NCBI GenBank assembly: GCA_947478955.1 | Contig: CANJXJ010000005.1 | Coordinates: forward strand, 1 to 47,859 | Length of the DNA: 47,859 nt | Reading direction: 5' to 3' | DNA from: Alphaproteobacteria bacterium | Lineage (GTDB): Bacteria > Pseudomonadota > Alphaproteobacteria > Paracaedibacterales > CAITNM01 | The notes under the pieces: generated by a model | What the model was told of the DNA's origin: nothing | Databases searched by the model: none | The model's input: the letters and a program-made list of their open reading frames with translations, nothing else | Made by a program: the position numbers and the translations under genes | Part shown: piece by piece, positions 1 through 47,859 of the stretch | How the letters are laid out: each line of letters begins with the position of its first letter | Numbering within the stretch: position 1 is the first letter of the stretch

Positions 1-209
1 GTGTTAGCCCATTCATTTGGTGAATGATACTTGCACCCTGCCCTTTTTTGAATAAGCAGCTGATTATTCTTGTTAAAAATAAAAACAGAAAAAGCCCTGT
101 GCAAAGCACCTTGTTGGTGAGCTTGTAATTTTTCCATAACCCCCAAAGAACGGTTATTGGAATCAACAAGGATGACTTTTTCTAAAGCATCATTCTGCTT
201 AACGAACAT
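1..209 (-). CDS. idi: Isopentenyl-diphosphate delta-isomerase type I, 3' part missing (window edge)
   Basis: Type I (Nudix-fold) isomerase, which interconverts isopentenyl and dimethylallyl diphosphate for isoprenoid synthesis in the cytoplasm. About 69 codons are visible. I translated them by hand from ATG at 209-207. The peptide runs VILVDSNNRSLGVMEKL, then GALHRAFSVFIFN, then LLIQKRAGCKYHS, matching the N-terminal pattern of the family (VDEND..G..EK..AH..G.LHRAFSVF.FN...LLLQ.RA..KYHS). The catalytic Cys and Glu lie beyond the window. AAGGG sits a few bases upstream of the ATG. The frame stays open upstream to a GTG at 332-330, so a longer N-terminus cannot be excluded, but homology starts only after the ATG. 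It lies downstream of the DUF177 gene on the same strand and could be cotranscribed with it. Confidence 0.88.
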   Translation of the reverse strand, partial: MFVKQNDALEKVILVDSNNRSLGVMEKLQAHQQGALHRAFSVFIFNKNNQLLIQKRAGCKYHSPNEWAN

Positions 210-249
210 ATACCCTTCATCTTTCAAGCCATGAGTGCATATTCGCAAT

Positions 250-290
250 CTTCGGTCCTCATGTACAATTCGTACACTCCGGTCCTCGAT
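250..290. repeat. Palindromic/direct-repeat element between DUF177 gene and idi
   Basis: A near-palindrome, GTACAATTCGTAC (263-275), is bracketed by two direct copies of CGGTCCTC (253-260 and 280-287). The segment is in frame with idi and without stops, so it would encode an Arg-rich peptide if translation began at the upstream GTG. It looks like a small dispersed palindromic element in the leader of idi rather than conserved coding sequence. Only one copy is visible in this window. Confidence 0.4.
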
Positions 291-339
291 GCTCAATCGC
301 CTATCCAGCTCTTGAAGTATTTTGGGTAACACTTGAGCG

Positions 340-852
340 TCACTTGTCTTTTAATTTATCAACCAAATTTGCAAAAGGAGAAGGAACAACTTCTTTTTCG
401 TTTTCGTCAAATTCTATGTAGTCACCAGATTCACCCGGCAATCTTGGATTTGTTGGTAAACTTAAAGAAAGGTATTCCAACGCCAAATTGCCAAGATCAT
501 ATTCCCCATCAATAAAGACATCGCAATCATCATCAGGGTGAGATTCTTCATAATCATGGAGGCGATTTTGAGTAGGCACTAACATAATCGAAAAGGGTTC
601 GCTAATACTGGTGATGACGGGTTCGCAACTCATAGAGCTAGGCTGTACGACGACGGCATTAAGACTGCCACGCACATCGTACGCTCCATTAATAAGCAGC
701 TCTACTTGAAACTGAATCGTAAACGATTTTAAATCAAGCAAATCAAAAACTTCCATAATTGAAACGCACTGCTCTTTTGAGGCAGTAAACGACTCAGGTC
801 TTCCACGATTGTGGGCTTTTTCTAAATTAATAGTATGGGAAAAATATGTCAC
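340..852 (-). CDS. YceD/DUF177 family protein
   Basis: A 170-aa member of the DUF177 (YceD) family, cytoplasmic proteins linked to 23S rRNA accumulation and usually next to rpmF and plsX. The family signature is visible in two places: the central segment around VQPSSMSCEPV followed by ISEPFSIMLVP (residues about 69-95), corresponding to the usual Q.C.V.LEPV..I.E.F, and the C-terminal acidic block EYDLGNLALEYLSLSLP then NPRLPG, corresponding to DLGE...EEL.LALD..PR.PG. The usual CxxC-like cysteines are reduced to one Cys. Neither rpmF nor plsX follows; instead idi lies 131 bp downstream. Length is normal for the alphaproteobacterial versions. Exact biochemical function of the family is not settled. 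Confidence 0.8.
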   Translation of the reverse strand: MTYFSHTINLEKAHNRGRPESFTASKEQCVSIMEVFDLLDLKSFTIQFQVELLINGAYDVRGSLNAVVVQPSSMSCEPVITSISEPFSIMLVPTQNRLHDYEESHPDDDCDVFIDGEYDLGNLALEYLSLSLPTNPRLPGESGDYIEFDENEKEVVPSPFANLVDKLKDK

Positions 853-880
853 TCAAACAACCAAAAAAAAGATATGGAAA

Positions 881-957
<77 letters not shown>

Positions 958-1134
958 GGGCTTATTACCCTGGGCAATGTTTTGAAACTAATCAATCAGC
1001 GTTTTTTTGTCAAGCAAATTCCCGAAAAAAACAAAATATTTAATAGGAAACATTCCCCATGAAGGTAGATAAGCCAAAAGAGTTTAGAAATGAATCCTCA
1101 AAAAAAATTTAGGATCCAAGGAAAACAAAAGTGC

Positions 1135-1842
1135 TTAAGCAACATTTTCCCTAGCTAACGCCAATCCATCAACATTACCCACGTCAATCCAGGTACCATC
1201 AAATACGACCCCACGCAGAGATTTTTTTTCTGTAGCTTCCAGATATAACCCTGGCAGGGCAAGTGGCTCAATCTTCAAAGGTTCAATCACCCTTGGGTTA
1301 ACCATCTGTACGCCAATGTATACATACCGGCTAAACTCAGCATCATCCGGGGTTGGCTTTCTCAACAAACCATTTTCAAAAACGAAATCTCCCTTGCCGG
1401 AATGCCCTTTAGCATTTTTCAAGAGCGTCACCGCCATGCAAAAATCATCGGTACTTTCAAATGCATCAACCATACGGTGAATCACCGATGGGTTAGAATC
1501 TTGCCAATACATATCAGCATTAACCACAACAAAAGGTTTACCACCAAATTCTGGTAAAATGTTACGAATGCCCCCCGCGGTTTCAAGTAAGATGGGTTCA
1601 TAACTTAAGATGATTTCTACCCCAGTGTAAGACTTTACATGGTCTGCAATCTGGTCAGCATGATAATGGGTGTTAATAATAATACGAGTGAAGCCAGCCT
1701 GTTTTAGGGCATTTATTGAAAGATCTAAACAACAGGTATTACCAATTGACACCAATGGCTTAGGAGTATTCTTTGTGATATCGCCCAAGCGCTTACCAAG
1801 CCCTGCAGCAAGCACCATTGCTGTTGGAGAAATGTTCATCAT
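1135..1842 (-). CDS. murU: N-acetylmuramate alpha-1-phosphate uridylyltransferase
   Basis: A 235-aa nucleotidyltransferase of the sugar-phosphate NTP-transferase fold. The signature VLAAGLGKRLG...PKPL is at residues 10-30, ETAGGI at 87-92, the metal-binding NAD at 108-110 and a GTWIDVGN motif at 216-223 typical of MurU-like enzymes. Known MurU makes UDP-MurNAc from MurNAc-1-phosphate and UTP, letting cells reuse wall sugars without MurA. The assignment rests on the neighbour: its start overlaps the stop of the amgK-like gene by 4 bp (ATGA), and tsaE-amgK-murU is a conserved arrangement in alphaproteobacteria and pseudomonads. A general glucose-1-phosphate or mannose-1-phosphate NTP-transferase is the alternative. 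No terminator is obvious in the 170 bp downstream before tRNA-Asp. Confidence 0.85.
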   Translation of the reverse strand: MMNISPTAMVLAAGLGKRLGDITKNTPKPLVSIGNTCCLDLSINALKQAGFTRIIINTHYHADQIADHVKSYTGVEIILSYEPILLETAGGIRNILPEFGGKPFVVVNADMYWQDSNPSVIHRMVDAFESTDDFCMAVTLLKNAKGHSGKGDFVFENGLLRKPTPDDAEFSRYVYIGVQMVNPRVIEPLKIEPLALPGLYLEATEKKSLRGVVFDGTWIDVGNVDGLALARENVA

Positions 1843-2819
1843 ACAGTTGGAATGACACGCATTGATTGGGGCATGTTTATATCAAACCACTGCTTAACGG
1901 GCTGTAGTTCTTTAATTGAGCAGCACTGTGCAAGCATATTCCAAAGATGCGGGATACGGCCTAAGAATCTCTTATCATCCCTTTCACGGGCCACTCTCGT
2001 AAATAGCCCCAGAATCCGCGCATGGCGCACCGCGCTTAAAATGCAACCGGCGATATAAATTTCCTCGTGATCCCCTTTTGGATGAGCGCTCAAAAACCTT
2101 TTCCACATTAATGCTGTTAATTCAGGTGAAACCTCACGCCGGGCATCCCCTAGTAGGGATACCAAATCACCTGCAACGGGTGCCCATACTGCATCTTGAA
2201 AATCAAGCACACCAATATTTTGAATGCCTGAACGGCTAGGTAGATCCATTAAATTATCTACATGGTAATCCTTTAAAAAGATTGTCTGCTTTGTTTTTAA
2301 CGCCATTTCAATGGCACTTTGCCAACTGTTAATAAATTCATTTTCCACATCTGGAGCCATCTCTTGCGTCATTACCGCAGGGCAGTAATGGTTTAAAAAC
2401 TGCAGAACCTTAGAAAGGCCAAAATCAAGGGTGTACCTTTTTAAAAAAGGCAAAGGGTCTTGAGCGCGTTCACCCAAATGCACCAGCACATCAACCGCTG
2501 ATTTATAAATATCATGTTCGCGGCCAGGGTTATCTCGCAATACCCTTGTAAAGGTTGCATCTCCAAAATCTTCTAGTAACAAAAATCCATTATCGCTATC
2601 GACCTCTAGTATTTTCGGAGCGCTTAATCCTTGCGATAATAAATACTCACCCACATTAATAAATGCTTTTAAAGAATCTAAATCCGGGCAATCCATTAAA
2701 ACAAGTGAAGTACTGCCTTTTTGCCACCGAAAATATTTACGGGGCGACAAATCAGCTGTCATAAATTGTTTCTCAAAAGTATCGTATTGCCCTCCAAAAT
2801 GAGGAAAACGCTGGTTCAT
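1839..2819 (-). CDS. amgK: Anomeric MurNAc/GlcNAc kinase, aminoglycoside-phosphotransferase fold
   Basis: A 326-aa kinase of the APH/choline-kinase fold. LLEDFGD is at residues 81-87, the catalytic loop LKDYHVDNLMDL at 182-193 (Asp184 as the likely base, Asn189 as metal ligand) and the DFG-like LDFQDAVWAP at 205-214, followed by the DLVSLL motif typical of the AmgK group. Characterised AmgK phosphorylates the anomeric position of MurNAc or GlcNAc in the cytoplasm. It overlaps tsaE upstream and murU downstream by 4 bp each, implying translational coupling. With NagZ also in the window, a recycling pathway is well supported. Specificity for MurNAc is inferred from context, not from visible residues. 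Confidence 0.87.
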   Translation of the reverse strand: MNQRFPHFGGQYDTFEKQFMTADLSPRKYFRWQKGSTSLVLMDCPDLDSLKAFINVGEYLLSQGLSAPKILEVDSDNGFLLLEDFGDATFTRVLRDNPGREHDIYKSAVDVLVHLGERAQDPLPFLKRYTLDFGLSKVLQFLNHYCPAVMTQEMAPDVENEFINSWQSAIEMALKTKQTIFLKDYHVDNLMDLPSRSGIQNIGVLDFQDAVWAPVAGDLVSLLGDARREVSPELTALMWKRFLSAHPKGDHEEIYIAGCILSAVRHARILGLFTRVARERDDKRFLGRIPHLWNMLAQCCSIKELQPVKQWFDINMPQSMRVIPTV

Positions 2820-3274
2820 TCTATTATCTCCAAAACCAAATGCCTAACTTCATTACCTTCAACCGACAAATCACCTTTTATGTGCTTAGAAAACATTCTA
2901 GAATCCAATCGTTCAGGCCACTCAATAATCATTATATTACCTATATTCAATTCATTAAGTCCAAGCTCGCCAATTTGCTGGACTCCTCCTTCTAGTCGAT
3001 ACAAGTCTACATGCCATAATGTATGCTTGGTTGTTTGGTAAGATTGCATAATTGTAAATGTTGGACTCGTAACGGTTTCCTCACACCCTAATGCAGCAAT
3101 AATATATTTTGTTAACGTTGTTTTTCCCGCTCCCATTTGACCGTACAATAGCAATGGTAAATCAGGTCTTAACAGAGAAGCCACTTGCTTTCCGACATCA
3201 CCAATTGTTGTTAAATTAAAATATATATCTTTCATACATACACATTTAGCAAATTTTAAAAAATATTGCGCCAT
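2816..3274 (-). CDS. tsaE: tRNA threonylcarbamoyladenosine biosynthesis ATPase TsaE
   Basis: TsaE (YjeE) is the ATPase that works with TsaB/TsaD to install t6A37 in ANN-decoding tRNAs. The Walker A motif GQMGAGKT is at residues 45-52, then SPTFTI at 70-75, HVDLYRL at 88-94 and EWPERL at 118-123, all in family order. The listed start gives 152 aa. A second ATG at 3235, giving a protein beginning MKDIYFN, fits the usual family N-terminus better, and neither start has a strong ribosome-binding site. It is the first gene of the tsaE-amgK-murU operon and is divergent from lpxC, with both promoters expected between 3275 and 3345. Confidence 0.93.
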   Translation of the reverse strand: MAQYFLKFAKCVCMKDIYFNLTTIGDVGKQVASLLRPDLPLLLYGQMGAGKTTLTKYIIAALGCEETVTSPTFTIMQSYQTTKHTLWHVDLYRLEGGVQQIGELGLNELNIGNIMIIEWPERLDSRMFSKHIKGDLSVEGNEVRHLVLEIIE

Positions 3275-3351
3275 AATTTCTTAAAAAGGTAAAATTTAGT
3301 AACATATCCGTATTTGTAATCTCCATGTGGTTTAAGGCATCATGTATACAT

Positions 3352-3356
3352 GGAGG
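3352..3356 (+). promoter_or_regulatory. Ribosome-binding site that fixes the lpxC start
   Basis: A perfect GGAGG four bases before ATG 3361. The longer open frame beginning at 3325 has no comparable signal, so 3361 is taken as the start of lpxC. Confidence 0.8.
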
Positions 3357-3360
3357 TATA

Positions 3361-4302
3361 ATGTATTTATTAGACAATGGCCCTAGTCCTTTACCAAGTA
3401 TTGCGCCCATTCAGCGCAATGTAGGGAGCACTTTGCCTCGTCAGTCTTTCCTTGATCAACACACTGTATCAAGTCCTGTTGTTTTTCACGGCGTTGGTGT
3501 TCATTCAGGAAAAGCTGTTTGTATGATTGTGCATCCGGCAGCAATTGATCATGGCATTATCTTTGAACGCACGGATATTGAAGACAAACCAAACCGCATT
3601 AAGGCTTCCTGGCAAATGGTGCATACCACAAATATGTGCACAACAATTGCGAATCATGCAGGTGTTTCGGTTGCAACGGTTGAACATATTCTTGCGGCAC
3701 TTTTTGGGGTAGGTATTGTAAATGCGCTTATCACCATTGATGGCCCAGAGGTTCCAATTATGGATGGATGCTCTGAAGAATTTTGCCAGGGGCTTTTAGA
3801 TACCCATTTGATTCGCCAATCCAAGCGGCGCCCTCGGTTAAAAATTGCAACTACTGTACGGGTGGAAAATGAAAATGGATGGGCACAACTTAGCCCCCAT
3901 GATACCAATCTTTTTAGTGTACAATTCACCCCAACCGACCGCTATGCAGGACTAACTGGAGAACAGTTTCAACAATTTTCGTTATTTGAAGATGATTTTA
4001 CAAGTCTTGTTTCACGAGCACGTACTTTTGGTTTTTATGAAGATGCGCAAAAACTATGGGCAGCGGGTCTTGCCAAAGGCGCTTCTTTGGAAAACACAGT
4101 AGTTATTCATAATGGTGCAGTCATGAATGAAAATGGTTTACGCTATGATGATGAGCTCGTACGCCATAAACTGCTAGATGCCATTGGTGATATGGCTCTA
4201 GCAGAATATGTTTTGATTGGTCACTACGACGCTTGTAACCCAGGGCATACGCTTAATTATCAACTATTAAAAAAGTATTTTGATACCGTAAGCCTTGGGT
4301 AA
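3361..4302 (+). CDS. lpxC: UDP-3-O-acyl-N-acetylglucosamine deacetylase
   Basis: LpxC, the zinc-dependent deacetylase that commits precursors to lipid A in Gram-negative bacteria. From the chosen start the protein has 313 aa, the usual size. Zinc ligands are visible as His109 (in VEHILAAL, with the conserved Glu just before) and His269/Asp273 (in HKLLDAIGDMAL). The catalytic His296 lies in PGHTLN. The conserved IDGPEVPIMDG block is also present. It shows the organism makes lipid A. It stands alone between the divergent tsaE operon and a convergent small secreted protein, away from the ftsZ cluster where lpxC is often found. The stop is 3 bp from the end of the convergent gene. Confidence 0.97.
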   Translation: MYLLDNGPSPLPSIAPIQRNVGSTLPRQSFLDQHTVSSPVVFHGVGVHSGKAVCMIVHPAAIDHGIIFERTDIEDKPNRIKASWQMVHTTNMCTTIANHAGVSVATVEHILAALFGVGIVNALITIDGPEVPIMDGCSEEFCQGLLDTHLIRQSKRRPRLKIATTVRVENENGWAQLSPHDTNLFSVQFTPTDRYAGLTGEQFQQFSLFEDDFTSLVSRARTFGFYEDAQKLWAAGLAKGASLENTVVIHNGAVMNENGLRYDDELVRHKLLDAIGDMALAEYVLIGHYDACNPGHTLNYQLLKKYFDTVSLG

Positions 4303-4305
4303 TTT

Positions 4306-4608
4306 TTATCCTTCATATCCAAAACGCTTAAGCAGGGCTTTTAAAGCCTTTGGCGTTATTGAATGATCGATAGAAATATCTTCTTCTAAAAGAATACCAT
4401 TAATACGGCCAGAAAGGTCTAACGTCTCTCCCTTTACAGCAGAATATATCTTTGGTTTTATTCCCCTTCCTCCTGGCACTTCTAAGGATAAAATTCTTGG
4501 TGAACGAACAAATTTACCCAGGTTTGTGGGAAATTCTTCACCCTCGTCATCATAAAAACCAGCAACAAGAGACGTTATTAATAGTAGGCTTAACAAGTAT
4601 TTCTTCAT
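4306..4608 (-). CDS. Small secreted protein, unknown
   Basis: A 100-aa protein with an N-terminal signal peptide (KK then LLSLLLITSLVAG) and an acidic mature N-terminus (DDEGEEF). The remainder has no family I recognise; the C-terminal third (TPKALKALLKRFG) looks helical. A good TAGGAG lies upstream of ATG 4608. It is likely periplasmic or exported. It converges on lpxC with only 3 bp between stops. Coding potential is supported by the signal peptide and ribosome-binding site, not by homology. Confidence 0.65.
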   Translation of the reverse strand: MKKYLLSLLLITSLVAGFYDDEGEEFPTNLGKFVRSPRILSLEVPGGRGIKPKIYSAVKGETLDLSGRINGILLEEDISIDHSITPKALKALLKRFGYEG

Positions 4609-4781
4609 TCCATTTCTCCTAAAAAATATTACACAAATACCTATAGCAATAAATCTATATGTCTATTATTTCATCCTACTGAAAAATATATTGCAATTTG
4701 GTTAACAAAATTGAGAGATAAATATTTCTTCTATGTAATTAGAGTTCCTGTGAATGTATAGCGAATGCTAATTCCCGAAAA

Positions 4782-5063
4782 TGGGTCCTCCGGTCAAGCC
4801 GGAGAAAAACTGGAGAGTTGGACGCAAGGAAAATTAGAAAGAATGCCGCCGTAGTTTCCCTACGACTTGATCTTAGGGTCCATATCAATAATTTTGTGGG
4901 TCCTCCGGTCAAGCCGGAGGAAAACTAAAGAGTTGGACACGAGGAAAACTAGCAGTAGTAACCTTCCTTAGTTTCCATATGGCTTAACCATATGGTCCAG
5001 TGAGTAATGCCAATATTTTTCAATTGGATCCTCAGGTCAAGCCGGAGAAAAACTGGAGAGTTG
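4782..5063. repeat. Hairpin-module array, two units plus half a unit
   Basis: Units begin at 4782, 4897 and 5025. Each full unit has one stem-loop with loop TCAAG (stem CCTCCGG/CCGGAGG) and, 50-60 bp on, an opposite-facing stem-loop with loop CTTGA (stem CCCTACGA/TCTTAGGG in unit 1, with one mismatch; CCATATGG/CCATATGG in unit 2, loop there CTTAA). The third unit keeps only the first hairpin. With the terminator of rpsU this accounts for most of the 547-bp gap between 4609 and 5155; 4609-4781 holds nothing I can identify. Confidence 0.85.
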
Positions 5064-5099
5064 GAGACGATGTAACCTTAAATAAATTTTAAGAGGCCC

Positions 5100-5130
5100 A
5101 TAAAAAAAGAGGAGTAAAAACTCCTCTTTA
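5100..5130 (-). terminator. Intrinsic terminator after rpsU
   Basis: Stem AAAGAGGAG/CTCCTCTTT with a 6-nt loop. On the minus strand it ends in a T run, 26 bp past the rpsU stop. It is nearly symmetrical and may work both ways. Confidence 0.85.
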
Positions 5131-5155
5131 TTATATTTTTTAGATTCGCAAGTGC

Positions 5156-5359
5156 TTAGTAGCCATCACGGTCCATACGCTTTCGCATTAATTTGCGATA
5201 ACGACGCATTGCTTCAGACTGTTCGCGCACACGACGTTCTGAAGGTTTTTCAAAATGCCTACGCATTTTCATTTCACGATACACGCCTTCACGTTGCATC
5301 TTCTTCTTTAACGCCCGCAGCGCTTGTTCAATGTTGTTATCGCGGACTTGGACTTCCAT
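5156..5359 (-). CDS. rpsU: 30S ribosomal protein S21
   Basis: A 67-aa very basic protein matching bS21. It starts [20 protein letters not shown], contains the [20 protein letters not shown] core and ends in an Arg/Lys-rich tail. S21 binds near the anti-Shine-Dalgarno region of 16S rRNA in the small subunit. It is transcribed alone, with its own terminator. The start at ATG 5359 gives the family's standard N-terminus. An overlapping plus-strand frame is a shadow. Confidence 0.96.
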
Positions 5360-5432
5360 GATTTAATCACCTGCCTCTCGAGCTTTTATAAATATCATGG
5401 ATTCGAAAGGAATTCAAATACTAAATCAAAAG

Positions 5433-6674
5433 TTAAGCATGAAATACTCGTTTTTTAGATGTCTCAACTAAGGGTAAGCGAATAATAGACAAAGCTATCA
5501 AGCATAGAGCAGCATTTAAAACAAGAGGAGACATAATGAGAAAATGCTGATGAAGGGGTCCAAATTTCTCACTTAAAATATAGGAATTTAAAAAGCTAAA
5601 ACTAACGCCTATATAAAACCAAACGGTACCGTTAAAAAACGGTTGGTTATCTTTAAATAGGGAAAAAATCAGCCCAAAGCTAGACGTTAAGAAACAGGCA
5701 AAAAAGAACTCTAACAACGTTTGATATATGATATATACATGCATGCTAGATAGCTGAAATATATTGACACCAAAGGTCAATAGCAATATCCCAACTAAAG
5801 ACAGTATCCTTAATTTGGATTGTTCCAGATAGTCAGAAATTTTGATGCTAAAAATAAGAAATAGTAATAACGTAACATAGAAAAGTATATGAGCCTGCTC
5901 ATGGCCACTGTCTTTTAGGATCAGGACATTTAAAATATACGGTGCAATGAAAAAGTTATGATGATATAACACTGCTCCGCAAACACCACCGACCAGCATC
6001 GCTAAAATTTTTGCCGAGTAACGTGGTAAAAGCTGTAATTGATTTTGCCGGGTATGAGCAACGGGCTTTTCTAAACTCAAGATAGATGCTCTGCCCAAAC
6101 AGTAAACCAAACCAGCTAAAAGGCTACAGCAAAAGAAAACGCCGCTCATCATTCGTAAATTATAATCAGCAACGTAATTTAACATACAGTATGACAACTC
6201 ATGACCTGTTAATACTGAAAGAATTATGAGTGAGCTAATTTTTACATGATTTGATACATCATAATTTTTCATTAAATACATGATAGGAAACATAAAAGTT
6301 GCTGGAAAAAAGAAGAGGCTCAAACAGGAATTTACGAATATTGCTGTTTGGATAGAGAAAAAGTCAGTGGTACACCAGCAGCACAAAAAAAGCAGGCCCG
6401 TAGTTACAACATAGCCTGTAATAATAATTTTTTGTGCACTTAAAAACCCTTTGGAATCTGCATATTTTCCAAGAACATATGCCCCAATAATTTTTGATAA
6501 AAACGTAAAAATTACCCACTTGAATACAAACCCTGCTGTATTATTTAAATTAAGGATTTCTTCAGGAAACCTATTTAGCAGCGGGCTCAAGAGAACGAGC
6601 CTTAAGGTACAAAATGACTGAAGCATTGCTCCTGCCAAAATAAATCCTATGCCACGATTCCATAAAGTATTCAC
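5433..6674 (-). CDS. MFS-type transporter, copy 1 of a tandem pair
   Basis: A 413-aa integral membrane protein with about 12 hydrophobic segments, consistent with the major facilitator superfamily. The loop after the second helix reads GAYVLGKYADSKGF, resembling the MFS loop 2-3 signature G..ADr.Gr. It starts at GTG 6674, preceded by GGAG seven bases upstream. It is clearly paralogous to the next gene (6908-8125). Shared features are an N-terminus of the type LWNR....GA.LQSFC, GKYA..KGF..AQK, LVGGVCGA at mid-protein and FFNG..W.Y.G.SFS near the C-terminus. Substrate is unknown. Both genes are likely transcribed separately, since the 233 bp between them could hold a promoter. Confidence 0.75.
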   Translation of the reverse strand: MNTLWNRGIGFILAGAMLQSFCTLRLVLLSPLLNRFPEEILNLNNTAGFVFKWVIFTFLSKIIGAYVLGKYADSKGFLSAQKIIITGYVVTTGLLFLCCWCTTDFFSIQTAIFVNSCLSLFFFPATFMFPIMYLMKNYDVSNHVKISSLIILSVLTGHELSYCMLNYVADYNLRMMSGVFFCCSLLAGLVYCLGRASILSLEKPVAHTRQNQLQLLPRYSAKILAMLVGGVCGAVLYHHNFFIAPYILNVLILKDSGHEQAHILFYVTLLLFLIFSIKISDYLEQSKLRILSLVGILLLTFGVNIFQLSSMHVYIIYQTLLEFFFACFLTSSFGLIFSLFKDNQPFFNGTVWFYIGVSFSFLNSYILSEKFGPLHQHFLIMSPLVLNAALCLIALSIIRLPLVETSKKRVFHA

Positions 6675-6907
6675 ATGCGGACTCCAACACTGTCTATGAC
6701 GTTACCTAGTGGGTTTTTATAAATTGCGCAAGTTCTTTTTTTATTTAGCAATATTTTTTGCAAAATTTTAATAAATTTACATCATTAACTTAAAAAGAGA
6801 TTTTAATACACTAAATTTAGAATGTTTTGCATGGCGCACAATTTTACGGTTTGTTTTTATAAGCGGTCTTTCAATCAATCGGTTTCTGCTTATATATTAA
6901 GCATGAA

Positions 6908-8125
6908 TTACTGTTGAAGAGATGAGCGGATGGTTAATAACTTGCTACGCAGAGCAGCCATACAAGGTACTCCCATAAGGACAAGCGGTGACACCAACAA
7001 GAAATAGTGGGTAAAAATCCCAAGCTCTTTACTTAAAAAATATCCCACCAAGTAGCTAAAACTCAACCCGGAATAATACCAAAAAACCCCATTAAAAAAA
7101 GGCCGGTCGTTTTGAAATAAGGAAAAAACGATCGCAAGGCTGGGAGCTAAAAAACCCGCAAAAAAGAAAGCAAATGTAACCTGATAGATAATGTACGCAT
7201 GCGCACTAGAGACATCAATTACGTTAAGAGCAGCAGCCACTAATAAAGTACCAATTAAAGATCTGAATAGAAGCTTTGTTGAATTAACATAAGCACACAC
7301 TTTGCGTGCCAGAATTAAAAACACAACAAGTGCAATGTAAAAGGAGATATACCCCCACTTAGATCTATTGAGGTTTACAACAGTAACATTCAAAAGGTAG
7401 GGTTCTATAAAAAAATAATTATGGGTCATTCCAGCTCCACAAACGCCGCCAACCAATAAAGCTAAAATTCTTGCCCTATACCCCGATGAAATTGGAGAAT
7501 ATTTTTGTGGTTCTTTTACATGAGATTCTTCAAGACCAAGTATGGAATTTTTGCCCATATAATAAAGAAATCCACACAAAAAACTTCCCCCACAAATAAT
7601 GCCACTCATCACGTGAGGATTAAATTTAATAGAAAGAGTAGAAGATAAAGTATACCCTAATACCGATGCTAATATCATCAACATGCTTATCTTTGCATGG
7701 CTTTCAGCATTATATATTTTCATTAAATACATCGCAGGAAGAACCAGCGTTGCCGGAAACAAAAAAGCATTAAAATAGGTAACTAACAACACTACCCATC
7801 TGATTTGGTAGGTATAGTTTGCGTATAAGCAACATAAGAAAAATAAAAATGTTGTGCAAATGTACCCTAAAACAAGTACTTTTTGAGCTGCAAAAAATCC
7901 TTTAGCTTCAGCATATTTTCCAAGGGTATACGCTCCGGTAACCCGTGAAAAAAACGTAACCACCGCCCACGCGCACACAAAGGCTGCACCATGACTTAAG
8001 CCAATCCTTTCCCCTGAAATGCTAGGGAGTAATGCATTAAGCCAGACTAGCTTAATAGAGCAAAAAGACTGAAGTATGACTCCTAAAAAAATACATGAAG
8101 TTGCTCTGTTCCATAGAAATTGCAC
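6908..8125 (-). CDS. MFS-type transporter, copy 2 of a tandem pair
   Basis: A 405-aa membrane protein with the same architecture as its neighbour and about 12 hydrophobic segments. GAYTLGKYAEAKGFFAAQK forms the loop 2-3 signature region, LVGGVCGA follows near the middle, and FFNGVFWYYSGLSFS near the end. It starts at GTG 8125 with AAGGAAG about seven bases upstream. The pair results from gene duplication followed by considerable divergence. Paralogous MFS importers are common in host-dependent alphaproteobacteria, where they take up host metabolites, but nothing in the sequence fixes the substrate. Downstream (6675-6907) I see no terminator. Confidence 0.75.
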   Translation of the reverse strand: MQFLWNRATSCIFLGVILQSFCSIKLVWLNALLPSISGERIGLSHGAAFVCAWAVVTFFSRVTGAYTLGKYAEAKGFFAAQKVLVLGYICTTFLFFLCCLYANYTYQIRWVVLLVTYFNAFLFPATLVLPAMYLMKIYNAESHAKISMLMILASVLGYTLSSTLSIKFNPHVMSGIICGGSFLCGFLYYMGKNSILGLEESHVKEPQKYSPISSGYRARILALLVGGVCGAGMTHNYFFIEPYLLNVTVVNLNRSKWGYISFYIALVVFLILARKVCAYVNSTKLLFRSLIGTLLVAAALNVIDVSSAHAYIIYQVTFAFFFAGFLAPSLAIVFSLFQNDRPFFNGVFWYYSGLSFSYLVGYFLSKELGIFTHYFLLVSPLVLMGVPCMAALRSKLLTIRSSLQQ

Positions 8126-8260
8126 TCAAACTTCCTTACTCTAGAGCGTTTGTTAATCTGTTTAGAAGCTTTTTGTAAAAAATTCAAGAACTTTTTATTC
8201 CAGCAATTTTATATTAAAAAATTATAATAAAGAGTCTTAAAATAAAACCTATTTTACAAA

Positions 8261-9190
8261 CTAACCTTCTAGTGTTTTTTCCATCTCAGTCCATTCACGT
8301 GCGGTCAGGCCGCTATTTTCTTTAGTGACAGTTTCACCATTTAAACGGCGGCGCAGCACGCTAAGCATTTTTGCTGAAAATACTGCAGCACCCATGCGAT
8401 AATCCATGAACGCATCGTATGCAAAAGGTACCCATTTTTTTAAAATATCGATCATCACATCAGCATAGGCTTGAATTTCATACTGAGCATGAGAATCAGC
8501 CCTAAGGCGTAAAAAGTGCATCAGATTATGCAGGTCAATTTTCCAATACCACTGAGTGTAATAATTCACAGGCAGATTCATACGTGCGAGTTCACGAGCC
8601 AAACCAGGGCGATTGTCTTCCCCTTTTTCATTTAAAAGATATTCGTAAGTGTCATACGCCTGCATTGCATCACGCTTTAAAAGGTCAAGAACCTTTTGGG
8701 CGTATTCCCCCTCTAGCACCTCTCCCCTACCCTGGTGGTTAATCGTTGATTGGGCTGACATATGCTCAACGCGCGGCATGTAGAACTCTCTATCGAGAAT
8801 AGAATACCGCGCTGAATATTCATTGACGTTAGCAGTACGATGGCGAATCCATTGGCGAGCAATGAAAATAGGAACCTTAATGTGGAACTTGATTTCACAC
8901 ATTTCAAAAGGCGTGGTATGCCAATGACGCATGAGATAATTAATTAAACCGCGGTCTTCGCTAACTTTTTTTGTGCCCTTACCGTAAGATACGCGTGCCG
9001 CTTGTACAATAGCTGAATCATCCCCCATGTAATCAACCACACGAACGAATCCATGATCAAGCACAGGAATGGGCTTATATAAAATTTCCTCTAAAGTAGG
9101 AACCGTTGCACGCCTAGTTTGAAAGCTTTCAGAAGCTTGCTCGGCTAATTCTTGAGCATTTTGCGTATTTAAGCGAACGACGTTTTCCAT
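8261..9190 (-). CDS. thyX: Flavin-dependent thymidylate synthase
   Basis: ThyX makes dTMP from dUMP using methylene-tetrahydrofolate, FAD and NADPH. The diagnostic motif [15 protein letters not shown] is at residues 116-130 counted from ATG 9190. Other family blocks are [36 protein letters not shown] and [16 protein letters not shown] at 9202 would add four residues; neither start has a clear ribosome-binding site, and I prefer the ATG. Length (309 aa) fits the alphaproteobacterial group. No thyA appears here. Together with dcd and nrdJ it gives this region most of a dNTP supply set. Confidence 0.96.
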
Positions 9191-9265
9191 AAATTCTTGC
9201 ACTCTAAGGTAGGTTACCAGCTATACTAAAAAAGATTCCATAAAAATCCAAGGAAAAAGCACACG

Positions 9266-9730
9266 ATGATTCCAGCAAGTAAAATGATAAAGATGCGTGC
9301 CCTCGATGCGAATGGCCTAAACCACATGGCCGAGCAGCTACGTGATGGGCTTTGCCCTATGGTTTCTATGGTGCATGAAAAAGAGACTTTTACCCTGTTG
9401 GTTAATCGCTTTTGCTGGAATCACGAAGATAAATACCAAGACAAGCCATTGCATTACCGTTCTCATGTGGGGTTGCTTTTTCGCCATGTGCAAAAAGTCC
9501 AACGCAAAGGGTTTGAACAGCATTCCCCAGACAGGATTTTAAACTTGTTACATATTCATGTGAAAGAGGAATCAAAAATGACTTGGGTACATTTGGTGTT
9601 TTCAAAAGGCCATGAAATCCGCTTGAGTGTTCAAAAGCTAGAGGTCTACCTTAGTGACCTTCATGACCCTTGGCCAACAAGATCAAAGCCAATGCATTTG
9701 CATGAACACATGGAAGAAATGGTGGCATAA
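9266..9730 (+). CDS. DUF2948 family protein
   Basis: A 154-aa cytoplasmic protein matching the alphaproteobacterial DUF2948 family by layout: an N-terminal ALDANGLNHMAEQL-type segment, a central LVNRFCW, HVGLLFRHVQKVQRKGF, LNLLHIHV, and a final IRLSVQKLEVYLSDL followed by PWPTRSKP. Function is unknown. In other alphaproteobacteria the gene commonly sits beside murA or hisD, and here murA is about 2.6 kb away, separated by the hydrolase and aph. AAGGA lies 12 bases upstream of the ATG. It is divergent from thyX and convergent with the serine hydrolase. Confidence 0.8.
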   Translation: MIPASKMIKMRALDANGLNHMAEQLRDGLCPMVSMVHEKETFTLLVNRFCWNHEDKYQDKPLHYRSHVGLLFRHVQKVQRKGFEQHSPDRILNLLHIHVKEESKMTWVHLVFSKGHEIRLSVQKLEVYLSDLHDPWPTRSKPMHLHEHMEEMVA

Positions 9731-9735
9731 ATAAG

Positions 9736-11136
9736 CTAGCGCTTCTCAAAACGAAATTCTTCCACGTCAAAGCGCTGATACCCTTTTAGTACCATGGTTT
9801 GCCCCTCAAATGTAGCAGTGCCCCAATGGCCTTCACCAATATCAGCCCCGGAATCACCTATAAAAAACAGACGAAATTGTTTAGCGGCAATAGGTTCCAA
9901 TAAAGCTATGGCAGGCTTGGTGCCTAAGTATAGCTTTAAGGTGCTTTCATCATAAGCCACCACGCCCTTACCCAAAATGGGGTTGGTATATTCCCCTGTA
10001 TACTCTGATGGTTCATAAGCGATATTTTGAACAGATGGAGGGCAGTTTAGTTTTAGTTCTTTTAAATACGCATCTCTGGCTTTTGAATCATATTCGGTTG
10101 GTTTCAAACCCATGATCAAATCAGTGGCATATTCGCAAATTTTGTGGGGCGCTTCGTTGTGCGTAAGGCTTGTTAAAACAAAAATGCCAAAATTAGAATC
10201 AGGCACCAGGTATAACAGGTGACGAATGCCTTTAATTAGCCCCCCATGAGAAATAATCCGATGGGGTTTATGGGTTAAGCTGCGCCACCCTAAACCATAA
10301 AATTCCGTGTCACTAATCACCGTTTGTGGCCGCCACATGTAGCGTAAACGCGCCATTGGTAAAAAGGGAATATGGCCTAATTGCGTAAGCATCCATCGAC
10401 ATAAATCATTTGGGGATGCGACAACGCCCCCTGCTGCCAAATAAATTTGTGGATAGCTACTAAAAGGAATTTGCTGCACGGTTGAATAGGTTTCTTCATC
10501 AAGAATATGGCCTTGTATTAAGTGCTCGTACCCTTGCGTTTGAGGCCCTGCCTTAAATCCCACTCTCGCGCTATCCATGCCTAGAGGTTTAAAAACATGA
10601 GTGCTCATAAATTCAGCAAAGGGCATGTTAGTCAAATGCGCCACAATATCTTCTACAAAAAGGTAGAGAATATTGATGTACTGATAAGTGGTGCGAAAAC
10701 TGGTAAATGGTGGAATAAGAGGGAGAGAGTTCTTAAGGTCTTGGACAGAATATCCCCACAGGGGAAGTTGCTGCATAGGATCAAAAGGTAACCCCGACCT
10801 GTGAGAAAACAAATCAGCTACAGTGAATTCTTTAGTGACCCAAGAGTCATACATTTTAAAATGGGGCAATAGCTCAATCACCTTTTGGTGCCAATGCAGA
10901 TGCCCCTGCTCTACTAGCACGGCAATAGCTGCAGCACTCATTCCTTTACTAATGGAAGCTATAGGAAACAAGGTGGATGGGGTTATTGGGTCAGGGTTAG
11001 TCAGCCCTTTTTGCCCATAGCCCTTTAGGTGAATAACTTGTCCGTTGTGCACAATACCAATGGCAGCACCTAGAACTTGCCAATCACTGAAAGCCTTGGC
11101 GGCAAAAGTGTCAATTTGTTGGATGATGTGATCCAT
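9736..11136 (-). CDS. Serine beta-lactamase-like hydrolase (class C / esterase group)
   Basis: A 466-aa protein of the beta-lactamase/penicillin-binding transpeptidase-like fold. The SxxK motif is Ser61-Lys64 (SISK) counted from ATG 11136. A YxN-like motif is present as YIN in the TTYQYINILY segment, and HGG occurs near residue 310 (ISHGGLIKG). A C-terminal beta-rich domain of the DUF3471 type follows (from about EYTGEYTNP). The family includes D-aminopeptidases, esterases and PBP-like enzymes; actual beta-lactam hydrolysis cannot be assumed. No signal peptide is visible, unlike the second family member at 37498-39102. A TTG at 11166 could add ten residues but has no better ribosome-binding signal. 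Confidence 0.8.
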   Translation of the reverse strand: MDHIIQQIDTFAAKAFSDWQVLGAAIGIVHNGQVIHLKGYGQKGLTNPDPITPSTLFPIASISKGMSAAAIAVLVEQGHLHWHQKVIELLPHFKMYDSWVTKEFTVADLFSHRSGLPFDPMQQLPLWGYSVQDLKNSLPLIPPFTSFRTTYQYINILYLFVEDIVAHLTNMPFAEFMSTHVFKPLGMDSARVGFKAGPQTQGYEHLIQGHILDEETYSTVQQIPFSSYPQIYLAAGGVVASPNDLCRWMLTQLGHIPFLPMARLRYMWRPQTVISDTEFYGLGWRSLTHKPHRIISHGGLIKGIRHLLYLVPDSNFGIFVLTSLTHNEAPHKICEYATDLIMGLKPTEYDSKARDAYLKELKLNCPPSVQNIAYEPSEYTGEYTNPILGKGVVAYDESTLKLYLGTKPAIALLEPIAAKQFRLFFIGDSGADIGEGHWGTATFEGQTMVLKGYQRFDVEEFRFEKR

Positions 11137-11265
11137 GAATAAACGATGTGCAAAACAGCTGCGCAAGTTTGCGATTTTTCACAAATATGGTCAAGGCGCT
11201 ATAATCAACGTTATATTTATTAGAAATATTTTAATTTTAAAGATCAATATGAAATTCAGTGGAAG

Positions 11266-11350
11266 TTAGGCATCAACCTCATGGCGTTCAACAGTCGTCC
11301 CGCAGGCTTGTAACTTTGCCTCAAGATTCTCATAGCCGCGGTCAAGGTGA
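11266..11350 (-). pseudogene. Duplicated 3' end of murA (remnant)
   Basis: The last 28 or so codons of murA appear a second time here, in frame to a stop. The remnant encodes [17 protein letters not shown] followed by a diverged end (TTVERHEVDA versus [10 protein letters not shown] in intact murA). The two copies align without gaps over 85 bp at a constant offset of 1089 bp (11266-11350 with 12355-12439), and similarity stops upstream of about 11350. It lies just downstream of the phosphotransferase gene, so that gene is bracketed by two murA tails. A short open frame continues upstream (11448) but only overlaps the end of aph. Confidence 0.8.
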
Positions 11351-11390
11351 TACAAGCAGAGTTGGTAGAGTTCCATAAGGGATGTTGATT

Positions 11391-12362
11391 TCAAAATCCC
11401 CAAACTAAGTTTTCCAAATCTTTTAAACTCTGCACCTTGCGTTGCCAATCCTTTATCCTCACTTGAATATTCAAATTGCTGTATTTATGAAGCAGCATTA
11501 ATGCCATCATCTGGTGACTCAGGGCCGGTGTCAGGGTGTCTGGGGTGTAGCCATATGCCATTAAAAACTCTCGCAAAAGGACCTTATCGCCTTGAATCAA
11601 AAAGGCTCCTGGCCCTAACAAATCGTATTCCGGCAATCCCAACATGGCGTCTCCAAAGTCAATCAATCCATTGATATGCCAAATATTCTTAACTTGCTTT
11701 ACGAGAAAATTCATAGGGGTATATTCCCCCGTTAAAAGGACTGGCCTTCCTATCCTGATCAAAGAGTCTTTCGTTGATTCAAGATATGAAGGGATTTGCT
11801 CTAACAATGAATTGGGAAGATCAACAGACCGATGGAGCTCTCTACAGCGATCCATTTGTTGATGGATAAATTGTTCCCAATGACAATCGATTTCTTCAAG
11901 TCCAAGGGTGGGCAGAGCATGAACTTCCCGAATGAGGGCCCCCAGCTCTCTTATGATGATGACTTTATTATCATGGTCCATTTTGTCCCAAAGCACTTCC
12001 AAAAGTGTACCATCTAATTGATTCATGATGATGTAGGGCCAACCAAAGATTTCCCCCTCATACTTAACGGTTGGCGTCTGAAGGGAGAGTTTGCCTTGAA
12101 AATGTTTTAAAACCAAAAGGTCACTTTTAAATTGGTCTAAGTGAAAGGGAGGAAAAATTTTAATAACCGCGTGATCTCCATAGGCAAACACGAGATTGGT
12201 ACCCTCCGAAAAAAGCTGCAAGGAGGCCTTAGGTAATTGATGACGCTTAATAAGCTCCCCCGCAATAGCATTCACAACATCAGTATTCTGTTTAAGAGTT
12301 TCAAAATCTTCGAATGAATTTATAGATAAGAGAATGGCTTGTAGACTCAAAATATTATCCAT
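11391..12362 (-). CDS. Aminoglycoside phosphotransferase-family protein inserted at the murA 3' end
   Basis: A 323-aa APH-fold protein. Visible elements are the ATP-site lysine in VIKIF (Lys68), the catalytic-loop region [13 protein letters not shown] (209-221) and the DFG-like [20 protein letters not shown] (233-252). In typical APH enzymes the loop is HGDxxxxN; here the His-Gly-Asp is Thr-Gly-Glu, with Asn218 kept. I believe related orphan phosphotransferases share this loop, so it may be an active variant, but I cannot check. The start ATG overlaps the murA stop by 8 bp, implying coupling. The gene is flanked by direct copies of the murA tail, which suggests insertion. Substrate unknown; drug resistance should not be presumed. 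Confidence 0.8.
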
Positions 12363-13620
12363 CTATCTTGCAACGTTCGACAACCGCTCCACAAGCTTGT
12401 AACTTTGCCTCAAGGTTTTCATACCCACGATCCAGGTGATATAAACGGCTAATCGACGTATCGCCATGAGCAGCAAGGCCAGCTAACACAAGTCCAATAG
12501 AAGCGCGAATATCAGTTGCCATGACCGGTGCACCACTTAAATGCTTCACACCACGAATCATCGCAGATGCCCCGTGAACTTGAATATTTGCCCCCATACG
12601 TGAAAGCTCGGGCACATGCATAAACCGATTTTCAAAAATTGTTTCGGTAATCATACTGGCCCCTTCGCAAATACCCATTAGGGCCATAAACGGCGCCTGC
12701 AGATCAGTTGCAAAACCGGGATAAGGCTCGGTCATCACATCAACCCCATGAATGGGACCATTTCTGTAAATACGAAATCCATCCTTATGGTCTTCAAAAA
12801 TAGCCCCTGCTTTTTCAAGAGTTTCGCGAACCATTGGCAAATACTCTAACGATGTATTTGTAAGGGTAAGGTCACCTTCAGTGATAAGAGCTGCGATAGC
12901 ATAAGAACCCGTTTCAAGGCGATCGGGAATGACTTTATGAGTGGCACCATTAAGTAATGGAACACCTTCAATGGTAATAGTATCCGTCCCTGCACCTTGG
13001 ACATTAGCTCCCATTGCATTCAGGCAGTTAGCCAAATCAATAATTTCAGGTTCACGGGCAACATTGCGTAAGACTGTTTGGCCTTTTGCTATGGATGCAG
13101 CCATCATCAGATTTTCAGTAGCACCAACAGAAACAACCCGCATGGTAAAGTGTGCTCCATGCAGGCCTTTTGGCGCACGTGCTATAATATAGCCTTCTTC
13201 CAACTCACAAGTAGCACCCATAGCTTGCAGGCCTTCTAAATGCACATCAACAGCACGCGCACCTAAAGCACATCCTCCGGGGAGTGAGACCTTAGCAAGA
13301 CCATATCGTGCAACTAGCGGCCCTAATACCAACACAGAAGCACGCATGGTTTTCACCAAATCATAAGGTGCTGTGGTTGATGTTATATGGGCAGCATTTA
13401 AAGTACGGATATTGCCCTCAACTTGGGCAGTTACCCCTAACATTTCAAGTAGCTGGGTAATGGTACGAATGTCTGCCAAATCAGGAACATTCGTTAAGGT
13501 TAAAGGTTTATCCGTTAGCAAGCTTGCAACCATGAGAGGTAATGCAGAGTTTTTAGCGCCGCTAATTTCAATGGTACCTTTTAAAGGTCGGCCGCCTTGG
13601 ATTCTAAGAACAGTGGGCAT
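12355..13620 (-). CDS. murA: UDP-N-acetylglucosamine 1-carboxyvinyltransferase
   Basis: MurA transfers enolpyruvate from PEP to UDP-GlcNAc, the first step of peptidoglycan precursor synthesis and the target of fosfomycin. The protein has 421 aa, the standard length. [10 protein letters not shown] at residues 20-29 carries the catalytic Lys/Asn pair and Cys117 sits in PGGCALGAR, so the enzyme should be fosfomycin-sensitive in principle. The C-terminal [15 protein letters not shown] is the segment duplicated downstream at 11266. murA overlaps aph by 8 bp. Upstream a REP-type inverted pair (13651-13723) separates it from dcd. The organism also encodes a MurU bypass in this window. Confidence 0.97.
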
Positions 13621-13650
13621 GTGCCACTCCCAACATATCTACAGGATTTT

Positions 13651-13723
13651 TGTCATACCCGCGGAGGCGGGTATCCAGTAAAATAGGAACCATGCACTGG
13701 ATTCCCGCTTTCGCGGGTATGAC
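13651..13723. repeat. REP-type inverted hairpin pair between dcd and murA
   Basis: Two hairpins facing each other: TGTCATACCCGC...GCGGGTATCCAGT and CACTGGATTCCCGC...GCGGGTATGACA, with 4-nt loops. This GTCAT-CCCGC/GCGGG-ATCCAG type of palindrome is widespread in proteobacterial intergenic regions. Related copies in this window are at 18501, 19184 (inside a gene), 22700 and perhaps 28350. Confidence 0.85.
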
Positions 13724-13787
13724 ACAACAAAAACTCAAATTCTTAATATTCATCTAACTTCTAAATCTTTTCTTGCTGTTTTTAAAA

Positions 13788-14339
13788 TTATATTTTGGGC
13801 AATGTTACGCCAGTTTGCTTCATGTATTTACCTGCGCGATCACGATAAGAAACCTCACAAGGTTGATCACCCTTAAAGAACAAGAACTGACACACCCCTT
13901 CGTTGGCATAAATTTTTGCAGGAAGCGGTGTCGTATTAGAAAACTCTAGGGTCACATGGCCTTCCCATTCTGGCTCAAGGGGAGTTACATTCACAATAAT
14001 TCCGCACCGGGCATAGGTTGATTTCCCAAGGCAAATCACCAACACATCACGCGGAATTCTGAAATACTCAACGGTTCTAGCCAAAGCAAAGCTATTCGGT
14101 GGAATAACGCATACGTCCGTTTCACGATCAACAAAACTTGTAGGTGAAAAATCTTTCGGATCAACAATTGCATTGTTCACATTGGTAAAAATCTTAAACT
14201 CTGGTGAACATCTGGCATCGTAACCATAGGAAGACAATCCATAAGAAATTATCCCATCACGCTTTTGGCACTCCTCAAACGGCTCAATCATGCCATGTTT
14301 TTTGGCGTTTTCGCGAATCCATACGTCAGAAAGTATCAT
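13788..14339 (-). CDS. dcd: dCTP deaminase
   Basis: A 183-aa dCTP deaminase that converts dCTP to dUTP, the source of dUMP for ThyX after dUTPase action. Family blocks are [17 protein letters not shown] (32-48), [33 protein letters not shown] and [10 protein letters not shown] (126-135), with Glu132 as the likely catalytic glutamate. The start MILSDVWI is the standard N-terminus. It lies 43 bp downstream of fabI on the same strand and is probably cotranscribed with it. No dUTPase gene is in the window. Confidence 0.96.
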
Positions 14340-14382
14340 GGGAACTCCTAATTTTTAATCCAAGTTTTTAAGGTCTATATCT

Positions 14383-15192
14383 TTAGTCTAAGTCTTTAAC
14401 AACACTTATGTCTGGTGCATCTACAGCTTTCATACCTACCACATGGTAACCAGAATCTACATGGACAATTTCACCGGTTACACCCGATGCCAAATCACTT
14501 AGTAAATATAAAGCTGTTCCACCAACATCGTCTAAGGTTGTGTTACGGCGAAGCGGTGAATTGTATTGATTCCATTTTAAAATATAACGGAAATCGCCTA
14601 TTCCACTAGCAGCCAAAGTTTTCACAGGCCCTGCTGACAAACCATTTACACGTATGTTTTGAGGCCCCAAATCCATAGCCAAATACTGTACACTTGATTC
14701 AAGAGCTGCTTTGGCAACGCCCATCACGTTATAGTTTGGCATTACTTTTTCGGCACCATAATAGGTCAAGGTGATCATTGACCCACCATTGTTCATTAAG
14801 CGTGCAGCTTCTTTACACACTTTTGTAAATGAAAAACAAGAAATATGCATCGTATTTAAAAAATTCGCCAAAGATGTATCACAATAGCGGCCTTGGAGCT
14901 CGTTTTTGTCAGAAAATCCAATGGCATGCACAACAAAATCTAAGGTGCCCCATTTTTTTTCAATTTGGTTAAAAGTATTTTCAATACTACTTTCGTGGCC
15001 CACATCGCATTCAACTAAAAACGTGGAACCTAAGCTTTCAGCTAATGGACGCACACGCTTTTCTAAAGCCTCGCCTTGGTAGCTGAATGCAAGCTCTGCA
15101 CCCTGCTCACCCAGCATTTTAGAAATCCCCCAGGCAAGGGAATTACTATTTGCAAGGCCCATAATTAAGCCCTTTTTGCCCTTCATTAACAT
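14383..15192 (-). CDS. fabI: Enoyl-[acyl-carrier-protein] reductase (NADH)
   Basis: FabI completes each cycle of type II fatty-acid elongation. The nucleotide-binding pattern GLANSNSLAWGISK matches the FabI version of the short-chain dehydrogenase motif. Catalytic residues are visible as Tyr144, Tyr154 and Lys161 (numbered from ATG 15192) with the spacing of E. coli FabI (10 and 7). The C-terminal HVDSGYHVVGM is also typical. Three starts are possible: GTG 15204, ATG 15192 and ATG 15186. ATG 15192 is favoured by a GAG-containing sequence about six bases upstream. About 269 aa. It precedes dcd in the same direction. Confidence 0.94.
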   Translation of the reverse strand: MLMKGKKGLIMGLANSNSLAWGISKMLGEQGAELAFSYQGEALEKRVRPLAESLGSTFLVECDVGHESSIENTFNQIEKKWGTLDFVVHAIGFSDKNELQGRYCDTSLANFLNTMHISCFSFTKVCKEAARLMNNGGSMITLTYYGAEKVMPNYNVMGVAKAALESSVQYLAMDLGPQNIRVNGLSAGPVKTLAASGIGDFRYILKWNQYNSPLRRNTTLDDVGGTALYLLSDLASGVTGEIVHVDSGYHVVGMKAVDAPDISVVKDLD

Positions 15193-15204
15193 TAATATTC
15201 TCAC

Positions 15205-15573
15205 TTAACTCATTGCCTTGAAGAATAGACAATACAAGGGCTAGACGTCAATGGAAGATAACAAAATTATCAATGATCCAAAAGAGACCTGCTCATTTAA
15301 TGAGTTCTTTCATTAACATCTAAAGCTGCTTTATTTTTATCTAGGGGCTCCATATTGATATCCATTGGCAACAATAATGTTAGGCCCATTCAACAAATCC
15401 AACATGGCAGATATGTTTTTTATTGCGACCCACTAACCAATCTTATACACTTTGGATATAGAAATAATTCTAACTCGGAGCATTTATGTTTTTAAACACC
15501 TATCGATACTGCAGCACTGGCAATCAATTTATACATTTTATACGTCCACATACACTAAGAAAGCGATTACACC
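15205..15573. other. Intergenic region without an identified gene
   Basis: The 369 bp between divergent fabI and the substrate-binding protein must hold both promoters, but I could not choose convincing -35/-10 pairs. A minus-strand frame of 22 codons (15337-15405, ending NGYQYGAPR) reads like a piece of protein but is too short to support. No riboswitch or tRNA pattern was recognised. Confidence 0.4.
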
Positions 15574-16560
15574 ATGACCAGTTCTCAAACCACCCGTGCA
15601 AAAACCATTGTTGCCACAATACTGCTTTTACCTTTGGCACTTTTTGCCGTTAAACAATTCCTAAGACCATCTCCCTTACATACCTTACCTATTATTGCTA
15701 TCACCCAAATTGTAGAACATCCTGCATTAGATGCGGAGCGTGCTGGTGTTAACCTAGCGTTGAATAAAGCTGGGTATATTGATGGTAAAAATATCAAAAT
15801 AGTCTACCAGTGTGCCCAGGGCAGCCAGGCAACCGCGGTACAGATCGCTCAACAATTCGCAGGACTTGCTCCTAAAGTTGTTGTCGCTATATCAACTCCA
15901 TCAGCTCAAGCTGCGTTGGCACCTTGTAAGGAATCCGGTATTCCTATGGTGTTTGCAGCAATCACTGATCCCCTAGCTGCTAAACTTGTTACGAGACTTG
16001 GACCCAGAGAAGAAGCGGTTACAGGTGTGCAGGACTTTGTACCCATTGCAGAGCGTATCAACTTCATGATTTCAACAATTCCCAACCTTAAACGCATTGG
16101 AGTTATCTACAACAGTGGTGAGGTAAATTCATCAACGATTGTAAAATTAATGAAGATTTATGTTCAAGGTAAAGAGGCAAACATCAAAGATATGGAAATT
16201 GTTGAAGCCACTGCAAATAGGTCAAGTGATATACCTGTAGCGCTTAACAGCCTGCTTGGTAAAATTGATGTGCTTTATATTCCAAATGACAACACCGCAG
16301 TTTCTGGGATTTCAACAATTGTACAATGGGGAAAAGACCACAAGATTCCGATCTTAACTAGTGATACATCGCTTACGGATACAGGAATTTTGGCCGCTAA
16401 TGGATACAGCCACATGCAAATGGGGGAATTCGCTGGAAATCAGGTTGTACAAATTTTAAATGGAACATTCGCTGGCTATCTCCCTGTTCAGACTGAACAT
16501 GAAATTGAAACAGTCGTTAACCAGGATGCAGCAAAAAAGTTAGGCATGTACACCAACTAA
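15574..16560 (+). CDS. ABC transporter substrate-binding protein, TrpX-like (ABC_sub_bind)
   Basis: A 328-aa periplasmic-binding-protein of the ABC_sub_bind group (TrpX/YtrF-like type I fold). After an N-terminal hydrophobic segment (about residues 10-27) come ITQIVEHPALDAERAGV and the two-lobe pattern with VVVAISTPSAQAAL, IPMVFAAITDP, GVIYNSGEVNS and IDVLYIPNDN. It has no lipobox, so it is probably anchored or exported by an uncleaved or late-cleaved signal. Relatives bind aromatic amino acids or other small solutes and normally sit beside a permease and an ATPase. Neither is here: the next gene, aspS, is convergent, so the gene is an orphan. A terminator follows. Confidence 0.8.
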   Translation: MTSSQTTRAKTIVATILLLPLALFAVKQFLRPSPLHTLPIIAITQIVEHPALDAERAGVNLALNKAGYIDGKNIKIVYQCAQGSQATAVQIAQQFAGLAPKVVVAISTPSAQAALAPCKESGIPMVFAAITDPLAAKLVTRLGPREEAVTGVQDFVPIAERINFMISTIPNLKRIGVIYNSGEVNSSTIVKLMKIYVQGKEANIKDMEIVEATANRSSDIPVALNSLLGKIDVLYIPNDNTAVSGISTIVQWGKDHKIPILTSDTSLTDTGILAANGYSHMQMGEFAGNQVVQILNGTFAGYLPVQTEHEIETVVNQDAAKKLGMYTN

Positions 16561-16566
16561 GATTTT

Positions 16567-16612
16567 AAAAAAGTAGCCAAAGCTTTGTATGGGCTTTGGC
16601 TATTTACTTTAC
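16567..16612. terminator. Bidirectional intrinsic terminator between convergent genes
   Basis: Stem TAGCCAAAGC/GCTTTGGCTA (16574-16583 and 16593-16602) with a 9-nt loop. A T-rich tail follows on both strands, the better one on the minus strand, serving aspS. Confidence 0.85.
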
Positions 16613-16644
16613 TAGGTAATATCAAGAGATATGTACAAACTTTA

Positions 16645-18453
16645 TCATCCCTTTTGTACTTGTGGCGGTAACTGCACACGAATATGAAGATCTTTCAACG
16701 CCTCTGTTGCAACTACTGATGGTGCTTGCATCAACAAATCTTGCCCTTGTTGATTTAATGGGAAAGCAATAATTTCCCGGATGTTAGGCTCATCGGCCAA
16801 TAGCATAACCATACGATCAACGCCTGGTGCACAACCACCATGAGGGGGAGCACCAAACTTAAATGCATTTAGCAACCCACCAAAGCGGTCTTCAACATCC
16901 TGTTTTGTGTAGCCGGCAATTTCAAACGCTCGGTACATAACCTCTGGCAAGTGGTTACGAATCGCGCCACTGCACAGCTCAATACCATTACAAACAATGT
17001 CATATTGAAATGCTTTAATATCCAATGGGTTCATAGAATTCAAGGCTTCTAATTCGCCTTGAGGCATGGAAAATGGGTTGTGAGAAAAGTCAATTTTGCC
17101 GGTGTCTTCATCTTGTTCATACATCGGGAAATCAACAATCCAGCAGAATTTAAAGCAGTCTTTTTCAATTAAGTCGAGCTCTTGAGCAATTCTTGTACGC
17201 GCCAACCCTGCATTCTTTGCGGCTTTCATCGCTTTCATATCGCAGACAAAAAATACACTTGATCCAACGCCTACGCCACAAGTCTGTTGCAATGTGTTCA
17301 GCTGATCATCATTTAAAAACTTCGCAATTGGACCCTTTGCACCATCAGCTGCAAAGCTAATATAGCCAAGCCCTGGCATGCCCGATTCTTGTGCCCATGA
17401 GTTTAATTTATCAAAAAAGCTTCTTGGTTGACCTTCTGTGTTTGGCACACCAATACCACGCACGACACCACCACCAGCAACAACTTTTGCAAAGACAGAA
17501 AATCCAGAATCTTTAAAAATTTCAGAAACATCATTAATTAATAACGGGTTACGCAAATCTGGCTTATCGCTACCGTATTTCAACATTGAATCATCAAATT
17601 TAATACGTGGATAAGGATAATCACTTACCGATTTACCATTTGCAAATTCTTTAAATACGCCAGTTAAAACTGGTTCAATAGCATTGAATACATCATCTTG
17701 AGTGACAAACGACATTTCAATATCGAGCTGATAAAATTCGCCCGGAGAACGATCTGCACGAGCGTCTTCATCACGGAAACAGGGAGCAATTTGAAAATAG
17801 CGGTCAAAGCCTGCAACCATCAATAATTGCTTAAATTGCTGCGGTGCTTGGGGCAATGCATAAAAATGACCAGGGTGCATACGACTTGGCACCAAGAAAT
17901 CTCGTGCTCCTTCAGGAGATGACGAAGTCAAAATAGGTGTTTGATATTCTAAGAAGTCTTGTTCAACCATGCGGTTACGAATTGATTGAATCACCTTTGA
18001 ACGCAACACAATATTTTGGTGCAATTTTTCACGGCGTAAATCTAAGAACCTATAAGTTAACCGGGTCTCTTCAGGAAAATCTGTTTCTGCATTTACCTGC
18101 AAGGGCAGCATTTGCGCCACTGATTGTACAGTCGCTGTTTCTATAACCAATTCGACTGCGCCGGTTGGCATTTTATCGTTGGTAGCTTCATCACTGCGCC
18201 TTACAACTTGCCCGTCAAAGGTAACTACGGTTTCGTTTTTCAACCCTTCAACCGTTGCAAATGCAGTTGAACCATTTTCAAGCACACACTGGGTAATTCC
18301 ATAATGGTCACGCAGATCCACAAACACCAAATTTCCATGGTCACGCTTGCGGTGAACCCATCCGGAGATACGTACCTGTTGTCCCACATGGGATTCGCGA
18401 AGCTCTCCACAGGTGTGGGTGCGATAAATACTTGATAAAGAAGACTGTGCCAT
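16645..18453 (-). CDS. aspS: Aspartyl-tRNA synthetase
   Basis: A 602-aa bacterial-type class II synthetase. The N-terminal OB-fold anticodon-binding domain includes [20 protein letters not shown] (31-50). Motif 2 is [21 protein letters not shown], and motif 3 at the C-terminus is [13 protein letters not shown]. The inserted GAD domain expected in bacterial AspRS fits the length. Start ATG 18453 has CAGGA upstream. tRNA-Asp is at 881-957. Whether the enzyme also charges tRNA-Asn cannot be read from sequence alone. It stands alone, followed by the shared terminator. Confidence 0.97.
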
Positions 18454-18500
18454 AAAATTCCTGTTTATTGATCTTTCAATTGTAGCCTATTGTAGCTCTG

Positions 18501-18569
18501 TGTCATTCCCGCGTAAGCGGAAATCCATAATGACATATTTCCCTGGATCCCCCCCGTCAAGGAGAGGAC
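18501..18569. repeat. REP-type inverted pair, degenerate
   Basis: The first half, TGTCATTCCCGCGTAAGCGG then AAATCCA (18501-18527), pairs CCGC with GCGG. The opposite half (18542-18569) begins CCTGGATCCCC and ends GGAGAGGAC, with a CGTCAAG-type loop. It is the same arrangement as at 13651-13723, lying between aspS and the end of the thiamine-linked transporter gene. Confidence 0.65.
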
Positions 18570-18586
18570 AGCAGAAAACGTTGACT

Positions 18587-19849
18587 TTATTTATAGCGAG
18601 TTTTTAACGTTTTAGGTAGTGCTATGCTCAAATATGCGCATAACCCCACTAAAGCAATATATACCCCCGGCACGATTGATGAATGGGTCAAGTGCCACAA
18701 AGCCAGACCAACTGCAGGAAAGCTTCTTCCCAAAACCTCTGATCCAATTGCATAACCAATTGCTGTGGTTGTGTAGCGATTCTTGGCCGGAAACTCTGAG
18801 CGATACCACTGGTGCAAAGGAATGCAAAAAGCCACCCCTAAAATAATGATAACCATGCGAATAACCACGGACCCGAAGACTCCTACAAAGGGTACACACC
18901 AAAACAATATGGGGCTAACAAGTACTGCAGCTAGTGAAATTTTCAGCAATAATTTTTCAGCATTCATTTTTCGCATTACGGGACCCAATATTGCTAATAA
19001 CCCTAGATCAAAAACCATTAATAGGGTGTTTGAAATCATCAAGTCTTTTATCGTGATTTGGGTCACAAGCGTTGCAAAGCTATTAAAAAACACCAACGGT
19101 GCTGAATATAAAATATACGAAAATCCAGTAATCGGGATAAGGCGTAGAATGCCTTGCCAGTTGTCCTTGAGACTAAATCCTTTGTTATTCCCATTAAGGA
19201 GGGGACCCAGATGTATAGGTTCCTGAATTCCCGTTTTCACGGGAAGGACAACTGTGTGTTCTGCACTTTGACGACGCAACCACCACCCCACCAAGCCAGT
19301 CACAAGCGATCCATAAAACGGCCACTTCCAATATAATTGCGGTGTATCACTTGCAAATAATAGGCTAGCAACCCCGCTTGCCAATAAAATACCAATCATC
19401 GTGCTACTCAGATAAAGACTTGTGATAGGATGCTGCTGGTTCGTTTCTGCGCCTTCTAAAACATATAGGCCTGCAATGCTGGTTTCTCCTGCTCCAAAGA
19501 AATTTTGAATCCCGCGCAACAAACATAAACCAATAGCGCCCCCTACTCCCCAATGTTCATAGGGTTGCAATAAGGTAAAACAAAAGGTGGTGGCGGTCAT
19601 TCCCATAATCGTTGTGATTAATGCGGCATGAGGCCCTACCAAATCTGCTTGTTTTCCAAAATACCAGGCCCCAAGCGGCCGGGTAATGAAGCCAATAATG
19701 ACAATACCATATCCCTGGATAAGGGCTACGACAGGGTCACTTTTGGGAAAGAATAATGGTGCCAAGATGGGGACTAAGAACCCATAAAGGGATGTATCAA
19801 AATGGTCTAATATATTTGCCAAACACGTGGCAATACGGGCACGTTTCAC
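18587..19849 (-). CDS. MFS transporter under TPP riboswitch control; candidate thiamine or precursor importer
   Basis: A 420-aa MFS protein with about 12 hydrophobic segments, of the metabolite:H+ symporter (ProP-like) type. It begins RARIATCLANILDHFDTSLY, and GKQADLVGPHAAL gives the loop 2-3 signature. I place the start at GTG 19849, because AAGGAG lies seven bases upstream; an in-frame TTG at 19873 lies inside the riboswitch. Control by a TPP riboswitch directly upstream implies a role in thiamine supply, and transport of thiamine, its phosphates or the HMP moiety is the natural inference. Residues 200-222 in the central cytoplasmic loop (VVLPVKTGIQ...GPLLNGN) are encoded by a REP-type inverted pair. 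The gene is monocistronic. Substrate is not proven. Confidence 0.85.
   Translation of the reverse strand: MKRARIATCLANILDHFDTSLYGFLVPILAPLFFPKSDPVVALIQGYGIVIIGFITRPLGAWYFGKQADLVGPHAALITTIMGMTATTFCFTLLQPYEHWGVGGAIGLCLLRGIQNFFGAGETSIAGLYVLEGAETNQQHPITSLYLSSTMIGILLASGVASLLFASDTPQLYWKWPFYGSLVTGLVGWWLRRQSAEHTVVLPVKTGIQEPIHLGPLLNGNNKGFSLKDNWQGILRLIPITGFSYILYSAPLVFFNSFATLVTQITIKDLMISNTLLMVFDLGLLAILGPVMRKMNAEKLLLKISLAAVLVSPILFWCVPFVGVFGSVVIRMVIIILGVAFCIPLHQWYRSEFPAKNRYTTTAIGYAIGSEVLGRSFPAVGLALWHLTHSSIVPGVYIALVGLCAYLSIALPKTLKTRYK
19184..19250. repeat. REP-type inverted pair inside the transporter coding sequence
   Basis: Two facing hairpins, GTTATTCCC...GGGGACCCAG and CCTGAATTCCCG...CGGGAAGGACA, have the same layout as the intergenic pair at 13651-13723 and a similar overall length. 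Translation in the gene's frame gives LPVKTGIQ, the well-known peptide signature of such repeats. It falls between the two six-helix halves of the MFS protein without breaking the frame. Confidence 0.8.
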
Positions 19850-19854
19850 GGCAC

Positions 19855-19937
19855 TCTCCTTACGCTGGTACAAACCAGATCAAGTTAATAGGGTTGGCAA
19901 ATACCTCTCAGCCCAAATAGAGGGCACCCCTGGTGAT
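19855..19937 (-). promoter_or_regulatory. TPP (thiamine pyrophosphate) riboswitch
   Basis: Read on the minus strand, the conserved THI-box segments occur in order: CCAGGGGTGCCC, GGGCTGAGAGG, CCAACCC, AACTTGATCTGG and CCAGCGTAAGGAGAG. CTGAGA and CTTGATCTGG are the invariant ligand-binding parts. The final segment contains the AAGGAG of the transporter gene, so ligand binding should hide the ribosome-binding site and repress translation. No terminator hairpin intervenes. Confidence 0.95.
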
Positions 19938-19943
19938 GCAGTA

Positions 19944-19971
19944 TTTATAGCAAGGCAGGCAAATTTTGCAA
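19944..19971 (-). promoter_or_regulatory. Probable promoter of the riboswitch transcript
   Basis: TTGCAA (19971-19966) and TATAAA (19949-19944) are separated by 16 bp. Initiation about 7 bp downstream would start the RNA at the 5' edge of the riboswitch. Confidence 0.55.
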
Positions 19972-19986
19972 TACGCTTTTTATGAA

Positions 19987-21720
19987 TTAGTCACCGTAGT
20001 GTTTTGGATCCCTATAAAAAGTCACCACTTTTCCTTCCTCAGTTTCTTCAACCTTAAAGACTATCCGTCCCCCACCACTTATTTCAAATTTTTTAGCATC
20101 TGTAATAGACTCAAAATTGGGGTAATATGTACAAGCACCCAAAGCGAGATTCCTCTGTAGTTCGTCCCATTTTCTTTTTGCACAAAGATTTTGAGGTTGG
20201 TTAAAAAATTTTTGGTATTTTTTTTGGACCTTTGTACTTTCATACCTCACAATCAATGGCTGGGTTCTTGACGGCGTCATAGCCCGAACGACGTCATCCA
20301 CCTCGGAAGTTCTTCGCATTCTGGAGGTTGTTCTTGAGGAAGGTGTCGTTGCTCTTACTGCATCATCTTCTCTCTCTTTAGGTCTGCTGACATCTCGTGC
20401 AGCAAAACGAGCTGGTGTTGATGAACGCATTACATCATCCTCTCTTCCCTTAGGTCTACTTACAGCTCGTGCAGCAGAGTGAGCGGGTGTTGATGAACGC
20501 AGTAGTGTTGCAAAAAGATTATCCTTACAAGCCTGATCATATTGCTGCGGAAATGTCATGCCAGTCCCCGCATAAGTATCTTGCATGGCCACACGTTGCT
20601 CCGGTGTTAACCCTTCTACTACCTTGGCCATAACAGCAATATCTGGTGGCATTACCTTAGAAACAACAGTTGCTTCTGAATGTTTCTTTAAATCTTCCCC
20701 TATCAATACTTTCTCTAGATCTTTTTCAGAAGGCACTACCCTCCTCACTAAATCTTCTTCAGACTCTGCAGGAGAAGGTAAAGTAGCAGGTAATAAAGCA
20801 AGTTTTAGATCTTCTCTCTCTTCGATGGCAGTAACTGTTTCTCTCCTTAGATCATCTTCATCCCCTTCGATAACCGCAGTAGAACCTGGCACCGAATCAG
20901 AAGCTGGTACTAAAGCAGCCCCCTCTTTCTTCCCTCTTCTATGTTCTTTCTTCCTTCTTCTAGGTTTAGGTTTTTCGTGATCAGGTAACTCTGCCGCAGT
21001 AGCTTGACCAACCGGCTTCGGCGTATCCATAAGACCAGCATGAGAAGGAACTGATGCAGCATAAGCTGCTCTCTTAGCTACCTCTTGTCGCAACCTTTCG
21101 TGGGTAGACATTGCCCCCCTAGCTTTTCTTATAGGTGTAGGAGAAGTAGATCGTAAGCATGGAGAAGGTATCTCAACAAGCCCTACCCCCCCACCAGATA
21201 CACGCATTCCAGCTGCAGTTAAAGAGGTTGCCATGTCAGTAACACCTTTCATATCTAGCCCCGCAAGTATAAAAGGCCATGAATCCATTACTACCAGGGC
21301 TTCATCAAGAGCTTGAAAAAATAGATCACGATGATAACCAAACATAGCAACATCAACGACATTACTTCTATTTTGTGCAATTTTTTTTGGATCCTTTGAA
21401 GGAAATATAGTTGCTCTAGAATCTTCGCGCTTAAACCACCCGTTCAGTATATCAATAAAACGACCATATGCCCCATTTAACTCTATCAAACTCTTTTTAG
21501 GGCATTCAAACACATAAGTTTCATTGACAAAATAATAAACATCTTTATTAATTTCTATTTGTTCACAAGAAGACGTACCATTAAGGCTAAAAAATGCTCT
21601 TGATTTTCCGTCGCCAAATGTTGAGAATCGCCCTTCAAGTTTACCTATATAATCATCGATATCAGAAGCAAAAATAGTGGCATAAATGCCCAACATCAAA
21701 ACTAAAAATGTTTTTAACAT
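19987..21720 (-). CDS. Secreted protein with low-complexity repeat region, unknown
   Basis: A 577-aa protein with an N-terminal signal peptide (KTFLVLMLGIYATIFAS) and then a globular-looking part to about residue 180. A long charged, Ser/Pro/Arg/Glu-rich linker follows (clusters such as KPRRRKKEHRRGKKEG). Residues about 405-485 hold imperfect repeats of the type RSSTPAxxAARxVSRPKxREDD, two well conserved and two decayed. A short C-terminal domain (CAKRKWDELQRN to the end) closes it. I recognise no family. An exported, disordered, repeat-bearing protein could be a surface or effector protein, which is speculation. No clear ribosome-binding site precedes ATG 21720. Confidence 0.65.
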   Translation of the reverse strand: MLKTFLVLMLGIYATIFASDIDDYIGKLEGRFSTFGDGKSRAFFSLNGTSSCEQIEINKDVYYFVNETYVFECPKKSLIELNGAYGRFIDILNGWFKREDSRATIFPSKDPKKIAQNRSNVVDVAMFGYHRDLFFQALDEALVVMDSWPFILAGLDMKGVTDMATSLTAAGMRVSGGGVGLVEIPSPCLRSTSPTPIRKARGAMSTHERLRQEVAKRAAYAASVPSHAGLMDTPKPVGQATAAELPDHEKPKPRRRKKEHRRGKKEGAALVPASDSVPGSTAVIEGDEDDLRRETVTAIEEREDLKLALLPATLPSPAESEEDLVRRVVPSEKDLEKVLIGEDLKKHSEATVVSKVMPPDIAVMAKVVEGLTPEQRVAMQDTYAGTGMTFPQQYDQACKDNLFATLLRSSTPAHSAARAVSRPKGREDDVMRSSTPARFAARDVSRPKEREDDAVRATTPSSRTTSRMRRTSEVDDVVRAMTPSRTQPLIVRYESTKVQKKYQKFFNQPQNLCAKRKWDELQRNLALGACTYYPNFESITDAKKFEISGGGRIVFKVEETEEGKVVTFYRDPKHYGD

Positions 21721-21804
21721 ATAAATATGGCTTTTTTGAAATTTTTTATAATATAAGTAATATTTTTTTATTTTTCAATAATAATGAATTTATATTACTG
21801 CCAA

Positions 21805-22686
21805 TTATTGTTTTAACAAATATGCTTGAGCTACTGCTTCATATTCTTCGATTGTACCTTTACACATTAAGACTGCATCACATCCAGCAGCTAATGACCT
21901 TTGGGCTTTTTCAGTAAAGCTGCCGTTAAGTGCTTTCATGGTTAAGCAATCACTAACCAAAAAGCCTTTAAATCCAATTTCGGTTCGAATAATTGAATCT
22001 ATAATATGTTTTGATTGAGTCGCGACATTCACAGGATCAAGATCGGAATAAATAACATGGGCCGTCATCCCCCACGCCAGCTTACTAGCAGCAGTTAAGG
22101 CTTTAAATGGTACAAAATCTGTTTGCTTTAAAATTGCAAGAGGGGTCTCAACAACCGGCAATTCTTCATGGCTATCAACCGGTGCGCGGCCATGCCCTGG
22201 TAAATGCTTAATCACTGCGGTAATACCGCCATCTTCTAAGCCCTTTAACATAGCAAGACTATATTCAGTAACAATCGCAGGGTCAGCACTAAAAGCCCGA
22301 TCGCCAATAATATCATCGGCCCCTTCAATTAATAAATCAGCACATGGTGCGCAGTTTACGGTAACACCTAATTCAGATAATTCATGGGCCATAGACAGGG
22401 CATTATCATAAACCGCTTGGGCTGACGTTAAAGTTTTTGCGGCAGGCCGAGGTTGCCAATGGGGAGGTTTTAAACGCACCACCCTACCCCCTTCTTGATC
22501 AATCAAAATGGGAACATCTGTGTGGCCTACACATGCCTTTAACTGAGCAATAAGGGCTTTTACTTGGGCAGGTGATTGGCAGTTTCGTTCAAAAAGGATA
22601 AAGCCCAAGGGTTGGGCTTTACAGAAAAACTTTTGCTCAATCTGTGTAAGGGTTAACCCCTCACACCCATAAATAACAGGAAGCAT
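21805..22686 (-). CDS. nagZ: Beta-N-acetylhexosaminidase (GH3), NagZ
   Basis: NagZ removes GlcNAc from GlcNAc-anhydroMurNAc muropeptides in the cytoplasm during cell-wall recycling. GH3 motifs are visible: LIDQEGGRVVRL (61-72), KHLPGHG (160-166) with the His-Asp dyad region DSHEELP (171-177), and the nucleophile Asp246 in LVSDCLTMKAL. No signal peptide is present, as expected. At 293 aa it is shorter than the E. coli enzyme (about 340 aa) and is probably a single catalytic domain. It lies downstream of the pnt operon after a REP hairpin. Together with amgK and murU it argues for an intact recycling route in this organism. Confidence 0.92.
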   Translation of the reverse strand: MLPVIYGCEGLTLTQIEQKFFCKAQPLGFILFERNCQSPAQVKALIAQLKACVGHTDVPILIDQEGGRVVRLKPPHWQPRPAAKTLTSAQAVYDNALSMAHELSELGVTVNCAPCADLLIEGADDIIGDRAFSADPAIVTEYSLAMLKGLEDGGITAVIKHLPGHGRAPVDSHEELPVVETPLAILKQTDFVPFKALTAASKLAWGMTAHVIYSDLDPVNVATQSKHIIDSIIRTEIGFKGFLVSDCLTMKALNGSFTEKAQRSLAAGCDAVLMCKGTIEEYEAVAQAYLLKQ

Positions 22687-22699
22687 AATTTATACCATC

Positions 22700-22728
22700 A
22701 CTGGATTCCCGCCTGGGCGGGAATGACA
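22700..22728. repeat. REP-type single hairpin between pntB and nagZ
   Basis: ACTGGATTCCCGCC, then TGG, then GCGGGAATGACA: one half of the inverted pair seen at 13651-13723. Its position just after the pntB stop suggests it may sit in the 3' part of the pnt transcript. Confidence 0.75.
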
Positions 22729-22730
22729 AG

Positions 22731-24131
22731 TTAACCCTTAATAGCCTTAACAAGTTCTTCACAAACTTTTTTCGCATCACCCAAAACCATTGACGTATTT
22801 TTGCGGTAAAAAAGTTCATTATCGACCCCTGCATAACCAGATGCCAGTGAGCGTTTTACAAAAAGCACTGTCTTTGCATTTTCTACATCAAGAATGGGCA
22901 TACCATAAATAGGTGAGGCCGAGTTATTTTTTGCCGCCGGATTTGTGATATCATTAGCACCTATCACAAAGGCCACATCAGTTGAGCTGAAATCATCGTT
23001 GATCTCATCAAGTTCAAGCACTGAATCATAAGAAACATTTGCTTCAGCCAATAACACATTCATGTGTCCTGGCATACGCCCTGCAACAGGATGAATCGCA
23101 TAACGGACTTTTGCACCATTTGCAGTTAATAGGTCAGCCATTTCCCGTAAGGCATGCTGAGCTTGAGCTACTGCCATACCATAGCCTGGAACAATGATCA
23201 CACTTTTCGCTTTGCCCAGTATACGAGCAGCATCCGCTGCACTTGCTTGTTTTACCGGCTTATCAGAAGTTTCTGGAGCGACTGCACTAGTAGTTGATGA
23301 GTCTGTTCCAAATCCGCCCAATATGACGTTAATAATAGAACGATTCATCCCTTTACACATAATATAGCTAAGGATCGCACCTGAAGCTCCCACCAATGCG
23401 CCTGTAATTAAAAGCAAGTGGTTATTAAGAGTAAAACCAATACCAGCCGCAGCCCATCCAGAATAGGAATTCAGCATGGAAATAACCACCGGCATATCAG
23501 CACCACCAATTGGTAAAATAAGCAGTACACCCAGCAGCAATGAAACCGCGGTCATAATCCAAAAAATACTGTGTTGTTGATGCATGGCAAAAAGCACAAC
23601 TAGCCCAACTAAAACAAGCCCTAAAAAGGCATTAAGCAAGTGCTGTTTGCAAAATATCAAAGGTTTACCAGAAATCAGCCCTTGCAGTTTTCCAAAGGCA
23701 ACAATTGAACCACTAAAGGTAATTGCCCCAATAATGGTACCTATGCTCATTTCCACAAGGCTTACCGTATAGATAGCCTTAAGCTCACCTATACCGAATG
23801 CACCTGGATTATAAAGAGCAGCGCCAGCTACAAATACCGCAGCAAGACCTACAAGACTATGGAATGCGGCAACCAACTGGGGCAGTGCTGTCATTTCAAT
23901 TTTTTTAGCTATAAATGCACCGATTGCCCCACCAATAGCAATACCGCCCATGATGCCTGAGTACTTAGCAACGGCTGGGCTTAACAAGGTGGTCAAAATG
24001 GCGATCACCATGCCGCATATTCCATACAGATTTCCTGAACGAGATGATTGGGCTGATGACAAACCACGCAATGCCATAATAAAACATATGCCAGCGATTA
24101 GGTATAAAAGAGTCGAGATTGTTGGGGTCAT
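22731..24131 (-). CDS. pntB: NAD(P) transhydrogenase subunit beta
   Basis: A 466-aa membrane subunit with several N-terminal transmembrane helices and the C-terminal NADP(H)-binding domain III. The domain III marker VPGYGMAVAQAQHAL is followed by AIHPVAGRMPGHMNVLLAEA and the IGANDITNPAA motif. The enzyme couples hydride transfer from NADH to NADP+ to proton entry and supplies NADPH. It is the last gene of pntAA-pntAB-pntB, with 9 bp between pntAB and pntB. Confidence 0.97.
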   Translation of the reverse strand: MTPTISTLLYLIAGICFIMALRGLSSAQSSRSGNLYGICGMVIAILTTLLSPAVAKYSGIMGGIAIGGAIGAFIAKKIEMTALPQLVAAFHSLVGLAAVFVAGAALYNPGAFGIGELKAIYTVSLVEMSIGTIIGAITFSGSIVAFGKLQGLISGKPLIFCKQHLLNAFLGLVLVGLVVLFAMHQQHSIFWIMTAVSLLLGVLLILPIGGADMPVVISMLNSYSGWAAAGIGFTLNNHLLLITGALVGASGAILSYIMCKGMNRSIINVILGGFGTDSSTTSAVAPETSDKPVKQASAADAARILGKAKSVIIVPGYGMAVAQAQHALREMADLLTANGAKVRYAIHPVAGRMPGHMNVLLAEANVSYDSVLELDEINDDFSSTDVAFVIGANDITNPAAKNNSASPIYGMPILDVENAKTVLFVKRSLASGYAGVDNELFYRKNTSMVLGDAKKVCEELVKAIKG

Positions 24132-24140
24132 AATTTGCTC

Positions 24141-24548
24141 TTATTTCTTTTTAGAAAACATGGATAGCATACGCTGGGTTACAATAAAGCCGCCAAAAAT
24201 ATTAATGGAGGCTAAAATCACCGCAAGAAACCCAAAGGTTGAAGAAATTCCCAAAACTGCCGGGCCTGCTGCAATGAGCGCGCCTACAATGATGACACTT
24301 GAAATAGCATTAGTCACAGCCATAAGGGGTGAGTGTAAGGCCGGAGTCACTTTCCAAACCACGTAGTAGCCTACAAAGCACGCTAATACAAACACCATCA
24401 GTCCTAATACAAAAGGGTCGGCACTGCCCTGCCCTTCAGCGGCAATAGCTTGGCGGATTGATCCCTCCAGGCCTGTTAGCCCACCTGAGATTTCTTGAAG
24501 CGCACTATTTAAATTTGCTGTTTGCTGCGCAATAGCTTGAAGATCCAT
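24141..24548 (-). CDS. pntAB: NAD(P) transhydrogenase subunit alpha part 2
   Basis: A 135-aa membrane protein carrying the transmembrane helices that in E. coli form the C-terminus of PntA. Conserved segments are [30 protein letters not shown] (residues about 54-83) and the second hydrophobic pair ending [11 protein letters not shown]. The split of alpha into two proteins is typical of alphaproteobacteria. Gaps to both neighbours are 9 bp, so the three genes form one operon. Confidence 0.95.
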
Positions 24549-24557
24549 AATTTTTCC

Positions 24558-25682
24558 TTAAACGTTAAACACGGTATGCAGTAGCTTGCCATCATGACAC
24601 AAGCAGGTTGATTTAATGATCTCATCATTGAAATCAATTTTCAAGCTTTGAGACTCTTTATCAATCATCAAATTCAAGAAATTGAATACGTTCTTAGCAT
24701 ATAGCTGGCTTGCATTATAAGCGATTCGGCTTGGCATGTTGGGATGTGCTACAATCTTCACCCCATTTTTTGTTACTGAAATACCAGGTTTTGAGGCGGC
24801 ACAGTTGCCACCTGCTTCGATGGCCAAGTCAACAATAACACTGCCAACTTTCATGTCAGCAACCATTTTTTCTGAAATTAAAACTGGGGCTGGTTTGCCT
24901 GGAATAAGCGCCGTTGTAATGACGATATCTTGTAATTTGAGTACATCGTGTAATTTCGCGCTTTGGGCCTTTTTATAGCCATCGCTCATTTCCTTGGCAT
25001 ACCCACCAGAACCTTCACCAGATTCTTGATAATCAACTTCAACGAACGATGCCCCAAGGCTTTCCACTTGTTCTTTAGCAGCAGCTCTAACATCAAAGGC
25101 GGTCACAATAGATCCAAGACGACGCGCAGTTGCAATTGCTTGCAGACCTGCAACGCCTGCACCAATTACTAATACCCTAGCTGCATCTACTTTACCTGCT
25201 GCGGTCATCATTAACGGGAATGCCCGATCAAATTCATAAGCGCCTTCAATAACTGCTCGATAGCCTGCCAAGTTACTTTGAGAAGACAAGACATCCATCA
25301 CTTGGGCACGCGTAATACGTGGCACAAATTCAAGAGCAAATGCACTAATATTTTGTTTTGCGATTTTTGTAAAAAGCTTTTTATTATCATGGGGCTTATG
25401 CATAGCAATAACCGCCGTGTTTGCACCTAAAGCAGGTATTTGTTTTTCGTCTAAGGGACCAACTTTTAAAACAACCTCAGCACCCTTTACTGTATCGGCA
25501 AAGGCTTTACCAATTTTGGCACCTACTGATTTATAAACATCATCTAAAAAACCGGCAGCTTCGCCAGCATTTTTTTCCACCACAATTTCATGTCCTGCAT
25601 CACACAGGCGCTTAACCAAATCAGGCGTGAGGGCCACACGTTTTTCAAATTCTGCAGTTTCTTTAACAACTGATATGCGCAT
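24558..25682 (-). CDS. pntAA: NAD(P) transhydrogenase subunit alpha part 1
   Basis: A 374-aa soluble NAD(H)-binding domain I. It starts with RISVVKETAEFEKRVALTP as in alanine dehydrogenase/PntAA proteins. The Rossmann motif is VLVIGAGVAGLQAIATARRLG-like, within residues 165-190, and the mobile-loop region around DGYKKAQ and the IPGKPAPVLIS segment are both present. It is the first gene of the pnt operon; no strong ribosome-binding site precedes ATG 25682. The protein should pair with pntAB and pntB to form the full enzyme. Confidence 0.96.
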   Translation of the reverse strand: MRISVVKETAEFEKRVALTPDLVKRLCDAGHEIVVEKNAGEAAGFLDDVYKSVGAKIGKAFADTVKGAEVVLKVGPLDEKQIPALGANTAVIAMHKPHDNKKLFTKIAKQNISAFALEFVPRITRAQVMDVLSSQSNLAGYRAVIEGAYEFDRAFPLMMTAAGKVDAARVLVIGAGVAGLQAIATARRLGSIVTAFDVRAAAKEQVESLGASFVEVDYQESGEGSGGYAKEMSDGYKKAQSAKLHDVLKLQDIVITTALIPGKPAPVLISEKMVADMKVGSVIVDLAIEAGGNCAASKPGISVTKNGVKIVAHPNMPSRIAYNASQLYAKNVFNFLNLMIDKESQSLKIDFNDEIIKSTCLCHDGKLLHTVFNV

Positions 25683-25732
25683 TAAAAATTTTTACTTATG
25701 TTTTGTTCTGGCCATTATATGGGGTTTTGAGG

Positions 25733-25767
25733 AAATAAGAAAGGCTCCCATAGTCGTGGGAGCCTTT
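25733..25767 (-). terminator. Intrinsic terminator after the 25787-26665 gene
   Basis: Perfect 11-bp stem AAAGGCTCCCA/TGGGAGCCTTT with a 6-nt loop, followed on the minus strand by CTTATTT. It separates the upstream secreted-protein gene from pntAA. Confidence 0.85.
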
Positions 25768-25786
25768 AAACTAAACTTTGGCAGCT

Positions 25787-26665
25787 TTAGTACCTACCAA
25801 AAAATAGCCCCCTAAGACCATCTGCCTGAGCAGGAAAATAGTTAAATGGACCTTTATTGAAAGATAGGCCTGTACCAGCCAATATTCCTTCTATCGCTGC
25901 AATTCTTTCTGCACTAAAGCCAGAAGCATCATGAACTTGTGCAATAAAACAATTCGAAGGTTTTACTGTACCAGCTGCAAAGACACTCTTGCCCCTAAAT
26001 AATTCAAATGCCGCAAGGTAAGTTTTTACTACATATTCATCACCTAGTTCCCAGCCTATAGGTCCAAATGTAGCAGCACTTATAGAGGGGATAGACCATG
26101 TTTCTGAAACAGTGATCTCAGTCATGTCACCAAGGTTTAGACTTCTGTACACATCAGCAATGCTCTTTTGTCCAGCAAGAAAATCACCTTCTGCAGATAG
26201 AGGTGCTATAGCTCCAGGCATATACCCTGCAGGAGCGGTAGTGACTTTCTCTAGTTCTCTGCCAGACGATAAAGTTTTTATTAAAACACGTAACACGGAA
26301 GAACTAGTATATCTAGCGGCCATGATTCCCATGTTTGCACGCCATTTCCCCATATCCAAAACTCCTGAAGAATCCATTGCCCCGGTAGTTTTTTGTATAA
26401 CACCAGAAAATAGATGATTTGATATATCTCGCTCAGTAATTGTACTCATTTCGAACAATTTATCACCAACTCTGTAAGCAGCGACACATGTACCGCCATC
26501 TCTCATTTCTAATTGTACATGCACAACCGCCGCCACTGCAGGAACATCCACAGCTACTGGAACAGCCAAAGCAAGATGCGCAACACCATCCTCTAGCGCA
26601 GGAACCCCATCCATTGCAAACACTTGGCCCACAAGCATTGCCATTACTAATAGTATTTTTTTCAT
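25787..26665 (-). CDS. Secreted protein, unknown
   Basis: A 292-aa protein with a clear signal peptide (MKKILLVMAMLVGQVFA) and an Ala/Val-rich stretch just after it. The mature part holds two cysteines (residue about 60 and one near 245, in SNCFIAQV). I recognise no domain. AAGGGG lies before ATG 26665 and a strong terminator follows the stop, so this is a real single-gene transcription unit. It joins several other exported proteins of unknown role in this window (4306, 19987, 29285, 44989). Confidence 0.7.
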   Translation of the reverse strand: MKKILLVMAMLVGQVFAMDGVPALEDGVAHLALAVPVAVDVPAVAAVVHVQLEMRDGGTCVAAYRVGDKLFEMSTITERDISNHLFSGVIQKTTGAMDSSGVLDMGKWRANMGIMAARYTSSSVLRVLIKTLSSGRELEKVTTAPAGYMPGAIAPLSAEGDFLAGQKSIADVYRSLNLGDMTEITVSETWSIPSISAATFGPIGWELGDEYVVKTYLAAFELFRGKSVFAAGTVKPSNCFIAQVHDASGFSAERIAAIEGILAGTGLSFNKGPFNYFPAQADGLRGLFFGRY

Positions 26666-26731
26666 AAAATCCCCTTTAAAAATTTAATATCTGATCTTGT
26701 GTACTGAATTTTGTACCCATATGCAACCAAT

Positions 26732-26758
26732 AAAAAAAACCCGCCACAAGGGCGGGTT
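26732..26758 (-). terminator. Intrinsic terminator downstream of the porin
   Basis: Stem AACCCGCC/GGCGGGTT with a 5-nt loop, followed on the minus strand by a run of eight T-rich bases. It lies about 118 bp past the porin stop, beyond a complete hairpin-repeat unit. Confidence 0.88.
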
Positions 26759-26801
26759 CTTGATTTGCAATTATCAACGTGCGCTGCCTTTCTAGTGTTT
26801 G

Positions 26802-26869
26802 TGGATCCTCTGGTCAAGCCAGAGGAAAACTAGAAGGCAATTTTCCCTACGACTTGATCGTAGGGTCCA
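26802..26869. repeat. Single complete hairpin-repeat unit in the porin 3' region
   Basis: A compact 68-bp unit. Module 1 is TGGA + TCCTCTGG + TCAAG + CCAGAGGA + AAACT. Module 2, reversed, ends in CCCTACGA + CTTGA + TCGTAGGG + TCCA. Both stems are perfect. It sits 6 bp past the porin stop and before its terminator, so it should be transcribed as part of the porin 3' untranslated region. Confidence 0.88.
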
Positions 26870-26875
26870 TTAATG

Positions 26876-28195
26876 TTAGAAACTTAACTTCGTTCCAACA
26901 ACCACTGCTGCACCCGAGTTAGAAGGCGTTACAGCTTTAGAGTCATTTTTGTATTTCTTCGTTGTGCCAACAAACTTAGCATAACTCTTATCGGTTGACA
27001 TTTTGAACAAGTCAACTTCTCCGAAGAACTTCAGACCTTGCAAAGCGTTAAAGTCAATCGTTGCTGAAACGACATCACTTTTTGCCTTACCATTAACCGC
27101 ACCATAGTTTGCAGTACCTGGCAATTTTGGCAACGTACGCGATGTAGTAAAATACCCCACTGCAAACTGGTAAGCGCCAACTGTGTATTGACCAGCCACG
27201 TTCCAAGCTTTACCTGCATCACCTGATCTATAACCATAGGTGTTCGTTTTGGGCAAACGACTTTGTCCGTTCAAAATAAGACCGCTTGCAAATCTCCATT
27301 GGTCAAACCCTACAGCTGCTGTAAATTGATTGGATCTTGCACTGCGAACACTTTTAATTTTCAAGAACTCCAACTGACTATCATCGTATGCGCCAGAAAC
27401 ATTTTCTTCACCCCACTTTGGTGAACCACGTTTGGTGTTTTCTTGAATATAAATAGCAGCCAAAGCCATGTTCCAGGTTTTGAAATCAGCCTTATAGTTT
27501 ACACCCAAGGAAACGTTGTTCATTCCATAAGGAGCTGTACCTTTGCTTGGATAAATTCCACTTTCGTGACCATAGGTATTGTCTGGAGATGCACCGGAGT
27601 TATCTAAGCTAGCCATACCATAACGAGTGGTATTAGGTGTGAAAGCAAGACCAACCTGGAATCCAGCAAAAGTCGGTGTATAGTATACCATTTTTGTGGC
27701 TTTACTTGTTTGGCCGTACATTTGCACGCCGCTGATCACACCTTCTGAGGTATTTACCATATTAGGGAAAGTTCCATCAATTGTAAGGGCGCCGCCTAAC
27801 AAATTAAAACCACTTTCTGTCATGGTGTCTTCAGGACCCGTTAAGTTACCAACTTGGAAAATACCCCAACTATCATGTAAAAACTCAATATAGTTCTGGG
27901 TAAAATAAATTGGAGAGCCTGATGTACTCTTTCCACCAGGATAAGATTCCATCGCCCCACGGTACTTATATTGAAGACCATCGGCTGACTTACCTTTTGC
28001 GGTAAAGAAGATGTTCGATGCACCTATGGCTAAATGAGGACCACCGCCCTTACCATTAAGGTTATTTTGTTGACTTGCACCACCTGCAACCATTGCAGTA
28101 AATCCATTGATTTGAAGAGTTGGAGCTTGAGCTGACTCAGCAACCAAACAAGAACTCAATATAGCTGTTGCTACGAAAGCAAATTTTTTTGACAT
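26876..28195 (-). CDS. Outer-membrane porin (general Gram-negative porin type)
   Basis: About 439 aa from ATG 28195, with a signal peptide (SKKFAFVATAILSSCLVAESAQA) and then alternating amphipathic beta-strand sequence with porin hallmarks: LQINGFTAMVAGG at the mature start, GLQYKYRGAMESYPGG, WGIFQVGNLTGPED, YYTPTFAGFQVGLAFTPN and a terminal GTKLSF ending in Phe as required for outer-membrane assembly. It belongs to the Porin_4-like group common in alphaproteobacteria. An upstream ATG at 28210 would add five residues, but the promoter at 28229-28257 leaves only about 11 nt before it, so I prefer 28195. It is transcribed alone, with a repeat unit and a terminator downstream. Confidence 0.88.
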   Translation of the reverse strand: MSKKFAFVATAILSSCLVAESAQAPTLQINGFTAMVAGGASQQNNLNGKGGGPHLAIGASNIFFTAKGKSADGLQYKYRGAMESYPGGKSTSGSPIYFTQNYIEFLHDSWGIFQVGNLTGPEDTMTESGFNLLGGALTIDGTFPNMVNTSEGVISGVQMYGQTSKATKMVYYTPTFAGFQVGLAFTPNTTRYGMASLDNSGASPDNTYGHESGIYPSKGTAPYGMNNVSLGVNYKADFKTWNMALAAIYIQENTKRGSPKWGEENVSGAYDDSQLEFLKIKSVRSARSNQFTAAVGFDQWRFASGLILNGQSRLPKTNTYGYRSGDAGKAWNVAGQYTVGAYQFAVGYFTTSRTLPKLPGTANYGAVNGKAKSDVVSATIDFNALQGLKFFGEVDLFKMSTDKSYAKFVGTTKKYKNDSKAVTPSNSGAAVVVGTKLSF

Positions 28196-28228
28196 TTTAT
28201 GATAACTCATACATTAAGTTGTGAGATG

Positions 28229-28257
28229 AGTATAGAAAATCAGAAAAATTCTATCAA
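28229..28257 (-). promoter_or_regulatory. Probable sigma70-type promoter of the porin
   Basis: TTGATA (28257-28252) and TATACT (28234-28229) are spaced exactly 17 bp apart on the minus strand, upstream of the porin. Confidence 0.7.
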
Positions 28258-28349
28258 TGTTGCATGAGATTTTTGATAAATCTTAATTCCACTTGTAGCT
28301 TAATGAACACATGTGGATAAGGTAAGGAGAACAGGCGTCACAGGCAATG

Positions 28350-28421
28350 TTGTCGTGGCTTGCGCCAGCGGAAGTCCATGATGATTAATTCCGCTGGATC
28401 ATCTCTTTCGCAGAGATGGCA
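28350..28421. repeat. REP-like hairpins between porin and sodB
   Basis: CCAGCGGAA and TTCCGCTGG pair across 15 bp, followed by an ATCTC-TTTCGC-AGAGAT hairpin. The layout resembles a diverged member of the REP-type pair at 13651. It occupies most of the 230-bp gap upstream of the porin promoter and just past the sodB stop. Confidence 0.55.
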
Positions 28422-28425
28422 CGAA

Positions 28426-29019
28426 CTATCCCAAATTCTTTTCCACAAAATCCCAATTCACCAAATGATCTAAGAAAACTTGCACAAAGTCAGCGCGACG
28501 ATTTTGATAATCTAGATAATATGCATGCTCCCAAACATCACACGTTAACAAAGCTTTTTGACTATGTACCATTGGCAAATCTGCATTAGGTGTTTTGGTG
28601 ATTTTAAGATCATTACCATCTTGCACCAACCATGCCCAACCACTACCAAACTGCGTAAGTGCTGCTTGTTTAAAATCGGCAGCAAATTTTTCATAACTAC
28701 CAAAACTTGCTGTAATTTTTTCGGCAAGCATGCCTGTAGGTGCGCCACCGCCATTTGGCTTCATGCAATTCCAAAAGAAAGTATGGTTCCACACCTGGGC
28801 TGCATTATTAAAAATGCCAGCCATATCAGCTTTGCCAGCAGACATATTAATAAGGTCTTCTAAGCTTTTTGATTCATGTTCAGTACCCGCCACCAAATTA
28901 TTTAAATTTGTTACATATGTTTGGTGATGCTTTTCATGGTGAAACTCAAGAGTTTGCTCACCAATGTGGGGAACAAGCGCATTTTTTGCATAAGGAAGCG
29001 GGGGGAGAGTAAAAGCCAT
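28426..29019 (-). CDS. sodB: Superoxide dismutase (Fe type)
   Basis: A 197-aa Fe/Mn-family superoxide dismutase. The metal ligands are all visible: His27 in [11 protein letters not shown], His79 in WNHTFFW, and Asp161 and His165 in [31 protein letters not shown] resembles the iron-using group (Gln two residues before Trp-Asn-His). No signal peptide, so it is cytoplasmic. AGGTG precedes ATG 29019. tRNA-Arg lies just upstream on the same strand. Confidence 0.96.
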
Positions 29020-29058
29020 AAATCACCTGATTGATATTGTGAGAGTGTCGCCTTAAGA

Positions 29059-29135
29059 TGGCGCGCCCGAGAAGAGTCGAACTCCTAACCTTCAGATCCG
29101 TAGTCTGACGCTCTATCCAATTGAGCTACGGGCGC
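29059..29135 (-). tRNA. tRNA-Arg (anticodon ACG)
   Basis: A 77-nt cloverleaf on the minus strand. Acceptor GCGCCCG pairs with CGGGCGC, and TA-GCTC follows. The anticodon stem TCAGA/TCTGA encloses CTACGGA, giving ACG, which A-to-I editing lets read CGU/CGC/CGA. T-loop segment GAGTTCGACTC. Discriminator G and encoded CCA (29059-29061). Confidence 0.96.
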
Positions 29136-29284
29136 TAATCTATAGATTTATAGGCAAAAAATTATAGTAAGGCAAGGTTTTTATTTTTTAAAAAGTCTTT
29201 CATTAACGTTTTTTTAACCCTTTCAAGATATTCTAGCCCGGTAGAAATATGTATTTTTTAACCCCCCCTATTAGCGAGGATATG

Positions 29285-30577
29285 ATGAAATTTAAAAATC
29301 TTTCACTAACTTTATTGGCAACTGTTGCCTTTGGTGCTGGAATTTCCAGCGATGTTTCAGCAGCTGCCGCTGCTCCTGTTGCGCCTGTAGCAGCCCCTGT
29401 TGCTCCTGTGGCAGCACCCGCTGCTCCTGTGGCAGCAGTTACTCTAGATTCTAAATTACTTAAACGTTCTGCTGATGAAGCCCATGAAGTTGCAGCTATT
29501 GGTGCTAAAGCAACTAGCGCATTAGATGAAAGACTTGCTGCGGCACGAGCAAAATTTGATGCATTATCCATAGTTGTGAAGGAAAAAACTGAAGAAGGCA
29601 AACAAGCAAGTATTGCGTTAGGTAACCTGCTAGATGCTGCCCGTAAGCAGGTAATTACAGTGCATGATGTAGAAAAATCTCTAACACAAGCAAGGTCAGA
29701 TCTAGAAAGTGATGAAGCATATTTCTTAGTAACCCAGCTTAACGATGCAGATCGTGCTGCTTTAACAAAGCTTTATGCTGATAGCGTGCAAATAGCTGAT
29801 GCAAAACTTAAAGCAGCTCAAAATATTGACAAAATGCAGGGAAATATTAAAAAATCCGCCGATGAACTTCTTGCAAAACAAGCAGAACTTGAGCAATTAC
29901 AAGCAGAAATTTTAGCTGCAGTAGATGCTATGAACGTGGAATACACTCCTCCACAAGCTGAAGTTAAAGGCATAGAGCTAAGCTCACAACAGGCTGCTCT
30001 TGCGGCTGCACAAGCACAGCAAGCTAAGCTTACTTCAGAAGGAGCAACATTAGAGGCCAACATCAAAAGTTCTGACGCTGCGCTTACAAAACTCTCCCAA
30101 CAAATCGATTTAACTAAAAAGTTAGGTGCCGCTGGAAAACTAAAATTGGCTCCTCTACAAGCAGATTTTAAAGCCAAAACCATAGAAAAATCTGGCCATG
30201 CACAAGCTCTTGCTGCAAGCCAACAACAATTAGGCTTAGTAACAGCTCAAATACAGCATTTAACTGACGCTATTGCTGCCTTACAAGCTGATATAGCAAC
30301 AATCCCTGCAGCAGCTCCAGGAGCAGATGTAACGGCTGGTGAAAGCCCTGTAGAAAAAGCAGCCAGAATTGCGCCTTTGAATGCAAGAATTACAAAATTA
30401 AAAGCAACTCAAGATCCTAAGGGCAAACTACAAACAGCCTTAGCAGCAATGCAAGCTAGCGCTGCTGCCTTAGATACACAAGACGCTGCTAAAAAAGAAG
30501 AGTTAGCAAACTTTAAAGCAAAAATTGTTGCAGAACGAGCAGCAGGAAAAGCACCAACTGCAACTCCAGCAGCTTAG
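29285..30577 (+). CDS. Secreted Ala-rich coiled-coil protein, unknown
   Basis: About 430 aa from ATG 29285, chosen because GAGG ends five bases before it; an ATG at 29282 and a longer frame from 29249 are less likely. A signal peptide (KFKNLSLTLLATVAFGAGISS) is followed by a Pro/Ala linker of repeated APVAPVAAP units. Then comes a long region of heptad-like Ala/Leu/Gln/Lys-rich helices (about residues 55-330 and 360-410) predicted by eye to form coiled coils. No cysteine or catalytic motif is seen. It could be a periplasmic structural or surface protein. A strong terminator follows. Codon use is even, and the reverse-strand frame over it is a shadow. Confidence 0.75.
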   Translation: MKFKNLSLTLLATVAFGAGISSDVSAAAAAPVAPVAAPVAPVAAPAAPVAAVTLDSKLLKRSADEAHEVAAIGAKATSALDERLAAARAKFDALSIVVKEKTEEGKQASIALGNLLDAARKQVITVHDVEKSLTQARSDLESDEAYFLVTQLNDADRAALTKLYADSVQIADAKLKAAQNIDKMQGNIKKSADELLAKQAELEQLQAEILAAVDAMNVEYTPPQAEVKGIELSSQQAALAAAQAQQAKLTSEGATLEANIKSSDAALTKLSQQIDLTKKLGAAGKLKLAPLQADFKAKTIEKSGHAQALAASQQQLGLVTAQIQHLTDAIAALQADIATIPAAAPGADVTAGESPVEKAARIAPLNARITKLKATQDPKGKLQTALAAMQASAAALDTQDAAKKEELANFKAKIVAERAAGKAPTATPAA

Positions 30578-30589
30578 GCCGTTACCATC

Positions 30590-30678
30590 GATTAACAAGG
30601 CTTATCAGTTGTTGTTAATCTAACTAGTCAAGCGTCAGAGTAGATGAATCACCTCATCACTCTGGCGCTTTTCTTTTT
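30590..30678 (+). terminator. Tandem hairpins ending in an intrinsic terminator
   Basis: A first hairpin pairs GATTAACAA with TTGTTAATC (about 30592-30621). A second, stronger hairpin pairs AGCGTCAGAGT with ACTCTGGCGCT (30631-30669, one mismatch) and ends in TTTCTTTTT. It terminates the coiled-coil gene. Confidence 0.88.
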
Positions 30679-30734
30679 AGGGCCATTGTAGGTAATGCAG
30701 CCTGCATGTTTCATCCTTTAAGTCTTGGTATTTG

Positions 30735-31195
30735 TGGATCCTCTGGTCAAGCCAGAGGAAAACTGGAGAATTAAAATTGGTAAAAGTTAGAAATAGTAAC
30801 CTTCTTTAGTTTCCATATGGCTTGACCATATGGTCCAGTAAGTAATATCAATATTTTTCAATTGGATCCTCCGGTCAAGCCGGAGGAAAACTGGAGAGGG
30901 GAACTCGAGGAAAGTTAGAAATAGTAATCTTCTTTAGTTTCCGTATGGCTTGACCATATGGTCCAGTGAGTAATATCAATATTTTTCAATTGGATCCTGG
31001 GATCAAGCCGGAGGAAAACTAGAGAATTAAAATTGGGAAAAGTTAGAAATAGTAACCTTCTTTAGTTTCCATATGGCTTGACCATATGGTCCAGTGTGTA
31101 ATGTCAATATTTTTCAATTGGATCCTCCGGTCAAGCCAGAGGAAAACTAGAGAGAGGCACTCCGCAGTCTCCCTACGACTTGATCGTAGGGTCCA
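30735..31195. repeat. Largest hairpin-module array, period exactly 128 bp
   Basis: Units begin at 30735, 30863, 30991 and 31119, so the period is 128 bp three times. Units 1-3 pair a TCAAG-loop hairpin (stems CCTCTGG or CCTCCGG type; unit 3 has a mispaired left arm, CCTGGGA) with a CTTGA-loop hairpin of stem CCATATGG. The shorter unit 4 ends with the CCCTACGA/TCGTAGGG hairpin at 31195. Spacers between modules are also conserved. With the terminator it fills most of the 796-bp gap. 31196-31373 holds the leader of the next gene, and I see no recognised element in it. Confidence 0.9.
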
Positions 31196-31373
31196 CAATA
31201 TACCCCCCACCCAGAGTTATGTAAAAATTCTTGTCATCTACGTAAATCTTTCTAGAAAAATACCGAACGATTGATTTTAGTAAGATCTGGGTGCTAGGCT
31301 TAACCCGAAACTGCGCTCCCTCAACACCTGGAGCAACTTAACCCACACATTTTTTAAAGAAGGATGATAAAAA

Positions 31374-32789
31374 TTGAACAAAAAATCACCCCAGCGTTTT
31401 TTGATTATTGGCTATGGCACCATTGGAAAAGCCACCCTACCCGTTCTGATAAAAGAATTTAAATTGAGTGCTGAACAGATTCAAATTATTTCAGCGGATG
31501 CTACCCATACTGAGCTAACTCAAAAAATGGGTATACACATAACCCAGCTAGCATTGGATCAAACAAACTACCAAGAAGCGATTACGCCCAGATTAGCTGC
31601 GGGTGATATTTTATTAAATTTAGCCGTCAATGTAAGTTCATTAGACCTAATCCGTCTTTGCCAGTCGGTAGGAGCGTTATATATCGATACGTGCATTGAA
31701 CCCTGGGAGGGCCATTACACGAATGAAACCTTGAGCATTTCAGAACGATCAAATTATGCTTTGCGTGAACAAGCTATTGCCCTTAAGGCTGAGTATCCAA
31801 ACGGAACAACGGCAGTGCTAGCGCATGGCGCTAACCCCGGTTTGGTTTCTCATTTTATTAAACAAGCCCTTCTGGACTTGTCACAAAATAGCTTACCTCA
31901 AGATACTGGCGTTTCTACTGAAGTTCCTGCCACTAAGCAAGCATGGGCTGAACTTGCTCAGAGGCTTTGTATAAAATCAATCCACATTGCTGAGTTTGAT
32001 TGGCAAAAAACCAAAGTAAAACGCCAACCTGGGGATTTTTTTTCCACCTGGTCAGCGGAAGGATTCATTAGTGAAGGGTTACAACCCGCTGAATTAGGTT
32101 GGGGTTCCCATGAAAAGCAATTGCCAACGGACGGTAAACAGCACGAATACGGCTGCAAGTCATCAATCTATATTAATAAGCCAGGGTTCTCAACGCGCAT
32201 CCGCACTTGGACACCTATGGCAGGACCTTTTCAAGCCTATTTGGTAACCCACAATGAATCTATATCCATTGCTGACTACTTAACAATAAAATCAAATGAG
32301 CAAGTCACGTATCGGCCAACCGTGTTGTACGCTTATCACCCAAGCAGTGAGGCGGTGTTGTCCGTTCACGAAATGGAGGGTAGAAATTTTTCCATGCCAA
32401 CCAACAAAAGAGTTTTGGTTGATGAAGTTGAAGGTATTGATGAATTGGGCGTGCTGCTGATGGGCCATAATCAGGTTACTTATTGGTATGGTTCTTACCT
32501 TTCAACCGAAGAAGCTAAAACAATTGCGCCTTATAACAATGCGACCAGCTGCCAGGTCGTGGCAGGTCTTATTGGGGCAATCCATTGGGCCATTGATAAT
32601 CCTAATGCAGGTATTGTCGAAGCAGAAGATTTAGACTTTGATTATGTACTGGAAAAAGCAAAACCCTATATGGGGCCAGTTGATGGATTCTATTCAAAAT
32701 GGACACCAATTGCGAACCGGTCTCAATTATTTGAGGAAGATGTGGATTCTGCTTGCCCATGGCAATTTAAGAATTTTCGGGTGGCATAA
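31374..32789 (+). CDS. hss: Homospermidine synthase
   Basis: A 471-aa protein of the bacterial homospermidine synthase family (saccharopine-dehydrogenase-like fold), which uses NAD+ to make homospermidine from putrescine or from spermidine plus putrescine. The Rossmann motif is FLIIGYGTIGKATLPVL (9-25). Other family blocks are YIDTCIEPWEGHY, VLAHGANPGLVSHFIKQAL and NNATSCQVVAGLIGAIHWA. The start is TTG 31374, with AAGAAGGA about nine bases upstream; an ATG at 31364 is out of frame. It is flanked on both sides by hairpin-repeat loci and converges on nrdJ. Confidence 0.92.
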   Translation: MNKKSPQRFLIIGYGTIGKATLPVLIKEFKLSAEQIQIISADATHTELTQKMGIHITQLALDQTNYQEAITPRLAAGDILLNLAVNVSSLDLIRLCQSVGALYIDTCIEPWEGHYTNETLSISERSNYALREQAIALKAEYPNGTTAVLAHGANPGLVSHFIKQALLDLSQNSLPQDTGVSTEVPATKQAWAELAQRLCIKSIHIAEFDWQKTKVKRQPGDFFSTWSAEGFISEGLQPAELGWGSHEKQLPTDGKQHEYGCKSSIYINKPGFSTRIRTWTPMAGPFQAYLVTHNESISIADYLTIKSNEQVTYRPTVLYAYHPSSEAVLSVHEMEGRNFSMPTNKRVLVDEVEGIDELGVLLMGHNQVTYWYGSYLSTEEAKTIAPYNNATSCQVVAGLIGAIHWAIDNPNAGIVEAEDLDFDYVLEKAKPYMGPVDGFYSKWTPIANRSQLFEEDVDSACPWQFKNFRVA

Positions 32790-32799
32790 AACATAGATA

Positions 32800-33016
32800 T
32801 GGACCCTACAATCAAGCGTTACCCCGTTGAAAAACGTGGGTCGTAGGGAGACTAGAAGAATTATCAGTTTTCCTCCGGCTTGACCGGAGGATCCACTTGA
32901 CCCCAGGATCCAATTGAAAAATATTGATATTACTCACTGGACCATATGGTCAAGCCATATGGAAACTAAAGAAGATTACTACTTCTAGTTTTCCTCTGGT
33001 TTAACCAGAGGATCCA
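32800..33016. repeat. Rearranged hairpin-module array between convergent hss and nrdJ
   Basis: The array is in the opposite orientation to the others. It contains a CCCTAC.A hairpin interrupted by about 24 extra bases next to the loop, a CCTCCGG/CCGGAGG hairpin, a half module reading ACTTGACCCCAGGATCC, a perfect CCATATGG-TCAAG-CCATATGG hairpin and a CCTCTGG/CCAGAGG hairpin with loop TTTAA. No other terminator is visible between these convergent genes, so these hairpins may stop transcription. Confidence 0.87.
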
Positions 33017-33079
33017 CCAATATCAAAGCTTCGCAAGTGAAACTTGCACCCTCCATTGATAAGTCTTTCTATAACCTTC

Positions 33080-36000
33080 TTATGAACAGCCGCTCGTCGA
33101 ACCACAGGTTACGCATTTCAGGCATGTACCATTACGCACCATGGTAAAGTTACCGCATTCTCCACAAGAATCGCCTTCATAGCCCTGCAGTTTTGCCTGC
33201 ATAGACTTTTCAGTTTTGCGCTTTGTCGATGATGTAGTATACGACACAACATTTGACGTGCCATAGGTGCCTGTAGCTTTTGCTTCTTCGTAACCAGTTT
33301 GCATTGAAACAGTTTCATCAGAAATACTAACGGTTGTTTCAACAACTAATGGCTCATGAGTTTCATCTTGGCGCCCCACCATATAATCGCTTCGATCACC
33401 GATCGTATCAGGTGTTAGGTCACTTGGCTGAACGTGCGCAAGGTCATGGCGCCCTAGGTAATTAATCGCCAAATCACGGAAGATATAATCCAAAATTGAA
33501 GTAGCAATTTTTACCCAGTCATTTCCTTCAACCATACCAGATGGTTCAAAACGAGTGAAAGTAAAGGCTTCCACATATTCTTCTAAGGGAACGCCATACT
33601 GCAAACCAATAGATATAGCCATGGCGAAGTTATGCATCAATGAACGGAACGATGCCCCTTCTTTATGCATATCAATGAAAATTTCACCGAGCTTTCCATC
33701 TATATATTCACCAGTGCGAATATAAATTTTATGGCCACCCACCACCGCTTTTTGAGTATATCCACCCCGGCGATTTGGTAGTTTTTGACGTTTTGATTCG
33801 TAAATGACGCGTTCGATAATGCGCTCAACAATCTTTTCCGCTACCACTTGAGCTTTTTGAGTTTGAGGCATTTGTGCTATTTCTTCAGCCTCGTCCTCAT
33901 CAATATTCAAACTACTAAGAGGTTGAGAAAGCTTTGACCCATCCCTATATAAAGCATTTGCTTTTAAGCATAAACGCCAAGATTTCATGTAGGCCGATTG
34001 GCAATCTTCAACGGTAGCTTGGGATGGCATGTTTACGGTTTTAGAAATTGCACCGCTGATAAACGGTTGAACCGCTGCCATCATTTCAATATGGCTATCA
34101 AATGAGAGGTAACGCTTACCAATACGTCCACAAGGGTTTGCACAATCAAACACCGGCAGATGTTCAATTTTCAAATGTGGCGCACCTTCTAGAGTCATCA
34201 ATCCGCAACAGTAATTATTGGCGGCTTCGATGTCTTGTTTAGAAAAACCAAGGTGAGTAAGCATATCAAAACTAGGATCACATAGCTGATCATCTGTTAG
34301 ATTGAGAGTGTTTTTGCAAAAGCTTTCCCCCAACGTGTATTTGTTAAACACAAACTTAATATCAAACGCTGCTTTTAATACATTTGAAATGGCGGTTAAT
34401 TCTTTATCTGTAAAACCTTTGGCTTTTAACGTTTCATGGTTGATGGCTGGAGCTTTTTCAAGGGATGCATATCCCACAGCGTAGTTAGCAATATCTTGCA
34501 TTTGCTCAGGCGTGTATCCCAAAATTTTCAACGCTGATGGCACCATTTGGTTGATAATTTTAAAGTACCCACCACCAGCAAGTTTTTTAAATTTTACCAA
34601 CGCAAAATCAGGCTCTACACCAGTTGTGTCACAATCCATGACCAAACCAATAGTACCGGTTGGAGCAATACAGGTAGTTTGCGCGTTACGGTAACCAAAT
34701 TGTTCACCATGGGATACAGCTTCATCCCATGCTTGGCAAGCGGCCTCAATTAATCCAGGAACAGTGCAATCGCTTGCGCGAAGTGGAACTGGTACAATTG
34801 ACAGTCCTTCATAACTTTGAGTTTCCCCATAAGCTGCGCGGCGATGGTTACGCATGACGCGAATCATGGCATCTTTATTCTTGGCGTATCCTGGGAACGC
34901 ACCAAGTTCTTTGGCCATAAGGGCAGAGGTTCGGTAACTCACACCGGTTAAAATGGCAGCTAAAGCACCACCGATGCAACGACCTTCTGGGCTGTCATAA
35001 GCAATACCCATGGCCATTAATAATCCACCTAAGTTGCCATACCCTAAACCAAGGGTCCGGAAATCATAAGATAATTGGGCAATTGAGCGAGATGGGAACT
35101 GAGCCATAAGCACAGAAATTTCTAAAACAACTGTCCAAAGAGTAATCGCATGTTCAAATGCTGGTATATCAAACTGACCATTCTTATATAATGTCACAAG
35201 GTTGATAGAAGCCAGGTTGCAGGCTGTATCATCTAAAAACATATATTCAGAACATGGGTTAGACGCATTGATTCGCCCGCTATTTGGGCATGTATGCCAT
35301 TCATTAATAGTTGTATCAAATTGAATGCCCGGATCAGCACAAGCCCATGCAGCAAAACCAACCTTATCCCACAATTCTTTTGCAGGAAGCTTTTGAACAG
35401 CAGCACCATCAGTACGAGACGTTAAAGCCCATTCTTTGTTTTCCAAAACACTTTCTAAAAAGGTGTTCGTAACCCGCACGGTATTGTTTGAGTTTTGCCC
35501 TGAAACGGTTCCATAAGCCTCGCTATCCCAATCGGTATTATAGGTTGGGAAGGGGAAATTTGTGTGACCAAGCTCTGCCATGTTAATGGCACGCTTAATA
35601 TAATTTTCAGGAACAAAGGCTGTACGAGCCGCACGAATGGTCGCTTTTAAACCAGGATTGGTTTTAGGATCAAAACGATCAGCTTCTTTTAGATCATTAT
35701 TAATGCAGGCTGAAATGATTTCGTTTAAGTGGAATTGATTCAATTTCGACCCAGTCACCAAGGCCGCAACTTTTTGTTCTTCAAGAACTTTCCAATCAAT
35801 AAAATTAATCACATCCGGGTGGTCAATATCGAGCACTACCATTTTAGCAGCACGCCTGGTAGTTCCTCCGGACTTAATAGCGCCGGCAGAGCGGTCGCCA
35901 ATACGTAAGAAGCTCATTAAGCCTGAAGAGACCCCTCCTCCAGATAATTTCTCTCCAGCGCCTCGTAAATTTGAAAAGTTTGAACCAGTACCCGAGCCGT

Positions 36001-36655
36001 ATTTAAACAAACGTGCTTCACGAACCCAAAGATCCATAATGCCGCCTTCGTTTACCAAATCATCTTTAACCGATTGAATAAAGCAAGCGTGAGGTTGAGG
36101 GCGTTCATACGCTGAAGTTGATTGCTTTAGCTGACCAGTTTTTTCATCAACGAAAAAATGTCCTTGAGCGGGGCCATCAACTCCATAAGCCCAATAAATA
36201 CCCGTGTTAAACCACTGAGGAGAGTTAGGTGCAGCCACCTGCATAGATAGCATATACTGCATTTCATCAAAAAATGTACGTGCATCTTCTTCTAAATCAA
36301 AATAGCCATTTTTCCAGCCCCAATAGGTCCAGGTTCCAGCTAAGCGGGTGAAAACTTCTTTTGCCGATTTTTCACCACGCACAGCGCTGCCAGCCTTGGC
36401 TTTTCTGCGTTGAAGCCAGATTGGTACGCCATCTTCTTTAACTGTTACTACATCATCAGGAATGCCAGCTTTGCGGAAATATTTCTGGGCTATAACATCA
36501 CTTGCCACCTGAGACCAGTGAGCAGGCACTTCAATATTATCTTGAGAAAATACAAGCGATCCATCTGGATTTTTAATTTCACTTACAGCTAAGCGGAAAT
36601 CGATTCCTTCATAGGGTGACTGTCCTGCGACCGTAAAGCGACGGTGTATTTTCAT
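33080..36655 (-). CDS. nrdJ: Vitamin B12-dependent (class II) ribonucleotide reductase
   Basis: A 1191-aa class II reductase, which uses adenosylcobalamin instead of an iron or manganese radical subunit and works with or without oxygen. Family blocks include [38 protein letters not shown] around residue 465 (active-site region), [22 protein letters not shown], and a C-terminal tail with CGECG and [12 protein letters not shown], the cysteine-rich element typical of the long NrdJ form. GAGG is placed well before ATG 36655. No cobalamin riboswitch or NrdR-box pair is evident in the 237 bp upstream (36656-36892). Cobalamin import or synthesis is therefore required. No nrdAB is in the window. Confidence 0.97.
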
Positions 36656-36892
36656 TGAAACCTCACAACGTAAAAAAAGTAAATGGACTTAAGCATCAGC
36701 TGACAAAAACACGCATCCTTTGGCAAATTGCTCAGAATGGGCTACATTTTTCGTATCAAATGATGTTCATATTAATAGGCAAAAATAGATGCATTTCAAG
36801 TCTTGAATTTCATACGAAAGATGTGTAAGCAAACTATATACAACAATAAATAGTAACACACCAAACAACAAAAATACAAAATATAGGATTTT

Positions 36893-37492
36893 ATGGAAAT
36901 TTTGATTAAAATTACGTGTTTAGTGATAGCTATAGTGCTGCATGAGCTGGCCCATGGTTTAGCAGCCTATGGGTTTGGTGATCACACAGCAAAATATGCT
37001 GGTCGCTTAAGCCTTAACCCCCTCCGTCATATTGATCCAATGGGATCAATATTTTTACCCCTGTTATTATTCTTCACCCATGCACCATTTTTAATTGGCT
37101 GGGCAAAACCCGTACCCATAAATTTTATGCATCTAAGACCCCAACGTATTGGCGTATTTTTTGTAGCCTTTGCCGGACCCTTAATGAATATTTTCTTAGC
37201 ACTTATTACAGGTGTGTTTTGGAAAATGGGGTTTTTAGGAAATGATGTGGCAAACACGGCTATTCAAATTAATGTGATTTTAGCAGCTTTTAATTTATTG
37301 CCGATTTTACCCCTTGATGGGGGACGAATGATTACCTGCTTTTTACCCCAAAATCATAAACTATTTAGATTCTTTGATCGATTTGGGTTAATGATTGTGA
37401 TAGGCACGTTGATGATGTTTAGCAGCTTTATTCACAAAATCATTTTCGTAATTGCCGATACAATTTTAGGATTGGTAAACGGTTTGCTTTAG
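36893..37492 (+). CDS. Site-2 protease-like membrane metalloprotease (M50)
   Basis: A 199-aa polytopic membrane protein. The zinc motif HELAH is at residues 17-21 in the first helix, and the third ligand is expected at Asp142 in the NLLPILPLDGGR motif. LNPLRHIDPMGSIFLPLLL and GWAKPVPIN are also characteristic of the compact M50 group, which lacks PDZ domains. Such proteases cut substrates within the membrane; a target cannot be named. AGGA precedes ATG 36893. It is divergent from nrdJ, and its stop lies 5 bp from the end of a convergent hydrolase. Confidence 0.92.
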   Translation: MEILIKITCLVIAIVLHELAHGLAAYGFGDHTAKYAGRLSLNPLRHIDPMGSIFLPLLLFFTHAPFLIGWAKPVPINFMHLRPQRIGVFFVAFAGPLMNIFLALITGVFWKMGFLGNDVANTAIQINVILAAFNLLPILPLDGGRMITCFLPQNHKLFRFFDRFGLMIVIGTLMMFSSFIHKIIFVIADTILGLVNGLL

Positions 37493-37497
37493 ACAAA

Positions 37498-39102
37498 TCA
37501 CCCGATTTTCTTAAAAACAGGGTCATTTCCTTCGTGCAAAAAGCTAACATAGGCCAATGTTTGCCCACTCTCATTTGAGCCAAATTCAATAAAATGAGGG
37601 TCAGTACGTGACATATTACCATTAAATTCCCAACCGTTAAGGCTAAATTCATCACCGTTCCAGTGCACAATATGACAAGACTTGTCTTTTATCTTTAACA
37701 ACAAATCATTCCCGCTGGCTTCAATTTTCATCTCCCCATACATTTCATTCGTATAGGTACCTATATAAAATTTATCAGCTTTTTTTGGGCTGGGTTTTAA
37801 GAGTTTTTTATTAGTACGATGGGCCTTCATTTTGCTTTGGTGTTTATTTCTACTTTCAATATATTCTTTGCTCCAGTCACGTTCTTCAAGGTTGAGGAAG
37901 AAATTTAAAAAGACATTACGCAAAGCTTCTGGGAATAGGTTCAAATTAAAATGGCCCAGGTTAGTTAAAATAGCCACAGCAAAACCACCAGATGGACACA
38001 GGAATGTAAAGCTCCTCTGGCCTGTATAGCCCCCCATATGTTCAAAAACCTGGACTGTGTTGGCGCCAACTCCATATTCATACACAAACCAACCCATTCC
38101 ATATCCTACGTTTTTCATAACTTCGGGTGGGAATTGCATATCGTGGGGTTTAATTTTTGTATGGTAAACTGTAGCTTGATGCATCGCATTAAGGTGCTCT
38201 TGAGGAATAATTTGAACATCACCGTATTTGCCGTTATTTAATTGGCATTGCAGCCAAATACCGAAATCATGAGCCGTGGTGTTTGCTCCAGATGTAGATG
38301 GGAAAGTATACACTAAAGGATCTAGACCTATGGAAACTGCGTTACCTTGCAAATCTTTATCATGACAAAGGGCAATATTTTCATCCTTTCCAAATAATCC
38401 TTTCAGGCAATTCATGGTTGAATTTTGTTGCTTAATAAGGATCTCTCCTGCTGAGCTGCGCGTCATTCCTAAGGGAGTATAAATATACTCACTCAAAAGA
38501 TCACTGTAACGTTTATGGGTAGCTGCTTCCATGACTAGCCCCATGAAGCCAAACATTTGATTGCTATAGCCATAATCTGTGCGGAAGTTTTGTTCAAAAG
38601 GAATAAGGTGGATTTTCTCCACAATTTCAGAAGGGGAAAAATTAGCTTTCATTAAGCTATCGCCGGCAAAATGTCCTAATCCAATACGATGACTGATTAA
38701 ATCTTGTAATGTTGCCTTATTGGTAGCCTCTTCACTTGCCAAGCGAAATCCAGGTAAATATTTTTTAACAAGATCTTGCAGGGAAAAAACTTTTTTTGTC
38801 TCAAGAATACCAGAAAGAGCTGCAGTAAAATTTTTAGTAAGAGATGCTATTTGAAAAATAGTATGTTCATTAACTGGTTTATTTTTTCCAACTTCTCGTG
38901 TGCCAAAGCCCTTACAAAGCAAAACTTTAGAGGGGGTTACAACAACTACCGCCATTCCCGGAATAGCCCAGGCAGGCATATTTTTTTGAATGTACTGTTC
39001 AAATTTTGGCAAAAACTGATTAATGCGCTGTTCTGTAGGCACAGAAGTTGCAGATAAAACAAAACTGCAAATAATAGGAAAGATAAGAAAACGTATAAAC
39101 AT
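37498..39102 (-). CDS. Exported serine beta-lactamase-like hydrolase
   Basis: A 534-aa protein with an N-terminal signal peptide (RFLIFPIICSFVLSA) followed by a beta-lactamase/PBP-like domain. SxxK is Ser87-Lys90 (ASLTK), YSN is residues 179-181 and HMGG occurs in FEHMGGYTGQ. A basic linker (around residues 425-445, with KKLLKPSPKK) leads to a DUF3471-like beta-rich C-terminal domain ending at KKIG. It shares architecture with the hydrolase at 9736-11136, which lacks the signal peptide. Periplasmic peptidoglycan or peptide hydrolysis is plausible; true beta-lactamase activity is not established by these motifs. Confidence 0.83.
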   Translation of the reverse strand: MFIRFLIFPIICSFVLSATSVPTEQRINQFLPKFEQYIQKNMPAWAIPGMAVVVVTPSKVLLCKGFGTREVGKNKPVNEHTIFQIASLTKNFTAALSGILETKKVFSLQDLVKKYLPGFRLASEEATNKATLQDLISHRIGLGHFAGDSLMKANFSPSEIVEKIHLIPFEQNFRTDYGYSNQMFGFMGLVMEAATHKRYSDLLSEYIYTPLGMTRSSAGEILIKQQNSTMNCLKGLFGKDENIALCHDKDLQGNAVSIGLDPLVYTFPSTSGANTTAHDFGIWLQCQLNNGKYGDVQIIPQEHLNAMHQATVYHTKIKPHDMQFPPEVMKNVGYGMGWFVYEYGVGANTVQVFEHMGGYTGQRSFTFLCPSGGFAVAILTNLGHFNLNLFPEALRNVFLNFFLNLEERDWSKEYIESRNKHQSKMKAHRTNKKLLKPSPKKADKFYIGTYTNEMYGEMKIEASGNDLLLKIKDKSCHIVHWNGDEFSLNGWEFNGNMSRTDPHFIEFGSNESGQTLAYVSFLHEGNDPVFKKIG

Positions 39103-39220
39103 TACTGAAACCTTCTGAAGAACTTATCTTAATTTTTAAAAGAATAAAATTGATAATTTATTAATAATTAGATGTTAGCTTAAAATTAAGCATAGCAAAA
39201 AATTTTACCTCGGAGAAGTT

Positions 39221-39712
39221 ATGGGGCCAATGTTATTATTAGTTTTGGGTATAATGGGTGCGGTTGGATTTGGCCTATATCAGTTTGGCGAGCAACATAG
39301 ATTTGATATGGTTTCCGATTCTCAAGGTGGAATTTTTATTCTTGATAAAAAGTCATCAACAATAAATTATTGTAATAATCAGACCTGCTCGCTTGTTGGA
39401 AATGGTGCATTGCCAAGCCATCTAATAGGTAATCCTGCCGCCATGGCTTCGATGCAAGGGGCAATTATGGGAGCTCCTGCTGCATCTGGAGCTGCTACAC
39501 CAGGTCAAGCACCAACAGGAATGCAACCAAACCTTGCGGCTTCTGGCAATGCAAATGCAGCAGCTACTCCCACCCAAGATAGCGATGTCCATGATGCAGA
39601 TGCACCTACAGCAGATGCACCTGCAGCAGCAGATGCTGATCAAGCAGATGTAACCCCACCAGATGCCGACACTCCTGATGCAGCAGCTGCTCCTGATGGG
39701 TTCTCCTTCTAA
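39221..39712 (+). CDS. Small membrane-anchored protein with Ala/Asp-rich tail, unknown
   Basis: A 163-aa protein. One N-terminal transmembrane helix (residues 3-20, LLLVLGIMGAVGFGLY) is followed by a short folded-looking segment with a cysteine pair (INYCNNQTCSLVG). The C-terminal half is low complexity, rich in Ala, Pro and Asp (ADAPTADAPAAADAD type). GGAGAAG lies just before ATG 39221. No family recognised. The tail is probably disordered and outside the cytoplasmic membrane. Confidence 0.65.
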   Translation: MGPMLLLVLGIMGAVGFGLYQFGEQHRFDMVSDSQGGIFILDKKSSTINYCNNQTCSLVGNGALPSHLIGNPAAMASMQGAIMGAPAASGAATPGQAPTGMQPNLAASGNANAAATPTQDSDVHDADAPTADAPAAADADQADVTPPDADTPDAAAAPDGFSF

Positions 39713-39837
39713 TCCATAACCCAAGAAATCATCATGCCGTATGCTTTCATTTTTAAGCATAGATAAGATGTTATTGCAGATATTGGATTTCTATCACCTC
39801 AGGCATATCAATTTTAAAAAGCAATAGAAGTAGCTGG

Positions 39838-41445
39838 CTAGCTAACAGGTGACAACGCCCATTTAACCGATGTTTGAGTATTCCCATCCAGGGCTACCAC
39901 TACACACAAAGCATGATACCCCATAACATCAACCGTATGTAATTGAATGGCCCCTTGGCAGAGAAATTTTTTCAGATGCTCTGGCTTTTGTAGTTTCTCA
40001 CCCGTTGTTTTTTTGCACAAAAGTGCACTTTCAGTTTCGTTGGTAATACGCCATTCAAGCTCTGGCGCTGTCAGGAATCTTATGTACCCCTGCCCTAGCT
40101 GGGACAACAGTAATGTTTCTTCACCACGGATATCTCCATGGGGAGAAATATATAAATCACGTTTTGCTTGAAGTACCGCTCCATAGGGGTCGGCTTTTGT
40201 TGGATGATAGCTTATTTGGTAATCACTTGAAAAAAATGCATGGCCCTTTTCATGAATAACTTTGTTTTTAATAAGTGGCTTTTTTGGCTGTTTGTAGCGC
40301 ATAAATTGTTTTGAATCATGGGTATATATACTTACGTCACATCTGGTTAATAATCGTTGCGCACGCTCAGACCATTCAAAATCCAAAATACCCGTGGACT
40401 TCATATGCCAATCATGTAGTGCTGTATACACAGTTGAAGATTCCGTATTAACCAAAAAGAAGCCTGGCTTGGTGGAACAGCGCACATACCCCGTTGTCAC
40501 AGGATCAGTAAGAATTGCGCGACTATCAGCTAAGGACAAAGTCATGTCAACAAGCCCATCACTCAAAACCGGGTCACAAAAAGCTTCTAAACGTTGAGTT
40601 GCATTTCCTGTAAAAGAGCTTAACCCGCCGTCCCCATGACGCAAATGGCGAACAATTGGCGCTATGTTAATGATACAATCATTTAGATAATCTATTTGCC
40701 CGGCATAAAAATGACGAAGTAATAAGCGCAAATCAATGAGGTCACGTAGCAACAACACCAACGTTCCGGGGTGACGTGTTTGTTGATTAAATTCCTCATC
40801 GAACTGTTCACGCAAACAACTTTGCAGATCAACAATCCATTTTCCTAATTGATTTTGTTCTCTCGGCAAGGCACATCCAGTATAAATCAATCCTTTTAAA
40901 GCCCGAAAACGGCTGATGGGATCCTTAATGCTAATGTAACGACGTTTTAAAAAGCGGTACTGCTGACCAATTGATCCGATAAGTCTTTTGCGAAAAGGCT
41001 GATCTGCGCTGTTTGCAAAAAACTCGTAAAAGCCAAGCCAATTACAAAGGCGATATCCTAAAATATCAAGGTTCCAGCTGGGGTTTCTCCAAGGCTTATC
41101 GGCCCATTGACTGTTATTATCAATCCAGTGGGCAATACATTGACGGGCCAAACGCCGACTATTGTTATCACCTAAGGCATGTAAATCTCTTAGAAAATCA
41201 AAGGTATGCAAACACACCGTCGGTGCATCCATCTTGGGTTGTGCTAGGTTTTTCAAGACCTCTGCAATTGTAAAGGTCACGTTACCAGCCTGATAAAGAC
41301 CAGCACTTAAACTGCGTGCATTCCAAGTAACTGAAGGCCATGTATCTTGATGAAGACTTCTTAACTGCCCATGCACCGATTTGCGCAACATCAGCCCGTA
41401 CAAAGGGCTACGCGTACACCAATCGTGCATCAAGCTAAACATCAT
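39838..41445 (-). CDS. Heparinase II/III-like family protein
   Basis: A 535-aa protein matching the alphaproteobacterial heparinase II/III-like group. An alpha-helical N-terminal part has WNARSLSAGLYQAG and WNLDILGYRLCNWLGFYEF. The typical LRHGDGGLSSFTG segment (about residues 270-283) follows, then a beta-rich C-terminal half with RCSTKPGFFLVNTESS. The family includes polysaccharide lyases, but in alphaproteobacteria without capsule loci the substrate is unknown and may be cell-envelope sugar. No signal peptide is evident. It stands alone. 41446-41599 carries nothing I can name. Confidence 0.85.
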   Translation of the reverse strand: MMFSLMHDWCTRSPLYGLMLRKSVHGQLRSLHQDTWPSVTWNARSLSAGLYQAGNVTFTIAEVLKNLAQPKMDAPTVCLHTFDFLRDLHALGDNNSRRLARQCIAHWIDNNSQWADKPWRNPSWNLDILGYRLCNWLGFYEFFANSADQPFRKRLIGSIGQQYRFLKRRYISIKDPISRFRALKGLIYTGCALPREQNQLGKWIVDLQSCLREQFDEEFNQQTRHPGTLVLLLRDLIDLRLLLRHFYAGQIDYLNDCIINIAPIVRHLRHGDGGLSSFTGNATQRLEAFCDPVLSDGLVDMTLSLADSRAILTDPVTTGYVRCSTKPGFFLVNTESSTVYTALHDWHMKSTGILDFEWSERAQRLLTRCDVSIYTHDSKQFMRYKQPKKPLIKNKVIHEKGHAFFSSDYQISYHPTKADPYGAVLQAKRDLYISPHGDIRGEETLLLSQLGQGYIRFLTAPELEWRITNETESALLCKKTTGEKLQKPEHLKKFLCQGAIQLHTVDVMGYHALCVVVALDGNTQTSVKWALSPVS

Positions 41446-41599
41446 TCACATTTTAAAACCAACAATGATATCAGAGTAGCAAAAAGAAAATCAGATTGAA
41501 ATAAGCTCTATAATATTCGCTTGAATAGCAGAAAGCTTTTCGTTCCATGTGTTAATACATTGTATCATTAACTTAAGAAACGAAAAGCCTAGAATAAAT

Positions 41600-42085
41600 T
41601 TATGCAGCTTCTTCGTAAACAGACACTGGTATGCCTGGTTCAGATTTAGCATTTCCCATAACAATAGTCGTTTGAACACGTTCAACATTACTTAGGTTCA
41701 ATAATGTTTTAGATAAAACATTTTGATAATGTTCAAAATCTTGAGCAACGATCTTTAACAAAAAATCATCTTCGCCACTAATGCGATAACATTCACGAAC
41801 TAAATCGATGCCATGCATAGCTTTTTCAAAAGATGCAAGCTGCGTTTCGCTATTCTCTTTCAAACCAACAGATGCAAAAAGAGTAATATTATAGCTAAGA
41901 GACTTTGGATTAATACTTGCTTGGTACCCTTGGATTACTCCACCGTCTTCCAAATTCTTCAAACGACGAAGGCAAGGTGGCGCAGATATTCCTACCCGTT
42001 TTGCTAGGTCCACATTGGTCATGCGTCCTGACTTTTGCAGGATTTGTAAAATTTTTAAATCGATACTATCAAGTTTGGTAATCAA
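41600..42085 (-). CDS. Lrp/AsnC family transcriptional regulator
   Basis: A 161-aa regulator. The N-terminal helix-turn-helix (residues 5-60) shows LDSIDLKILQILQKSGRMTN then DLAKRVGISAPPCLRRLKNLE. A RAM-type ligand/oligomer domain follows with VRECYRISGEDDFLLKIVAQD (about 105-125). Members form dimers to octamers and respond to amino acids. It is divergent from fliL with 115 bp between the two start codons, so it might act on its own promoter or on the flagellar genes, but no operator was identified. Confidence 0.93.
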   Translation of the reverse strand: MITKLDSIDLKILQILQKSGRMTNVDLAKRVGISAPPCLRRLKNLEDGGVIQGYQASINPKSLSYNITLFASVGLKENSETQLASFEKAMHGIDLVRECYRISGEDDFLLKIVAQDFEHYQNVLSKTLLNLSNVERVQTTIVMGNAKSEPGIPVSVYEEAA

Positions 42086-42200
42086 TGACTTCTCCTATAA
42101 TCGGCAAATTTTTCCTAATTATAGAGCAGTTACTGCAAAAGTTAAGAAATTTTTAATTAAATTTCTGGATCCTAGTAGTAGACGCAAAGTGGAAATAACA

Positions 42201-42749
42201 ATGGCAGAGATACCCAAAGACGTTGACCAGGCTGAAGGAAAGCTAGAAAATGCGCCCCTTGAACAAGCGCAAGATAGCGCTAGCAAGAAGAAAATATCTC
42301 CCAAGGTGTTGCTTGGATGCATCATAGGATTGGCACTTTTGCTATTTTTGGGGGGAGGTTGGTTTCTTTATAAGCATTTTTCTGCCCCCCAAGAAGAAGA
42401 AAAAAAGATCTCTCAAGCAGAAGAAGGGAAAGACACTCTTCCGCTTGTTAACTGCTTTGTTGCAATTCCAGAAGCAGTCGTGAACTTGAGATCCCAAAAA
42501 CCTAAGGGAAATATTTTGCGCACCACCTTGGTTTTACAAATTTATAACAGAGAAGATGAACAAAAAATCAAAGAGTTTACACCTATTATCCTTGATCAAG
42601 TGTTGTCGTATTTACGCGATCAATCGGTCAATGACCTTGAGGGGCCAGGCTTAGAACGCATGCGTCAGGCAATTCTTTTGCGCATTAATAACATTGTAAG
42701 ACCTATAAAAGTATACCGAGTAATCCTTAAAGACTTTATTATTCAGTAG
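42201..42749 (+). CDS. fliL: Flagellar basal body-associated protein FliL
   Basis: A 182-aa protein from ATG 42201; the frame is open further upstream to 42015, but that part overlaps the lrp gene and lacks homology. After a charged cytoplasmic N-terminus comes one transmembrane helix (about residues 34-55, VLLGCIIGLALLLFLGGGWF). The periplasmic FliL domain follows with ILRTTLVLQIYN and a C-terminal segment of the type RMRQAILLRINNI...VYRVILKDFIIQ. FliL surrounds the stator and supports motor torque. It is the first gene of fliL-fliM-DUF6468-motE-like, with a 6-bp gap to fliM. Confidence 0.92.
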   Translation: MAEIPKDVDQAEGKLENAPLEQAQDSASKKKISPKVLLGCIIGLALLLFLGGGWFLYKHFSAPQEEEKKISQAEEGKDTLPLVNCFVAIPEAVVNLRSQKPKGNILRTTLVLQIYNREDEQKIKEFTPIILDQVLSYLRDQSVNDLEGPGLERMRQAILLRINNIVRPIKVYRVILKDFIIQ

Positions 42750-42755
42750 GCACAT

Positions 42756-43817
42756 ATGGACGATACAGAAGATAAAAATCCACCAATACCCCATCCTTCT
42801 TCAGATGGTGTAGATGTTATTGGCAAACTATTTGAAACTCCAAGTGGTGATGCACCTAACGATGACTTCAATGCTGATGATATCAAGAAGCTTTTTAAAG
42901 AACCGAATCAAAAAAAAGAACTTAAAGGCATAGCTGCAATTCTTGATAGTGGAAAAGTCTATTCCGAACGCTTACCCATTTTAGATGTGGTATTTGATCG
43001 CCTCGTTAGGCTTTTAACGACAACGCTACGGAATTTCACCTCGGATAACGTTGATATTAGTTGCTCGCGTGTTACTTCCGTACGATTTTCTGATTACCTT
43101 AATGCAATCCCTCTACCAGCTTTGATTGGCGTTTTTAAAGCCACACAGTGGGATACCCCAGCTTTGTTGACCGTTGATAGCCAACTTATCTATTCAATTG
43201 TAGACGTGCTTCTTGGAGGCCGAAAAATTTCCCAATCAAATCGTCCTGAAGGCCGGGCTTATACAACTCTTGAAAGAAATTTGGTTGAAAGGCTTATTGA
43301 AGTTATTCTTATAGACTTTACTGAGGCTTTTTCCCCCGTATGCAAAGTTGATTTTGAATATGAACGATTAGAAACAAACCCTCGTTTTGCAACGATTGTA
43401 CATGAAAAAAACGTTACTATGAAAATCACCTTTAAGCTTGAAATGGAAGAGCGTGGTGGAAATTTTGACATCATCATCCCCTACTCTAGCATTGAACCTA
43501 TCCGCGATTTATTGCTTCAAAATTTTATGGGAGAAAAATTTGGTCGTGATCAGATTTGGGAAGACCACTTAGCAGATCGTATACGTGAAGCAAATGTTCG
43601 TCTGGAAGCAGCATTACCCACTGAGGAATTCCCTTTACGAGAAGTTTTAAATTGGAAAAAAGGATCGCATGTTGCCCTTTCTTCTACTATGCAAACCCCC
43701 GTTCATTTACATAGCCAAAACCACCAACTGCTTGTGGGCAGAATGGGGCAAAAAAATGGACATGTAGCAGTAAAAATTAATGATATTTTATTCGGTAAAA
43801 ATGGAGAAGCGCTATGA
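42756..43817 (+). CDS. fliM: Flagellar motor switch protein FliM
   Basis: A 353-aa C-ring protein. The acidic N-terminal segment (ADDIKKLF, about 38-45) may correspond to the CheY-binding peptide. The CheC-like middle domain shows VFDRLVRLLTTTLRNF, SVRFSDYLNAIPLPALIGVF, SIVDVLLGG and a C-terminal SpoA domain (VHLHSQNHQLLVGRMGQ) that binds FliN. Its stop overlaps the next gene by 4 bp. Retention of an intact FliM implies a flagellar motor somewhere in the life cycle. Confidence 0.95.
   Translation: MDDTEDKNPPIPHPSSDGVDVIGKLFETPSGDAPNDDFNADDIKKLFKEPNQKKELKGIAAILDSGKVYSERLPILDVVFDRLVRLLTTTLRNFTSDNVDISCSRVTSVRFSDYLNAIPLPALIGVFKATQWDTPALLTVDSQLIYSIVDVLLGGRKISQSNRPEGRAYTTLERNLVERLIEVILIDFTEAFSPVCKVDFEYERLETNPRFATIVHEKNVTMKITFKLEMEERGGNFDIIIPYSSIEPIRDLLLQNFMGEKFGRDQIWEDHLADRIREANVRLEAALPTEEFPLREVLNWKKGSHVALSSTMQTPVHLHSQNHQLLVGRMGQKNGHVAVKINDILFGKNGEAL

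Positions 43818-47859: not shown

Follow-up and report, generated by a model that had tools for sequence, protein, structure and literature searches.

AGTT-tagged hairpin repeats in an alphaproteobacterial genome, REP-type elements probably derived from hairpin-bracketed GIY-YIG nuclease genes

The hairpin modules found between the genes of this alphaproteobacterium are best understood as REP-type mobile repeats, probably non-autonomous derivatives of an element in which two hairpins bracket the gene for a fold-recognizing GIY-YIG nuclease (probability about 0.7). Judged by sequence comparison, they appear to be an AGTT-tagged offshoot of the alphaproteobacterial CGTC-tagged REP superfamily; the tag is new and the design was already known.

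The window, i.e. the whole stretch of 47,859 nt that was analysed, is a complete contig (C5) of a genome of 1.64 Mb in 69 contigs, 96.6% complete, referred to here as G000. A first, sequence-only reading of the window described about two dozen copies of one design, TGGA-N8-TCAAG-N8-AAACT, at five intergenic loci, with a constant loop, constant flanks and compensating arms. The copy number is borne out: with up to two mismatches the window contains 23 matches, against 0.70 expected and a maximum of 4 in 100 shuffles. All 23 copies are intergenic and lie at exactly five loci, in the spacers originally named, the fourth cluster starting at 32866 rather than at 32800 (Table 1). In the whole of G000, with no stem pairing required, there are 108 exact matches and 46 with one mismatch (154 in total), 132 of which form seven or eight Watson-Crick pairs, whereas the reversed pattern, used as a control, gives a single match with at most one mismatch, without a paired stem. 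A count requiring stem pairing yields about 181 hairpin copies in 70 clusters. TCAAG is by far the commonest loop among the perfect 8-bp hairpins of the genome (99, as against 15 for the runner-up), and an Rfam search gave no match at the repeats.

Covariation was assessed on 71 distinct module sequences from G000 and its relatives. Double-sided changes are present at all eight stem pairs. In the true register, 90.0% of stem cells pair, compared with a mean of 71.6% after shuffling and 32–49% with slid partners; both sides are changed in 137 cells, versus 46.6 after shuffling, and the covariation score is 0.559 versus 0.231, a level reached by none of 500 shuffles, these figures being inflated by the common descent of the copies, although the slid controls retain this descent and yet fail. 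No slid register matches the true one, nor does any shuffle on the main measures. The genome-wide collection and the covariation analysis uphold the description, given in the first reading, of constant loop and flanks with compensating arms, and the folded form of the module is what is conserved.

Table 1. Hairpin repeats in the window (positions from the first nucleotide; strand in brackets or after the position).
Feature	Location	Hairpins	Remarks
Five AGTT hairpins	4782..5054	4782-4811(+), 4853-4882(-), 4897-4926(+), 4970-4999(-), 5025-5054(+)	Pattern match
TGTC-tagged CGTC-1 type dimer, tags outside	13651..13724	13651-13677+, 13698-13724-	
TGTC-tagged CGTC-1 type hairpin	18501..18527	+	About 97-bp insertion missing in G001, G002, G003
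Solo TGTC-tagged CGTC-1 type hairpin	22702..22728	-	Net excess of 32 bp over five relatives
Single heterotypic dimer, tags inside	26802..26869	26802-26831(+), stem TCCTCTGG; 26840-26869(-), stem CCCTACGA	
Array of eight alternating hairpins	30735..31195	30735+, 30808-, 30863+, 30936-, 30991+, 31064-, 31119+, 31166-	
Three hairpins	32866..33016	32866(-), 32938(+), 32987(-)	Between convergent genes
Five divergent copies	47481..47801	47481(+), 47549(-), 47660(-), 47704(+), 47772(-)	Downstream of LolD-like gene

The modules come in opposite-facing pairs with usually different stems, as had been seen in the window: 101 of the 111 neighbours in G000 face in opposite directions, and in 90 of 99 opposite-facing neighbours the outermost stem pair alternates, TGGAT..A in one neighbour and TGGAC..G in the other. 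This T-A/C-G alternation, a rule absent from the sequence-only reading, spans many inner stem types. Neighbouring AGTT modules in G000 have their tags inside more often than outside (59 vs 42), as do isolated pairs (18 vs 9). The main window array consists of a 128-bp unit in tandem repetition. The density of AGTT hairpins is uneven, reaching 0.9 per kb on contig C52 and 0.8 on C25 and falling to zero on several contigs of more than 25 kb; C40 is also on the dense side, and C2, C3, C4, C13, C14, C18 and C24 are on the sparse side.

A covarying stem is compatible with elements acting at the RNA level, through mRNA 3'-end protection, termination, translation control or the kissing of the loops of paired modules, and so is the position of the clusters, which are enriched in convergent spacers (16/59, vs 100/678 of spacers) and depleted in divergent ones (7/59 vs 178/678). 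Such a role is nevertheless very unlikely to account for the repeats, which are inserted sequences, absent at orthologous sites, and whose copy number drops from about 181 to 0 within a single genus. Neither strand has a T-run after the hairpin, which rules out intrinsic terminators. The suggestion that the TCAAG and CTTGA loops of a pair might kiss has found nothing to support it, because opposite orientation alone makes the two loops complementary. Secondary RNA roles after insertion are possible.

CGTC-tagged REPs have a CGTC-type tag, a stem of 8–9 bp, a loop of 4–5 nt and a CCA tail (Di Nocera et al., 2013; PMC3733652). They occur mainly in alphaproteobacteria, frequently as heterodimers, are divided into classes CGTC-1 to CGTC-4, include Neisseria dRS3 and Rickettsia RPE-4/RPE-6, and have no dedicated transposase according to the paper that defined them (PMC3733652). 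Read on the opposite strand, the module is AGTT-T-N8-CTTGA-N8-T-CCA, and its 8-bp stem, CTTGA loop and TCCA tail fall within the definition of these repeats. The two groups have in common the stem of 8–9 bp, the 4–5 nt loop, the unpaired tag at one end and the CCA tail, as well as heterodimers, a preference for co-directional or convergent spacers, which the AGTT modules also display, and the lack of a Y1 transposase. The claim that no described family has this design thus has to be abandoned, the tag being what differs: CGTC, TGTC or CCTC in CGTC REPs, but AGTT in the modules of G000 (on the tag strand, the 181 copies include 143 with AGTTT, 11 with AATTT, 10 with AGTCT and one with CGTCG). 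In addition, CGTC REPs have A-T pairs beside the tag, where the AGTT modules have T opposite T, followed by an A-T or G-C pair, and CGTC REP dimers mostly have their tags outside (HH), whereas tags-inside dimers and clusters are common in the AGTT family.

The parent type of tag is present alongside. G000 also has about 52 TGTC-tagged CGTC-1 hairpins, whose tag is within the CGTC definition; 12 of their 13 dimers are heterotypic, the difference lying at the third stem pair. Hairpins of the form TGGAY..TCAAG..RTGAC were found in 12 of 142 sampled genomes of the class, some with stems identical to those of G000 (TCCTCCGG, TCCTCTGG). Both tags occur in G023, a genome of the same order, at about 28 copies for TGACG and about 20 for AAACT/AGACT; each of its nine dimers is uniform in tag, and eight are T/C heterotypic. 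The hairpin has therefore outlasted a change of tag, and within one genome the two tag types behave like distinct families. A literature search of limited coverage returned nothing relevant on REPs in Holosporales or on the hairpin sequence.

When a stem-specific pattern was searched in 84,980 species genomes, every match was an alphaproteobacterial metagenome-assembled genome, the named ones being Finniella, Odyssella or Paracaedibacteraceae. 'Candidatus Finniella' (Holosporales) are symbionts of protists. The main window array recurs in a relative, G003 (L073/L190), and the L073 contig is named Ca. Finniella inopinata. G000 is therefore probably Finniella-like. Five insertions were compared with relatives (a dimer on C52, and the window copies at 26802, 13651, 18501 and 22702). 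Six relatives lack the C52 dimer, and in four of them the flanking genes are almost adjacent; site 26802 is empty in six (G001, G002, G003, G005, G008 and G009); the 13651 dimer lies within an insertion of about 166 bp, and its flanking genes almost abut in seven relatives; the 22702 element is missing in at least five. These empty sites indicate that the repeats insert. No target duplication was seen, and some inserts bring extra flanking sequence, so that the unit ends are not exact. The 32866 cluster lies downstream of a gene for a B12-dependent ribonucleotide reductase, and no alignable sequence was found downstream of the ribonucleotide reductase genes of the relatives.

An alternative is that the modules are classic REP/BIME elements, mobilized by a RAYT or an IS200-type Y1 HUH transposase that acts on hairpins in single-stranded DNA; the sequence-only reading had named RAYT-handled REP/BIME elements as the nearest analogue. 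GTAG REPs with RAYT (REPtrons, REPINs and the BIMEs of E. coli; PMC3733652, PMC8266576) are likewise tagged hairpins in opposite-facing pairs, with two alternating hairpin types and an enzyme gene that lies between repeats of its own. Despite this REP-like overall anatomy, and the presence of IS200-length Y1 genes in some relatives, a Y1 mover is highly improbable. The tag is not GTAG, and no PF01797 match was found in G000, 96.6% complete, although the E. coli control was positive. In relative G009, Y1 genes occur but AGTT hairpins do not, whereas G000, G001 and G023 have the hairpins and no Y1 gene, and a Y1 match is lacking in 10 of the 12 genomes that carry TGAC-tagged copies. The PF01797 searches of G000, the order and the 12 class genomes thus yielded no candidate mover, and Y1 genes do not track copy number across the order. 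Unlike the gene flanked by GTAG REPs, the gene bracketed in G000 encodes a GIY-YIG nuclease, which is a better candidate than RAYT as the partner of the AGTT hairpins. From the first interpretation, the conserved fold, the heterotypic opposite-facing pairs and the REP-type plan that makes REP/BIME elements the nearest kind can be retained; the novelty of the design, RAYT and the kissing loops cannot.

Among the genes near dense hairpin clusters in G000 are two small GIY-YIG genes, the two that a tblastn search of the genome detects, and each is enclosed by a pair of hairpins whose tags lie outside. Only three of the 1424 ORFs of the genome are bracketed in this way, two of them being the GIY-YIG genes, which leaves one of the 1422 others. 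The gene on C25 (15306-15593) is flanked by TGTC hairpins, the first ending a few bases 5' of the start codon and the second lying 1 base past the stop codon. The gene on C6 (domain at 26012-26284, minus strand) is flanked by AGTT-type hairpins. Both proteins consist of a single domain (PF01541, E=6.8e-13 and 4e-18), with intact catalytic residues (Y6, Y17, R27, H31, E64 and N83). In G003, the orthologue of the AGTT-linked gene (74% identity) has an AGTT-type bracket with one degenerate hairpin, and a second GIY-YIG gene is bracketed by CGTC hairpins with another stem; the AGTT-linked proteins of the two species form their own clade (ultrafast bootstrap 94). The homologues in G009 (L322, C6) and G006 (L323, C128) have CGTCG-like and ACGT(C)-like brackets, respectively, which suggests that the tag may have changed repeatedly within one genus; neither genome contains an AAACT-tagged copy. 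Every one of the six GIY-YIG genes detected in the genus has a tags-outside pair of hairpins around it. A search of solved structures gave only a weak match, to the UPF0213 protein 1ZG2; matches to WD-repeat proteins appear to be due to chance.

A Neisseria homologue with 48% identity to the C6 protein lies among dRS3-like hairpins. Ssn (site-specific single-stranded nuclease), a Neisseria GIY-YIG enzyme of this family, reportedly cleaves repeats carried on single-stranded DNA and has an effect on transformation. In Neisseria as in G000, a small GIY-YIG protein is linked to abundant hairpin repeats, and the G000 proteins resemble Ssn in their intact single GIY-YIG domain and in being bracketed by the abundant hairpin family of the genome. 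The G000 system differs from that of Ssn in its tag, in having two paralogues with different tags in one genome and in the evidence of mobile units. Nothing relevant on GIY-YIG with dRS3 or with Neisseria single-stranded DNA repeats was found in a literature search of limited coverage, and a precedent in general form is possible.

Homologues of the GIY-YIG protein were detected in 35 records of a plasmid collection, and one fixed bracket criterion was applied to 18 loci, each from a different organism or strain. Tags-outside brackets were found at 10 of the 18 genes if a doubtful case (Sinorhizobium C101) is included, and nine are clear (Aeromonas, Rhizobium CIAT894, Azospirillum, Neorhizobium, two Shinella, S. 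meliloti, Sphingobium and Novosphingobium), whereas none of 88 other annotated CDS in two 50-kb stretches of the same replicons is bracketed. The stems vary between hosts, and the left and right hairpins of each bracket match. Eight of the 18 genes have no clear bracket under this criterion; the Neisseria locus fails it with several such hairpins around the gene. In the Azospirillum lipoferum plasmid AZO_p3 (L307), a GIY-YIG unit with CGTC hairpins lies between sufB and sufC, inside the suf operon; related Azospirillum plasmids do not have it. S. meliloti Ak57 (L312) carries, beside a full copy, a unit shortened by internal deletion, in which the two terminal hairpins and the gene's 3' end survive. 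Sinorhizobium sp. K101 (L329) has a single hairpin where Ak57 has the full and the deleted units, which raises the possibility that full elements may enter at existing hairpins, in a homing-like manner. In Sphingomonas paeninsulae (L319), a GIY-YIG homologue lies between rnc and era in a lepB-rnc-era row, without recognizable hairpins, and is possibly an old, decayed unit.

Remnants of the gene are also found in G000 itself: hairpins at C6:26492-26558 and 33059-33134 retain the last 35–42 bases of the C6-type gene, with 87–88% identity, and one of them has a degenerate left hairpin nearby, as expected of internal-deletion copies. Together with the deleted copy of S. meliloti and the empty sites in Azospirillum, these remnants lend good support to the view that bare dimers are deletion derivatives of a GIY-YIG element. 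The full element would comprise a left hairpin (tag-hairpin-CCA), the gene for a GIY-YIG nuclease of about 95 amino acids and a right hairpin (TGG-hairpin-tag). The nuclease would recognize the folded single-stranded hairpin and its tag and cut there, and repair or recombination would then place copies of the element, and of its shortened derivatives, at new sites. The inserted repeats would lie mostly downstream of genes, with arrays growing in places by tandem duplication. A single-strand-specific, fold-reading nuclease would account for the conservation of fold and tag in the face of compensated stem drift, and for the coexistence in one genome of two tag families and two nuclease paralogues.

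Several observations count against the GIY-YIG element. The unit ends are inexact and target duplications are absent; tags-inside pairs are in excess among all neighbours and isolated pairs, the GIY-YIG genes being in tags-outside pairs; and part of the plasmid-collection genes are unbracketed. Known GIY-YIG enzymes nick or break DNA and are not known to join strands, so their activity does not account for the copying step. A wider proposal, held with slightly less than even confidence, is that hairpin-bracketed GIY-YIG genes could be the long-missing autonomous partners of the entire CGTC-type REP superfamily. They would be minimal elements using a GIY-YIG single-strand nuclease rather than an HUH transposase, with tag and enzyme coevolving (CGTC, TGTC, AGTT and ACGT-like), and ordinary REP dimers would be internal-deletion copies. 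CGTC REPs are abundant in alphaproteobacteria and also present in Neisseria and Rickettsia, with no dedicated transposase in the defining paper (PMC3733652). A tag-switched family beside the parent tag, with GIY-YIG genes of matching tags, makes the question of their mover directly testable.

The hairpins and the nuclease might instead act mainly on incoming single-stranded DNA, as signals shaping transformation or recombination, rather than as a mobile element. The main array lies within a recently exchanged tract, and the effects reported for Neisseria Ssn on single-stranded repeats and transformation point the same way; however, a single exchanged tract is an anecdote, and the sites empty in relatives, the leftover gene ends and the copies with internal deletions indicate an element that moves itself. 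A role in exchange alone is thus unlikely, and both roles can hold together. The tract covers about 2.5 kb (window ~29100-31627) and has 94–99% identity to contig C16 of G003 (L190), as against ~70–80% in its surroundings, a difference that indicates recent exchange between G000 and G003. Besides the main array, it contains a gene for a 442-aa protein without a Pfam match and the first part of a saccharopine-dehydrogenase-like gene, its right end being abrupt and inside a gene.

Some called genes of G000 (C46:7120-8028, C10:26466-27311 and C15:3931-4797) run through a hairpin in frame close to their starts. Rickettsia RPE-1 and other long palindromic elements are likewise palindromic and readable through in frame; they are longer than the AGTT modules and unrelated to them in sequence. 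The resulting peptides in G000, such as SLRLDRRV and GSSGQARGKL, indicate that the starts of these genes may be mis-called.
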